Of a stretch of 37,532 nucleotides of DNA, positions 1 through 37,532 are shown in pieces. The notes beneath the pieces were generated by a model. The model was given only the letters and a program-made list of their open reading frames with translations, had not been told where the DNA came from and ran no database searches. Each line of letters opens with the position of its first letter. Position 1 is the stretch's first letter. Source of the stretch: a virus; the IMG/VR virus record IMGVR_UViG_3300044612_001896, positions 1-37,532 of that record. One strand, written 5' to 3'. The position numbers and the translations under genes are program-made.

Positions 1-126
1 TAGTTGTCCGCCTGCCGCCCGATGCACTCCAGACGCTGCCGTAGTTCCATATTCTCCCGCGTCGCGTCGCTCGCGGCCTTGTACAGCGCCGCGATCTCCG
101 ACTCCATCGCGGCAATCCGTGCTTGG
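1..126. repeat. Terminal direct repeat, left copy (assembly overlap of a circular genome)
   Basis: Bases 1-126 are identical to 37397-37522. A coding frame continues in phase from the left end into the right end, so the repeat looks like the overlap of a circular assembly, not a functional long terminal repeat. The length is close to common assembler k-mer sizes. A true terminal repeat cannot be excluded without read coverage. Confidence 0.9.
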
Positions 127-143
127 TAAATGGCCTCACTCAC
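1..143 (-). CDS. Small coiled-coil-like protein, 5' part, split by the window ends
   Basis: The GTG start at 143 overlaps the TGA stop of the upstream 121-aa gene (GTGA junction). It reads leftward MSEAIYQARIAAMESEIAAL and runs off the left end in open frame. Joined across the 126-bp overlap it continues at 37396 and stops at 37333, giving about 67 residues. The sequence is rich in Glu, Ala, Lys and Arg with heptad-like spacing, so a short helical or coiled-coil protein is likely. The function is unknown. It belongs to the leftward early operon of small overlapping genes. Confidence 0.7.
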   Translation of the reverse strand, partial: MSEAIYQARIAAMESEIAALYKAASDATRENMELRQRLECIGRQADN

Positions 144-505
144 GACCGCACCTCCCGCATGGCATCCACCGCCCGCGCCGTACCCAGCATGTCCTGCGCC
201 CAGTGATACGCCTCGCGCGTCCTAAAAACCGCCGCCGTCAAGAGCACGCTCCCGGTGGCAAAATAATCGCCCTTCCGCCGCCGCAAGCGCCGCTCTACCG
301 GCACCGCCCGCTTAGGTTCCTCTGCCACCGGCTCCGGCACCAAACGAGTCGTCGGACGCACCCGCTTGAGCAGTTCATCCCGCACCGCCCGCGCGTCCTC
401 GATGTTGTCGCCAGCAAAGACTTTCAAATCGGTGTCGCCCTGCCGGAGCACTACGCAAAACCGCGCCCCGATGCGCCGAATGTATTTGTTGCCGGTGCCC
501 TTCAT
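140..505 (-). CDS. Hypothetical early protein, 121 aa
   Basis: The ATG at 505 follows the stop of the 50-aa gene (TAA at 507-509) almost directly, so it is cotranscribed. The N-terminal 45 residues (KYIRRIGARFCVVLRQGDTD) resemble the small AP2/integrase-arm type DNA-binding fold, with alternating basic and hydrophobic strands followed by a helix. This is a weak impression only. The middle has a basic Arg-rich stretch (ERRLRRRKG). The stop overlaps the next start as GTGA. I do not recognise a family. A DNA-binding accessory protein is possible. Confidence 0.65.
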   Translation of the reverse strand: MKGTGNKYIRRIGARFCVVLRQGDTDLKVFAGDNIEDARAVRDELLKRVRPTTRLVPEPVAEEPKRAVPVERRLRRRKGDYFATGSVLLTAAVFRTREAYHWAQDMLGTARAVDAMREVRS

Positions 506-506
506 G

Positions 507-659
507 TTAGGCCAGCCCTTTCAGCCATTTCACAAACCGCTGCCACAGAGTTAGCGGCTTGCGCGTCTTGGACAACTCCTCCATCACCGCCACTAGCACC
601 CAGGGCTCGAGGCAAGGACGCTCCCCGCGACGGTCGATCTTGTTAGGCGAAATGCTCAC
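507..659 (-). CDS. Hypothetical early protein, 50 aa
   Basis: The start chosen is the GTG at 659, which overlaps the stop of the upstream 68-aa gene (GTGA). A longer in-frame opening exists upstream but its composition looks like a shadow of neighbouring genes. The product ends in an aromatic basic helix (LTLWQRFVKWLKGLA), an amphipathic or membrane-surface helix. The function is unknown. Confidence 0.5.
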   Translation of the reverse strand: MSISPNKIDRRGERPCLEPWVLVAVMEELSKTRKPLTLWQRFVKWLKGLA

Positions 660-862
660 GCCTTCACCGCCTTCCGCTTCGGCAAGTTGAGCCGCTTCGG
701 CGACTTCGCCAGTTCGGCCAGCACGCCCTGCACGCGCCGGTCGGCCAGTTCCATGGTCCGCGCCCGCCCGTGGCGGTAGCCGTATTCGTAGGCGGACATT
801 GCCGCCAGTGCCCCAGCCGACAAAACAACGACGGCCCCGAGTGTGATGTTGATTAAGTCCAT
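656..862 (-). CDS. Small membrane-anchored protein, 68 aa
   Basis: ATG at 862, overlapping the stop of the excisionase-like gene by 10 nt. Residues about 3-22 form one hydrophobic segment (INITLGAVVVLSAGALAAM), followed by a basic cytoplasmic-type tail (YGYRHGRARTMELADRR). It is a single-pass membrane protein of the early leftward operon. The function is unknown; small early membrane proteins of this kind are sometimes exclusion or takeover factors, which is inference here. Confidence 0.6.
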   Translation of the reverse strand: MDLINITLGAVVVLSAGALAAMSAYEYGYRHGRARTMELADRRVQGVLAELAKSPKRLNLPKRKAVKA

Positions 863-1026
863 GTGTGTGTTTCCTTTCTGCTCTCGATGAGCTTGGCGAT
901 GTCGGCCAAGTCGTATCGGGTGCCGTGCGCCGAGAGCCGGACGCGCGGCAAAAGTTTCGCAACCTTGTTGCGGGAAATGCGAAGCAGCGTGGCGGCTTCC
1001 TTGGTCGTGACGAGTTGCGGGGTCAT
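853..1026 (-). CDS. xis: Excisionase-like helix-turn-helix protein
   Basis: The start chosen is the ATG at 1026, overlapping the stop of the RHH gene (ATGA). The 57 residues fit the excisionase/MerR-type winged helix (HTH_17-like): TTKEAATLLRISRNKVAKLL is the helix-turn-helix, then GTRYDLADIAKLIES is the wing and final helix. Phage proteins of this class bind DNA as Xis or AlpA-type regulators. Its place as second gene after the leftward RHH regulator, 0.6 kb from the integrase on the opposite strand, suits a directionality factor made on lytic induction. The Xis role is inferred from size, fold and place; a plain regulator is the alternative. Confidence 0.65.
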   Translation of the reverse strand: MTPQLVTTKEAATLLRISRNKVAKLLPRVRLSAHGTRYDLADIAKLIESRKETHTWT

Positions 1027-1187
1027 TTCGCTTCCCCCAGTTGCTTCATCAAAAGTTGTCTCACGAACATGCTCAGGCTCATGCCCTGCGCTGATGAAAC
1101 CTTGCGCGCTGCCCGGATGAGTTCGGGCGGGAGTGAAATGCCTGCTGCCCGTGAGTGTTTGTGCGGTGGAAGTTTTTGCCGTGCCAT
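1023..1187 (-). CDS. Ribbon-helix-helix regulator, leftward (Arc/CopG-like)
   Basis: A 54-residue gene: ATG at 1187, TGA at 1023-1025 overlapping the next ATG. It shows the RHH pattern: a basic N-terminus, a strand with alternating residues (AAGISLPPELI), helix A (RAARKVSSAQG), then helix B (SLSMFVRQLLMKQL). It is clearly related to the facing gene at 1300-1566 (AGISLPPELI versus AGIALPRELI, and similar second helices). RHH dimers bind short inverted or direct operators. As first gene of the leftward early operon it occupies the position cro has in lambda. I infer that it is one arm of the lysis-lysogeny switch. Confidence 0.75.
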   Translation of the reverse strand: MARQKLPPHKHSRAAGISLPPELIRAARKVSSAQGMSLSMFVRQLLMKQLGEAK

Positions 1188-1299
1188 ATTGAATGGCGGC
1201 ATCTTTCAAACTTTAACAAACTTTGTAAAGGAAAAAAATGGGGTTTTCTCCCCATAAGCAAAAATTGTTAAGAATTGGGAAAATGTGCTATGTTTAGCC
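1188..1299. promoter_or_regulatory. Divergent control region between two RHH regulators
   Basis: This 112-bp AT-rich gap holds a tandem repeat of CAAACTTT (1207-1224, spacer AA), an inverted repeat ATGGGG-N6-CCCCAT (1238-1255) and runs of A. On the minus strand, TTTACA at 1224-1229 resembles a -35 element, and its context CCTTTACAAAG recurs exactly at the promoter near 27725, but no good -10 follows. On the plus strand a promoter runs into the rightward gene. Short repeats of this kind are what RHH repressors usually bind. The operator function is inferred. Confidence 0.6.
1265..1294 (+). promoter_or_regulatory. Candidate sigma70-type promoter of the rightward RHH gene
   Basis: TTGTTA at 1265-1270, an 18-bp spacer and TATGTT at 1289-1294. 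The predicted transcription start falls at about 1300-1301, on the start codon itself, so the transcript would be leaderless or nearly so. No Shine-Dalgarno sequence precedes the ATG. Confidence 0.5.
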
Positions 1300-1566
1300 A
1301 TGATGAAACCACGCAAAACGCATGAAGAAAAATCTCACCCGGCAGGTATTGCTTTGCCGCGCGAACTCATCGAAAGAAGCCGCGCCTACGCAAAAGAGCA
1401 CGGGCACGGAGGCTTAAGCGGCCTAACCCGCCATCTACTGACCGAGTTTTTGGCAAGAGCGGCTGAGACGATGCAAGGCTCTAGCCGCGCTGCCGAGGAC
1501 GCGGGCAACCAGAAGATAAAGAAAGCCTTGAAGCAAATTTCCAAGGCCGCACAGGAAGGTAAATAA
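1300..1566 (+). CDS. Ribbon-helix-helix regulator, rightward (CopG-like)
   Basis: ATG at 1300 or 1303, both in frame; about 88 residues. After a basic N-terminus (KPRKTHEEKS) comes the RHH core: strand HPAGIALPREL, helix IERSRAYAKEHG and helix LSGLTRHLLTEFLARA. A lysine-rich C-terminal tail (KIKKALKQISKAAQEGK) follows. It is homologous in its core to the leftward RHH gene it faces, and longer by the tail. It is the only gene between the control region and the integrase and reads the same way, so it is the best candidate for the lysogeny repressor. No cI-type repressor or LexA-like peptidase is seen in the window. The repressor role is inference. Confidence 0.7.
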   Translation: MMKPRKTHEEKSHPAGIALPRELIERSRAYAKEHGHGGLSGLTRHLLTEFLARAAETMQGSSRAAEDAGNQKIKKALKQISKAAQEGK

Positions 1567-1575
1567 AAGCTTCAT

Positions 1576-1590
1576 CGCGGGTGTTAATAT
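1576..1590 (+). promoter_or_regulatory. Extended -10 motif, candidate integrase promoter
   Basis: CGCGGGTGTTAATAT carries TGT directly before TAATAT, the extended -10 arrangement. The 13-mer CGCGGGTGTTAAT is repeated exactly at 4622-4634, and GGTGTTAAT occurs a third time before the small terminase gene. No good -35 is seen. The start would be near 1597, about 34 nt before the integrase ATG. Confidence 0.5.
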
Positions 1591-1630
1591 GTTTTGACGT
1601 AAGACATCCGCAGACCCATGCCCTTCGCAG

Positions 1631-2746
1631 ATGAAAAATCACACGGTCAAAGTCGGCAACTTCTCCGCCCACCTGTGGCTCGCCTCCGACGGACGCTGGA
1701 AATGGCACGCCCACCGCGCGGGAAAGCGCATCCTTTGCGCCGCCAAAACCCTCGACCGTGCCACCGCCAAGGCCAAAGCCCAGCTCAAAGCCCTCCGCGA
1801 AGGCAAGGCGGCGTACGACGAAGCCACCCCCGACCTCCTCGCCGAGTTCACCGCCTGGCGTGCCGCGCGGCGAGAATCCCCGCACCTTGACGCCCTCCTC
1901 GAACAATACCTCACCCGCCAACGCAAAGCAGGTCTTACCCCTTACTACGTCGATGCGTTGGCCGCCGATCTAACCGCCTTCGCCCGCGCCCACAAGAGCC
2001 AACGCCTTGCCGACATCACCCCCGAGGCCATCGCCACCTACCTCGGCAAACTCCCCGTCGGCCCCCGTCGTCACAACAACATCCGCGGCGAAATCGTCAG
2101 CTTTTTTCGCTTCGCCAAAAACCACGGGCACCTGCCCGAAGGCCTCACCGCTCCCGAGCGAACGCAGAAACAACGCGAACACCGCAAGCCCGTCACCATC
2201 TACACGCCTCAAGAATTTGCCGCCTTGCTCACCGCTGCTCCCGACCAATGGCGGCTCGCCCTTGCCATCGGCGGCCTCGCGGGCATCCGCACCGAGGAAA
2301 TCCTTGGCCTTCGGTGGGAACACCTCAAGCCAGACAAAGCCCTCATCGAAGTCCCGGCAGACCTCGCCAAGACCCGCCGCCGCCGATTGGTCCCCATGTG
2401 CGACGCCCTCGTCGCTTGGGTTCGCGCCAGCCAGCCCAACGACGCCCGCATGGTCGCCCCCCGCGAAAGGATGGACAACGACTGCATCCGCCCCATCCGC
2501 CGCTCCGGTGTCCGGTGGATAAAAAACGCCCTCCGCCACAGCTACGGCTCCTATCGCTGCGCCATCACCAAAGACGTGCCCGGCGTGTCCTACGAAATGG
2601 GCAACAGCCCCGCGATGGTCATGAGTCACTATCACGAAGCCCAAGAATTGAGTGACGCCCTGGCATGGTTCGCCATCTCTCCCTCCCTCATAAAAAAGAA
2701 CCAAAAAGTAACCAGTTTTGCAAAAGGCAAAAAGCGAGCCGCCTAA
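1631..2746 (+). CDS. int: Tyrosine recombinase (phage integrase)
   Basis: A 371-residue integrase that joins attP to the host attB. The N-terminal ~65 residues form a small arm-binding type domain (HLWLASDGRWKWHAHRAGKR). Residues about 80-180 are the core-binding helical domain, and the catalytic domain starts near 190. Visible catalytic residues are Arg220 (GIRTEEILGLRW), Lys247 (LAKTRRRR), Arg302 (ALRHSYGSY) and Tyr334 (MSHYHEA). The usual His of the HxxR box is Asn299 and the usual His/Trp is Asn325 (GNSP), an unusual pair of substitutions. The attP site lies 57 bp past the stop and the C-terminal codons contain a copy of a putative arm site. Confidence 0.95.
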   Translation: MKNHTVKVGNFSAHLWLASDGRWKWHAHRAGKRILCAAKTLDRATAKAKAQLKALREGKAAYDEATPDLLAEFTAWRAARRESPHLDALLEQYLTRQRKAGLTPYYVDALAADLTAFARAHKSQRLADITPEAIATYLGKLPVGPRRHNNIRGEIVSFFRFAKNHGHLPEGLTAPERTQKQREHRKPVTIYTPQEFAALLTAAPDQWRLALAIGGLAGIRTEEILGLRWEHLKPDKALIEVPADLAKTRRRRLVPMCDALVAWVRASQPNDARMVAPRERMDNDCIRPIRRSGVRWIKNALRHSYGSYRCAITKDVPGVSYEMGNSPAMVMSHYHEAQELSDALAWFAISPSLIKKNQKVTSFAKGKKRAA

Positions 2747-2878
2747 TCAATTTCTAGTGTAACACCGCTCCAAATCGTCCCAATTTGCCCACCTAGCCAG
2801 AATTCGAATCCCTCCCTCACCGCCACTATTCATGCGGGTTGCGGGGCGAACGAGGCAAAAAGTAACCACGAAGTAACC
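2703..2878 (+). repeat. Repeated AAGTAACC elements around att (candidate integrase arm sites)
   Basis: AAAAAGTAACCA occurs at 2703-2714 (inside the last codons of int) and again at 2857-2868, and a shorter AAGTAACC at 2871-2878, all in the same orientation. They flank the tRNA-like core on both sides, as arm-type binding sites flank the core in other attP regions. The binding role is inferred. Confidence 0.55.
2803..2825 (+). other. attP: attP core identical to the 3' end of a tRNA-Ser
   Basis: The 23 bases from TTCGAATCCC to CACCGCCA match the T-loop, T-stem 3' side, acceptor 3' strand and CCA of a typical bacterial serine tRNA. Bases just upstream (CCAGAA) do not pair with CCCTC, so there is no full T-stem and no whole tRNA here. 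This is how attP looks when a phage integrates into the 3' end of a tRNA gene and restores it. It lies downstream of int in the same orientation. The exact core length cannot be fixed without the host sequence. Confidence 0.85.
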
Positions 2879-2886
2879 GCCTTGCC

Positions 2887-2933
2887 GCAACCTCCACAAG
2901 TTGCTTTTGCCGATAGCAACCTCCACAGGTTGC
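2887..2933. repeat. Two near-identical 18-bp stem-loop repeats next to attP
   Basis: GCAACCTCCACAAGTTGC (2887-2904) and GCAACCTCCACAGGTTGC (2916-2933) differ at one base and start 29 bp apart. Each has GCAAC/GTTGC arms. They lie in the 246-bp gap between int and the phosphoesterase gene. They could bind a recombination accessory factor (Xis or a host bending protein) or a repressor. Confidence 0.65.
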
Positions 2934-2972
2934 AAAAAGAAAGTGGCATTGCCACCCGCCTATGACACCCGC

Positions 2973-2979
2973 TTTGACA
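2973..2979 (+). promoter_or_regulatory. TTTGACA element, 13 nt before a GTG start
   Basis: TTTGACA followed by 13 nt and the GTG of the phosphoesterase gene at 2993. This is the only plus-strand member of the set discussed in the findings. A TATGACACC sequence just upstream (2961-2969) is similar. Confidence 0.6.
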
Positions 2980-2992
2980 CCGCGGGCGGGGC

Positions 2993-3733
2993 GTGGCTGC
3001 GATCACCACCCGATACAAACGGTTCGTCGCCGTGTCCTGTTCGCACGGCTCGGAAATTGACCCGAAGGCGCGGGAGGCCGTGCTGACTTTTATTGACCGC
3101 TGGAAGCCGCATGAGCGTATCCACCTTGGCGACGCGATTGACCTTGCTTGTTTGCGAGCCGGAGCACGGCGTGATCCCGACGAACCCGACCGCGCGCAAA
3201 GCCTCATGGACGACTTGCTGGCTGGGCTGTCGTTCCTGCATGAGCTTCGACCGACTCGCTACTTTCACGGCAACCACGAAGCGCGCGCCGTGAGCCTAGC
3301 CCACAGCGGCAATCAAGTGGTTGCCTATGCTGCGGGCGCGGTGATGGCAAAAATTCACGACGGCCTTGCCCGCTACAAGACCGAGATTATCCCGTACAAA
3401 GGCATGGCGCGGGAGTCGGTGCGCTATTTTGGCGGCACGGCGTTTTTGCACGGAGCGCTTTACAATGTGAGCGCGGCGCGGGACACGGCGGAAACCATCG
3501 GCGCGCATTGCGTTTTCGGTCACACGCACCGGGTGGCAATGGAACCGGCCCGCACGCACGCCGACGCCATTGGCTACAATATCGGCTGTCTGGCCCGCCT
3601 CGACATGGAATATGCGGCAGGCAGACGGCAAACGCTTGCGTGGAGGCAAGCACTGTGCTTCGGAGAATTTTCCGAAAACGTCTGCACGGTCAACCTCGTC
3701 ACCCTTTCCCCCCACTACCGGCTCCCGCTATGA
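2993..3733 (+). CDS. Metallophosphoesterase (calcineurin-like)
   Basis: A 246-residue GTG-start protein with the calcineurin-like phosphoesterase signature: HLGDAID (Asp47), FHGNHE (Asn94, His95), FLHG (His154) and GHTHR (177-181). These residues bind the two metals and hydrolyse phosphomonoesters or diesters. In motif I the usual Asp-x-His reads Cys16-Ser-His18 (SCSHGS), so one metal ligand seems replaced. The substrate is unknown; nucleotides, cyclic nucleotides and nucleic acid are all possible. It heads a four-gene unit with stop/start overlaps down to 4432. Its place beside int and attP is typical of accessory lysogeny genes. The family is certain, the role is not. Confidence 0.85.
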   Translation: MAAITTRYKRFVAVSCSHGSEIDPKAREAVLTFIDRWKPHERIHLGDAIDLACLRAGARRDPDEPDRAQSLMDDLLAGLSFLHELRPTRYFHGNHEARAVSLAHSGNQVVAYAAGAVMAKIHDGLARYKTEIIPYKGMARESVRYFGGTAFLHGALYNVSAARDTAETIGAHCVFGHTHRVAMEPARTHADAIGYNIGCLARLDMEYAAGRRQTLAWRQALCFGEFSENVCTVNLVTLSPHYRLPL

Positions 3734-3978
3734 AAAGCAAAGCGAACAACGACGACTTGGCAAAGTGGTGCGCGGCCTTGGCGGCGAATGTGGTAACAGA
3801 TGAGGTGCCGCCCGGATGGCACACGGCGCGGGAGTTGGGCGAAAGGCTGGGCATTTGCGAGTCCAGCATGGGCAAAAAGCTGACCAAATCGCTGCGGGAG
3901 GGGCGCATTGAAAGGAAACTTTTTCGCGTCGTCACTGGCCAAGTGACTCGCGCGGTGCCGCACTATTTTCCGAAATGA
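3730..3978 (+). CDS. HTH-like protein, 82 aa
   Basis: The ATG at 3730 overlaps the phosphoesterase stop (ATGA) and its own stop overlaps the next start. The centre (GWHTARELGERLGICESSMGKKLTKSLREGRIERKLFRV) reads as a helix-turn-helix or winged helix with a basic wing. Similar small winged-helix proteins occur in many phage accessory operons. It probably binds DNA, perhaps to regulate its own operon. The partner sites are unknown. Confidence 0.65.
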   Translation: MKSKANNDDLAKWCAALAANVVTDEVPPGWHTARELGERLGICESSMGKKLTKSLREGRIERKLFRVVTGQVTRAVPHYFPK

Positions 3979-4280
3979 AAACGCCCACGATGAGGTTCAA
4001 GTTCGAAGGGCATTGGTGGCGGGTAAAAATCCAGCGGCCTCCCACGAAGGAACTTTGCGAGGGGCTTTGCGACTACGATTCACGCACGATCTTTCTGCAC
4101 CCGCAAGCGGTGAAGGTGAACGGGCTGGGCATTGTCGTACACGAAGTTGCTCACGCTTTGCTTCGCGCGATCAACGAAGATCACGTGCTCGAACTGGAGC
4201 GCGTTGTGTCTGCGGTGGCACTTTTCACAGCCAAACACACGGGAGGCACCATCTCCATTGGCAACCACGACCGCGCATGA
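3975..4280 (+). CDS. Small zinc metallopeptidase-like protein (HExxH)
   Basis: 101 residues with HEVAH at 56-60 in a helix (GIVVHEVAHALLRAI), followed by Glu residues 73-75 that could supply the third zinc ligand. This is the gluzincin-type core seen in ImmA/IrrE- and SprT-like minimal peptidases, without the extra domains of those families. ImmA-type peptidases relieve repressors in some temperate elements, so repressor cleavage is one possible role. The place after an HTH gene in a lysogeny-side operon fits but does not prove this. Overlapping ATGA junctions tie it to both neighbours. Confidence 0.7.
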   Translation: MKTPTMRFKFEGHWWRVKIQRPPTKELCEGLCDYDSRTIFLHPQAVKVNGLGIVVHEVAHALLRAINEDHVLELERVVSAVALFTAKHTGGTISIGNHDRA

Positions 4281-4432
4281 CTTTTTGGCCGCTCCTCATT
4301 TGCACCGTCCTGTACGTGCTGACCGCTATCGGTTTTTGGCGGGAGGGCAACGTCGGCTTGGCGGTGGCCTTTGCTGGTTACGCGGCGGCAAATTGCGGTT
4401 TCTTGTGGATCGTGTGCTTTGGTCAGCCGTAG
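4277..4432 (+). CDS. Small membrane protein, 51 aa
   Basis: The ATG at 4277 overlaps the peptidase stop. Two hydrophobic segments are visible (WPLLICTVLYVLTAIGF and LAVAFAGYAAANCGFLWIVC) with a short charged loop (WREGN) between, so it is a two-pass membrane protein. It is the last gene of the phosphoesterase operon. Membrane proteins in this position of temperate phages often act in superinfection exclusion; here that is a guess from context. Confidence 0.6.
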   Translation: MTFWPLLICTVLYVLTAIGFWREGNVGLAVAFAGYAAANCGFLWIVCFGQP

Positions 4433-4451
4433 TTCAAACGACGCTTGAACT
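4431..4451 (+). terminator. Inverted repeat at the end of the phosphoesterase operon
   Basis: AGTTCAA-N7-TTGAACT begins on the stop codon of the 51-aa gene. It could fold into a 7-bp, weak A/T-rich hairpin. The following T-run is short and starts about 8 nt later, so termination is uncertain; an operator is the alternative. Confidence 0.35.
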
Positions 4452-4479
4452 GCCGCGCATTTTTCACGCAATAAGGGCT

Positions 4480-4499
4480 TTTTTACTGTACAGTAAAAA
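4480..4499. promoter_or_regulatory. Perfect 20-bp palindrome, probable operator
   Basis: TTTTTACTGTACAGTAAAAA is fully self-complementary. It has no loop, so a protein-binding site is more likely than an RNA hairpin. The core resembles the ends of an SOS box but the half-sites are fused. A second palindrome, TTTCTG-A-CAGAAA, lies at 4529-4541. Both sit upstream of the promoter at 4609. Confidence 0.65.
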
Positions 4500-4608
4500 C
4501 GGCGTTTGCTCCGAAAAACGCACTACATTTTCTGACAGAAAGAGCAGGCAAATGTGCAGCCGGATATTCACAGCCGAAAACTTTTTTTCTTTTTCTCAAA
4601 CTTTTGTG

Positions 4609-4636
4609 TTTACAAAACCCGCGCGGGTGTTAATTT
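4609..4636 (+). promoter_or_regulatory. Promoter with palindromic spacer before the 183-aa gene
   Basis: TTTACA (4609-4614), a 16-bp spacer, and TAATTT (4631-4636) with an extended -10 TGT. A perfect palindrome ACCCGCGCGGGT (4617-4628) fills most of the spacer, a place where a bound repressor would block polymerase. The 13-mer GGTGTTAATTTGA (4626-4638) recurs on the opposite strand before the small terminase gene. Confidence 0.65.
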
Positions 4637-4645
4637 GACCTCGTA

Positions 4646-4683
4646 GCTGAGAGACCTCAGCGACCCGACCGGGAGGAACCCGG
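4646..4683 (+). promoter_or_regulatory. Structured 5' leader: two hairpins
   Basis: In the about 65-nt leader, GCTGAG-AGAC-CTCAGC (4646-4661) and CCGGG-AGGAA-CCCGG (4669-4683) can each form a short stem-loop. The second places an AGGA ribosome-binding-like motif in its loop, 25 nt before the ATG and so too far to act as a normal Shine-Dalgarno sequence. An A-rich stretch precedes the start. Confidence 0.45.
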
Positions 4684-4707
4684 AACCTCAAAACGAAAGA
4701 AAAAAAT

Positions 4708-5259
4708 ATGAACACACAATTCACCCACGACACCACCCTCTGTCACGACCTCAGCGAGGCGCAAATCGAGGGACACCACCCGCTCTGCGACCTCGCCAGC
4801 GAGGCCGGATACGCCTCGCTTCGCAGCCTGCTCAACGACCTCAACCTCTGGGGTGCCACTGTTGCGGAGGTGGCAAAACTGCTCACCCCGCCGCCCCCAT
4901 ACCACACCACCCGCCTCTACAAGGCGCTTTTGCTCACCCTGAGTCACAAAAAAGCCTCGCACGTCATGCACTTGCTTAACTACGAGGTGCCTGAGCGCAA
5001 ACAAGACGCGAGCCCGCGCGCGAAAGAAACCGCAAACATGCTCCTGCGCCTAACCCCTGCCCAGCGCGACGCTTGGGCGGAGAACCGCATTGCCGAGCGC
5101 AACGCAAACAACTCTGCCACACAAGCCCGACTCGCCGCCGAATGGTTGGAACGCTGGGCAGCCATGACCGACGAAAATCGCGTTGCCTACGTGGCATCGG
5201 CGGCACGCGACGCCGATGAAGTCGACGCGGCGGAAGAATTGCTCACTCATGACGCCTAA
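4708..5259 (+). CDS. Hypothetical protein, 183 aa, behind an operator-rich promoter
   Basis: The ATG at 4708 follows an A-rich leader. The protein is helical and acidic, with a long charged C-terminal half (RAKETANMLLRLTPAQRDAW and AERNANNSATQARLAAEWLE) typical of coiled coil. The N-terminal half (SEAGYASLRSLLNDLNLWGA, VAEVAKLL) could hold a DNA-binding helical domain, but I recognise no family. The promoter and palindromes upstream show it is tightly controlled. With its partner RHH gene it forms the last rightward unit, so a regulatory or lysogenic-conversion role is plausible. Confidence 0.6.
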   Translation: MNTQFTHDTTLCHDLSEAQIEGHHPLCDLASEAGYASLRSLLNDLNLWGATVAEVAKLLTPPPPYHTTRLYKALLLTLSHKKASHVMHLLNYEVPERKQDASPRAKETANMLLRLTPAQRDAWAENRIAERNANNSATQARLAAEWLERWAAMTDENRVAYVASAARDADEVDAAEELLTHDA

Positions 5260-5449
5260 ACCCTCCACTCCCACAGGTCGCCCGCTTTCCGTAGCGGGCG
5301 AGCCTGCGGAGGCGCAGATACATTTGCGCGTGCAGCGCAGCCGCAAAACGGCCTATGTCCGCGCGGCGGTGAAAAACAACCGCACGCTCGCAGCGTGGGT
5401 GTTTGAGCAGCTTGACGCTGCCAGCGGTTACAGCCGCTCGCCGAGGTAG
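5249..5449 (+). CDS. RHH-like small protein, 66 aa
   Basis: The ATG at 5249 overlaps the end of the 183-aa gene in another frame. Residues 23-60 read as a strand with alternating residues (AQIHLRVQRSR) followed by two helices (KTAYVRAAVKNN and TLAAWVFEQLDAAS), the layout of a ribbon-helix-helix protein. The overlap suggests a co-regulated pair, possibly antitoxin-like or a repressor of the palindromic promoter. Its tail overlaps the convergent amidase gene by 22 bp. Confidence 0.55.
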   Translation: MTPKPSTPTGRPLSVAGEPAEAQIHLRVQRSRKTAYVRAAVKNNRTLAAWVFEQLDAASGYSRSPR

Positions 5450-6039
5450 GCTTTGAAGCGCGCCAGCTCGGATGGCTTGAGGTCGTCTTTGCGACCGGGG
5501 GAAACTGTGCGGTGGTCGGTGACGGCGGCGAGGGTGAGGCCGTGTTGGTGCATCAGCGGCGCGAGGTATTCGGCCATGGAGTCCATTGCGGCGTCCGTGA
5601 GCGGGGCGGCGTAGGTGTCGCCCGCGAAGGCCGCGCCGATGCTCCACGAGTTGAGGTCCGGCTTTCCGTGCCACGCACTTTTGCCTGCGTGCCAGGTGCG
5701 CTGGGTCGGCTCGGCAAAAACGGTGCGGCGGCCATCGGCGGCGACGAGGACGTGATAGCTGACGCGCGAGGCAGGGTTTGTGATCCACGCGACACCGCCT
5801 GCATAGCTGCCGCCGCTGTGGTGCAGCACGACGGCGCGCGGTGTGATCGGCTTGGCCGAGACGTTAGGCGTTTTGGCGCGCGTCTCGACGTGGTAATTTT
5901 GCTTTGCGCGCTCGCTGCTCTTCGGCGCGCCGATGGATCTCGGCGTGGAGGAGGTTGAGGAGGTCGGCGAGGTCGCCGGTGGGCCAGCAACAAATCGCGC
6001 GGGCGATAGTTTTCGGTAGAGCCATGAAAGCAGGGTCAT
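5428..6039 (-). CDS. Endolysin, N-acetylmuramoyl-L-alanine amidase (Amidase_2)
   Basis: 203 residues. It cleaves the amide bond between muramic acid and the peptide stem. The catalytic domain starts near residue 65: VVLHHSG (His73/74), SYHVLVAADG (Tyr95), TWHAGKSAWH and TDHRTVSPGRKDD (His176, Lys184, Asp186). The spacing His-8-Lys-2-Asp matches AmpD-type zinc amidases. Residues 1-60 hold a hydrophobic start and a Pro/Ser/Thr-rich linker. The ATG at 6039 overlaps the preceding small lipoprotein gene (ATGA). It is the last gene of the late operon, after holin-like and lipoprotein genes, as expected for a lysis cassette. Confidence 0.88.
   Translation of the reverse strand: MTLLSWLYRKLSPARFVAGPPATSPTSSTSSTPRSIGAPKSSERAKQNYHVETRAKTPNVSAKPITPRAVVLHHSGGSYAGGVAWITNPASRVSYHVLVAADGRRTVFAEPTQRTWHAGKSAWHGKPDLNSWSIGAAFAGDTYAAPLTDAAMDSMAEYLAPLMHQHGLTLAAVTDHRTVSPGRKDDLKPSELARFKAYLGERL
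5864..6025 (-). CDS. Possible embedded gene in the amidase linker region, 53 aa
   Basis: A second frame reads ATG at 6025 to TAA at 5864 inside the part of the amidase gene that encodes a low-complexity Ser/Thr/Pro linker. The product has a GC-ending codon run and a clean amphipathic helix (GDLADLLNLLHAEIHRRAEE), more protein-like than the linker in the other frame. Embedded lysis genes, such as Rz1 within Rz, are known in phages. It may equally be a shadow. Confidence 0.3.
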   Translation of the reverse strand: MALPKTIARAICCWPTGDLADLLNLLHAEIHRRAEEQRARKAKLPRRDARQNA

Positions 6040-6158
6040 TTTTTGTGACCGGGATCAACGGTCAAGGTCGCGCGCTGGTTGAGGAAATCGTAGCCGACCG
6101 TGACGCAGCCCGGCAGGAGCAGCGCGGCGACCAGCGCAAGCACGCAAAACACGCGCAT
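6036..6158 (-). CDS. Short lipoprotein, 40 aa, possible outer-membrane spanin
   Basis: ATG at 6158; stop overlaps the amidase ATG. A signal peptide (VFCVLALVAALLLPGC) ends in a lipobox LPGC, leaving a mature protein of about 22 residues. Very small lipoproteins directly beside the endolysin are typical of o-spanins (Rz1-like), which with an inner-membrane partner disrupt the outer membrane. The mature part here is not Pro-rich, so the assignment is tentative. Confidence 0.6.
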   Translation of the reverse strand: MRVFCVLALVAALLLPGCVTVGYDFLNQRATLTVDPGHKK

Positions 6159-6160
6159 GG

Positions 6161-6322
6161 CTAGCCTCGGCGAAAAACGTTGATGACGCCGACAATCCCG
6201 ATGGCGGCGGCGATGATGGCCTCGTTGTGCTCGGGGCTAAGTTGCCAGCCGAGGGCACCGGCGAGGAGGATGAGGCCGCGCCACGTGGAGGATTGACCGA
6301 GTTGAGAGAGCAGGTAGTCCAT
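6161..6322 (-). CDS. Holin-like small membrane protein, 53 aa
   Basis: ATG at 6322, TAG at 6161. Two hydrophobic segments are visible (WRGLILLAGALGW and EAIIAAAIGIVGVINVF) separated by a polar turn with PEHNE, and there is a basic end (RRG). Size, topology and place directly before a small lipoprotein and the amidase fit a phage holin, which would release the endolysin. The start has the TTTGACA element 13 nt upstream instead of a Shine-Dalgarno. Confidence 0.7.
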   Translation of the reverse strand: MDYLLSQLGQSSTWRGLILLAGALGWQLSPEHNEAIIAAAIGIVGVINVFRRG

Positions 6323-6335
6323 GCCCTCAGCCGGG

Positions 6336-6342
6336 TGTCAAA
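6336..6342 (-). promoter_or_regulatory. TTTGACA element, 13 nt before the holin-like ATG
   Basis: On the minus strand TTTGACA follows the stop of the lipoprotein gene by 3 nt and precedes the ATG at 6322 by 13 nt. The stop codon is not part of the element here. Confidence 0.55.
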
Positions 6343-6345
6343 GCG

Positions 6346-6714
6346 TCATTTCACAAACTCCGCATGAAACACCTGCCCTTGCCAGCGGCGGGCGTCGTGG
6401 GCGCGCTGGGCAATTTGCGTCGGGTTGTTGGTGAATGCGTGCGTCCGGAAACTCCCTTCGGAGTCGTAGGTCCAGAGTTGGTTTTTGCCCTTCGGGTAGA
6501 GGTAGGCGGTGATGGCGTGCCCGCGATTCCGCTTTCCGTCGTGCCAGTGGTAGCGAACCACTTCCGCCCAAACTTGGTATTTGTTGAGGCCTTCCTTGAA
6601 CGCAATAGCGGTCGGCAGACAGGCGTTGATTTCCTTCTCCATCCACGCCTCCGGGTTGGTCGGCAACGAATGGCAACCGGCGAGCAGGAGAGCGGCGACG
6701 AGCGCGCGTTTCAT
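6346..6714 (-). CDS. Lipoprotein with a possible Cys-His-Asp catalytic triad
   Basis: 122 residues, with the ATG at 6714 overlapping the preceding stop. The signal peptide ends in the lipobox LLAGC (lipidated Cys14). The mature part has NACLPTAIAFKEGL, RGHAITAYLYP and WTYDSEGSF: a Cys at the head of a helix, then His and Asp on strands, the order of papain-like or transglutaminase-like cysteine peptidases. A folded enzyme attached to a membrane is therefore possible. It could cut peptidoglycan peptides or a host envelope protein, or act in superinfection exclusion. No close family is recognised. Confidence 0.65.
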   Translation of the reverse strand: MKRALVAALLLAGCHSLPTNPEAWMEKEINACLPTAIAFKEGLNKYQVWAEVVRYHWHDGKRNRGHAITAYLYPKGKNQLWTYDSEGSFRTHAFTNNPTQIAQRAHDARRWQGQVFHAEFVK

Positions 6715-6908
6715 GGGTTTCCGCGGCGGTAGTAGTCGGCTTCGAGGCGCTCCACGCGCGGGCCGAGCACGTCGAGGCGTTCGTCGTGCTGATTTACGTT
6801 GGCTTGCAACGTTGCCGCCCACCAGCTCATCGAGGCCGTTTGCAGAAGCAGGACGACGCCAAACGAGGCCAAAGCGACGTTCACGTTTTTTCGTTCGGAT
6901 TCGCTCAT
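6711..6908 (-). CDS. Single-pass membrane protein with coiled-coil tail, 65 aa
   Basis: The ATG at 6908 overlaps the preceding stop. A hydrophobic segment (VALASFGVVLLLQTASMSWW) is followed by a polar helix with regular leucines (ANVNQHDERLDVLGPRVERL). One membrane anchor plus a periplasmic or cytoplasmic coiled coil resembles inner-membrane spanin or holin-accessory proteins. It belongs to the lysis cassette by position. Confidence 0.6.
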   Translation of the reverse strand: MSESERKNVNVALASFGVVLLLQTASMSWWAATLQANVNQHDERLDVLGPRVERLEADYYRRGNP

Positions 6909-7285
6909 TGCAGCGCCTCCCAAGTTTGGAGCAGCCCATCGCGCAATGCGTCCGGCAGGCTCTCGCTGCAAACTACGAACGTGCGCGAGCCGAGCGGGGC
7001 GGTCACGGACACGGCGGCGGAGAGCGTTGGGCGGAAGGCGGTCGCCGCTTGCGTCTCGTTGCCCTCCTCGTCGATCTGCGTCTCGTAAGCCGTCGCCACT
7101 TGCCCGCTTCGCTCCAGAACGACATCGACTAGCGTTTCGGTTGCTGTGAGGTGCAAGCCAAGCCAGCGCAAAAGAGACGCGGCGACCTCACCCAGCGCAC
7201 CGTCCAGCGGCACCAGTTCGGCGGCGGCGTAGCCGCTGCGGGTGACGTAGCGGGTGAGCGTTTGGTTGGCGAGGCGGAGGGTCAT
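6905..7285 (-). CDS. Hypothetical tail/fibre-associated protein, 126 aa
   Basis: The start chosen is the ATG at 7285, which overlaps the fibre gene stop (ATGA). The sequence is strand-rich with regular hydrophobic spacing and no Cys cluster or signal peptide. Its place immediately after the collagen-like fibre suggests a fibre accessory or chaperone protein. No family recognised. Confidence 0.55.
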
Positions 7286-8526
7286 CGACTTAACTCCTGT
7301 TTCCACGCGACCAGATCAACGTCGCAGGTTTTGGCGGACGATGTTTGCGTTCCCACTAAAATGTAAAACAAACCGCCATTAGCCGTGTTTGGCACGTTGG
7401 TGTTGCTCGTCAGCCATGAACCTCCGTTGATGCGAAACTCGATGGTTCCTGCCGTCACAGAACGAAACTCAAATTTGTAAAAAGTGTTTGCTACGGGCGC
7501 AATCGTGCTGTCGACCAGCGTTGTTGCCGTAGACGAGGCATAAACGGTTGCATCGTTTTTCGTGACAAACTGCCAGTTTGTATCCACTCCCGCTTTGAAG
7601 CGCACTCCGATGAGTCTGTCGTTAAAATCAATGTTGGTGGGGTTTTGAGAAAAACCCGCTGAGACAGTAACATCGGCAACGCTGGGCAGAGCCATAATGC
7701 AAACCCCATGCCATCCCGCGACGGTTGTCGGGTTTGAGCTTCCAAAAATTCCGTTGAAAGTAAAAATGCGGAGATAGTTGTTCGCCGTCGCGCCGGTGGT
7801 GAGTCGGAAGGCTGTTTGGTTCGGAATAACACCAGACGATGACCGCTCGACCACCGTGCCGCCGCCCGAATTGCTGGTGCCCCAGCCTGTTTCGCCGATG
7901 ATGCCACTGGTTCGCCCGCCGTTGCTAAAATCATCGCGGAACAAAAACAGGCGCGTTTCCAAAACCGAGGCGTCCACCAAATCGCGGTTCATCAGCGACG
8001 ACCCGCTCGCCGCTGTTTGATTGGGAGCGACGTTGTTCGTGCCGTTCAAAGTTTGGTTTTGAGTGTAAGTGTTGGCGGCGTCCTTCAGCGGGACGTTGCT
8101 GGAGAGACGAGCGTCGGCGAGGGTGCCGCTGGTGAGGTCGGAGGCGTTAGTGGTTTGCGTTCCGGCTGGGCCTTGTGGCCCGGTCGGGCCGGTCGCGCCG
8201 GTTGCGCCGGTCGCGCCTGTCTCGCCTTGTGGGCCTTGTGGGCCTTGCGGGCCTTGCGGCCCCTGCGGTCCTTGCTCTCCCTGCGGTCCGGTTGCGCCGG
8301 TCGGGCCGGGGTCGCCTTGGATACCTTGCGGTCCTTGGATTCCCTGCTCGCCCTGCGGGCCTTGTGCCCCGACCACGCCTTGCGGGCCTTGCGGCCCTTG
8401 CACACCCTGCAAACCCTGCGGGCCGATGAGCGGGATGGTGACACTGACCGATTGCGGCGATGGCAGGCCGACAGAGACGGCTTGCGAGTTGAGCACAACC
8501 TCGACTTTGTAATACGCGGCGGCCAT
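7282..8526 (-). CDS. Collagen-like tail fibre with C-terminal jelly-roll-like domain
   Basis: 414 residues. The N-terminal 34 residues ([20 protein letters not shown]) probably attach to the baseplate. Residues 35-121 are 29 uninterrupted Gly-X-Y triplets, mostly GPQ and GAT, a trimeric collagen-like shaft. The next stretch ([19 protein letters not shown]) is a motif common in fibre proteins. Residues about 200-414 form a strand-rich domain ([28 protein letters not shown]) like a concanavalin/LamG jelly roll, a likely receptor- or sugar-binding head. It probably decides host binding. Confidence 0.82.
8164..8424 (-). repeat. Collagen-like Gly-X-Y coding repeat
   Basis: 29 tandem 9-bp units encode Gly-X-Y. 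The near-identical units produce long open frames on the other strand and are a hot spot for length change by slippage or recombination. Confidence 0.85.
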
Positions 8527-8530
8527 GGCG

Positions 8531-8896
8531 TTAAGAAAGCGGCGCGGTGCGCGTGGTCACGTCGGAGAGCACGCGCCAGGTGCCGCCGAAGAGCGTGTAG
8601 ATTTTGGCGTCCGACGTTTTAAGCTGAACGTCGTAGTAGCGGGTGCCAGCGGTGACGTTGTCCGTCGTGAGCAAATCGAAGTGCGACTCGCCTTCTTCGG
8701 CGTCGTCGTGCGCGGTGACTTCTTTGCGGATGACGGCGGCGGAATCGGCATCGGTGAGCGCGTTTTTGACGGTGAGAAAAAGCGTCGCGCCGGTTAGGTC
8801 GTAGGCGGTGCCGTCGGATTGCGTCACCCTCACGTCAAGTCGGCCCGAGTCGCCGCGCGTCCACGTGAGGTCCGGTGGTGTGGCGGTGGTGCTCAT
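8531..8896 (-). CDS. BppU-like baseplate/fibre connector protein, 121 aa
   Basis: The ATG at 8896 overlaps the preceding stop. The pattern [37 protein letters not shown], then acidic strands and a final strand pair ([15 protein letters not shown]) matches the small beta-sandwich found at the N-terminus of baseplate upper proteins (BppU-type) and in short stand-alone tail proteins. It may link the baseplate to the collagen-like fibre encoded next. Confidence 0.65.
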
Positions 8897-9666
8897 TGCG
8901 GCATGAGCTCGGCGCGGAGGAACGAACCGGCTTTGATGGTGTTGGTGTTGGTGGCGGTCGTGCTGTTAAAATTTACGGAAACGCTGCCTGCGTTTGTTCC
9001 ACCCAAGACGTAAAATGATTGCCAGGGGGCTCTTGCTGCTGTGATGCTAAAACTGCCTCGGTTTGTTAATTGCGTTGTTGACGCAGCGAGAGCTCCGGCA
9101 AGGCCGGTGGTGGTCCAATTACCAAAAACCGTGGCGTTACTGGCTGTTACTTGCAATTCGGTGCTAATAGCCGCAGCTTCCACAATAGGATAGAGCGTCA
9201 CCACGTAGCGCGCGTTTGGTGCGGTGTCGAAAGTGAGGTTGGTAATCGTCGTCGCGTTGGTCTGGTTGGTGATGGAAAGGTCGTTGGTCATCACCTTGAA
9301 AATCGTTTGCGCGGTGGAGCCGAGGCCGAGGGCATTCCGAAATTGCGAGGCGCGGTTGCCGTAAAACTGGACGCCGCCGCCTGCCGTGAATTGAATGTAG
9401 TCAGTTTGCTCGCCGTCACTAATGGTCAGGTTTTCCGAGCGAATAGTTGCGCCATCATTTAAGGTCGCCCACGTTCCAAGGCCGAGGTTGGTCCGCACGG
9501 TGGCGGCGGCGTTGGTGGCGACGGTAAAGGCGTTGGTGAACGTGAGCGCGTTTGTGCCGGAATACACGACGTGGCCGTTCGTCGTGTTGTAACCGAGCGT
9601 TTTCACGGTCTGCGCCGAAGCGGTGCAGACGAAGGCAAAGAGCAGGAGGGCGGAGAGGTGTTTCAT
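8893..9666 (-). CDS. Secreted strand-rich protein with a Sec signal peptide, 257 aa
   Basis: The first 19 residues are a classic signal peptide: Lys2, a hydrophobic core LSALLLFAFVC and cleavage after TASA-Q. The rest is Asn/Thr-rich and strand-like with fibre-type motifs (FRNALGLGSTAQ, ATVRTNLGLGTWATLND), which are common in tail fibre shafts. A signal peptide on a protein from a fibre operon is odd, because virion parts are assembled in the cytoplasm. It may be exported to the cell surface, or the gene may have been captured. The start 3 nt after the preceding stop is firm. Confidence 0.65.
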   Translation of the reverse strand: MKHLSALLLFAFVCTASAQTVKTLGYNTTNGHVVYSGTNALTFTNAFTVATNAAATVRTNLGLGTWATLNDGATIRSENLTISDGEQTDYIQFTAGGGVQFYGNRASQFRNALGLGSTAQTIFKVMTNDLSITNQTNATTITNLTFDTAPNARYVVTLYPIVEAAAISTELQVTASNATVFGNWTTTGLAGALAASTTQLTNRGSFSITAARAPWQSFYVLGGTNAGSVSVNFNSTTATNTNTIKAGSFLRAELMPQ

Positions 9667-9668
9667 GG

Positions 9669-10199
9669 TTATTGTTTGGTCGTCGTCAGCATTCCGTCGT
9701 TGTCCACGCTGATGGTGAAAAGGCTGTTGTCCTGCGAGCGCAGCACGAAGCTGGTCGCCGCCACGGCGGGGGCGGGCTCGCTGCCGCGAATCACATCGTT
9801 GTAGATCGTGGCTGTCGTCGGCAGGGTCGTGGTCGTGGTGCTGCCGACGGTCCAGGTGATCTCGATTTTGGCGGAAATGCTCTCGGTCGTGGCGTCGGGG
9901 TCGAACTCGGCGTCCATGTTCGCCGTGTTGAGGTTGAGGTCAAATTGGTAAATGGTGCTGCTGCCGCTGCCCGTTTTTGTCCATGCCGTGTCGTTGGCGA
10001 GGAAATTGCCGGTGAATGTTTTTTTGAGGCCGATGGCACCGGTGGCGCCAGCGCCAAGCTCGACGACCACGCCACCCCGCACAAATTGCACCTCGACCGG
10101 CACCGTGTCGCGTCGGGTGAAAAAGAGCGTGTTGACCCGCTGGGTGAGGACGGGAGAGACGACGAACTCGGAGGAATCCAGATTTATAAAAACGCGCAT
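9669..10199 (-). CDS. Hypothetical tail/fibre protein, 176 aa
   Basis: ATG at 10199. The N-terminus (MRVFINLDSSEF) is followed by a beta-rich sequence with Thr runs (STTTTTLPTTATIY). A pattern of short strands with a TYP-like ligand-free core resembles small structural proteins of the tail tip or fibre base. No enzyme motif. It lies between a glycosyltransferase gene and the secreted protein. Confidence 0.55.
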   Translation of the reverse strand: MRVFINLDSSEFVVSPVLTQRVNTLFFTRRDTVPVEVQFVRGGVVVELGAGATGAIGLKKTFTGNFLANDTAWTKTGSGSSTIYQFDLNLNTANMDAEFDPDATTESISAKIEITWTVGSTTTTTLPTTATIYNDVIRGSEPAPAVAATSFVLRSQDNSLFTISVDNDGMLTTTKQ

Positions 10200-10219
10200 G
10201 GCCTTGCCTTCGTGGGGTG

Positions 10220-10226
10220 TGTCAAA
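10220..10226 (-). promoter_or_regulatory. TTTGACA element, 20 nt before an ATG
   Basis: TTTGACA lies 20 nt before the ATG at 10199. This is the one outlier in spacing among the ten elements. Confidence 0.4.
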
Positions 10227-10229
10227 GGG

Positions 10230-11252
10230 TCAGCATGGTATCCATTCCTGCTGCCGTACCCGAAGGTGCCCGCGATACTCGCCTTCCGTCTCGTGGTAGG
10301 CGCGGTAATGTACGAACGGGGCGGGGGCGTCTTTGGGCGCGTGTTTCACATGGTCCGCCGCCGTGTGCGGGATGGCCGCGATGCGAAGACCGGCGGGGTG
10401 CCAGCGGTGCCAGCAAAGGAACAAATCTTGCGTTCCCTTGCCGTCGTACCCTTCGAACGTCGCCAGTGCCAGCGCCTTGGCCGAAAGCAGCGTGCAGCCG
10501 AGGCCGCACCAGTCGGATGGCACAATGGCCCCGCGACCGATGCCGGGATAAGCGAAATCCATCCAGCCGCGGCGACGCCAGCCGTGTTTAGCTGTGACCT
10601 CGAAGACGTTGCCCTCCGGCGGGCATTTCTTCACGCGCTCATGCAATCTCCCTAGCCGCTGGCCTTCTCGCTCGCTCGTCGGATCTGTTTTGAGCCGCGC
10701 GCGGCAGGCGTCGAGCGCCCGCACGAGGCGCGGCGGGAGCTTGCGTTCTTTCTCGGTGAAGTCTTCGGCAATGGGATTCTGCGGCGTGCCGAATCCGCCG
10801 AGAAAAAGGCCGTTGGGATAAGTGACGGCGGCGAGGTCGTAGTAAGGCGAGCCGTCCGCTTGCGGCATTTGCAGCGTCCATTCCGCCACGCGAAGGGCGT
10901 CGGCAGGCACGAGGTTGTCGGACTCGACCGACCACAGGGCTTGGGCACGAATCTTGCGCGCGGCGGCAAACGCGGCAGACTGGAGGGCGGCAATCCTCAT
11001 TTGCGCCGCGACTTGGTAGTCTTTGCCGTCCTTCCCACCGTCGTTCAGCGGGAGATTGAGCGACTGGATGCGCCAGCCCTCCGGCAGCTCGATCTTGGCG
11101 GCCTCGATTGCATCCTTGGCCTCTTTGCTCTGATCGGTCGCCAGAATGAAATGCGCCTCGTCGTGATGCGCAGCGGCGGCGGCGATGCGGCGCAGAAATT
11201 GCGTCCAGCAATGAAAATAGGAACGGGTCGCGTATGTAGCAATCGCTAGCAC
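10230..11252 (-). CDS. Glycosyltransferase-like protein (GT-A type), 340 aa
   Basis: The GTG at 11252 is preferred because it lies 15 nt after a TTTGACA element; an in-frame TTG at 11273 overlaps that element. The N-terminal half has a GT-A layout: LAIATYATRSYFHCW, then the metal-site-like ALWSVESDN. The C-terminal part carries GLGCTLLSAKALALATFEGY and DLFLCWHRW followed by an essential-looking His (IPHTAADHVKH), as in family-2-like transferases. It is probably a sugar transferase acting on a virion or surface target. It lies between the Ser/Thr-rich structural gene and fibre genes, so the Ser/Thr-rich protein is a possible acceptor. Confidence 0.7.
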   Translation of the reverse strand: MLAIATYATRSYFHCWTQFLRRIAAAAAHHDEAHFILATDQSKEAKDAIEAAKIELPEGWRIQSLNLPLNDGGKDGKDYQVAAQMRIAALQSAAFAAARKIRAQALWSVESDNLVPADALRVAEWTLQMPQADGSPYYDLAAVTYPNGLFLGGFGTPQNPIAEDFTEKERKLPPRLVRALDACRARLKTDPTSEREGQRLGRLHERVKKCPPEGNVFEVTAKHGWRRRGWMDFAYPGIGRGAIVPSDWCGLGCTLLSAKALALATFEGYDGKGTQDLFLCWHRWHPAGLRIAAIPHTAADHVKHAPKDAPAPFVHYRAYHETEGEYRGHLRVRQQEWIPC

Positions 11253-11267
11253 TCGAGGCGTGGCGGG

Positions 11268-11274
11268 TGTCAAA
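11268..11274 (-). promoter_or_regulatory. TTTGACA element before the glycosyltransferase gene
   Basis: The element includes the TGA stop of the upstream Ser/Thr-rich gene (GTTTGACACC) and lies 15 nt before the GTG at 11252. Confidence 0.5.
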
Positions 11275-13093
11275 CCATGCTGGTGATATTGCGCTGGGTC
11301 ACAATGTCGGCAAGCGTATTGGTCGCCGTCACGGCATACATGGTCGCCAGGGCGTTCACAAACGAGGCCGTTCCCGACGTGTTGGTTGTCGAGGAAAGCG
11401 AGCCGCCGAACGTGCTCACGGTGGAGTTGTTGATTTTTGCCGGTCCCACCACATTGGCGAAGTTTGTTTCACCGCTGGGCACGCCGCCGCCGATGGTTTG
11501 CGCGGAATAAAACCCAAAAACAAATGGAGAAAAGCCCGAGACGCGCCGCCCCTCCTCGATGCGGCTGGTTCCCCCGGCCAAGTCCAACAATGTGCTGGTG
11601 GTGGTGGAAGCGGTGGTCGAATTGGTCGAGGTGCTGCGCGTGTAGGTGAACGAGTCTTTCGACACTGTGTATTGGGCAAACGAGCCGGGCAGCGGCACGT
11701 AGCGCCCGCGTCGGTGCTCGGCAAACGTGATCGTGGTGGCAAGGCTGGAGTCCGAGCCGACCGTCAGTCCTGTAATCCAGCCGGATACCTCGTCCGTGTA
11801 GGTCATGAATCCGCCGGTGCGACGGTTGACCGCGTGGACGTTGCTGAATGACTCTGCGAGAGTTGTATAAAACCACGCGGTCGCGGGGTTGTAGATCAAA
11901 GATTCTCCGGCTGCGCTTTCATTTGAATTTATGCGTGCGTAGCCGGGGATTGCTCGGGTGTAGAGAAACGACGTGCTGACGGCAAGGGTTCGCAACTCTT
12001 CATATTCCAAGCCACTTTCAGCACGGCGCACCGGGTAGCGGCTGAGAAACGTCACTGAGGACGTTGCTATTTCTGAGGCTCGCACAACGCCAGGATTACC
12101 TGGAGCCACTAAACTGTAGCTTGACTGAACGTAAGAACTGCTTGTCGTCGTATAAGTAAAAGTTGTTTTCGTGTTGGTCAAATGCGGCAACCGATTGGAA
12201 AAATTGCTGATAGTGGTATTCGTGAGCGTGCGGATAATCGTTGTCGCTGTTGTGCCCCATGTCGTGACGCTGTAAGAGCCAGTTTGTGAAAGCGTTCCCT
12301 GCGTGCTGGCGGGCCAAGTGATGTCGTCGCCGCTGCTGAGGTACGTAGCGTTAATTTTTGTCCAACTTTCCAGCCTCCGGCTGTGCGACGTGGCTGTCGT
12401 GCCGACCGCCGTAAGCACGGCCTGCGAATTAAAACCGGTGGCCGAGACAATCCACAAAACTTCATCCGGGGCGGCGTACACAAATTCTGAGCTTTGCTGG
12501 TAGGATGTAAGGACGGTGCTCACAGACGACGTGCCAAAGGTTTCAAACGTGGCGGTTGCGGTGGTTAAAGTCGTCACGTCTCGCGTAGTCGTCGTGCTGT
12601 AAAATGAAATTTTGTTGTCCGTGTTTTTGCTGGTGGTAAAGGCGGTGATTCCGCTGCCAGAAGTCGTGGTTGCCGTGCTGGAAGTTCGGGTGGTGCTGGT
12701 GATGGCAATAGTGGTGATGTCCTCATAACCTCCCTCCTCATAATCGGTGTCCACAATGAACGTCTCCGCGTAGCCCATTACGCTGGAGACTATAGCGGTG
12801 TTGAAAACCGCGCTTTCGTAGGTGCTAACAAAAATGACGTCTTGGCTTGAAGTGCTGCTAAAAGAACTGCTGGCAGAAAGCGTAGTGGTTGTAAAAGCGT
12901 TGGTGGAAAAAGTCGTGCTTGATCCTGTCGTGGTGCCTCGAATTTGTTGCAACGTAGAATTTTGCGACAAGAAAAACGTCGTGGCGCCAACTTGGGTTCT
13001 TGTTGCTTGAGAAAAAGATGTTAGCGACGTCCGTGAAAACGAAGACGTCGTCGCCGGGCCTGCTGCGCCGTAGCTGGTGACGGTGATCGCCAT
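11270..13093 (-). CDS. Ser/Thr-rich structural protein, 607 aa
   Basis: An unusually biased protein: long stretches of Ser and Thr (TTTTLSASSSFSSTSS, STTTTRDVTTLTTATATF) with few lysines and little helix. The C-terminal 250 residues are less biased, with tail-fibre features and aromatic residues. By place (after two tail-tip genes, before the fibre genes) it is probably a long tail-tip or fibre protein. Dense Ser/Thr is typical of O-glycosylated proteins, and a glycosyltransferase gene follows directly. That link is inference. No family recognised. Confidence 0.65.
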   Translation of the reverse strand: MAITVTSYGAAGPATTSSFSRTSLTSFSQATRTQVGATTFFLSQNSTLQQIRGTTTGSSTTFSTNAFTTTTLSASSSFSSTSSQDVIFVSTYESAVFNTAIVSSVMGYAETFIVDTDYEEGGYEDITTIAITSTTRTSSTATTTSGSGITAFTTSKNTDNKISFYSTTTTRDVTTLTTATATFETFGTSSVSTVLTSYQQSSEFVYAAPDEVLWIVSATGFNSQAVLTAVGTTATSHSRRLESWTKINATYLSSGDDITWPASTQGTLSQTGSYSVTTWGTTATTIIRTLTNTTISNFSNRLPHLTNTKTTFTYTTTSSSYVQSSYSLVAPGNPGVVRASEIATSSVTFLSRYPVRRAESGLEYEELRTLAVSTSFLYTRAIPGYARINSNESAAGESLIYNPATAWFYTTLAESFSNVHAVNRRTGGFMTYTDEVSGWITGLTVGSDSSLATTITFAEHRRGRYVPLPGSFAQYTVSKDSFTYTRSTSTNSTTASTTTSTLLDLAGGTSRIEEGRRVSGFSPFVFGFYSAQTIGGGVPSGETNFANVVGPAKINNSTVSTFGGSLSSTTNTSGTASFVNALATMYAVTATNTLADIVTQRNITSMV

Positions 13094-13096
13094 GGC

Positions 13097-13714
13097 TCAC
13101 CCCAGCACGTAGTAGTAATCGTAGGGCAATTCGCCGGGGGCAGGCAGGGCTGCTTTCTCCGTCGTGATCCAAACCTTCGGGCTGATCTCGATGTGACTCG
13201 GGCCGATGGTGCGGTAAATCGTGCCCTCGGTGAACATGCCGAAAAGATACTCGACGGTCGCCGGGACCGCCCACAATTCCGGCGACTGCTGCACCGGCGC
13301 GTTCGTGTCGATTTGAATCTCGACTTGGGTGATGGCCGAGCCGTCGGTGGAAACGACGGCCTTCGCGTAATAAAGGCCGGTCGCGTTGCACGTAAACTCG
13401 TCGTCCCAATTCACCGCCAAAAACCCGGACAACATCCCCGGCTGCACCGTCACCAGGTAAGGAGGGGTTTCCGACGTGCTCTCCGGGTCCGGGCGGGCGA
13501 TGAGATCCCACGGCAAGCGGGTGGTGGGGGAACTGCCGCCGCGTTGTGGCGCAACCGTAATTTCTGTGCCGCCGGGTAGTTTACGAAAAGTGCCATTGAC
13601 TACGCGGGTGATTCGTAGGCTCTCCAGCTCGCGCAAAATCTGGTTGAGCGTGCTTGCGCTTAATTGGCGGTCAAGCGGTTGGCGGGGTTGAAACTCTGGA
13701 ATGCCGTTACGCAT
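13097..13714 (-). CDS. Tail-tip/baseplate protein, 205 aa
   Basis: The ATG at 13714 overlaps the preceding stop. The N-terminus (IPEFQPRQPLDRQLSASTLNQI) is followed by a short helix (RELESLRI) and a strand-rich body (GFLAVNWDDEFTCNATGLYYAKAVVS) with conserved-looking aromatic residues. This layout is common in short phage tail-tip proteins. A role in the distal tail is inferred from order only. Confidence 0.6.
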   Translation of the reverse strand: MRNGIPEFQPRQPLDRQLSASTLNQILRELESLRITRVVNGTFRKLPGGTEITVAPQRGGSSPTTRLPWDLIARPDPESTSETPPYLVTVQPGMLSGFLAVNWDDEFTCNATGLYYAKAVVSTDGSAITQVEIQIDTNAPVQQSPELWAVPATVEYLFGMFTEGTIYRTIGPSHIEISPKVWITTEKAALPAPGELPYDYYYVLG

Positions 13715-14396
13715 AGATGTCGAAATCGGCGTTCCATCCGCGCGGGCCGCTCGCCAGCCATTCGCGCGTGACGCGCCAAAAGCTACTGCCAGTTTCGGGC
13801 TGGTAAAGTTTTTGCGCGCGGATGCCGATCATAAGCCAGTTCGAGCCTTGCCGCAAACTCGGGGCGTCCGACGGTGGGCGGTCCACGGTGCAAAGTTCCG
13901 AAAGGTTGGGTTTTACTGTTTCGTCAAAGGTTTCGGAATAGGTGATGCCGCTGGGCGTGAAGTAATGCGTCACGCCTTTGAGCATGAGGTTGTAAAGGTT
14001 TTGCGCCGCCGTTAAATCGCCCCCAGTCCCTGTAAATTGAGGTGTCGAGCCGTCGTTAAGAGCCGCCTTGATCGCGGCAAGGTCTGCGTCGCTAACAGTG
14101 CCACCTCCGAGCGAGCCGTTAAATTTCGGATGCGTTTCGATAGGTTCCTGCGCGGCTTGACCGTTGACTTGAATTTGTGCGTCTCCCGGTGCGCCGCCTG
14201 CGGATTCGTAGGTAAAAACGTAATCCCTCCCACCGTCGGGGCGGATCGTGTATTCGCTCGACACAAGGCGCATTCCGCTGGGCGCGGATGGAACGCTTGC
14301 CGCGCTGTCGTCAGTGACGCTGACGGGCATTTGCACGATCTTGCGCCCTTCGGGGGTGATCGTGCTGCGGTATCCGGCTGTTTGAAATGAGGGCAT
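13707..14396 (-). CDS. Distal tail protein, 229 aa
   Basis: The ATG at 14396 follows the tape-measure stop by 3 nt. The N-terminal part is strand-rich with an SxYTIRPDGGRDYVFTY pattern. The C-terminal third (TYSETFDETVKPNLSELCTV, WLMIGIRAQKLYQ, SFWRVTREW) is aromatic-rich. The gene directly after the tape measure usually encodes the distal tail or tail-tip hub. No closer family recognised. Confidence 0.6.
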   Translation of the reverse strand: MPSFQTAGYRSTITPEGRKIVQMPVSVTDDSAASVPSAPSGMRLVSSEYTIRPDGGRDYVFTYESAGGAPGDAQIQVNGQAAQEPIETHPKFNGSLGGGTVSDADLAAIKAALNDGSTPQFTGTGGDLTAAQNLYNLMLKGVTHYFTPSGITYSETFDETVKPNLSELCTVDRPPSDAPSLRQGSNWLMIGIRAQKLYQPETGSSFWRVTREWLASGPRGWNADFDIYA

Positions 14397-14399
14397 AGG

Positions 14400-16007
14400 T
14401 TAAGCGGGCATGAGGGCCGCGGATTGAGGGGTGAGTTTTTGTTCGATGCGGGCAAGAAATCCGTTGGTCTTTTGCTGCTCGCGTACGGCTTGGGCGGCAG
14501 GGTTGGCCGCGTCGGAGAAGCGGGCGAAGGCCGCCCCGCCGCCGACCTTCTGCAAGCTCTGGGCAATGATGCCGGTGTTGCTGCGACCCGCCCCAGCCAT
14601 ACCCTCGCCGTCAAAAAGCGGCGTGGCGGTCTTGGTGGCCTCGAAGCGAGCGCGGTTTTGCTCCTGCACGATTTGCATTTGCTCGGTAATGCCGCCAACT
14701 ATTGCGTCGCGCGCGGCCTCAAGTTCTGCGGTGTCGATAGCGTTGCCGACTCCAGCCATTGTTTCCGCAAGGTTGACCATGAGTTCGTCGATATTGCGCG
14801 TCATTTGATCGCGCAAGGTAGCCATCGGACCGGCAAGGTTTTCTCCAGCGGCGGCGGCGGTGGCAGAAGACGATGCTTCAAGCGAGGATTGGCTCTCTCG
14901 GAAAGTTGCGGCTAGCCCGCCCACGGCACCCAAGCCGGGAACTTTTGAAATGGCCTCCAATAACGCAGCGGCGGCACCATTGATGATCGCGGCAAACTTT
15001 TGCGCGGCGGAAAGCAGCCCCAGGCCAACACCAGCCCAAAACTCTGGCTTAGTCGCAACTCCTAACAACGTAACAAAGTTTTCAGGGATTTGCTGAAAGG
15101 TCGTGGAAACTATGGTCAACAGGCCAAGCAAGCCACTTACGAGGGTATTGATAAACTGCGCCCCCGATAGCTTTAGTTGTGCCGTCAGCAAGTTGCCGAT
15201 CTGGCCGCTGGTAATAGCTGACAGCGCAAAGGCAATTCCCTGCCCCAACGATTGCCCGATACTGGCAAAATCTAAGGCGTTGGCCTGCTCTAGCAATGGC
15301 ATGAGCAGCGGCACAATCTGATCAGCCACGCCGACAAAGAAGCCTTCGAGCTTGGTCCCGACGCTGCCGAGGATGTCTGACGCCTGGTCAAACATGTTGG
15401 CGTTTTTCGTCAGAAGTTCCGCTTGCGTACCAACCGTGGTCGCCGCTTGTGTAAGCGCGCCGGAGTTGGCAAACAGCGTGAGCAATTCGCCGCCGCTGCG
15501 TCCGAAAATCTGCATGGCCGCTGCCGCGCGGGCGGCGGGGTCTGGCAAGGCATTGATTGCCGCGCCGATGGCTTGGAACTGATCGGCGGCGGTCATGCCG
15601 CGCAACTGATCGAGGTTGATCCCAAGGCCGTCAAAGGTGCGAGCCACTTCGCCGCCCTTTTGCCCGGCTTCGACCAGCGCACGCTGAAGTTTGTTGACCG
15701 CCGGGCCGACTTGATCGGCGGAAAGGCCGTTTTGCTTAAAGGCTTCTTGCAAGACGCGCAGTTCGCCTGCGGCAATGCCGGTGCGGGTAGAAAGGTCGGA
15801 GAGCGCACCGCCGATGTCCAAGACGTTTTTGACCCCGGCAGCTAGACCAACGGCGGCGGCGGTGGCTGCCGCAAAGCCCGCGGCCACTCCCGCCAAAGCA
15901 GCTCGCCCGGCAACTGCCTTGAACTTCGACATGGAGGACTCGGCAGATTTGATGCCACGGTTGAATCCCGTGGTATCCAAGACCATTTTTGTAGAGACTG
16001 TTGCCAT
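14400..16007 (-). CDS. Tail tape measure protein, 535 aa
   Basis: An Ala-rich helical protein that sets tail length. The N-terminus (TKMVLDTTGFNRGIKSAESS) is the common start of tape measures. A hydrophobic segment follows at about 35-58 (ALAGVAAGFAAATAAAVGLAAG), then the conserved lambda-H/TP901-like block (GALSDLSTRTGIAAGELRVLQEAFKQNGLS). A second hydrophobic region lies in the middle (LLGLLTIVST, FWAGVGLGLLSAAQ). At roughly 0.15 nm per residue it predicts a tail near 80 nm. It follows the assembly-chaperone genes, as in lambda. Confidence 0.88.
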   Translation of the reverse strand: MATVSTKMVLDTTGFNRGIKSAESSMSKFKAVAGRAALAGVAAGFAAATAAAVGLAAGVKNVLDIGGALSDLSTRTGIAAGELRVLQEAFKQNGLSADQVGPAVNKLQRALVEAGQKGGEVARTFDGLGINLDQLRGMTAADQFQAIGAAINALPDPAARAAAAMQIFGRSGGELLTLFANSGALTQAATTVGTQAELLTKNANMFDQASDILGSVGTKLEGFFVGVADQIVPLLMPLLEQANALDFASIGQSLGQGIAFALSAITSGQIGNLLTAQLKLSGAQFINTLVSGLLGLLTIVSTTFQQIPENFVTLLGVATKPEFWAGVGLGLLSAAQKFAAIINGAAAALLEAISKVPGLGAVGGLAATFRESQSSLEASSSATAAAAGENLAGPMATLRDQMTRNIDELMVNLAETMAGVGNAIDTAELEAARDAIVGGITEQMQIVQEQNRARFEATKTATPLFDGEGMAGAGRSNTGIIAQSLQKVGGGAAFARFSDAANPAAQAVREQQKTNGFLARIEQKLTPQSAALMPA

Positions 16008-16008
16008 G

Positions 16009-16647
16009 TTAGGTAGTAGCGAATCCTGCCTGTTTAGCCGATTGACTTTGTGCGTAGTTCACGCGTTTGATCATTTGCCAGTAGCGGCGTTTCATGGCGG
16101 CTTTCACGCCGCGCTCGACCCAGTCTTTCTGGCCGGAATAGACAGATTGATTGGCAAGCTCGACTTCGATGCTTGATCCCGTGGCCTTGATTTTGCCAAA
16201 GCCTGGGCGGCTGTGGCGTGTAATCCATATGGGCAGCTTGGCGCCAAGCGTGTTGGCGGCGTTCTTCCAGCCTGCGGCCATGCGTCCAACGCGGGCCAAG
16301 ACAGTCTTGCGGTAAGCGGCAAGGCCCGCCGCACGCACTTTCTCGACTCCACGTGGAACACGGCCTCGTCGATTGCGCGCGGCTTCGTGGACACGCTCTA
16401 AGTTGCGCTCGGCGCTGGGCGACTTGCTAGCGCGAAAAAGTTTTGCCAAGTCGTTGCGCGCTGCTGTTTCGCCGCCCTTTTTGTTGTAGTCAAAATTCTT
16501 GTTTGGCGGCGTGACCTTGACCAAATCGACCACCAGCAACTTGGCCTGTTGTTTCAAATTAGCCGAGACGTTGCGCTTGCTGGCTAATTGAAACTTGCGA
16601 AAAGCCTCCATTAGCTTGGTTGAGTCGACTTCAAAGCGCGTTTTCAT
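16009..16647 (-). CDS. Tail completion-like protein, 212 aa, basic
   Basis: The start chosen is the ATG at 16647, which overlaps the end of the frameshift extension of the chaperone gene. The body is very basic in the middle (ARNRRGRVPRGVEKVRAAG) and has mixed helix and strand after that (PGFGKIKATGSSIEVELANQ). Proteins of this kind next to the chaperone and tape measure are often minor tail components. The exact role is unknown. Confidence 0.6.
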   Translation of the reverse strand: MKTRFEVDSTKLMEAFRKFQLASKRNVSANLKQQAKLLVVDLVKVTPPNKNFDYNKKGGETAARNDLAKLFRASKSPSAERNLERVHEAARNRRGRVPRGVEKVRAAGLAAYRKTVLARVGRMAAGWKNAANTLGAKLPIWITRHSRPGFGKIKATGSSIEVELANQSVYSGQKDWVERGVKAAMKRRYWQMIKRVNYAQSQSAKQAGFATT

Positions 16648-16880
16648 TCTGCTGAAAACCTCTCTGTCAAAGCCGCCATGCGCTCGAAGGCGTCCACGGT
16701 GTCGCCTGTCGGTGGTCCGGGCGGCACGGTCCACACGTCATTGGCGCGCAAAGCGCAATGCTGGTATTGCAAAAGACGCGCAAGCGGCAGTTCCCAGATG
16801 ATGTAATGTTCGGGCCAGCCGGTTTCTCGCGCCAGCGTGAACGCGAAGGTCGCAATCCACGCTGGCTCGGTCAGTTTCCC
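16644..16880 (-). CDS. gpT-like extension reached by -1 frameshift (second part of gpG-T)
   Basis: A 77-codon open frame begins at the GGGAAAC heptamer and has no good start of its own. It reads KLTEPAWIATFAFTLARETG, WPEHYIIWELPLARLLQYQH and ends at 16644. The motif WPEHYIIWELPLARLLQYQ is the hallmark of the T-part of lambda-type tail assembly chaperones. In lambda about 1 in 25-30 ribosomes shift to make gpG-T, which recruits tail tube protein to the tape measure. The same arrangement is inferred here. Confidence 0.85.
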   Translation of the reverse strand, partial: GKLTEPAWIATFAFTLARETGWPEHYIIWELPLARLLQYQHCALRANDVWTVPPGPPTGDTVDAFERMAALTERFSAE

Positions 16881-17290
16881 GGCGGCGAGGCTTGGGATGC
16901 GCCCGCAGCGGCGGGCTTTTCAACGATCTCGACCGAGGCCGCGCCGGTCATATCACCGACGCGCTGAATTTCCTCCATAACCTGCGGCACGATGGAAAGC
17001 GGAATTTGCAACTGGTAGCGCAGCAGCTCGTCCTCCAGTCCTTGTTTGTCCCGGACGGCGCGCAGGACTTTCTCGACCGGCTCGCAATGGATGAACAAAA
17101 AGCCTGCCACTTGTCGCAGTTGCTCGACTTGATCCATCGGCTCCTCGGACTTTTCGCCGGTGAATTGAGACAGGCCGAGCTTTTTGCAAAGCGTGACACT
17201 GCCGAGGGTGAATGGGCGGAGTTTGAAGTCGCCAATTTGTTTAAGCTGAGGCTCCAAAAAAGCCTCTTCGGTTAGAGTCGTTTGAGCCAT
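16871..17290 (-). CDS. Tail assembly chaperone (gpG-like), 139 aa
   Basis: 139 residues, as in lambda gpG (140). It coats the tape measure during tail assembly. The sequence is helical and acidic in the first part (TEEAFLEPQLKQIGDFKLRP), with a Glu/Gln-rich centre and a Pro/Ala tail. Its last codons read GGA AAC TGA within the slippery GGGAAAC, so the fused product uses the -1 frame. The start overlaps the end of the 147-aa gene by 19 nt. Confidence 0.8.
   Translation of the reverse strand: MAQTTLTEEAFLEPQLKQIGDFKLRPFTLGSVTLCKKLGLSQFTGEKSEEPMDQVEQLRQVAGFLFIHCEPVEKVLRAVRDKQGLEDELLRYQLQIPLSIVPQVMEEIQRVGDMTGAASVEIVEKPAAAGASQASPPGN
16874..16880 (-). promoter_or_regulatory. Programmed -1 frameshift site GGGAAAC
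   Basis: On the minus strand the heptamer GGGAAAC fits X XXY YYZ and is followed at once by the zero-frame TGA (16871-16873). Slipping back one base gives GGG AAA CTG and enters the 77-codon frame. Lambda uses GGGAAAG at the same gene. Confidence 0.85.
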
Positions 17291-17715
17291 TTTGCTTTTT
17301 CTTCGGGTGTTAGATCGGGACGGATTTTGACGCTGCGCTTGCCTTTGCGTAGGAGAATCATCGGCTTGTGCTTGCGGAAGTGCTCACGAAAGCGCGTGGA
17401 GTTGTCGTGCTGGTGGCGGAGATAAGCGATGGGATGCCCGGCGTTGGCATCGCACCATGCCGCATCGTGAAAGCGGGCAAAGAACGCCTGGAGCGGCAGG
17501 TTTTCGCCGTTGAAATCTGCGGTGATTGCGTCGTCAAAGACCCAGATCGTTTCCCGCACGATACCCTCGGGCGTTTCTTCAATGTAGTCTTCGAAGTTTT
17601 TGATTTGCTGGCCGGGCAGTAGTTTGTATCCGGCAGTCAAGGCGGCAACCGCGCCTGCACCTTCGATAGAAGCCAGCGGATTTTCCGACCGGCTTTTGAC
17701 CACTCTTAATTGCAT
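17272..17715 (-). CDS. Hypothetical tail-region protein, 147 aa
   Basis: ATG at 17715, 6 nt after the preceding stop. The N-terminal half is mixed (IEGAGAVAALTAGYKLLPGQQ, EGIVRETIWVFDDA). The C-terminal part is basic and helical (FREHFRKHKPMILLRKGKRS, DLTPEEKAKWLKRL). It stands directly before the assembly chaperone. I do not recognise a family. Confidence 0.6.
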   Translation of the reverse strand: MQLRVVKSRSENPLASIEGAGAVAALTAGYKLLPGQQIKNFEDYIEETPEGIVRETIWVFDDAITADFNGENLPLQAFFARFHDAAWCDANAGHPIAYLRHQHDNSTRFREHFRKHKPMILLRKGKRSVKIRPDLTPEEKAKWLKRL

Positions 17716-17721
17716 GGCGCG

Positions 17722-18048
17722 TTAAGCCAACGTCGCGCCGGGCCAGTTTCTCTGCGTGAACGACCAGTCCGGGTAATCCTCGTTTCGCTCGGTGATAGAA
17801 ATGTTGGTAATGACGGACGCCCCGCTGGTGACGCCGGTGATGGTCGCCGCGTCGCCTACGTCGAGGGACGGGAAATCGCCGCGTCCGCTGACTTGGATTT
17901 CAAAAGTCGGGTCGAAGGCTTTGCCTTGCCCGTAGGTGCCGTCCTTTTCGGCAATGTGGAGTTCTTCCAGAGACTTGGTGATCTGGACGGATTGCGTAAG
18001 GTTTTCGCTGTAAGCGGTTACGCCGATATCTGCAACGGAGGAGGCCAT
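17722..18048 (-). CDS. Tail tube-like protein B, 108 aa
   Basis: A short strand-rich protein related to the next gene upstream: both have a GRG..F/V element, then GVTSGA or GVTAGA, a pair of strands (NISITERNED, ILSVSNTQT) and a D-F/Y-P end (DYPDWSFTQ, DFPSYEING). Tail tube proteins are built this way, and a tandem pair of tube-like genes stands where lambda V lies. Which of the two forms the tube is unclear. Confidence 0.55.
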   Translation of the reverse strand: MASSVADIGVTAYSENLTQSVQITKSLEELHIAEKDGTYGQGKAFDPTFEIQVSGRGDFPSLDVGDAATITGVTSGASVITNISITERNEDYPDWSFTQRNWPGATLA

Positions 18049-18051
18049 AGG

Positions 18052-18366
18052 TTAAGCGAGGTCGTCTTTGCGAACGCCGTTGATTTCGTAAGACGGAAAA
18101 TCGTCGGCGGTCTGGGTGTTGGAAACGGAAAGGATTTTCACGGTGCCTTCGCTTATGGCTCCCGCGGTGACGCCCGAAAGGTCGCCGACGCCGCGACCGC
18201 GACGAGTAAAGGTCGTGGTGGAATAGCCAAGTTTAGAAACGTGCTTGGTGACGCCGGTTTTGTCGCGGATGGTGGCGACTTCGAGCGAGGTGTCTGTAGT
18301 GAACTCTTCCGTGGTCGAGTTCGACGGCTCGGCAATGTCTGTGCTGGTGATTCCGATGGAAGGCAT
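18052..18366 (-). CDS. Tail tube-like protein A, 104 aa
   Basis: ATG at 18366, 6 nt after the stop of the 32-aa gene. It is strand-rich with Thr-rich ends (TSTDIAEPSNSTTEEFTTDT). It looks like a diverged duplicate of the following gene (see that entry for shared motifs). A tail tube or tube-associated role fits the order. Confidence 0.55.
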   Translation of the reverse strand: MPSIGITSTDIAEPSNSTTEEFTTDTSLEVATIRDKTGVTKHVSKLGYSTTTFTRRGRGVGDLSGVTAGAISEGTVKILSVSNTQTADDFPSYEINGVRKDDLA

Positions 18367-18372
18367 GGCGGT

Positions 18373-18471
18373 TTATTTTTGGGGCTTTTTGGCGAGGCGG
18401 GCTTCGATAGCGGCACCACGCGGGCCGCTGGAGGCGGGGGCTGGTTGCTCTTTGACGGCTTTGTCGCTCAT
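18373..18471 (-). CDS. Very short peptide gene, 32 aa
   Basis: ATG at 18471 with a TTTGACA element 14 nt upstream; stop at 18373. The product (SDKAVKEQPAPASSGPRGAA, then IEARLAKKPQK) is basic and probably unstructured. It sits between the tail terminator-like and tube-like genes and keeps the operon contiguous. The upstream element and clean spacing support a real gene; the function is unknown. Confidence 0.5.
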   Translation of the reverse strand: MSDKAVKEQPAPASSGPRGAAIEARLAKKPQK

Positions 18472-18485
18472 ACGCTGCGGTGAGG

Positions 18486-18492
18486 TGTCAAA
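18486..18492 (-). promoter_or_regulatory. TTTGACA element, 14 nt before the 32-aa gene
   Basis: The element contains the TGA stop of the tail terminator-like gene (GTTTGACACC). Confidence 0.5.
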
Positions 18493-18901
18493 CGGCGACG
18501 CCAAGGGCGACCTGCATGGAGTTGATCCACGCGCGGTCCTCGAAAGACGGCCCCGGCACGGCGGTGATGTAGCTGCCCGCAAAATCCACGCCTGTGGCGG
18601 CGGCATCAAAGGCGGTGCGGAAAGCGCTTTGCGCCTCGATGGCGGTCACGAGAGTGCCGAAGAGACTGCTGTGGTCGGAGAGGCTGACGGCCATAGACGG
18701 CGAGCGCAGGCTGACGGTGAGGTTGACCAGAAACGCGCCCGGCCCCCGGTGCTCGGCATCGCTGACCTCGACCACCACGGCCTGTTTTTCAAAGTTCAAA
18801 TCGGCGGTAGTTACCGACTCGTGAACCTGAGTGCCTACGGGAAGGGTGTTTAATGCGCGTAGGTAGGCCGCTACGCCCTTTTCTACTTCCAACGGGTTCA
18901 C
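18488..18901 (-). CDS. Tail terminator-like protein (gpU position), 137 aa
   Basis: The start chosen is the GTG at 18901, overlapping the preceding stop (GTGA). The fold pattern (NPLEVEKGVAAYLRALNTLP, QAVVVEVSDAEHRGPGAFLV, NLTVSLRSPS, a long helix LFGTLVTAIEA, and final strands INSMQVALGVAV) matches the alpha/beta fold of tail terminator proteins that cap the tube. It occupies the gpU place between head-tail joining and tube genes. Confidence 0.65.
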   Translation of the reverse strand: MNPLEVEKGVAAYLRALNTLPVGTQVHESVTTADLNFEKQAVVVEVSDAEHRGPGAFLVNLTVSLRSPSMAVSLSDHSSLFGTLVTAIEAQSAFRTAFDAAATGVDFAGSYITAVPGPSFEDRAWINSMQVALGVAV

Positions 18902-19233
18902 GGGTTGCCAACCTCCACGATCCACTCCTGCGCGAGCGGGCTAAAGTTTTGCCGCACGGAGATCACGCGGTAGTTTTTGCCGTCGATGGTGACAGGGCTT
19001 TTCACGGCTGGTGCTTCGCACATATCGGTTTTGCTCACGCGCACCACGTATTCCACCGGCTGCTGGTAGCCGCCCGACTCAAGGTTAAGCTCCGGGGTGC
19101 CCGTGGAGACGGCACAAGTGAAAGTGCGCGGGGCCCCGTTCCAAGCTGTGCCAAAAGTCACGGTGCTGCCAAAGCTCGCTTTTATGGTGTTGGCGGCGAG
19201 CTTGGCAAACTCGGCAAGAGACGAGCGGTTCAT
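18898..19233 (-). CDS. Head-tail joining protein (gpFII-like), 111 aa
   Basis: ATG at 19233 with a TTTGACA element 14 nt upstream. An N-terminal helix (SSLAEFAKLAANTIKASFG) is followed by a small beta domain (RTFTCAVSTGT, PVEYVVRVSK, GKNYRVISVRQN, EWIVEVG), the layout of phage head-tail connector or tail attachment proteins. Its place before the terminator-like gene supports this. Confidence 0.6.
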   Translation of the reverse strand: MNRSSLAEFAKLAANTIKASFGSTVTFGTAWNGAPRTFTCAVSTGTPELNLESGGYQQPVEYVVRVSKTDMCEAPAVKSPVTIDGKNYRVISVRQNFSPLAQEWIVEVGNP

Positions 19234-19247
19234 TATTGACCGGCCCC

Positions 19248-19254
19248 TGTCAAA
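19248..19254 (-). promoter_or_regulatory. TTTGACA element, 14 nt before the joining protein
   Basis: The element includes the TGA stop of the glycosyltransferase gene (CTTTGACAGG). Confidence 0.5.
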
Positions 19255-19822
19255 GCTGATCGGCGGGCGGCGGCGGGTCGGTCGGTTTGCTGCGGTAGCG
19301 GTAAAAATAGATCGGGTCGTCCCCGCTCCATTCTTCGGTCTTTATGTGCTGCAAAAGGCCAAGGGCATAGCGGTAGTCCTCACCCCACATCATATCGGGA
19401 AATCGGCTTTTCAGCGCCATGTCGCGCCGTAGCGGGCAGAGATGGTGCGGCGTGCGGTCTTGTCCGTGCCATTGGAAGTTTTCGCGGAATCGGTAGCTGT
19501 GGCGAAAAATGGGCGACGGATGCCAGTCTCGCCCGTCCATTGTGACGTGCATAGTGATGCCGACGCAATCGGGCTTGGTCTTGAGACAAGGCAAGATGCG
19601 CGCAATGTAATCGGGCGAAACCATGTCGTCGTCGTCCACAAAGGCGATGTAATCGCCGGTGGCCGCTTCGATCATGCGCTGTCGTTTGGCTCCGATGGTG
19701 CCGGGGCCGTCGTCGGTCAAATAGCTCACGCCTCTAACAAGCTGCGGCTGCAGCACGGCAAGCAGCTCGGCCAGCATCTTTTCACGCCCCGGCATGGTCG
19801 GGATGAGGATTTGCAAAGTCAT
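19250..19822 (-). CDS. Family 2 glycosyltransferase, 190 aa
   Basis: A compact GT2 (GT-A fold). The N-terminal strand is LQILIPTMPGRE, the metal-binding motif is FVDDDD in YIAFVDDDDMVSPDYI, and a later WGEDYRYAL matches the ED catalytic-base region. It transfers a sugar from an activated nucleotide donor. The ATG overlaps the preceding stop (ATGA), so it pairs with the large two-domain transferase. These two genes interrupt the usual capsid-to-connector order and follow a strong terminator. Confidence 0.85.
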   Translation of the reverse strand: MTLQILIPTMPGREKMLAELLAVLQPQLVRGVSYLTDDGPGTIGAKRQRMIEAATGDYIAFVDDDDMVSPDYIARILPCLKTKPDCVGITMHVTMDGRDWHPSPIFRHSYRFRENFQWHGQDRTPHHLCPLRRDMALKSRFPDMMWGEDYRYALGLLQHIKTEEWSGDDPIYFYRYRSKPTDPPPPADQL

Positions 19823-21543
19823 TTAACCCACCCTTCGGCTACCGCGTCGGGGTTGCGGCGTTTGAATATGGTTTTCCCGCGCTCATTGGCTTCGGGATTT
19901 TGCTGGCGTCGGTAGCACTCGTCGGTCGCTGCCCCGGTAAAAAGCGGGTGATCGTGGTAGAACTTGATGTGTCGGGCTTGTTCGACTGCGCCGTCACGGT
20001 AAGCGCGAAAGCTGAACTCGGTGTCCGACCAGTAGCCGTCGTATTCGGGGCAAAGCAGCCAATCCCTACCCAGCCACCACCGCCAGTTGAAAGTCATGAT
20101 GGTCATGAGCTTTTCGCCGGGCTGATCGAAGCCGTCCGAAACATGCAGCACGGTCGGTTTATCCATGTGTGGCGTCATGGCTTGGATGACCTGCTCGTCC
20201 CAGCCGTGCGGCGGGTAAACGTCCGATTGCGCCATGATAAAGATGCGCGCCCCAGATGCGGTGGCTGCGCGGGCGGCGGCATTGTAGTTCGCCACGGCGC
20301 TACTGTGGCCTTCGGGCACGGCAGGAGCCAGACCGTGCGGGTAGTGTTGCAACTGCTCGACAACCTCCGTGTCGCTCTCGCAGATGCCGAAATAATACGC
20401 CACCCGCTCCGGGTGCGCGGCGCGCTCCAGCCAAAGGTTGCGAACCTCGATGTCCTTTTGCCCTCTGCCCGCCGGGTGTCCTACGGCGATGCGGGGCTTG
20501 AGGCGCTTCTGCCATTCTTTGCGGAGGCGTGCTGCTTCTTTGGTGTGCCCGGCTTTGGCAAGGGCCAGCGTTTTCAAATCGTGCGCTCGCCAGCCGTAGA
20601 GAGAGGCGTCGTGTGTCCATGAGGGTTCGTCCGGCATGGCTTGTGCCTCCATCGCATTGGCATAGGCCAGCGCTTTGCTGGCCTTGCCGCGCGCGAGGTG
20701 CAGCTTGGCAAGCTCGGCATAGCCTTCCCGCCGGTGCGGCATGAGACGCACGGCTTCCAGCAGCGGGCGCTCGGCTTCGTCCACGTCTTTGATCCAGCGG
20801 CCAATCGTCTGATAGGCCACAAACTTTTCTTCGTCGCCGAGGTCTTCCCTGCCCGTGGCAATGACAGCGGCGTGCATAGCAGTTGGAATGTCCTGCTGAA
20901 TTTCGCATTCGCGGAATAAAAACCACCACTCTCGTCCCGTGCGCTTTTCGGGCGGGATGCTTTCTAGGATGTTGCGGTTGCGGGTGACGCTGCCGCGTTT
21001 GTTGGTCTGCGGCATGTGCATGACTTGCAATTCCGCGCACCATGAATTTTCCGTGTTGTCATTCGTCTCAATGTCTTCGTGAACGGCATTGATCCATTGC
21101 TTGAACGCGGCGGCTTTGACCATGCGGATGCGCCGCGCGTAACTGCCGTTAGCATTTGTGATATACGGCGAGAAAATGGCGTCGCCTTCCATCGGATGCC
21201 CCTCGCGTATCATCCGCAGGACTTCCGCGCCCGTAGGAGTCAGCAAATCGTCGCAATCGGCCCACATGATCCAGTCCGTGCTTTCGGGGGCCAGCGCGAA
21301 TGTCTGGTTGCGAGCGGCGGCGAAGTTATCGACATGCGCCCAATCTTTGCCTGCCTCGCTGTTGAGGTATTCCCCGGTGAGGCATCCGCGCGCCTTGGCG
21401 ATGTCCAGCGTGGCGTCTGGCGTCTGATTGCCGATGGCGCGGACGACAGAGACGGAATCAACGTGCGGCTGAAAGCTGTCGAGAAAGCGGCTGATGTTGT
21501 CCGCTTCGTTGCCGCAAATTATGCCAAGATGAATTTTTGCCAC
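19819..21543 (-). CDS. Two-domain glycosyltransferase with TPR-like centre, 574 aa
   Basis: GTG at 21543. Residues 1-200 are a GT2 domain (IHLGIICGNEADNISRFLDS, metal motif WADCDD) like SunS-type transferases. Residues about 220-350 are helical repeats of TPR character (GYAELAKLHLARGKASKALA). Residues 370-570 form a second GT-A-like domain (ICESDTEVVEQLQH, AQSDVYPPHGWD, WSDTEFSFRAYRDG, YHDHPLF). Such proteins build a short glycan or glycosylate proteins. The terminator just upstream separates it from the capsid gene, and its GTG start has no visible Shine-Dalgarno. Confidence 0.82.
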   Translation of the reverse strand: MAKIHLGIICGNEADNISRFLDSFQPHVDSVSVVRAIGNQTPDATLDIAKARGCLTGEYLNSEAGKDWAHVDNFAAARNQTFALAPESTDWIMWADCDDLLTPTGAEVLRMIREGHPMEGDAIFSPYITNANGSYARRIRMVKAAAFKQWINAVHEDIETNDNTENSWCAELQVMHMPQTNKRGSVTRNRNILESIPPEKRTGREWWFLFRECEIQQDIPTAMHAAVIATGREDLGDEEKFVAYQTIGRWIKDVDEAERPLLEAVRLMPHRREGYAELAKLHLARGKASKALAYANAMEAQAMPDEPSWTHDASLYGWRAHDLKTLALAKAGHTKEAARLRKEWQKRLKPRIAVGHPAGRGQKDIEVRNLWLERAAHPERVAYYFGICESDTEVVEQLQHYPHGLAPAVPEGHSSAVANYNAAARAATASGARIFIMAQSDVYPPHGWDEQVIQAMTPHMDKPTVLHVSDGFDQPGEKLMTIMTFNWRWWLGRDWLLCPEYDGYWSDTEFSFRAYRDGAVEQARHIKFYHDHPLFTGAATDECYRRQQNPEANERGKTIFKRRNPDAVAEGWVK

Positions 21544-21548
21544 TTGCT

Positions 21549-21589
21549 AAAAAAAGGAAAGGGCCACAGCCGAGTGGAAGCCGTGACCC
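21549..21589 (-). terminator. Rho-independent terminator after the capsid gene
   Basis: On the minus strand GGGTCACGGC (21580-21589) pairs with GGCTGTGGCCC (21561-21571) in a stem of about 10 bp with two G-T pairs, followed by TTTCCTTTTTTT (21549-21560). It would cut transcription between capsid and the glycosyltransferase genes, making capsid mRNA dominant. An unlike hairpin precedes it. Confidence 0.75.
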
Positions 21590-21613
21590 TTCGGGTCGAA
21601 ACCCAGATGGAGA

Positions 21614-21643
21614 CTCCCGGCGGGCCACTCAATCCGCCGGGAG
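21614..21643 (-). terminator. Strong GC hairpin downstream of the capsid gene
   Basis: CTCCCGGCGG and CCGCCGGGAG form a perfect 10-bp stem with a 10-base loop, beginning 13 nt after the capsid stop. No T-run follows directly. It may stabilise the 3' end of capsid mRNA or add to the terminator 25 nt further on. Confidence 0.65.
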
Positions 21644-21655
21644 GTGAACACACAC

Positions 21656-22507
21656 TTAGATGATGAGCGCCATCGTGTCGGACGTGAGGCCGGGGGCCGC
21701 GCCGAACATAAGCTCGATGGAGGCGTTGACCTGACGATTGTTGGTGCTGCCCCAGACGTTCCAGTAAACGGAAAGTCCGAGCTGATCCAAGGTCACGACT
21801 TGATCGCTGATCTGGAACTGCGAGGAAACCGCAGGGTCGATCATCGGCTTGGCCGCAGCCACGCACACCGCTTCGCGCGAGCAGGCAAAGCCGTCGAGGC
21901 CGCTGACTGCGCCGGTGAAGCTGTTGGCGTAGTAGATGCCCTGGTCGAATCCGTAGGCTCCGTTCTGGAGCGGCAGGAAATCGGCGTTGGTGGGGATGAG
22001 CGCCGAGTAGATCGACGGGGTGACGACCAAGCCCTTGTTGGTGGACTTGCTGATCTTGCTCCAAAGCGAGGCCAGATGGCCGCTGCCGGGAGTGATCGTG
22101 GTCGTAGTGACGGTGGCCGCACCGAAGTTGACCGTGGTCACGGGCGTAATGGCGATGCTCCAGAGCTTGTCGGCCAGAGCGTCCACGTTGATTTTGATGA
22201 GGTTCTCAAGGCGATGACCGAGCGCGAGATCCGCTTGGCTGATGCCGAAGAACTGAGCCACGTGATCCAAGGTGACGGTGGCCTTGCCAACGGTCACATC
22301 GGAGCCGGGTTCAAAATTGGTCGGGTTAACAGCGGTGGCGCTGGTTGCCGAGACGATGGGCACCTGAATGGTGTCCTTTGCTTTCTTGACCTCGTTGGAG
22401 AAGTCTGTGGTGAAGATGCGAAGCGGGGCGAGGCGATTAGCCAAGACCGTTTGCACTTGCTGCGAGATGGTGGCGACCACCAGCCCGGAATCGAATACGT
22501 TAGCCAT
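21656..22507 (-). CDS. Major capsid protein, 283 aa
   Basis: The start follows a leader with repeated CAACC/CCAAC motifs (22508-22551) and no Shine-Dalgarno. The protein is like P22-type or related coat proteins: N-terminal helix (ANVFDSGLVVATISQQVQTV), strands with conserved DTIQVPIVSATSATAVNP, then FGISQADLALGHRLENLI and a beta-rich C-terminus. It assembles the procapsid. It follows the protease/scaffold gene as in lambda-like phages and ends at a strong hairpin-terminator pair. Confidence 0.85.
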   Translation of the reverse strand: MANVFDSGLVVATISQQVQTVLANRLAPLRIFTTDFSNEVKKAKDTIQVPIVSATSATAVNPTNFEPGSDVTVGKATVTLDHVAQFFGISQADLALGHRLENLIKINVDALADKLWSIAITPVTTVNFGAATVTTTTITPGSGHLASLWSKISKSTNKGLVVTPSIYSALIPTNADFLPLQNGAYGFDQGIYYANSFTGAVSGLDGFACSREAVCVAAAKPMIDPAVSSQFQISDQVVTLDQLGLSVYWNVWGSTNNRQVNASIELMFGAAPGLTSDTMALII

Positions 22508-22551
22508 ATCTTTGGTTGATTAGGTTGGGTTTGTTGGTTGTTGGTTTTTCC

Positions 22552-23631
22552 TTAGCTGGTGGCCTTGGAAAGTGAGGCGCGAGCGGCCCAAATGGCCTTC
22601 TTGTGCTCGGCAAAAAGTTGGTTGGCGGTTGCGTAGTCCTTGGCCTCGACTGCGGCCATCCACTGCGACACAGGGTCGGACTCTTCGGACTTGGCGGCAG
22701 GTGCCGCGGTTACTGCGGCAACGCCGGTGGATTTTTCCAACGCCACGAAAGATGCTTTGACTTTCGCCAGTTCATCGGCAGAGGCTTCGGCTTCGACTTC
22801 ACGCGCGGCGAGGTCGGCTTTGACGGAGTTCAGTTCCTCGTCTTTGCTGGCAAGTTCGCTGGTGAGGCGTTCGACTTCCTGCTTGAGGGATGCGATTTCT
22901 TCGGCGGATTCGTCTTTGACTTCTGCTTCGGCAACGACCGGTGCGTTTTCGACAACGGGGGTTTCTTCCGCGACCGGCTCAACCGCTGGAGCGGTCACGG
23001 CTTCGGAAACAACGGAGTTTTCAGCGTTTTGCATGTTACGCTTGGCGAAACTGTCAAATCGCGAGCGCAAATCTTTGATGCTGGCGGCGGCGGGGATGCC
23101 GTCTTCGATGGCATCGACAAAGCCGAGCGCGGCAGCTTCCAGGGCTGTCAGCCAGGTCTCTTCGTCCATGAGGCGGCTGATTTCTTCGGATGGCAGGCCG
23201 CTTTTGCGCTGATAACCGCGCACCAGCGTGGCCTTCATGGTGTCGAGCAAATCGGCCTGCTTGCGGAGGTCGTCGGCTTCACCGGCGGCCAGGGTCCACG
23301 GGTTGTGGATCATGAGCAGGGCGTTGTCGCTCATGTAGGTCGGGTTGCCCGACATGGCGATGTAGCTCGCCATCGAAGCGGCAAGGCCGTCGATGTGAAC
23401 GGTGACTCCGCCCTCGTGGCGGTTTAAGGCGTTGGCAATGGCCGAGCCGTCGATGATTTCTCCACCGGGGGAGTTGATGCGGAGGTGGACGTGCTGGCCT
23501 TTGTATTCGCGGAGTTCGGCAATGAACTCTTTTGCGCCGATGCCGAACGCACCGATTTCGTCGTAGATAGAAAGCTCAACCTCGCCGATCTTGTCGGAAG
23601 CTGCCTTAAACGCATACCATTTTCGGGACAT
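22552..23631 (-). CDS. ClpP-type prohead protease fused to a scaffold domain, 359 aa
   Basis: Residues 1-185 are an S14/ClpP-like serine protease: RINSPGGEIIDG, then GLAASMASYIAMSG with nucleophile Ser86, MIHNP with His109 and SRLMDEETW with Asp156. Residues about 200-320 are acidic coiled coil (EIASLKQEVERLTSELASKD), the scaffold part, as in lambda C/Nu3. The final part is helical. The enzyme cleaves scaffold and portal or capsid tails during maturation. Its start has a TTTGACA element 13 nt upstream. Confidence 0.92.
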   Translation of the reverse strand: MSRKWYAFKAASDKIGEVELSIYDEIGAFGIGAKEFIAELREYKGQHVHLRINSPGGEIIDGSAIANALNRHEGGVTVHIDGLAASMASYIAMSGNPTYMSDNALLMIHNPWTLAAGEADDLRKQADLLDTMKATLVRGYQRKSGLPSEEISRLMDEETWLTALEAAALGFVDAIEDGIPAAASIKDLRSRFDSFAKRNMQNAENSVVSEAVTAPAVEPVAEETPVVENAPVVAEAEVKDESAEEIASLKQEVERLTSELASKDEELNSVKADLAAREVEAEASADELAKVKASFVALEKSTGVAAVTAAPAAKSEESDPVSQWMAAVEAKDYATANQLFAEHKKAIWAARASLSKATS

Positions 23632-23644
23632 GCACCCCTGCGGG

Positions 23645-23651
23645 TGTCAAA
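23645..23651 (-). promoter_or_regulatory. TTTGACA element, 13 nt before the protease gene
   Basis: Includes the portal gene's TGA stop (GTTTGACACC), then 13 nt to the ATG at 23631. Confidence 0.55.
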
Positions 23652-25140
23652 CGTCAGCGGGTGGGGGCGTCGCCACTTCCGCATCTTGCGTTGGTTCTGA
23701 GGCAATGGGTGAACCAGGCGCAGGCGGGAAAACGTCCGTGACGCTCAAGCCCGCGGCTTCGCATTTTTCCTTGCGACGAACAGCGGCAGCAATCGCTGCA
23801 TCCTCTTCGGCCTCCTCGTCCAGCCCATGCATCTCGGCAAAGCGGCGGGTGGACATGGCGCCGGTGCGGACGATTTCTAGTAAGGCCTTCGTGTCGCGGC
23901 CAAAGTCCACTGTGGCGCGGGCAGGCGGGATGAAGTCCACTCTCCACCAATCGTCGCGCAGCGGCAGGCGACCGGCTTGGATTTCCTGCCACACCCAGTA
24001 TTTCCAAAAGCGGCGACAGAATTGATTGATAAGCCACTCCTGCAACTCGGAGAAAAAAACCTGTGCGTCGGCCAGCACATAGCGGGTGTTTGCGCCGCCA
24101 ATGCCTGCCACCGACCACAGCATTTCGGGCGAAAGGCCGATGCCCCACGAAATGTCGCGGGCAAGAAAGTCTAAGAACGCTTGAAAATTATTGCCGGGAT
24201 GCTCGTTTTTGAACTGCTGCAATTTGCTGCCGGGTGGCAACTGCACGACGCCGGACTGTGAATAGAGTTTGTCGAGGGTGACGCTGCCGCTGCCGGTGTC
24301 CTGCTTTTTCAACGCGGCTCCCATGCCGATGTTCATGGCGTCGGGCGACTCGATGATGAAAGCTGGCTGGCTGGCGAGTTTGAATGTCTGCTTGGTGTAG
24401 CTGACAATATCGGCCATGTCGTGAAGGTGAATTGCGGCACGGGCCAGCCAAGACGGGCTGCGCGTGTAGCCGATGCGAACGGGACGGCGAAAATGCAAAA
24501 TGTCGTCAGCGGATACGTCAGTGGTGTTGGTTTTGTTTTCAGCCAGCACGCGGTATTGCGTCGGCTTGCCGTAGCGATCCACCCGCACGCCGTCCTGCCA
24601 CTGGTCTTGATCCAGCGGAGCCGAGGCGTTGCCGACGGCTTCGGCACCCATGAAGCGGACCAACGCGCGCCCGCTGTCGCTCTTGATAAACTGCCCGAAA
24701 AAGTCGCCGTCGATAGCGACGTGGCGAATGATAAAGCTCTGCGCTTCGTAAAAGTTGACCTGCCCGGCTGCGTCGAAGCCGAACGCTTCACGCCCGCAAG
24801 CGTCTTCAAACATTTCCTCGGCTTGCTTGTTCCATGCCTCGTCCGCGCTGCGGGCGGCGGGGATAATGCCGGTCCCGCAAACGTAACGCGCCACGCCGTC
24901 CACCGCGCGCGCGGCAAGGCCGACATTGTTGTAAAGCCACCGGGCCTTCCGCATGATGTTGACCCGCGTTCCGTTGGTTAGCTCTTGCCGAGGCTCAACC
25001 GTCGGCATGTAAATAAAAGTCCTGCCCGGCTGGTAAAGCTCTCCAGCCTCATACGCCGCGTTTTTTGCTTCGGGCTTGCGCGGGCGTCCGGCTCCGGGGC
25101 GGAATCCTCCGCGCTTTGATTTCGTTTGATTTTCGGCCAC
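23647..25140 (-). CDS. Portal protein (lambda gpB-like), 497 aa
   Basis: GTG at 25140, 13 nt after a TTTGACA element. It forms the dodecameric ring at the head vertex. The family features are RARWLYNNVGLAARAVDGVARYVCGTG, then VAIDGDFFGQF, PVRIGYTRSPSWLARAAIHL and SPEMLWSVAGIGGANTRYVL. The first 25 residues carry RGGFRPGAGRPRK, an AT-hook-like, very basic sequence usually seen in DNA-binding phage proteins, and an odd addition to a portal. The tail end is acidic and Pro-rich. Confidence 0.92.
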   Translation of the reverse strand: MAENQTKSKRGGFRPGAGRPRKPEAKNAAYEAGELYQPGRTFIYMPTVEPRQELTNGTRVNIMRKARWLYNNVGLAARAVDGVARYVCGTGIIPAARSADEAWNKQAEEMFEDACGREAFGFDAAGQVNFYEAQSFIIRHVAIDGDFFGQFIKSDSGRALVRFMGAEAVGNASAPLDQDQWQDGVRVDRYGKPTQYRVLAENKTNTTDVSADDILHFRRPVRIGYTRSPSWLARAAIHLHDMADIVSYTKQTFKLASQPAFIIESPDAMNIGMGAALKKQDTGSGSVTLDKLYSQSGVVQLPPGSKLQQFKNEHPGNNFQAFLDFLARDISWGIGLSPEMLWSVAGIGGANTRYVLADAQVFFSELQEWLINQFCRRFWKYWVWQEIQAGRLPLRDDWWRVDFIPPARATVDFGRDTKALLEIVRTGAMSTRRFAEMHGLDEEAEEDAAIAAAVRRKEKCEAAGLSVTDVFPPAPGSPIASEPTQDAEVATPPPADV

Positions 25141-25153
25141 GCACGGCGCGGCC

Positions 25154-25160
25154 TGTCAAA
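25154..25160 (-). promoter_or_regulatory. TTTGACA element, 13 nt before the portal gene
   Basis: Lies 3 nt after the gpW-like gene stop and does not include it. Confidence 0.55.
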
Positions 25161-25163
25161 CGA

Positions 25164-25457
25164 TCAGATGCGAGCAGGTGCCTCGCTCCAGTCGGCATAG
25201 ACCATCCCGGCGCTGCGAACTTTCGCGGGTTCGGCGGATGGCTCCAAGTCCTCGATCATGTCTTCGACGATGTTGAGGATGTCGCCTTTGCTATACTTGC
25301 GCGCCTGCCCGCTGGCGCTTCCACCCTCAAAGCCGGTCGAAGTAATAACGACCTCCGAGTCAGCAATGGAATACAGTTCGTCTGCCAATGACTTTAGCTG
25401 CGCTAATGTCTTTGTGCGTTTTAAGTGTTTCCTGATTCCTGCCAACTCGGAGGTCAT
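25164..25457 (-). CDS. gpW-like head-tail connector, 97 aa
   Basis: An N-terminal helix (HLKRTKTLAQLKSLADELYS) is followed by two strands (DSEVVITSTGFEG) and a helix (KGDILNIVEDMIEDLE), the alpha-beta-beta-alpha order of lambda gpW, which plugs the portal after packaging. It precedes the portal gene directly, as W precedes B in lambda. The ATG at 25457 has an ATTGACA element 14 nt upstream. The sequence match is weak; the call rests on layout and order. Confidence 0.6.
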   Translation of the reverse strand: MTSELAGIRKHLKRTKTLAQLKSLADELYSIADSEVVITSTGFEGGSASGQARKYSKGDILNIVEDMIEDLEPSAEPAKVRSAGMVYADWSEAPARI

Positions 25458-25471
25458 GCTTATTCTCTCAA

Positions 25472-25478
25472 TGTCAAT
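25472..25478 (-). promoter_or_regulatory. ATTGACA element, 14 nt before the gpW-like gene
   Basis: TTGACA is conserved but the base before it is A instead of T. The following 14 nt contain AGAGAA, a weak Shine-Dalgarno. Confidence 0.5.
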
Positions 25479-25487
25479 GCGCGACGT

Positions 25488-25598
25488 TTACCAGCCGAAC
25501 CACCTGCAAAAAAAACGCGCAACTGCTTCTAGCGACCAAACAAAGCCAATCGACGCGAAGCAAAAGATCAGCGCGGGCATAAGGCGATCCGCGCTCAC
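25488..25598 (-). CDS. Short membrane peptide, 36 aa
   Basis: The GTG at 25598 overlaps the stop of the DUF3102-like gene (GTGA). The peptide is one hydrophobic segment (LMPALIFCFASIGFVWSLEA) and an aromatic-basic end (RFFCRWFGW). It is a single-pass membrane peptide of unknown role at the end of the accessory cassette. Confidence 0.45.
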   Translation of the reverse strand: MSADRLMPALIFCFASIGFVWSLEAVARFFCRWFGW

Positions 25599-26149
25599 AG
25601 GCCGAACTCCGTTTTCAACTGCACGGCCAAGCGGGCAAGGCGATCGAACTCGTAAAGAAAGTCTTTTGCCGCATCGCGGCTCCACTCGGACGGGAGACGA
25701 TAGACTGTGCGGAAAGATAGCGAGAATGGCTGCTTGTCCTTGTCACTTTCGCCCTCGCCTTCGGTTTTGAGTTCTGGCTCCGGAATAATGCCCGTCAACT
25801 TGTAGGCGTCATTGATTCCTCTCACGTTCTCGTTGCTCAAATAAAAATCTAACTTTTTATTTGCCAGCCTCATCCACTTGTTCAGCGTAACGATTGAGCG
25901 GTCTTGTTCTTCCGCGCATTTTTTAAGCCACGGCAAGAACTCGCCGTGCGGCAAGATTTCCTTTGCCTTATTGCAGATTGCCCCCGCGTTCCAAGCGTGA
26001 CCGATGGCAAGCTCGGCCCCGGCTTGGGCAAGGGCCGCGCAGCGGTCGGCTTCGTGAGCGCAGCGTTTTAGCTCTGCGGCACAAGTTTCTGCATCAACGC
26101 AGACTTCAAGGTTGAGAGACGGTTGGTTGAGGTGTAGTTCGTTTTGCAT
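25595..26149 (-). CDS. DUF3102-like protein, 184 aa
   Basis: The ATG at 26149 has an AC-rich leader AACACAGAACAA shared with the gene at 27389. Its beginning overlaps the end of the upstream HTH gene by 82 nt. The block AWNAGAICNKAKEILPHGEFLPWLKKC followed by RSIVTLNKWMRLAN resembles the DUF3102 domain of phage and plasmid proteins, which often precedes a helical DNA-binding region. It is probably regulatory. The function is unknown. Confidence 0.65.
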   Translation of the reverse strand: MQNELHLNQPSLNLEVCVDAETCAAELKRCAHEADRCAALAQAGAELAIGHAWNAGAICNKAKEILPHGEFLPWLKKCAEEQDRSIVTLNKWMRLANKKLDFYLSNENVRGINDAYKLTGIIPEPELKTEGEGESDKDKQPFSLSFRTVYRLPSEWSRDAAKDFLYEFDRLARLAVQLKTEFGL

Positions 26150-26766
26150 TTGTTCTGTGTTTCTTTTCTTTGGTTATGGACTTTTTTAGCCCGTTTTCTA
26201 TAAACCTCGACCGCACGGTCTGACTTCATTCCGCGCGATTGCCGAAGGTCAAATTTGCGTTTATATTGCCGCACCGTGGCGCTGACGTTGGCCCGCGTAT
26301 AACCGAACTTTTCGGCAATCTGAGTCTCAGTCATACGCGTGCGGCCAAGGGCAAACAGGAGCGCGTAGCCGTGCATGGCGATCTGCCGCGCCGAGGCGCG
26401 CACATAACCGCCCTCGCCCATGAGCGTGCCCGTGACGGTTTGCAAAATGATGAGCGCAGCCTCCTCGCCCCGCGCGCAAGAGCCGGGATCGTTCTCCTGC
26501 TCCATCCACTCGGCGGCTCCCGCCTCGACGCCCCTGCGGATAATGCCCTGCAAGTAAAGCAAGATGGCGTCAATGCCTGCGCCCTTGGTGATGAGCGCGG
26601 CCATGTCACGGCGCATCTGCTCGCGGAATTGTGCGATTCCGTCGAGGCAGTGATCCGAGAGCGCATCCTTCGGCAACTCCGGCCCGACGCGGTAATCGTC
26701 AAGCGGGTTGGCGTGATGCGCCAGTTGATCGTCTATTCGTTTAGCATCCGAGGTTGCGTGGTCCAT
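26068..26766 (-). CDS. HTH protein, possible late regulator, 232 aa
   Basis: The ATG at 26766 is preferred; an in-frame GTG at 26775 is possible. The C-terminal third has a helix-turn-helix (MTETQIAEKFGYTRANVSATVRQYKRKF) like sigma-factor region 4, followed by a very basic tail (KSDRAVEVYRKRAKKVHNQRK). The N-terminal part is helical. It has its own promoter (26806-26833). A DNA-binding regulator within the terminase-portal interval is unusual and may control late genes. Confidence 0.65.
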   Translation of the reverse strand: MDHATSDAKRIDDQLAHHANPLDDYRVGPELPKDALSDHCLDGIAQFREQMRRDMAALITKGAGIDAILLYLQGIIRRGVEAGAAEWMEQENDPGSCARGEEAALIILQTVTGTLMGEGGYVRASARQIAMHGYALLFALGRTRMTETQIAEKFGYTRANVSATVRQYKRKFDLRQSRGMKSDRAVEVYRKRAKKVHNQRKETQNKCKTNYTSTNRLSTLKSALMQKLVPQS

Positions 26767-26805
26767 TGCGGCCACGCGGGCGAGGTGTGAATCTCATCGG
26801 TGCGA

Positions 26806-26833
26806 AGATTAGCACAAATCGAAAATCGGTCAA
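26806..26833 (-). promoter_or_regulatory. Promoter of the HTH gene
   Basis: On the minus strand TTGACC (26828-26833), a 16-bp spacer and TAATCT (26806-26811). The -35 overlaps the stop of the upstream basic gene. The predicted start is near 26799, giving a leader of about 33 nt. Confidence 0.6.
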
Positions 26834-27000
26834 ATGGCCCCTTTGCGCTGCAAAGCTCGGATGCGGCGAACCTCCCCGGATTTTTTTCCCGCTTCGCTGT
26901 AATGCTTTTTGCTGCGGGCCTTGGCCTTGCCTGTGCCTGCCGCCCCGCCCTTTTTGCCAAGGGCGGCGGCGGCTTTGCTGATGTCGGTTTGTTTGCTCAT
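26830..27000 (-). CDS. Small basic protein, 56 aa
   Basis: The ATG at 27000 overlaps the DUF6908-like gene stop (ATGA). The product is Lys/Gly/Ala-rich (LGKKGGAAGTGKAKARSKKH, then YSEAGKKSGEVRRIRALQRK). It resembles short nucleic-acid-binding peptides found in bacterial and phage genomes with repeated KKGG and GKK motifs. A role in DNA or RNA binding is likely from charge alone. Confidence 0.6.
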   Translation of the reverse strand: MSKQTDISKAAAALGKKGGAAGTGKAKARSKKHYSEAGKKSGEVRRIRALQRKGAI

Positions 27001-27389
27001 GCTGCCCCCTTTATTTTAGTCGCGGCTTCGACAAATCCTTGCTCGCGGATGTTGCGGTTCCATATGCTTGCGAATTGTTGAAGCTCCCGCTTCACGGTTG
27101 GGCGAATCATTTTGGCCCCGTCTTCACGGGTGAAATAAACGGTTTGCTCAAAGCCCGTGCAAGCCTTGAAATAATACGGCCACAGCTTGCCGTCCCATTC
27201 CTCAAAGCACATTTCGGGATCGGTCAGCAGGTCGCCGTTTTGCTCGTAGTAGTGAGCAACGGAGATTGCTGGATGCCCGTTTGGCCCGGTGCCGATGCGC
27301 TCAATGACGAGCGGCATAAACAGGCCGTTTTCAATTTTGCAGTAAGACGGGTTGCCCTGCTTGGCGAGGATTTGTTGTATGGTTTTCAT
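26997..27389 (-). CDS. DUF6908-like protein, 130 aa
   Basis: ATG at 27389. The pattern LVIERIGTGPNGHPAISVAHYYEQNGDLLTDPEMCFEE followed by WPYYFKA and GFEQTVY recalls DUF6908, a domain of unknown function in phages, plasmids and integrative elements, often close to anti-restriction or conjugation genes. The exact role is unknown. The leader has AACCAACC and ACACAGAACA, shared with other genes of this cassette. Confidence 0.65.
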   Translation of the reverse strand: MKTIQQILAKQGNPSYCKIENGLFMPLVIERIGTGPNGHPAISVAHYYEQNGDLLTDPEMCFEEWDGKLWPYYFKACTGFEQTVYFTREDGAKMIRPTVKRELQQFASIWNRNIREQGFVEAATKIKGAA

Positions 27390-27415
27390 TGTTCTGTGTT
27401 CGGTTGGTTAATTGA

Positions 27416-27691
27416 TTAGGCGGCAATGGCTTCGCGGTGCGCAGCGGCAACAAAAAGAATCTTCCGCATGGCGTCCGAGCGGTAATGATTAAGAGCTTCG
27501 TCGAGGCTGCGGTAGAATTTGCCCATGCCCTTCCACGCGCGATGGCTCGCGTTGTTCTGGCAAATGTCGATGCCCCACTTGTTGAAATAGACGTAGGCAG
27601 AAATTTTACCGCAGGCGATTTCCATGCCGACTCCGGTTTCGCATTTGAACGTGTTGAGTATCTGAGTTGTGTTTGTGTTCTGTGTTTTCAT
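27416..27691 (-). CDS. Hypothetical protein, 91 aa
   Basis: ATG at 27691, just after a promoter with an operator-like spacer. The transcript would be almost leaderless. The sequence has a strand-rich centre (EIACGKISAYVYFNKWGIDIC) and a helical end. No family recognised. It is the first gene of the accessory cassette between terminase and connector genes. Confidence 0.6.
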   Translation of the reverse strand: MKTQNTNTTQILNTFKCETGVGMEIACGKISAYVYFNKWGIDICQNNASHRAWKGMGKFYRSLDEALNHYRSDAMRKILFVAAAHREAIAA

Positions 27692-27700
27692 TACTCCCCC

Positions 27701-27729
27701 AAATTAAGACAACCGCTTGTCTTTGTAAA
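27701..27729 (-). promoter_or_regulatory. Promoter with inverted repeat in the spacer
   Basis: On the minus strand TTTACA (27724-27729), a 17-bp spacer and TAATTT (27701-27706). AAGACAA-CCGC-TTGTCTT (27706-27723) fills the spacer exactly, as an operator would. The -35 region shares CCTTTACAAAG with the region in front of the leftward RHH gene. Confidence 0.65.
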
Positions 27730-27747
27730 GGGAAAAGTTTCACCTTT

Positions 27748-27774
27748 TTCATCTTTTTTTTCACCCCCCCCCTA
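27748..27774. repeat. Adjacent homopolymer tracts (T8 and C9)
   Basis: A run of eight T, then CA, then nine C (plus strand), between the terminase stop and the promoter at 27729. Tracts of this length change length easily. They lie upstream of the -35, where they could tune promoter strength. Confidence 0.6.
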
Positions 27775-27793
27775 ACCCTTGAAAACAGAGGGT

Positions 27794-29575
27794 TTACGGA
27801 GTCACTTCTTCTGACGGAGCCGCGCCCGCGTCAAAATTCCCCCGGAGAATTTGCCAACTAACCACGGCCAGCTTGCAGCAATCCCCGTAGTGATCGTTCG
27901 GCAACTTCTTCCACGTTTGCAGCGTCCCGCCCGCCGTGCGCTTCGTCATGAGTTGCTGCCCGCTGAGTCCCGCGATGAGCGAGTCCGGGGCGTCGATCGA
28001 CAAACGGAAAAGCGGAACGCGGCGGCGATTGATTCGCCAATCATAGAACTCCGTCTTGAGCGTTTGGTCGATGTAGGTGTAAAGCCCCAAGCCTTCGGGT
28101 TGTTGCAAGCGCGTGTATCGCACTGGGTCTTTGCCGAAGGCTGCGTCACTTCCCTTGCTCGGCCACAGCACCGGGGCCGTGGCATAGCACACATTGTAAA
28201 CGCGCTCGGTGAGGTAGCCGCTATCGACAAGCCCGCGCTGAATAAAAACGTCATTGCCCGCCGCGTCGAGGTAACGAAGACGCGCGGGGTTATCTTCCTG
28301 CACGAAGGCAATAAGGTCTTCGGGCGACAAGACCGTGCCGCAATCAATCGGTGTAATCTCTCCCGTGATGCTGATCGCGGAAACAACCCAATGCGTCTGA
28401 TTTTGTCCGGGGTCAGCGCCGAGGAATAAATAAGCCAGGCGATCCCCGGAGCAGTGCGGCGGGATCTTTTGCCACTCGCACGAAACGTCCCGGCATTGCC
28501 TCACCTTTTCCTCGCGCACGTTTACGTCGATCGGCGCGTATGGAATCGCCAGCGTTGAGTTGTTGAAGTCCTGCAAATCGGCGGGCGTATCCTTCCCCTG
28601 CAAAAACTTTGCCGCCAGTTCGCCAAAGCCGCAGGAACGCCATGGCGCATAAAGCGAGTTGAGATGATAGCTGCGGCGTCCCGCAGAGGCGGCGGGATTA
28701 GTTGCGCGCCATTCGCCCTCGCGGAGCATCTTGGTTTTGTGGCCGTCCGTGATCTTGCCTTGGCAAGCCGCGCACTCGTAGTAAGCCGAAGCGCGCACAG
28801 CGTCCTCGTTCCACTTGCCGTCGAGCTTGGCCTCCTTGTCCCATTTGACCTGTGAGAACTCCAGCCGTTGCTTGTCGCCGCAATGCGGACACGGGACGTA
28901 GTAATAGCGCTGATCGCCCGATTGAAATGCCGTCCAGATTTCGCCGTCTGGCGTGGTCGGTGTCGAGGTCTTCACCCGGAGCGCGTTCGTGTAGCTCTTG
29001 GTGCGATTCTCGGCCAAGGCTACGGCAGAGGATTCCTTTTCCGTGGCCTCGGCAAACTTGTCCGTCTCGTCCATGACCAACAACCCGGCAGGACGCGAAG
29101 CCAGATTTGAGGGCGAGTTAGACCCGACGAAGGTCAGCGTGGCGTCTTTGAACTGCTGCTCCAGCGTCTTGTAGCGATGCGTATTGTGCGGCTTGAGCGC
29201 GGCCAAAGGGCGGCAGTCATCAACCATCGGTTGCCAGCGATTCTCGGAGAACGAGCGCGCCATGCTTTCCGTGGGCATGACCCAAAGGGTCGGGAAAGGA
29301 TTGTTGCTCATGCGCCATGCTGTTCCGATCATGACGATGGTTGTTTTGCTGGTCTGCGTTCCAAAGCAAAGCGCGAGGTCGGTCACTCGCGGATCACTAA
29401 AGCACTCCAACGGCTCGCGGACGTAGGGCGTGAGCAGGGTTGAATACGGCCCCGGCGTCTCGGTCTGACGGCGGGACAGCACGATCTCGTCCTCGGCCCA
29501 TTGCCAAACGCTGCGCGTGTCGATGGGTGCGAACACATCGCGCAGGCTTCGGTCAAGTTGTGCGGTGAGCGTCAT
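27794..29575 (-). CDS. terL: Large terminase (lambda gpA-like), 593 aa
   Basis: The DNA-packaging motor and nuclease. The ATPase has a Walker A-like FGTQTSKTTI (71-80) and Walker B LLVMDE (165-170). A zinc ribbon follows (CPHC 229-232, CAAC 268-271). The nuclease part includes LGADPGQNQTHWVV, DSGYLTERVY and NDHYGDCCKLAVVS. This is the GpA family used by cos-type phages, so cos packaging is likely. The start chosen is ATG at 29575; the frame extends further upstream but overlaps the neighbour by only 23 nt this way. Confidence 0.95.
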   Translation of the reverse strand: MTLTAQLDRSLRDVFAPIDTRSVWQWAEDEIVLSRRQTETPGPYSTLLTPYVREPLECFSDPRVTDLALCFGTQTSKTTIVMIGTAWRMSNNPFPTLWVMPTESMARSFSENRWQPMVDDCRPLAALKPHNTHRYKTLEQQFKDATLTFVGSNSPSNLASRPAGLLVMDETDKFAEATEKESSAVALAENRTKSYTNALRVKTSTPTTPDGEIWTAFQSGDQRYYYVPCPHCGDKQRLEFSQVKWDKEAKLDGKWNEDAVRASAYYECAACQGKITDGHKTKMLREGEWRATNPAASAGRRSYHLNSLYAPWRSCGFGELAAKFLQGKDTPADLQDFNNSTLAIPYAPIDVNVREEKVRQCRDVSCEWQKIPPHCSGDRLAYLFLGADPGQNQTHWVVSAISITGEITPIDCGTVLSPEDLIAFVQEDNPARLRYLDAAGNDVFIQRGLVDSGYLTERVYNVCYATAPVLWPSKGSDAAFGKDPVRYTRLQQPEGLGLYTYIDQTLKTEFYDWRINRRRVPLFRLSIDAPDSLIAGLSGQQLMTKRTAGGTLQTWKKLPNDHYGDCCKLAVVSWQILRGNFDAGAAPSEEVTP

Positions 29576-29723
29576 GTTTTTTCGCGTCGATATTGCGACG
29601 AATGAATTGCATTTCCTCACGAAGCAGGCGGCTTTGATGCTCTAACTCGCAAAGCCTTTTGTGCATTGCGGCGAATGAAGCAATCCACGGCGGAAGCTCT
29701 GCAGTGTCTTCTTTATTGCTCAT
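29553..29723 (-). CDS. Small coiled-coil peptide before the terminase, 56 aa
   Basis: The ATG at 29723 overlaps the glycosyltransferase stop. The peptide is a single helix with heptad-like leucines (MHKRLCELEHQSRLLREEMQ). It may link expression of the glycosyltransferase and terminase genes or bind one of them. Unknown function. Confidence 0.55.
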   Translation of the reverse strand: MSNKEDTAELPPWIASFAAMHKRLCELEHQSRLLREEMQFIRRNIDAKKHDAHRTT

Positions 29724-30598
29724 GCCGCCTTGCGCCATTTTTCGTCAATGATCTTTGGGCAGGCGTTGTTCCACTTGATGTTGTGATGAATGCGTCCGCT
29801 CGACGGACACACGGTATTTATCTTCGTGCATGATGGAGCGGCCAACACGGTGTAAAATGTTTTCACATACGTTCCGCTTTCCAGATAAACGTCGGTCATT
29901 CCTCCCGCCGTTTTCTGCGTTGGCATCTGAGTTAGTTCAATTAGAGGAACGTGGAAAAATAACCCTCCTCGAAGACCATGCAGCACATACGCCGTGCAGT
30001 CTTCATTCATGTGACCCATAAACGCGAAGGGCTTTTCCGTGTCACAAAACCAGAAATTCATGCACTTTCTTTTTAGGTGCCAACCATCCTTGATGTAGTT
30101 GTTGCCAGCGCCACCGATGAAATCTCCGCCCTGTGAAATCGACATGGCGACCGCTCCGCTCTCTTCGTAAAATTTTTGCAGTGCGCGCGTCACTGCATCC
30201 ATGTTTTTGACTTCTATAAGTTCTTCGCCCGATGCAAAGGCCATGCGATGATTGAAGCGATAGCGATATTTCGTGTAATCATCGTCTAACTGGACGAAGT
30301 AACGATAGCCCAGGTCTTTGGCAGCTTTGAATGATGCGTTACGCGCATACACAATGGCTTTGCGGTGCGGAAAATTATCACCCGCATCTGTTCTTTTCGC
30401 TTCTGCTATCTTGTCGAACACATAAACTTGATCGCCAAACTTCCGCTCATATTCGGCGCGCATCTTGTCCTCGTTGTCGATAAGGATGCAGATGCGGCCA
30501 GTGTAGCCCTGTCGGCGCAGCGAGTCGTAAGTGTGGACTCTCTCGGGACGCCCATGAGTGAGAATCATCATGAGCGGCAAATCAGCCTTACTGCTCAT
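29720..30598 (-). CDS. TET-associated-type glycosyltransferase (TAGT), 292 aa
   Basis: A GT-A fold with N-terminal LMMILTHGRPERVHTYDSL, a metal site VQLDDDYT (102-109) and later GGDFIGG, NFWFCDTEKPF, NEDCTAYV, GGMTDVYLESGTYVKTFYTV and a final IHHNIKWNNACPKII. From memory these match the TAGT family, named for its link with TET/JBP dioxygenases in phage genomes, where it adds sugar to hydroxymethylated DNA bases. No TET/JBP enzyme, hydroxymethylase or DNA methyltransferase is visible here. It overlaps the ParB-like gene by 11 nt and is lower in GC than its neighbours, hinting at recent transfer. Confidence 0.8.
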   Translation of the reverse strand: MSSKADLPLMMILTHGRPERVHTYDSLRRQGYTGRICILIDNEDKMRAEYERKFGDQVYVFDKIAEAKRTDAGDNFPHRKAIVYARNASFKAAKDLGYRYFVQLDDDYTKYRYRFNHRMAFASGEELIEVKNMDAVTRALQKFYEESGAVAMSISQGGDFIGGAGNNYIKDGWHLKRKCMNFWFCDTEKPFAFMGHMNEDCTAYVLHGLRGGLFFHVPLIELTQMPTQKTAGGMTDVYLESGTYVKTFYTVLAAPSCTKINTVCPSSGRIHHNIKWNNACPKIIDEKWRKAA

Positions 30599-31364
30599 TG
30601 TTGAAGTCCTCCAAGTATGAGTCGCGCAGTTTTTCTCCTAAAGTGACGTAGCCCGATTCCAGTGCTTTGTTGAAATCGACAATGACTAATGCGGATTCCT
30701 CAAATAGTCGCTGCACTTCTGGTTCGGAGTGAGCATAGTATTCCGCGATTTGCTGAAAGTTGAACACGGCGTGTCTGTGAGCAGCCAAGCAAAGAAATTT
30801 TTCGATTTCTTCTGATAAGTTGGCTTCGCTGATCTTCTGCAAAAGTCGTTCAGTTTTTTCCGAATCAAACAACTCGGACACTGGTGGCTTGGGGCCTTGT
30901 GGCTCATAAATTGGAACAGTGATTTTTTTGGTGTATTGCCCCTCGCCCAACTCTCCGGGCGGTTGATCCAGCAATGCGCCAAGCTCTTTCAGAGATGATT
31001 CATCAAACCCAACGTCCTCCAGCCCGATCCCTTCCGCCGCCAATCCCTCAAGCTCCGCGCTCAATAGCTCAGCGTCCCACTCGGCCAGTTCCGCCATGCG
31101 GTTGATGCTAATCCGCAGAGCCTTGATGTCGGCCTCGCTTAAATCGTCGCACAAGACGGCAGGCACTTCCTCCATGCCAAGGTGCTTTGCGGCCTTCACC
31201 CGCAGATGTCCGTCAATCAGCGAGCCGTCCGACTTCGCCAAGACCGGGACGCGAAAGCCAAAGCGTTTGATGGCAGAAGCTACGGCCTCGACGGCGTGAT
31301 CGTTCTTTCGCGGGTTGCCTGCGTAGGCAATGAGTTTATCAAGTGGCAGTGTTACGGTTTTCAT
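30588..31364 (-). CDS. ParB-like nuclease/NTPase-domain protein with C-terminal extension, 258 aa
   Basis: The start chosen is the ATG at 31364, which overlaps the terS gene by 26 nt. Residues 1-90 are a ParB/Srx-type domain with NPRKN (17-21) and the nucleotide-binding box DGHLR (51-55), then an HTH-like helix region. The C-terminal ~110 residues (TVPIYEPQGPKPPVSELFDS, EIEKFLCLAAHRHAVFNFQQ, IAEYYAHSEPEVQRLFEESA) form a separate helical domain that I recall from phage proteins encoded beside TAGT genes. The domain's GC is lower. It may guide base modification to sites in the DNA, which is inference. Confidence 0.75.
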   Translation of the reverse strand: MKTVTLPLDKLIAYAGNPRKNDHAVEAVASAIKRFGFRVPVLAKSDGSLIDGHLRVKAAKHLGMEEVPAVLCDDLSEADIKALRISINRMAELAEWDAELLSAELEGLAAEGIGLEDVGFDESSLKELGALLDQPPGELGEGQYTKKITVPIYEPQGPKPPVSELFDSEKTERLLQKISEANLSEEIEKFLCLAAHRHAVFNFQQIAEYYAHSEPEVQRLFEESALVIVDFNKALESGYVTLGEKLRDSYLEDFNNEQ

Positions 31365-31989
31365 TTGGTCGGTTGGTTTCTTTGAAAAGCATTCTGATCC
31401 AGTTCTCCATGATCCCTTGGGCGTGGATCGGGTCGTTCGGATTAAGTTGCGCGGACAAGGCGGCGGGGGCAGCGACCAGCTTTTGCCGCAGATCGCTAAA
31501 GACTTGCCGATATGTCCGCTCGGCGTCCTCGACTTGCATCGTCTTGCCGTCCCGCTCCATAAGGTCACGAAGCTGTCGCTCATAGGCGACTTGCTTGGCG
31601 ATGTATTGCTGATGCGTTTGCGCCCAGCGGCGAGATGCCTCGATATCCCCGGAGTGGTGCAGGCGCGCGACTTGGGCGGCGGCGTGTTTGCGTAGCTGCC
31701 TTTGCTCGTTTAACGCCTCCCGGCAGTTGTCGGTATCGGTGAAGGTCTTGGTTGGTTCCGCGACGGGTTCGGGTTCGGCGGGTTCGGGGGATTCTTCGTT
31801 CTCCGTGGAACTTTCGGCGGGAGTCGGGCTCGGCGCTGGCCGGGGCTGGCTCGCTATGCGGCTGCGGCCATTGCGCTGATACCAAGATTGAGCGGCTTCA
31901 ATGCTGTCGATGGGCATCCCGCGCTTGATGCACTTATGCGCCCCGGCCCCGGTAATTCCGAGGGCGGCGGCAAGAGCGCGGACAGTCAT
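31339..31989 (-). CDS. terS: Small terminase subunit, 216 aa
   Basis: The N-terminal 40 residues are an HTH (VRALAAALGITGAGAHKCIKRGMP) of the Nu1 type that recognises packaging sites. A Pro/Glu linker (PAPSPTPAESS, SPEPAEPEP) leads to a long helical oligomerisation region (CREALNEQRQLRKHAAAQVA) and a C-terminal end for binding the large subunit. The gene opens the late operon behind its own control region. A TTGACA element lies 14 nt before the ATG. Confidence 0.8.
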   Translation of the reverse strand: MTVRALAAALGITGAGAHKCIKRGMPIDSIEAAQSWYQRNGRSRIASQPRPAPSPTPAESSTENEESPEPAEPEPVAEPTKTFTDTDNCREALNEQRQLRKHAAAQVARLHHSGDIEASRRWAQTHQQYIAKQVAYERQLRDLMERDGKTMQVEDAERTYRQVFSDLRQKLVAAPAALSAQLNPNDPIHAQGIMENWIRMLFKETNRPNENRNTAT

Positions 31990-32056
31990 GTCAACATCGT
32001 CCGTGTCAACTTCGTGTTAACTTTTACAACGCGCAGTTAACACTCAAATTAACACC
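31990..32056 (-). promoter_or_regulatory. Late promoter region with GTTAAC repeats
   Basis: On the minus strand GGTGTTAATTTGA (32044-32056) has an extended -10 (TGT before TAATTT at 32046-32051) and repeats the element at 4626-4638. Downstream are GTGTTAAC, a mirrored GTTAACAC and GTTGACAC, so four related GTTAAC-like half-sites lie within 50 nt. The -35 is poor, which fits an activator- or repressor-controlled late promoter. The TTGACA at 32004-32009 is 14 nt from the terS ATG. Confidence 0.6.
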
Positions 32057-32075
32057 GAATGACCCCTAAACCGCG

Positions 32076-32279
32076 TCATTTCCGCCCTTCAAAAAGATTC
32101 CTTACCGGGGGGGCCATAGCAAAAACCCTTTGCCTATCCTCGCGCATCACCTCATCAATCAAAGCCAAAGACGCCACGCCCTTGAGTGCCTTCATAATCT
32201 TACTGCGCTGCCTGTGTCCGCGTCCCATCGTCTTGCCAGCGTATTGATGACCCGGCAGTTGTTTGTATGCTTCGCTCAT
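32076..32279 (-). CDS. Hypothetical protein, 67 aa, last gene of the early operon
   Basis: The ATG at 32279 overlaps the preceding stop (ATGA). It is basic (GRGHRQRSKIMKALKG), with a helical middle. No family recognised. It is separated from the late promoter only by about 20 nt. Confidence 0.55.
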   Translation of the reverse strand: MSEAYKQLPGHQYAGKTMGRGHRQRSKIMKALKGVASLALIDEVMREDRQRVFAMAPPVRNLFEGRK

Positions 32280-32464
32280 TTTCCCGCTCTCCGATATTCC
32301 CTTACGTCACGCTGCACCAACCACCGCAAGCATTCGCCCCCATTGCCTACGTCCTCGACCTCGACGCAAAGGTCAGAGCATTTACCGTGATCTTGCAGCG
32401 CGTTCATGACAAGGCGCGGGTCAAGGTTGTTGTCTGCGATCCATCGCATAAGCGTCTGGCTCAC
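32276..32464 (-). CDS. Hypothetical protein, 62 aa
   Basis: The start chosen is the GTG at 32464, overlapping the preceding stop (GTGA). The product (SQTLMRWIADNNLDPRLVMN, then CSDLCVEVEDVGNGGE) is mixed helix-strand with two cysteines. Function unknown; it is embedded in the early operon. Confidence 0.5.
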   Translation of the reverse strand: MSQTLMRWIADNNLDPRLVMNALQDHGKCSDLCVEVEDVGNGGECLRWLVQRDVREYRRAGK

Positions 32465-32997
32465 CACGAATACTCCGCGCTGGCCGTCTCGGCATTGGTC
32501 GGTGCGTCCTTGGGTCGTTCCAGCGTCAGCGTAGAAAAAGCCCGCAGCGGCCCCTTGTAGCGCCAATGCGGGCGTCCCTCGCCCTTCATGTGCCATTCGT
32601 CCGTCATGGCTTCGATGCCGTAGCACCACCCCTTAACCTCAAAGCCTGCCATCGGGTCGCAAATGACCAGCACGTATCGACGCCCCGGATCGTCGTTGTC
32701 GCGCAGGATGAGCGATCCGTTAAGGTGCGGGGTTGACCGCACTTCGATGTCCTCGCCAACGTCCGCCTGCTTGTGAAACGTGTTAATCGCCGGGAGGAAC
32801 GTGCGGCTGAACTTTCGCCCGACAACCAACTCGGCAAGGATGCCGCCAACGTCGCGTGACATGACCTCGACGAAATCGCTTTGGTAGGTCGTGGCGTTGT
32901 TCATCCCGCCGACCCGCGCCTCCAGATAGCGAAGCTCGGCAATCTTGACGGCCTCCATGAGCGTTGCGAGGCGGAAGGGGCGAAGGGTTTCGCTCAT
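32461..32997 (-). CDS. PD-(D/E)XK-like phage protein, 178 aa
   Basis: The ATG at 32997 overlaps the preceding stop. The first half is helical (LATLMEAVKIAELRYLEARV, YQSDFVEVMSRDVGGILAEL). The centre has ADVGEDIEVRST, a DX(n)EVR core where the usual ExK Lys is Arg, and then LILRDNDDPGRRYVLVICDP and FEVKGWCYG. This order is seen in a widespread family of phage hypothetical proteins related to restriction-endonuclease-fold enzymes. Whether it cuts DNA is uncertain. It is in the replication-recombination operon. Confidence 0.65.
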   Translation of the reverse strand: MSETLRPFRLATLMEAVKIAELRYLEARVGGMNNATTYQSDFVEVMSRDVGGILAELVVGRKFSRTFLPAINTFHKQADVGEDIEVRSTPHLNGSLILRDNDDPGRRYVLVICDPMAGFEVKGWCYGIEAMTDEWHMKGEGRPHWRYKGPLRAFSTLTLERPKDAPTNAETASAEYSW

Positions 32998-33872
32998 GCC
33001 GCCTCCTTTTCCGAAAGCGCAAGTTTGCGGTTCAACTCTTGCGCTGTTGCCTTTAGAGCCTTGACCTTTGCCGCCGCGTTCGGGGCCATTGTGCTTTCCC
33101 AAGGTTTCTCCGGGTCGGGAATCCGATTCCGTCTGTCCGCTCGGATGCCCTCTATTTCGCGCGTAATAGCCTCCAGACGCTGTTTTATTGCCCACGGGGT
33201 CTCGGTCTTCCCGTTTGCCCCGTTGTGCGTTTTGGTGATGACGCCGCCTCGGCGACTTTTCATCTGCAAGGCGCGGGCGCTCATGTTCGCCTGCCATTTC
33301 GCAATCGGGTTGCCGCGATAGTCCGTCCATCTCCCATCCGGGGTAATCGGGCGCGATTCGTTGTCGTGCCAGATTTCCTCGGCAATCTCCCGCTCAATCC
33401 CCGCCTGCCTCCCCGCCTCTATAAATTCCTCCAAGGTGGGGGTCTGAAAAACCATATGGTTTCCATTTGGTTCGCTAATGGGTGAAGAGGAAGAGGAAGA
33501 GGATGTATTAAGGGAAGGGGGTATGGGGGAAGGAATGGCGGTTTTTGGCCTCCCCCCTTTGCGCCCAATCTCCCAAAGCCGGATAATCTGCGCTTGATGC
33601 TCGGCGTAGCCGTGTAGCGACCATGTGCCGTCCTCTGCGCCGTCGAGCCATGCGGCAGCGGGGTCGGTCATGGTCGCCCACAGCAACGCCTCGTCGCCGG
33701 GATATTCCATTACGGCGGCGAGCTTGGTCGGGTTAAGGACAAGGCCCGTGTATTGCCGCTTGATCTTGGCCTGCCCCCACAAGCGGAGCAGGCCCAAGAC
33801 CGCCTCGGCCCCGCATACGCGGTGCAGGCGCTTAGTCTTCCAGTGGTCGCAGAAGGACGGCTCAATCTTCAT
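32994..33872 (-). CDS. Replication initiator-like protein, 292 aa
   Basis: The start chosen is the ATG at 33872, overlapping the winged-helix gene stop (ATGA). Residues 1-105 read as a helical/winged-helix domain (HWKTKRLHRVCGAEAVLGLL, KLAAVMEYPGDEALLWATMT) like phage replication organizers. A low-complexity run of Ser (SSSSSSS, near residue 130) follows. Then come helices (LEEFIEAGRQAGIEREIAEE) and a DnaD-like C-terminal part (NPIAKWQANMSARALQMKSR). Its place before a RecE/Erf module and the linker fit an O-like initiator. Origin repeats were not found except a short tandem. Confidence 0.6.
   Translation of the reverse strand: MKIEPSFCDHWKTKRLHRVCGAEAVLGLLRLWGQAKIKRQYTGLVLNPTKLAAVMEYPGDEALLWATMTDPAAAWLDGAEDGTWSLHGYAEHQAQIIRLWEIGRKGGRPKTAIPSPIPPSLNTSSSSSSSPISEPNGNHMVFQTPTLEEFIEAGRQAGIEREIAEEIWHDNESRPITPDGRWTDYRGNPIAKWQANMSARALQMKSRRGGVITKTHNGANGKTETPWAIKQRLEAITREIEGIRADRRNRIPDPEKPWESTMAPNAAAKVKALKATAQELNRKLALSEKEAA
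33484..33501. repeat. Tandem GAAGAG repeat inside the initiator-like gene
   Basis: Three copies of GAAGAG on the plus strand encode the Ser run on the minus strand, and a short AT-containing tract follows. Lambda-like phages hold their origin as repeats within the O gene, so this is a weak origin candidate. Confidence 0.35.
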
Positions 33873-34111
33873 AGCGAGTATTCCGCGATCCGTTTGCCGC
33901 TGGCCGTCTCGACCGTGCGTTCGATGATCTGCCAGTTGTCTTGTCGCAATTCGTGAATCCTCGCGGCGAGCCGGAAGCACTGAAACCGCTCCAGTGCCTC
34001 CAGCGCCGTGATCCGGTTCCCCGCGCGTAAATACGCGAGGATGCGGCCAGCCTGCGTCGGACGCTTGTGCGTCTCGACGGGCGCAAACGTCAGTTCGGGT
34101 TGCCAAGTCAT
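33869..34111 (-). CDS. Winged-helix-like protein, 80 aa
   Basis: The start chosen is the ATG at 34111 (ATGA overlap). THKRPTQAGRILAYLRAGNRITALEALERFQCFRLAARIHELRQD is a clear winged-helix HTH of the type found before replication genes in phages, and IIERTVETASGKRIAEYSL is the wing. It may load or regulate replication proteins. Confidence 0.7.
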   Translation of the reverse strand: MTWQPELTFAPVETHKRPTQAGRILAYLRAGNRITALEALERFQCFRLAARIHELRQDNWQIIERTVETASGKRIAEYSL

Positions 34112-34314
34112 CGCCGCACCTCCCATCTTGGCTCCGGTGCCTGTGGCGGGAACCATGTGCCCTCGCATTTGAGGACGTGGACTTTGACCCCCTCGACCCG
34201 GCAAATGCGCTCGGCCTCTTGCTGCGCCGTGGCGAAATATTCATGCCGCACTTGCGGGGATTCGTTTCGGTAGGGGTTAAATACTACCCACCATGTGCGT
34301 GGGGGCGCGGTCAT
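34108..34314 (-). CDS. Hypothetical protein, 68 aa
   Basis: The ATG at 34314 overlaps the preceding stop. It begins RTWWVVFNPYRNESPQVRHEYF and continues with a helix (ATAQQEAERICR) and strands. Tight overlaps on both sides support expression; the function is unknown. Confidence 0.55.
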   Translation of the reverse strand: MTAPPRTWWVVFNPYRNESPQVRHEYFATAQQEAERICRVEGVKVHVLKCEGTWFPPQAPEPRWEVRR

Positions 34315-34490
34315 TGTTTGCTTCCTCCCGCCCGCAGCTTCGCGGTTGCTTCAATCAGTTCCCGGCTGGTGCGTTCTAACTCCCACTGCAATCGCTCGCA
34401 GTGATCGCGCAACCACTCCATGTGCGACGCGATGGGCGTATCCTCATCCGGTAGCAGGCCGTCGCAGGCGGCTCGTTCGTGGAGATTCAT
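34311..34490 (-). CDS. Hypothetical protein, 59 aa, coiled-coil-like
   Basis: The start chosen is the ATG at 34490, overlapping the RecE-like gene stop. The C-terminal half is a helix (HMEWLRDHCERLQWELERTS, ELIEATAKL) with regular hydrophobic spacing. Function unknown. Confidence 0.55.
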   Translation of the reverse strand: MNLHERAACDGLLPDEDTPIASHMEWLRDHCERLQWELERTSRELIEATAKLRAGGSKQ

Positions 34491-35263
34491 TGCCCACTCC
34501 CTTCCGCCAACTTGTAGGCCCATGCCGGAAGGTCGAGCGTTTGCGCGTCCCGCGCGTAAGCGGGCCATTCGCCCGCCTCCTCGCACGCACTGATGGTGTC
34601 CAAAGCGTAGTTGAGCGAGTTAAGCCCAACTTGAATTGCCTTGGCCGACAGGTCATAGACCGCTACCGCGAACGGGGCGACTTTCTCGACCGTGATGAAC
34701 GAGAACCGCTCCACCCCGGCAAGCTGACAATACATTGCCGCCTGAACATGGTAATTGTAGCGGAAGACGGCGGCGGCAAAGCCCCCGGCATCCCCTGCCT
34801 CGGCGGTCTTAACATCCGCCACGTAGCCATCGCCGAGAACGTCGAGCCGTCCCTTGAGCTTTAGCCCCGTGCGGTGTTCCTTGAACAAGCTTACCTCGCG
34901 CTGCGCCCCATCAAGCAGGGCGGCAGCAGCGGGGTGTGCGGCAACGGATTTCGTCATGCCGTCAAGCATGGCCGCTTCCGTTTCGTCCAAGATGGGCTTG
35001 TCGCCCTGCGCTTCCTTCCATGCCTTGCCGTCTTTGGTGCGGAAGTCGAGGCCCGCTGGCCGCACGGCAAAAGCCGTGGGCAAGCGTTCCGGTTCCAGCA
35101 CCGCCAGATGGCAGAGCGTGCCGATGACAAGCGCGCGGGTTTCTTCCCGCACGATCTGTCCCGTCTTGTATGCGTGATAGTGCGCCGGGGTTTTCGGCGG
35201 CAATATCCACTTGATGTCGGAGGCCGATATGCCTTCCGTGTTGCGGTAGGTCGTGGCGTCCAT
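34487..35263 (-). CDS. RecE-like exonuclease (PD-(D/E)XK, DUF3799-type), 258 aa
   Basis: A 5'-3' double-strand DNA exonuclease that makes single-stranded tails for recombination. Features: GISASDIKWIL, GTLCHLAVLEP (His52), Glu123 in QREVSLF, Asp141 in GRLDVL and DVKT (Asp150, Lys152), then YHVQAAMYCQL with the family's Gln. Its partner, an ERF annealing protein, is encoded two genes upstream. Together they form a two-component recombinase, useful for replication and genome circularisation. Confidence 0.82.
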   Translation of the reverse strand: MDATTYRNTEGISASDIKWILPPKTPAHYHAYKTGQIVREETRALVIGTLCHLAVLEPERLPTAFAVRPAGLDFRTKDGKAWKEAQGDKPILDETEAAMLDGMTKSVAAHPAAAALLDGAQREVSLFKEHRTGLKLKGRLDVLGDGYVADVKTAEAGDAGGFAAAVFRYNYHVQAAMYCQLAGVERFSFITVEKVAPFAVAVYDLSAKAIQVGLNSLNYALDTISACEEAGEWPAYARDAQTLDLPAWAYKLAEGSGQ

Positions 35264-35265
35264 AA

Positions 35266-35538
35266 TTAAAACGGATCGTCGCCCTCCGTTTCGTTGTTGC
35301 GGGTGGTTGCGTTGCCGCTGGCCCCTTGGCCGATGTGCCGCCAGTTGCCGACAATAGGGCCGCGCACTCCTGCTTCGCGTGCTTCCTTGCTCACGCTTTG
35401 AACGACATATCCGTCATCGCCGTATTGATTCTTGCCGTCCTTGTTCTCAAATAAGACCACGGCGACGATCTTGCCGTTCTTGCCCGCGATGATGTGTTCC
35501 TTCTCCAGTTTTTCTGTTTTGATTGATAGACTAATCAT
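35266..35538 (-). CDS. Small protein with SSB-like acidic tip, 90 aa
   Basis: ATG at 35538. The sequence (NGKIVAVVLFENKDGKNQYG, DDGYVVQSVSKEAREAGVRG) is a known type of phage hypothetical protein that travels with ERF genes, and the tail ends EGDDPF, like the SSB C-terminal peptide that binds recombination and replication proteins. An SSB-like or recombination-mediator role is plausible. It lies between the ERF and RecE-like genes, with an AT-rich leader. Confidence 0.6.
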   Translation of the reverse strand: MISLSIKTEKLEKEHIIAGKNGKIVAVVLFENKDGKNQYGDDGYVVQSVSKEAREAGVRGPIVGNWRHIGQGASGNATTRNNETEGDDPF

Positions 35539-35556
35539 AATTTTGAGTGTTTTTCG

Positions 35557-36096
35557 TTAGTTCCACGGAAGGTCTTCGCCGTCCTCGGGCGATGCTGCCG
35601 CTTCAGTTTTCGTTGCCGCTGGTTTTTTTGCGGGCGAAAGATCCGTCGTGCGTGGTGCAGGCTTCGCCGGTGCCGCGTAAGTCGTCGCCGGTCGTGATGC
35701 CGCGTTGCCGTCGTCGTCCTCCGGCGCAATGCCAAGCGCCGTCGTCAGCGAGTAGCGCCGCGCGTAGGTAAGTGCCGACCCGTAGCCTTGCGGGTCATTC
35801 TTCGAGCACGGCACAAAAAGTCTGCCGAAACTCATCGTCTCGCCGCTCTCGTGCACGAGCACCGTTCCCACTTCCACGCCGCCGCCCACGTTGTGCGTGT
35901 GCTGCGTTAGTGCAATACCGTGCTTGTTCAGCGCGTCGATCACCGCCTCGACGCACGCATCAAGTCCCGCGTATTTACTGCGGAAATGCGGGTTGCTGTT
36001 CGTTTTCAGTGCCGGGCCAAAGTCCTTTTGGGCCTTGACCAGCGCGGCGGCAATTTGCTTGCCTCCGCTTGACACGCTATTTGGGTTAGTCTCCAT
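35557..36096 (-). CDS. erf: ERF-family single-strand annealing protein, 179 aa
   Basis: The ERF core spans residues 10-140: NPHFRSKYAGLDACVEAVIDALNKHGIAL, then VGTVLVHESGETMSFG, and the family's signature YGSALTYARRYSLTTALGIAPEDDD. It anneals complementary strands during phage recombination and circularisation. The tail is Ala/Pro/Lys-rich and ends EDLPWN, an acidic tip. It works with the RecE-like exonuclease. The leader AACACACACA has no Shine-Dalgarno. Confidence 0.9.
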   Translation of the reverse strand: METNPNSVSSGGKQIAAALVKAQKDFGPALKTNSNPHFRSKYAGLDACVEAVIDALNKHGIALTQHTHNVGGGVEVGTVLVHESGETMSFGRLFVPCSKNDPQGYGSALTYARRYSLTTALGIAPEDDDGNAASRPATTYAAPAKPAPRTTDLSPAKKPAATKTEAAASPEDGEDLPWN

Positions 36097-36110
36097 TGTG
36101 TGTGTTACTG

Positions 36111-36138
36111 CCGCGTCGAGGTTGCCGCCTCGGCGCGG
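36111..36138 (-). promoter_or_regulatory. Stem-loop between the nuclease and ERF genes
   Basis: CCGCG-T-CGAGG and CCTCG-G-CGCGG can pair around a 6-base loop (about 11 bp with one mismatch). It lies in the 55-nt gap before the ERF start. No T-run follows, so it may be an mRNA processing or stability element, not a terminator. Confidence 0.55.
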
Positions 36139-36151
36139 TCTTTGTTTTGGT

Positions 36152-36514
36152 TCATGCGGGCGGGTCGCTTGGTGACTCCACCAAGTCGCTTCGTCTGCAA
36201 ATTCCGAAAAAATCCTCAGCCGCCAGCGTCACCAGCCACGGCTTTGCCGAGGTCTTGTGAAACACGGCGGGCGTCAGGCCAATGGCCGCCGCCTTCTCCG
36301 CCTGCTCAAATGCCGCGCGCACGTTCAGCTTCTCGACAAACTTCACCTCCGGCCACAGCGTCGGCAGCTCGGGAATCGTCACATCCGCCGCCGCATCACC
36401 CGCAAACGACTGATGCCATCCGGTGCGCTCGGTTTTGATGAACCCATGCGCCCGGCACAGATCGCGGAACAAACGCTCTCCGCGCTTCCCTTTATCGCGT
36501 GCCGCCTTGCTCAT
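36152..36514 (-). CDS. PD-(D/E)XK nuclease, Holliday-junction-resolvase-like, 120 aa
   Basis: The ATG at 36514 overlaps the zinc-ribbon gene stop. Motifs are Glu13 in KGKRGERLFRDL, Asp44 in AADVTIP and Glu56-x-Lys58 in WPEVKFVEKLN, followed by AAFEQAEKAA. This is the Hjc/VRR-NUC-like order, so it is probably a small structure-specific nuclease that resolves recombination intermediates. It heads the recombination block. Confidence 0.8.
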   Translation of the reverse strand: MSKAARDKGKRGERLFRDLCRAHGFIKTERTGWHQSFAGDAAADVTIPELPTLWPEVKFVEKLNVRAAFEQAEKAAAIGLTPAVFHKTSAKPWLVTLAAEDFFGICRRSDLVESPSDPPA

Positions 36515-36693
36515 TCCGCCTCCTCCTCAATTTTCAGATACCCAAAATCCCGCGGCTCCGTCACCTCGACCGACGCATCACCGCAAATGTCGCAGCCCCC
36601 GATATGCCAGGTCGCACCATAAGGGTTGCCGTCTGGCCGCCGCCCATAAGCCCGCCCGCACTTCGCGCAAATCCACGTCGGGTAGCCGCTCAT
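36511..36693 (-). CDS. Zinc-ribbon protein, 60 aa
   Basis: The start chosen is the ATG at 36693 (ATGA overlap). Two CxxC pairs are visible: ICAKCGRAYG and GGCDICGDAS, spaced as in a zinc ribbon. Small ribbons of this type bind nucleic acids or proteins. It sits between unknown early genes and the nuclease. Confidence 0.7.
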   Translation of the reverse strand: MSGYPTWICAKCGRAYGRRPDGNPYGATWHIGGCDICGDASVEVTEPRDFGYLKIEEEAE

Positions 36694-36872
36694 GATTGCG
36701 CCTCCCTCACACACTGCGGCGCGGCATCGTTGCAATACCAGCCATTGTCCATCTTCACCACGCACCGACCGTCCTCGTGACGATTGAGCAGCACGCCGGG
36801 CAGCCATCGTTCAACATCCGCCCCGTCTTCACGCACCGCCCACAAAACCTCAATGCGGTCGCCCTTGCTCAC
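36690..36872 (-). CDS. Hypothetical protein, 60 aa
   Basis: The start chosen is the GTG at 36872, overlapping the preceding stop (GTGA) and preceded by GGAGG. The sequence (SKGDRIEVLWAVREDGADVE, then GVLLNRHEDGRCVVKMDNGW) has a small beta-barrel (SH3-like) character. Function unknown. Confidence 0.55.
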   Translation of the reverse strand: MSKGDRIEVLWAVREDGADVERWLPGVLLNRHEDGRCVVKMDNGWYCNDAAPQCVREAQS

Positions 36873-37342
36873 GCCTCCTCCTTCCGCCAATTTTTCAAAA
36901 ACCGCGCCGCCTGTGTGCCAGTCCATCCGCACCGGTTCCATTCACCGTCCAGCACGGAGTTCGTCTCCCGCACCTTCGCCATGTCCTCGAACAACTCCTT
37001 AATCGTCGGCTCGTGCTGCAGCCGGTCAATCACCGTGTCCAGCCATTGCACCGACCACGTCGCGGCAGCAAGCGCCTCGTCACGCTCTTTTTGCATAGAT
37101 AGGAAGTTGTCGTAGTGGATTTGCTCTTGTTGTCTCGCCTCGTCCCGCTCGCGCTGAAAATGTGGCGACGGCTCAGGTCGCTCGACCCCGGAATTTCCAG
37201 TGCCGCCCTCAATGACCGCCGCCAAAACCGTGTCCAACGCTATCCCGATCTCCCGCGGGTTCGGCATGTCGAGGGTTTCATCCTCACCACGCCGCCAGCG
37301 GTTGTAAGTTGTTAAAAGCGCAATCGCGTCGTTCAGTTCCAT
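36869..37342 (-). CDS. Hypothetical early protein, 157 aa
   Basis: ATG at 37342, overlapping the 3' end of the split gene by 10 nt. The start (ELNDAIALLTTYNRWRRGEDETLDMPNPREIGIALDTVLA) is a pattern seen in many phage and prophage proteins of unknown function. A Gln/Glu-rich coiled coil follows (RERDEARQQEQIHYDNFLSM). The C-terminus has WNRCGWTGTQAARFLKNWRK. No role can be assigned. Confidence 0.65.
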   Translation of the reverse strand: MELNDAIALLTTYNRWRRGEDETLDMPNPREIGIALDTVLAAVIEGGTGNSGVERPEPSPHFQRERDEARQQEQIHYDNFLSMQKERDEALAAATWSVQWLDTVIDRLQHEPTIKELFEDMAKVRETNSVLDGEWNRCGWTGTQAARFLKNWRKEEA

Positions 37343-37522
37343 AATACTTTCTCCCGCACTTTTTTGAGTTCACGTTCCAATTTCACCAGCGCGATATAGT
37401 TGTCCGCCTGCCGCCCGATGCACTCCAGACGCTGCCGTAGTTCCATATTCTCCCGCGTCGCGTCGCTCGCGGCCTTGTACAGCGCCGCGATCTCCGACTC
37501 CATCGCGGCAATCCGTGCTTGG
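37333..37522 (-). CDS. Small coiled-coil-like protein, 3' part, split by the window ends
   Basis: The continuation of the gene that starts at 143. Reading leftward from the shared repeat it gives ADNYIALVKLERELKKVREK and stops at 37333-37335. The frame is intact across the overlap, which supports circularity. The last 10 bases of the window break the match and are left out. Confidence 0.7.
37397..37522. repeat. Terminal direct repeat, right copy
   Basis: Identical to 1-126. The next ten bases (37523-37532) differ from 127-136. Confidence 0.9.
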
Positions 37523-37532
37523 AGTCGGAGAT
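37490..37532. repeat. Terminal inverted repeat, probable fold-back artefact
   Basis: ATCTCCGACTCCA (37490-37502) is the reverse complement of the last 13 bases (37520-37532), with a 17-base loop. The last ten bases do not fit the circular sequence, so they look like a snap-back or assembly tail. Confidence 0.75.

Follow-up and report, generated by a model that had tools for sequence, protein, structure and literature searches.

Two facing ribbon-helix-helix paralogues as a probable lysis-lysogeny switch of a temperate siphophage

How is the choice between lysis and lysogeny made at a locus where two small ribbon-helix-helix (RHH) genes are divergently encoded between the lytic genes and the integrase gene? 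Textbook phage switches use HTH repressors, mostly inducible via RecA and an S24 domain. The stretch of DNA analysed here (the window) is an IMG/VR record of 37,532 bp and comprises a complete circular temperate siphophage genome. We suggest, with a probability of roughly three in four, that positions 1023-1566 confer immunity and switch this phage between lysis and lysogeny, through mutual repression by the two RHH proteins. The computed support for this reading consists of gene order, paralogy, the RHH-like fold of the left protein, a conserved spacer with two sites of 10-bp period, covariation of proteins and sites, cassette exchange, and the absence of HTH_3 and S24 matches.

The examination of the window ends revealed an exact direct repeat of 126 bp (1-126 = 37397-37522) that is followed by a 10-nt tail. 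This tail (37523-37532, AGTCGGAGAT) looks like the reverse complement of the neighbouring ATCTCCGACTCC and is probably an assembly artefact. Since an independent contig (L003), which is 100% identical to the window in the overlap, reads through the terminal-repeat junction, the genome is either circular or circularly permuted, so that the leftward genes of the left end are continued by those of the right end. The annotated siphophage genes encode the large terminase, head maturation protease, tape measure, tail fibre and endolysin, and further annotated phage genes encode exonuclease VIII, Erf, RusA and the integrase. A single unbroken leftward lytic transcription unit lies to the left of the RHH pair, and int lies to the right. 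Whether the integrase or the large terminase is compared, the nearest named phages infect Akkermansia (27-39% identity), and judging from these relatives only, the host likely falls within Verrucomicrobiota. When 84,980 species genomes were scanned with the RHH_L and integrase profiles, in a search that favours close relatives, no lysogen or prophage was found, and the Rfam and tRNA scans gave no match.

Some other genes of the window were also recorded. Downstream of int, and likewise rightward, are genes for a metallophosphoesterase and a SprT-like metallopeptidase (2993-4280), as in relatives such as L012, and a tail-region protein of 607 aa at 11270-13093 has no PHROG match. Two neighbouring glycosyltransferase-like genes (PHROG moron category) are located within the structural region at 19250-21543. 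At 29720-31583, a match to the beta-glucosyl-HMC-alpha-glucosyltransferase PHROG (E=8e-56) adjoins a ParB-like/methyltransferase-like gene, and this glucosyltransferase-type protein makes it possible that the phage DNA is modified.

The genes at the left end that concern us are the following.

856-1026, leftward strand: HTH_17 excisionase-like gene, second in the leftward operon (Pfam HTH_17, E=5.8e-7)
1023-1187, leftward strand: RHH_L, 54 aa from a conserved MAR start, Arc-sized, heading the leftward lytic operon; proposed Cro/Arc-like repressor of the right promoter P_R
1303-1566 (87 aa), or from an ATG at 1300 (88 aa), rightward strand: RHH_R, Mnt-sized with a long C-terminal helix; proposed lysogeny and immunity repressor of the left promoter P_L
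1631-2746, rightward strand: tyrosine integrase (int), downstream of RHH_R (PHROG integrase, E=2e-26)

An earlier note on this DNA had described two homologous RHH proteins encoded divergently across 112 bp, the left one heading the early operon together with an excisionase-like gene and the right one preceding int, and this description was borne out in all of its parts. Both genes are in place on either side of a spacer at 1188-1299, the tyrosine integrase gene follows RHH_R, and the leftward operon runs from RHH_L through the HTH_17 gene and then, past the circular junction, to the RusA, Erf and exonuclease VIII genes. BLASTP aligned RHH_L and RHH_R at 43% over 40 aa (E=3e-6), and the profile-profile comparison gave a probability of 98.6% (E=8e-16); judged by this similarity, the two are clearly paralogues. 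The predicted model of RHH_L contains two helices, and its best PDB matches were Arc and other RHH proteins, with probabilities up to 1.00 and a Foldseek E-value that was never below 0.06. The predicted model of RHH_R shows the same two-helix core, and its second helix extends to residue 85. With the Pfam RHH models neither window protein scored above the cut-off, and the RHH_R profile mostly retrieved RHH proteins, all of them below significance. We assign both proteins to the RHH (Arc/CopG/MetJ) superfamily, whose fold consists of a strand, helix A, a turn and helix B, RHH_L by its predicted model and RHH_R by homology to RHH_L.

We then compared the locus with its relatives. The RHH_L profile retrieved 22 loci from IMG/VR, which are divided among clade A (including the window), clade B and clade C, and a facing RHH_R partner was present in 22/22 of them. 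RHH_R alone as a query gave no match in the close-relative scan, and a tblastn search with RHH_L against named phages gave no convincing match. To avoid selecting on RHH, integrase relatives were also sampled, and among the 20 loci with enough upstream sequence all had an RHH gene upstream of the integrase, 19 as divergent pairs and one on a contig (L059) that is cut before the left gene. Eleven of these loci are of the window type (L059 among them), and the other nine carry pairs of two other types.

Type 2, four loci (L048, L054, L057, L070): CopG-like pair
Type 3, five loci (L061, L062, L065, L066, L007): Arc/FitA-like left gene and NikA-like right gene

The type 3 left proteins that were tested scored above a Pfam RHH cut-off, and the RHH matches of the type 3 right proteins and of the type 2 proteins were below threshold. 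Type 2 spacers contain a direct repeat of CACAATGGG with a 10-bp period and a sequence unlike that of the window type, and type 3 spacers contain AGGTTTAACCC-like repeats. Since RHH stands upstream in every sampled locus, as a facing pair in all but the truncated one, and occurs in three types, it is the RHH/RHH pair that is constant and the sequence type that is replaced. In clade C (L021-L029), the pair and the spacer are kept, and a different integrase-like gene is inverted and convergent, lying downstream of RHH_R in L022; because of this inversion, RHH_R and int are not always co-directional.

One relative, L057, shows the replacement directly. It shares 94% identity with the window over 1-1028 and 96% over 37157-37522. 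Past the stop codon of RHH_L, with which the start of the HTH_17 gene overlaps, the two sequences are no longer similar; they align again within int from position 1643, at 76% identity.

1029-1642: replaced cassette, where L057 has a different (type 2) RHH/RHH pair

Heteroimmune sibling phages, which differ by the swap of an immunity-type cassette, show just such a sequence pattern. Cassettes exchanged between phages that are otherwise nearly identical characterize the immunity regions of temperate phages, and the window and L057 provide such an exchange.

The spacer between the two genes is better conserved than its surroundings, with a conservation in relatives of 72-81% compared with 65-71% for the RHH_R coding start and 52-60% for the gap between RHH_R and int. 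When the relatives were compared side by side, the spacer was found to hold two sites of one architecture, namely paired AAnnnTT 7-mers with an exact 10-bp period, and the pattern AAnnnTT-GWY-AAnnnTT was found at both putative promoters. RHH dimers reach into the major groove with their strands at repeated subsites, and subsites paired at a distance of about one helical turn suit the binding of dimers such as those of Arc and CopG. The elements of the spacer are as follows.

1201-1229, leftward strand: putative P_L, with TTTACA at 1229-1224, a 17-bp spacer and AAAGAT at 1206-1201, giving a -35 that relatives conserve and a weak -10
1208-1224, leftward strand: O_L, proposed operator inside P_L, AAAGTTT GTT AAAGTTT, identical with the CAAACTTT repeat of the earlier note
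1231-1255, leftward strand: terminator-like hairpin, ATGGGG-N6-CCCCAT plus a T-tract when read leftward, just upstream of P_L
1260-1276, rightward strand: O_R, proposed operator over the -35 of P_R, AAAAATT GTT AAGAATT
1265-1294, rightward strand: putative P_R, with TTGTTA at 1265-1270, an 18-bp spacer and TATGTT at 1289-1294; in clades B and C the -35 reads TTGACA

In a promoter scan with strict consensus, neither P_L nor P_R was matched, and the -10 elements are weak. The earlier note had pointed to a tandem repeat and an ATGGGG/CCCCAT inverted repeat, both of which are present, the tandem CAAACTTT (AAACTTT site) at 1207-1214 and 1217-1224, but it had not mentioned a further operator-like site, which covers part of the right promoter. 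Judged against dinucleotide-shuffled versions of the window spacer, the direct repeat (p ~0.05) and the 6-bp inverted repeat (p ~0.5) were both weak; we therefore relied on the relatives, and the repeats owe their standing to conservation there. Exact matches to AANNNTTGWYAANNNTT in the 16 pair-bearing records all fell within the switch spacer, and two pattern matches occurred in 0.05% of mononucleotide-shuffled spacers, figures that describe the pattern rather than test it, since it was built from these same sequences. The exact sites vary from record to record, as clades B and C except L030 fit the pattern at O_R only and several clade A records fit it at O_L only.

The ATGGGG/CCCCAT repeat itself (1238-1255) is more likely to be a leftward intrinsic terminator than an operator. 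Its T-tract stands on the leftward side and the element scores as a terminator, and complementary arms of a G-run and a C-run with a T-rich tract on the same side are present in 14/15 sequences (window counted), with varying loop and spacing. That it serves as an operator for the RHH pair, as the earlier note had it, is rather doubtful. The inverted repeat does lie midway between the two -35 elements, it is the sole GGGG-N6-CCCC in the window, and the form GGGG-N6-sCCC is seen in many relatives, but the T-tract gives it a direction, the hairpin arms of clade B (L017-L019) pair at a different spacing, and in L029 the GC hairpin is gone although both RHH genes are present. An extra operator role, besides termination, may exist. 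The terminator could prevent antisense transcripts, or transcripts that enter from the host, from turning on the lytic genes. A function as attenuator, with P_L to the right of the hairpin, was also considered and is disfavoured, as most relatives have a -35-like element to the left of the T-tract.

The assignment of each protein to a site comes from covariation. In a sample of 11 related genomes, where shared ancestry was controlled only in part, the similarity of RHH_R tracked that of O_L (r=0.76; partial r given RHH_L 0.65) against a partial r of -0.19 for O_R, and the similarity of RHH_L tracked that of O_R (r=0.70; partial r 0.64) against a partial r of -0.04 for O_L. The crossed statistic had a permutation p of 0.0007, and its form was kept when any single genome or clade C was dropped. 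The same crossing is visible in L016 and L018 when compared with L030, as RHH_L is 95% and O_R 100% identical, while RHH_R is 45% and O_L 53-59% identical. This crossed covariation opposes the expectation from linkage, because O_L adjoins RHH_L and linkage would couple each gene to its adjacent operator, and it is read as RHH_R repressing P_L and RHH_L repressing P_R. Without the -35 hexamer, the partial r between RHH_L and O_R drops to 0.38; repression of P_L by RHH_R would be the stronger half of the crossed reading and repression of P_R by RHH_L the weaker one.

In the mechanism that we propose, P_L and P_R would stand back to back with the leftward terminator hairpin between them. Transcription from P_L would begin with RHH_L and go on through the excisionase-like gene to the genes for recombination/replication, packaging, structure and lysis, which share a single strand, and P_R would drive RHH_R and int. 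In the lysogen, RHH_R would occupy O_L within P_L and keep the lytic program off, and at the start of the lytic cycle RHH_L would occupy O_R over the -35 of P_R and turn off RHH_R and int. Such mutual repression would produce a toggle with two states, in which RHH_R holds lysogeny and immunity and RHH_L commits the phage to lysis.

The absence of a conventional repressor was examined with several profiles. As the earlier note had stated for a cI-type repressor, HTH_3 and Peptidase_S24 had no match in the window, and neither had a match over cut-off in the 16 pair-bearing records, some of which are fragments where absence is weaker evidence; the positive controls, P22 and Akkermansia phages, were matched. 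HTH_3 likewise had no match over cut-off in nine further integrase-family records. A cI/C2-type switch is marked by a repressor of the HTH_3 type, in many cases fused to an S24 peptidase domain, and these searches gave none. A search with Phage_CI_repr also gave no match and was discounted, as it missed the P22 and Chantilly controls too. P22_AR_N, the P22-type antirepressor domain, was absent from 11 pair-bearing records and found in P22 alone. The weak HTH matches in the pair-bearing phages were, where checked, a terminase-small-subunit-like protein, located at 31339-31989 in the window, and a protein beside the packaging genes. At 26068-26775, just downstream of the terminase, the window encodes a C-terminal HTH protein (sub-threshold MarR-like) with a homologue in L073 and a distant one in L072, and this protein is possibly a late regulator.

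These searches bear on the reading that the RHH pair is an accessory module, immI-like or devoted to the control of int and xis, and that immunity is held by another, unrecognised repressor. The mnt/arc pair of P22 is indeed accessory to C2 (PMC11016777), RHH_R adjoins int and RHH_L adjoins the excisionase-like gene, and the two HTH proteins just described could be looked to for a repressor. We nevertheless consider this reading improbable: besides the missing HTH_3 and S24 matches in 16 records and the missing antirepressor matches in 11, the pair and the spacer persist in clade C although the integrase there is different and inverted, and both HTH proteins lie within the lytic strand beside packaging genes, whereas the RHH pair heads the whole lytic strand. 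It is also unlikely that the roles are reversed, with RHH_L as the lysogeny repressor and RHH_R as a lytic regulator or anti-repressor, or that both proteins mainly autorepress. RHH_L is the more conserved protein of the pair, RHH regulators often autoregulate, and RHH_L and RHH_R have closely similar recognition strands, so that each of them may bind O_L as well as O_R; on the other side, the crossed covariation counters such roles, and RHH_R is co-directional with int in clades A and B, as RHH_L is with the lytic genes. Finally, a plasmid-like partition or copy-control system or a toxin-antitoxin unit is highly improbable. Antitoxins and partition regulators are common among RHH proteins, the structure matches include VapB, FitA and ParG, and the window has a ParB-like gene at 30588-31583. 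Against this, neither a toxin nor a ParA-like neighbour was recognised, an integrase is present, and the cassette swap and the facing pair suit an immunity region; the toxin-antitoxin reading was rejected with int and the HTH_17 gene as the neighbours.

The switch of paired RHH paralogues, as proposed in the earlier note, is thus the best supported reading, given that the pair stays constant in the relatives examined while its type changes, that it is swapped as a cassette, that it sits on the boundary between lytic genes and int, and that no cI-type repressor was found. Somewhat less firmly, we think it fairly probable that a facing RHH pair without an HTH repressor is the sole switch of this siphophage family and that at least three interchangeable cassette types represent separate immunity groups. 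If this is true, the toggle logic of the textbook switches has also been realised with a different DNA-binding fold. The locus would also offer a compact system (two proteins, two operators, ~540 bp) for studying the evolution of immunity specificity, with natural variants in which one side (L030 compared with L016/L018) or the whole cassette (L057 compared with the window) is changed.

Among known systems, the one closest in design is immI of Salmonella phage P22, which encodes the divergent RHH regulators Mnt (82 aa) and Arc (53 aa), with promoters and operators in a 90-bp spacer, and Mnt serves the lysogenic state while Arc serves the lytic state (PMC7549136; PMC11016777). It controls ant and is dispensable for lysogeny (PMC11016777). 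The window resembles immI in having one small and one larger RHH gene that diverge from a spacer with operators, those of the window being proposed from conservation. The two differ in that the main switch of P22 is C2/Cro, whereas the pair in the window has the early lytic operon and int on its two sides, without Ant or C2; an antirepressor gene downstream of arc, a defining feature of immI, had no counterpart in 11 pair-bearing records. Similarity to Arc was marginal (hhalign probability 28.5%, single-pair E=6e-4) and similarity to Mnt was not detectable (E=0.59). In SSV1, the 55-aa RHH repressor F55 maintains lysogeny by binding to recurring sites, which are found at early promoters as well as at its own (PMC9608457). 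SSV1 differs from the window in being an archaeal fusellovirus with a single RHH repressor, not a paralogue pair, and with 11-nt sites unlike those of the window. In the C/Cox switch of phage P2 (Pc, Pe), the repressor and int lie on one side, and a Cro-like/excisionase regulator heads the early operon on the other side. The layout is that of the window, but C and Cox are HTH proteins and the window regulators are both RHH proteins. In lambda, cI and Cro are divergent regulators of the same fold that cross-repress at shared operators. They have the HTH fold, and cI carries a RecA-responsive S24 domain, whereas the window has the RHH fold and lacks S24, so that induction must work otherwise than in lambda. 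In the open-access papers searched, we found no bacterial phage with a facing RHH pair as its main switch. A divergent RHH pair as such is already known from P22 mnt/arc, and what sets the window apart is that the pair appears to be the main switch, without Ant or C2.

Follow-up and report, generated by a model that had tools for sequence, protein, structure and literature searches.

TAGT glycosyltransferases take their name from an association with TET/JBP dioxygenases. The family was reportedly predicted by Iyer et al. in 2013, and since that work may already mention a link to ParB, we do not claim the ParB association as new. According to the parts of the source consulted, a TAGT-family enzyme of phage T6 transfers a second glucose onto the glucosylated hydroxymethylcytosine of the phage DNA, and the T4 alpha-GT co-purifies with the T4 clamp (PMC13216743). 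The same source gives a 2026 count of solitary TAGTs (288 of 753 phage genomes, with neither alpha-GT nor beta-GT), whose function it leaves open and which its authors suggest to be novel transferases. Its main text does not use the words ParB, partner, accessory or terminase, and those links come from the present analysis.

ParB-type N-terminal domains occur in phages fused to DNA methyltransferases (phrog_498), as in Streptococcus Javan316, EJ-1 and Psychrobacter pOW20-A. The ParB partition protein itself carries a parS-binding helix-turn-helix and a C-terminal dimer domain and has a ParA partner; chromosomal and plasmid ParB, Noc and KorB are CTP-binding clamps. Here we analyze the whole of IMG/VR record IMGVR_UViG_3300044612_001896 (37,532 nucleotides; hereafter, the window), which may be a fragment and in which a TAGT gene that would belong to the solitary class follows a ParB-like gene.

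A TAGT gene and a two-domain ParB gene lie between the terminase genes

On the minus strand of the window, the TAGT gene (29720-30598, 292 aa) and the ParB gene (30588-31364, 258 aa from the ATG at 31364) are flanked upstream by a terS-like gene (31339-31989) and downstream by a gene for a GpA-type terminase large subunit (terL, 27794-29620). The open reading frames bear out both the 11-nt overlap of the two genes (30588-30598) and their placement between terS and terL, as described in a sequence-only reading of this locus. The terL product matches PF05876 (E 2.1e-62), and the terS match is weak (phrog_57, E 2.6e-4). A second in-frame ATG of the ParB gene is located at 31583, within terS, and a 61-aa ORF on the same strand (29553-29738) overlaps TAGT and terL.

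The window TAGT scores 96.6 bits against PF20691 (E 2.5e-27), above the cut-off of 27.5, and matches phrog_842 (E 8e-56); NCBIfam provides no named family for it. Its AF2 model (pLDDT 85.6) is predicted to adopt a GT-A fold, with a best VIA Z of 14.2 to 1fo8 (rmsd 3.9 over 196 residues), in agreement with the family assignment previously made by eye. Residues D105-D107, D200, R17, R86 and N87 are invariant in all 63 aligned proteins, comprising the window TAGT and 62 of the 84 complete TAGT ORFs from viral loci. As modelled, the enzyme keeps the GT-A fold and its invariant acidic residues. A further fold match, to AvpGT (9jn3), described in the consulted part of its report as a nucleoside 3'-O-glucosyltransferase (PMC11959488), makes DNA-end capping worth naming. 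As a sign of capping this match was set aside and carries little weight, because it is one of many generic GT-A matches and does not appear among the best 50 results of a further TAGT structure comparison.

The ParB protein is composed of two halves: a ParB/Srx-type N-domain (residues 1 to ~130, delimited here as 1-136; 30957-31364, minus strand) and a C-terminal partner domain of ~120 residues (30588-30956, minus strand), predicted to be mostly helical. The gene scores 20.1 bits against Pfam ParB_N, under the cut-off of 26.3, and far under the cut-offs of the NCBIfam ParB models, and matches phrog_620 (E 5e-53) and phrog_498. The predicted structure of the N-half matches ParB folds (VIA Z 14.9 to 6sdk and 7bnk), which supports the original ParB-domain call, and the match ends near residue 140, after which the partner domain begins. 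G52 and R55, within a G-H/N-x-R motif, are present in 52 of 52 aligned rows ungapped at those positions. The fold of residues 1 to ~140 is common to ParB, Noc and KorB (Z about 13-15), which differ from the window protein in that its C-terminal half is the partner domain. Among 51 ORFs of the window, a record that may be partial, no ParA-like Pfam family was found.

The N-domain is likewise homologous to that of the phage ParB_N-DNA methyltransferases. In three Streptococcus phages, methylase genes match window residues 1-97 at 50.5-54.6% identity; in the two of these phages whose gene order was examined, a single small gene separates the methylase gene from terL, in likeness to the place of the window cassette. 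The C-terminal part of those proteins is annotated as a methyltransferase, whereas the window has the partner domain and a separate TAGT.

The partner domain has no named homologue in the scanned libraries, including Pfam and NCBIfam, and a structure search with the partner half returned no convincing match among the folds that Foldseek can detect. Nine of its residues (Y144, P151, Y153, P160, R197, H198, A207, Y210 and D230) are present in all 56 aligned proteins, comprising the window protein and 55 of 71 complete ORFs. The phrog_620 family, labelled 'ParB-like partition protein', also covers free-standing partner domains devoid of a ParB domain.

The partner and TAGT are exchanged as a unit

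GC content is 49.3% in TAGT, compared to 59.0% in terL and 60.7% in terS, and within the ParB gene it is 57.8% in the N-part and 45.5% in the C-terminal part. The observation that both genes are lower in GC than their surroundings holds, therefore, for TAGT and for the C-terminal part of the ParB gene, but not for its N-part. Together, the partner and TAGT (29720-30956) have a GC content of 48.3%, placing them in the lowest 0.22% of equal-length windows.

Comparison with a sister phage (L011) reveals a similar partition. Identity is high in terL (98.4%), terS (92%), the 61-aa ORF (95%) and the ParB N-domain (87%), and drops to 56% in the partner and 60% in TAGT. Computed per 20 residues, protein identity falls from ~95% to ~35-75% at codon ~121 of the ParB ORF (approximate junction at 31000-31010), and nucleotide identity of 93.6% restarts from 29794, at an approximate second junction by the end of TAGT (29720-29800). 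GC content and the identity pattern hence place the boundary of the cassette within the ParB ORF, and this sequence comparison indicates that partner and TAGT move together, one of the two junctions falling in that ORF. The L011 partner (GC 52.7%) is not as low in GC as the window partner, and a ClpP-type head gene is also divergent between the two phages (65% identity).

The partner, and not ParB, is the constant companion of TAGT

Upstream of TAGT, a partner was located in all 80 viral loci and in 35 of 37 genome loci and, conversely, TAGT was present at 76 of 77 partner loci, with the two reading frames mostly overlapping. The viral count rose from 79 to 80 because in L054, where only 75 nt separate TAGT from the edge of the first stretch, a search of the whole record revealed the partner immediately upstream, spread over two frames. 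The counts also include L121, with no partner HMM match and a ParB-like ORF of 147 aa detected by eye; L127, where a distant TAGT is cut by the contig end and the upstream sequence yields no partner match; L103, where one gene separates partner and TAGT; and L141, with no TAGT in the rest of the record, where TAGT could not be seen because the partner lies 25 bases from the contig end. Six loci with low TAGT scores and no partner by HMM (L221-L226) probably represent other GT families, and L220 also lacks a partner by HMM. Two TAGTs are found in nine loci, two of which are near-identical.

Across 52 protein sets (the window and 51 loci in which a ParB N-domain was detected), TAGT distances track those of the partner (r 0.61) more than those of the N-domain fused to the partner (r 0.38; difference 0.24, bootstrap 0.11 to 0.38). 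The N-domain was not detected in many complete copies, and the partner is also found without it. Partner and TAGT are a nearly obligate gene pair, and its recurrence in other phages indicates that the pairing is not due to chance. The locus had been read as an orphan TAGT paired with a ParB-like protein; we discarded that unit, since ParB can be absent and the partner hardly ever is, the constant companion being the C-terminal domain. No description of the partner-TAGT pair was found in a partial coverage of the literature that included portions of PMC13390438, PMC12373910, PMC13216743, PMC11780129, PMC7326821 and PMC9203015.

Distribution and gene neighborhood of the pair

The pair ranges from E. 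coli to an archaeal virus (Haloarcula virus HHTV-2), across many bacterial groups. At least 80% of one such pair is present in 885 of 5,426 complete E. coli genomes (16%), where some copies are annotated as 'GREB1-related protein'; in the phage record examined, the E. coli pair sits in a Rac-like prophage. In 47 of 62 loci the first large gene downstream of the pair encodes a terminase, of differing TerL types, and five of the 62 first downstream genes were given no assignment (L020, L045, L109, L118 and L124). Thirteen loci present no large downstream ORF and, since over 4 kb was available for one in five of these, the association with terminase does not hold everywhere. The cassette is missing from that place in an E. 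coli prophage whose terS/terminase genes are related, so this packaging system can work without it.

Other settings point to DNA transactions: the pair of Vibrio phage pv27 is bordered by primase/exonuclease genes on one side and helicase genes on the other, and in L096 a DNA polymerase processivity factor gene follows TAGT. In Lactobacillus phage c5 the ParB gene begins at base 90, past the annotated cos site (1-11). Nearby genes encode radical SAM proteins (six loci), UDP-galactopyranose mutase (one), GDP-mannose dehydratase/epimerase (one), a PAPS-reductase-like protein (one) and methyltransferase-like proteins (four, three of them near-identical; the two scanned score just under the Pfam cut-off). 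Stenotrophomonas phage DLP3, which is not among the TAGT matches, is described in the part of its report consulted as having a ParBc gene (gp104) two genes ahead of terL, not far from a gene for an RfaB-type glycosyltransferase (PMC7326821).

Base-hydroxylating enzymes are not apparent in most of the records searched

A Pfam scan of 51 selected window ORFs (23 families matched, E up to 0.001) returned no Tet_JBP, thymidylate-synthase, DNA-methylase or other methyltransferase family, and a Tet_JBP search of the record found none, with only E. coli matching in that search, below cut-off. The absence of a visible TET/JBP, methyltransferase or hydroxymethylase that had been noted by eye was thus reproduced, and other phages likewise show no visible route to a hydroxymethylated base: Tet_JBP was found in 0 of 50 related records, a weak result given that no control genome matched and that Tet_JBP searches gave no match above cut-off in any genome. 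The thymidylate-synthase-family hydroxymethylase PF00303 was detected in only one of 50 related records, with a control that matched 9 of 14 genomes; Vibrio phage pv27 has a gene of this family. Among seven phages compared, TAGT was the sole gene family that the search, at its sensitivity, recovered from every one, and the next family after TAGT and the partner reached three of seven, in a comparison that covered two of the genomes in part and that remote or non-orthologous enzymes would escape.

The rule that a TAGT implies a TET was rejected on account of the T6 enzyme, which belongs to the same Pfam family and adds its glucose to an already glucosylated hydroxymethylcytosine in a phage that is not known to carry a TET. 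T6 ggt (beta-glucosyl-HMC alpha-glucosyltransferase) falls, like the window TAGT, in PF20691 (E 1e-8) and phrog_842 (E 5e-78), although direct BLASTP between the two shows no significant similarity. In the 30 kb of T6 compared, its neighbors are uvsX and dCMP hydroxymethylase, as opposed to the partner/ParB gene of the window. No partner was found in T6 by HMM, a weak result because the TAGT HMM missed ggt itself.

Discussion

We consider it probable that the cassette constitutes an exchangeable two-component partner-TAGT glycosyltransferase that modifies the DNA of the phage itself, ahead of packaging or in its course, and so hides it from nucleases. The Pfam family and PHROG shared with the T6 DNA sugar transferase point to DNA as the TAGT substrate, as do the N-domain common to methyltransferases, the L096 processivity factor and the replication setting in pv27, and from these we infer a base-modification role. 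The partner would dock TAGT onto DNA and set the choice of acceptor, be it an ordinary base, a cryptically modified base or a DNA end. Where present, the ParB N-domain would act as a borrowed nucleotide-binding, DNA-targeting module, as on phage DNA methyltransferases; the fusion of the same N-domain to those enzymes makes its choosing of the site possible. Free-standing partners imply that ParB targeting is not general, and the partner must suffice where ParB is missing. Second TAGTs and radical-SAM, methyltransferase and nucleotide-sugar enzymes may extend or decorate the sugar, and the latter three are plausible candidates for such tailoring; radical SAM/SPASM enzymes often act on peptides, which weighs against the DNA reading. 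Allele exchange might be driven by escalating conflict with restriction systems.

The pair cannot be working just as T6 TAGT does, since the latter extends an existing sugar on hydroxymethylcytosine and nearly all searched records lack PF00303. A conventional two-step route, in which an unrecognised phage or host enzyme hydroxylates a base and TAGT-partner then adds a sugar as in T-even phages, can be entertained tentatively; it is a special case of DNA modification by the pair, and the likelihoods of the two overlap. The T6 precedent, the thymidylate-synthase-family gene of pv27 and the many phage genes of no known function are consistent with it, but TAGT is alone in recurring across all seven phages compared, and the carriers span many bacterial groups and a haloarchaeal virus, which are not known to share a hydroxymethylated base. 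Somewhat doubtful, in our estimation, is a specific form of the DNA reading in which the pair glycosylates ordinary unhydroxylated DNA, for instance at an exocyclic amine or a terminase-made end, with acceptor specificity provided by the partner and exchanged along with TAGT. If true, it would represent a direct route to sugar-modified DNA requiring neither dioxygenase nor hydroxymethylase.

The main rival to a DNA substrate is protein glycosylation, which we deem unlikely: the partner would bring TAGT to a capsid, portal, terminase or host nucleic-acid-binding protein, and the terminase position would reflect late co-expression. The late/packaging position of the cassette fits this, GT-A matches include many protein-acting enzymes (the fold being generic), and GREB1, a human relative, reportedly glycosylates a protein. 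A phage announcement also infers, in the portion consulted, capsid glycosylation from glycosyltransferase genes (PMC11256854). Against it, the T6 TAGT acts on DNA in the consulted parts of PMC13216743, the ParB N-domain is common to DNA methyltransferases, the pv27 and L096 genes keep company with replication functions, and a GT2-like ORF in the structural module of the window (19250-19822, judged by eye) would be better suited to decorating the virion. A further reading, in which a nucleotide switch of the ParB type operates on cos/pac as DNA is packaged and nothing but the partner or ParB protein is glycosylated, would accommodate the conserved motif in the N-domain fold and the c5 ParB gene just past the cos site, but is highly improbable given the many complete copies with no detected ParB and the location of the pv27 pair among replication genes.

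One large group of the solitary phage TAGTs now has a near-constant partner domain and a minimal two-gene unit, with growable carriers in Lactobacillus phages, Haloarcula virus HHTV-2 and E. coli. If its substrate is DNA, the pair would constitute a widespread, exchangeable DNA-glycosylation system, bearing on restriction evasion, artefacts in phage sequencing and new DNA-labelling enzymes.

A TAGT paired with the C-terminal domain of a ParB-type protein

On the minus strand of the window, which spans an entire 37.5-kb viral record of IMG/VR, a terS-like gene (31339-31989), a ParB gene (30588-31364), a TAGT gene (29720-30598), a 61-aa ORF (29553-29738) and terL (27794-29620) follow one another in this order, and the ORF coordinates bear out an 11-nt overlap of the ParB gene and the TAGT, between the terS-like gene and terL, described in a sequence-only reading. 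The TAGT scores 96.6 bits against PF20691 (Pfam cut-off 27.5), and its structure model (pLDDT 85.6) predicts a GT-A fold, with a best VIA match at Z 14.2 and rmsd 3.9 over 196 residues. Residues D105-D107 and D200 are invariant across 63 aligned TAGT proteins, comprising that of the window and 62 of the 84 complete TAGT ORFs from viral loci.

That reading had taken ParB as the mate of the TAGT. The real partner is instead the last ~120 residues of the ParB protein, a domain also found alone: in Vibrio phage pv27, among others, it is free-standing, as a small gene located 8 nt upstream of the TAGT in place of a ParB-type gene. A partner HMM built from eight proteins located the domain directly upstream of the TAGT in 79 of the 80 viral (IMG/VR) loci, with frames overlapping by 4 to 110 nt in mechanically called ORFs. 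The 80th was missed at first because its stretch ended too early, and a search of the whole record identified the partner just upstream of the TAGT, in two frames. The partner is likewise upstream in 35 of 37 genome (GTDB) loci, the exceptions being L121 and L127; one of the 35, L103, has one gene between partner and TAGT. A reverse search with the partner domain returned 80 loci, three already known and some of the other 77 on contigs of the first set. Among these 77, the TAGT lies within 150 nt of the partner in 71, at a longer overlap in one and after one intervening gene in four, and a contig end cuts the last. Within the phage collection, the partner domain occurs in 28 records, every one of which belongs to the 36 that have a TAGT. 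The partner's ORF also has a detected ParB N-domain in 67/79 viral, 29/35 genome and 47/77 reverse loci. Some of the ORFs missed are truncated and at least two (L074, L080) look by eye like diverged ParB, but several complete ones, about 130-160 aa long, contain just the partner.

Sequence comparisons place a module boundary inside the ParB ORF. The lower GC that had been attributed to both genes holds for the TAGT (49.3%) and the partner part of the ParB gene (45.5%), but not for its N-part (57.8%; terS 60.7%, terL 59.0%), and the 52.7% GC of the partner in L011, a sister phage and the nearest relative, cautions against over-reading this break. Between L011 and the window, identity is high in TerL (98.4%), the 61-aa ORF (95%), TerS (92%) and the ParB N-domain (87%), drops near residue 121 of the ParB protein (partner 56%, TAGT 60%) and recovers at the TAGT end, although the ClpP-type head gene of L011 is likewise diverged (65% identical), which cautions against over-reading an allele swap. 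In a comparison of 52 sets (the window and 51 loci in which a ParB N-domain was detected), TAGT distances correlate better with those of the partner (r 0.61) than with those of the ParB N-domain (r 0.38), the bootstrap interval of the difference being 0.11 to 0.38. On the GC break, the L011 pattern and these correlations, partner and TAGT thus appear to move as one unit.

Distribution of the pair

Searching 50,697 phage records by tblastn yielded 36 with TAGT matches, from phages of E. coli, Salmonella, Nocardia, Vibrio, Lactobacillus, Porphyromonas and the archaeon Haloarcula. Seven of nine records opened have a ParB-type gene directly upstream, overlapping the TAGT; that of NTR1 is annotated as hypothetical and is ParB-like by alignment. 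TAGT relatives occur in at least 530 IMG/VR stretches, 80 of them kept as viral loci, and at 37 loci of GTDB species genomes. An even draw of Bacteroidota genomes gave TAGTs above cut-off in 4 of 395, and the TAGT is therefore rare per genome. The TAGT-partner pair is a recurrent system, and no description of it was found in the literature searched, coverage of which was partial. One study (PMC13216743) reports solitary TAGTs in 288 of 753 phage genomes and suggests novel transferases; the words ParB, partner, accessory and terminase are absent from its main text.

In E. coli phage 673R7, whose record includes Rac-type genes, the ParB gene comes after trkG. At least 80% of this phage's cassette is covered by matches in 885 of 5,426 complete E. 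coli genomes, and many of the matches listed carry ynaK as the name of the ParB gene. In E. coli O16:H48 CV601gfp (L230:5001-5264) the annotated ynaK, just 264 nt long, overlaps ydaY, and the annotation lists no TAGT following it. TAGT matches are shortened or partial in locus L010 (75-833) and in Lactobacillus phages Ld17 (without ParB), Ld25A (a TAGT tail under a ParB annotation) and LL-Ku, which suggests that the cassette is decaying in some dairy phages. In Lactobacillus phage c5 (L007:1-863), the ParB-partner gene begins at base 90, near the annotated cos site (1-11).

Genomic context of the cassette

After 80% redundancy removal, 75 of 117 loci remained, and 62 of these have, no more than 4 kb downstream, an ORF of at least 300 aa. 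This ORF is a terminase subunit in 47 of the 62, 46 by cluster, with one member of each of five clusters compared with Pfam (26 Terminase_6N, 6 small subunit Terminase_2, 5 TerL_ATPase, 5 Terminase_6C, 4 GpA), and one by direct match; the position of the cassette is therefore kept despite differing packaging genes. Other first downstream genes encode radical SAM proteins (6), UDP-galactopyranose mutase, GDP-mannose dehydratase/epimerase, DNA polymerase processivity factor and helicase, and five of the 62 are without assignment.

Between partner and TAGT, L103, L140, L143 and L144 carry a methyltransferase-like gene (L140, L143 and L144 are near-identical; the genes of L103 and L143 fall just short of Pfam cut-offs), and in L153 a PAPS-reductase-like gene occupies this place. 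Two TAGTs are present in each of nine loci, of which L069 and L077 are near-identical; in locus L083 (7015-9525, plus strand), two complete partner-TAGT pairs stand in tandem ahead of a radical SAM/SPASM gene. In L112 (6498-7901, plus) the TAGT is fused to an N-terminal part of ~180 aa with weak P-loop and guanylate kinase matches. Two Bacteroidota genomes harbor a second, more divergent TAGT type (L227:7917-9295, minus, phrog_842 E 7e-25; L228:7866-9208, plus, E 1e-27), overlapping a ParB-like gene (by phrog_620, E 1.7e-25, in L228; by eye and phrog_17622 in L227) whose C-terminal part differs from the partner domain; a terminase-like ORF was recognized nearby by eye.

The TAGT is probably not the sole glycosyltransferase of the window phage, since a GT2-like ORF with a DDDD motif (19250-19822, minus strand; family by eye) lies within the structural module. 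A Pfam scan matched Glycos_transf_2 to two window ORFs, and 10230-11273 may, by eye, be another glycosyltransferase. Near the record's integrase end lies a Metallophosphoesterase-like ORF (2993-3733, plus strand; by eye), and Metallophos_2 is among the Pfam matches.

Putative function and target

The ParB N-part alone matches 519 phage records at E up to 0.001, and the partner matches 28 at E up to 0.01. Of the 25 matches listed from the 519, those with the top bit scores are methylase genes from Streptococcus phages, at 50.5-54.6% over window residues 1-97; TAGT-linked ParB N-domains of metagenomic contigs are closer to the window (up to 87%). A methylase/ParB gene is present in most Wolbachia prophages WO, according to PMC9203015. 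Stenotrophomonas phage DLP3 may show a comparable arrangement built on a different glycosyltransferase type: its ParBc gene (284 aa) lies two genes before terL, and two genes upstream of that is an RfaB-type glycosyltransferase (PMC7326821).

The evidence agrees with a two-component glycosyltransferase: the partner would act as adaptor or specificity subunit and would be exchanged as an allele together with its TAGT enzyme. A protein is a possible target. DNA is the likelier one, by analogy and from gene context, because the TAGT of phage T6 acts on DNA (PMC13216743), because phage DNA methyltransferases have the ParB N-domain in common with the window gene and occupy the same genomic place, and because the pair adjoins replication genes in pv27 and in L096 (10856-11947, plus), where a DNA polymerase processivity factor (phrog_947, E 1e-30) immediately follows the TAGT. 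A T6-like TAGT has been assigned to the second glucose (PMC13390438).

Seven phages were compared (window, jlb1, c5, E. coli 673R7, HHTV-2, Porphyromonas and NTR1, omitting 8.6 kb of NTR1 and 2.6 kb of HHTV-2), and at a phmmer E of up to 0.001 no family other than the TAGT was detected in every one of them. Five yielded the partner gene, the remaining two copies being annotated and lost in ORF choice or linking, and the next family reaches three. Thymidylate-synthase-family genes were detected in 1 of 50 records and Tet_JBP in none of the 50, the latter a weak result, as no control genome was detected either; no common route to a hydroxylated base was visible among the phages compared. Because the cassette persists across very different hosts with no shared base-modifying genes detected, direct glycosylation of ordinary DNA by the TAGT-partner pair is a serious possibility.
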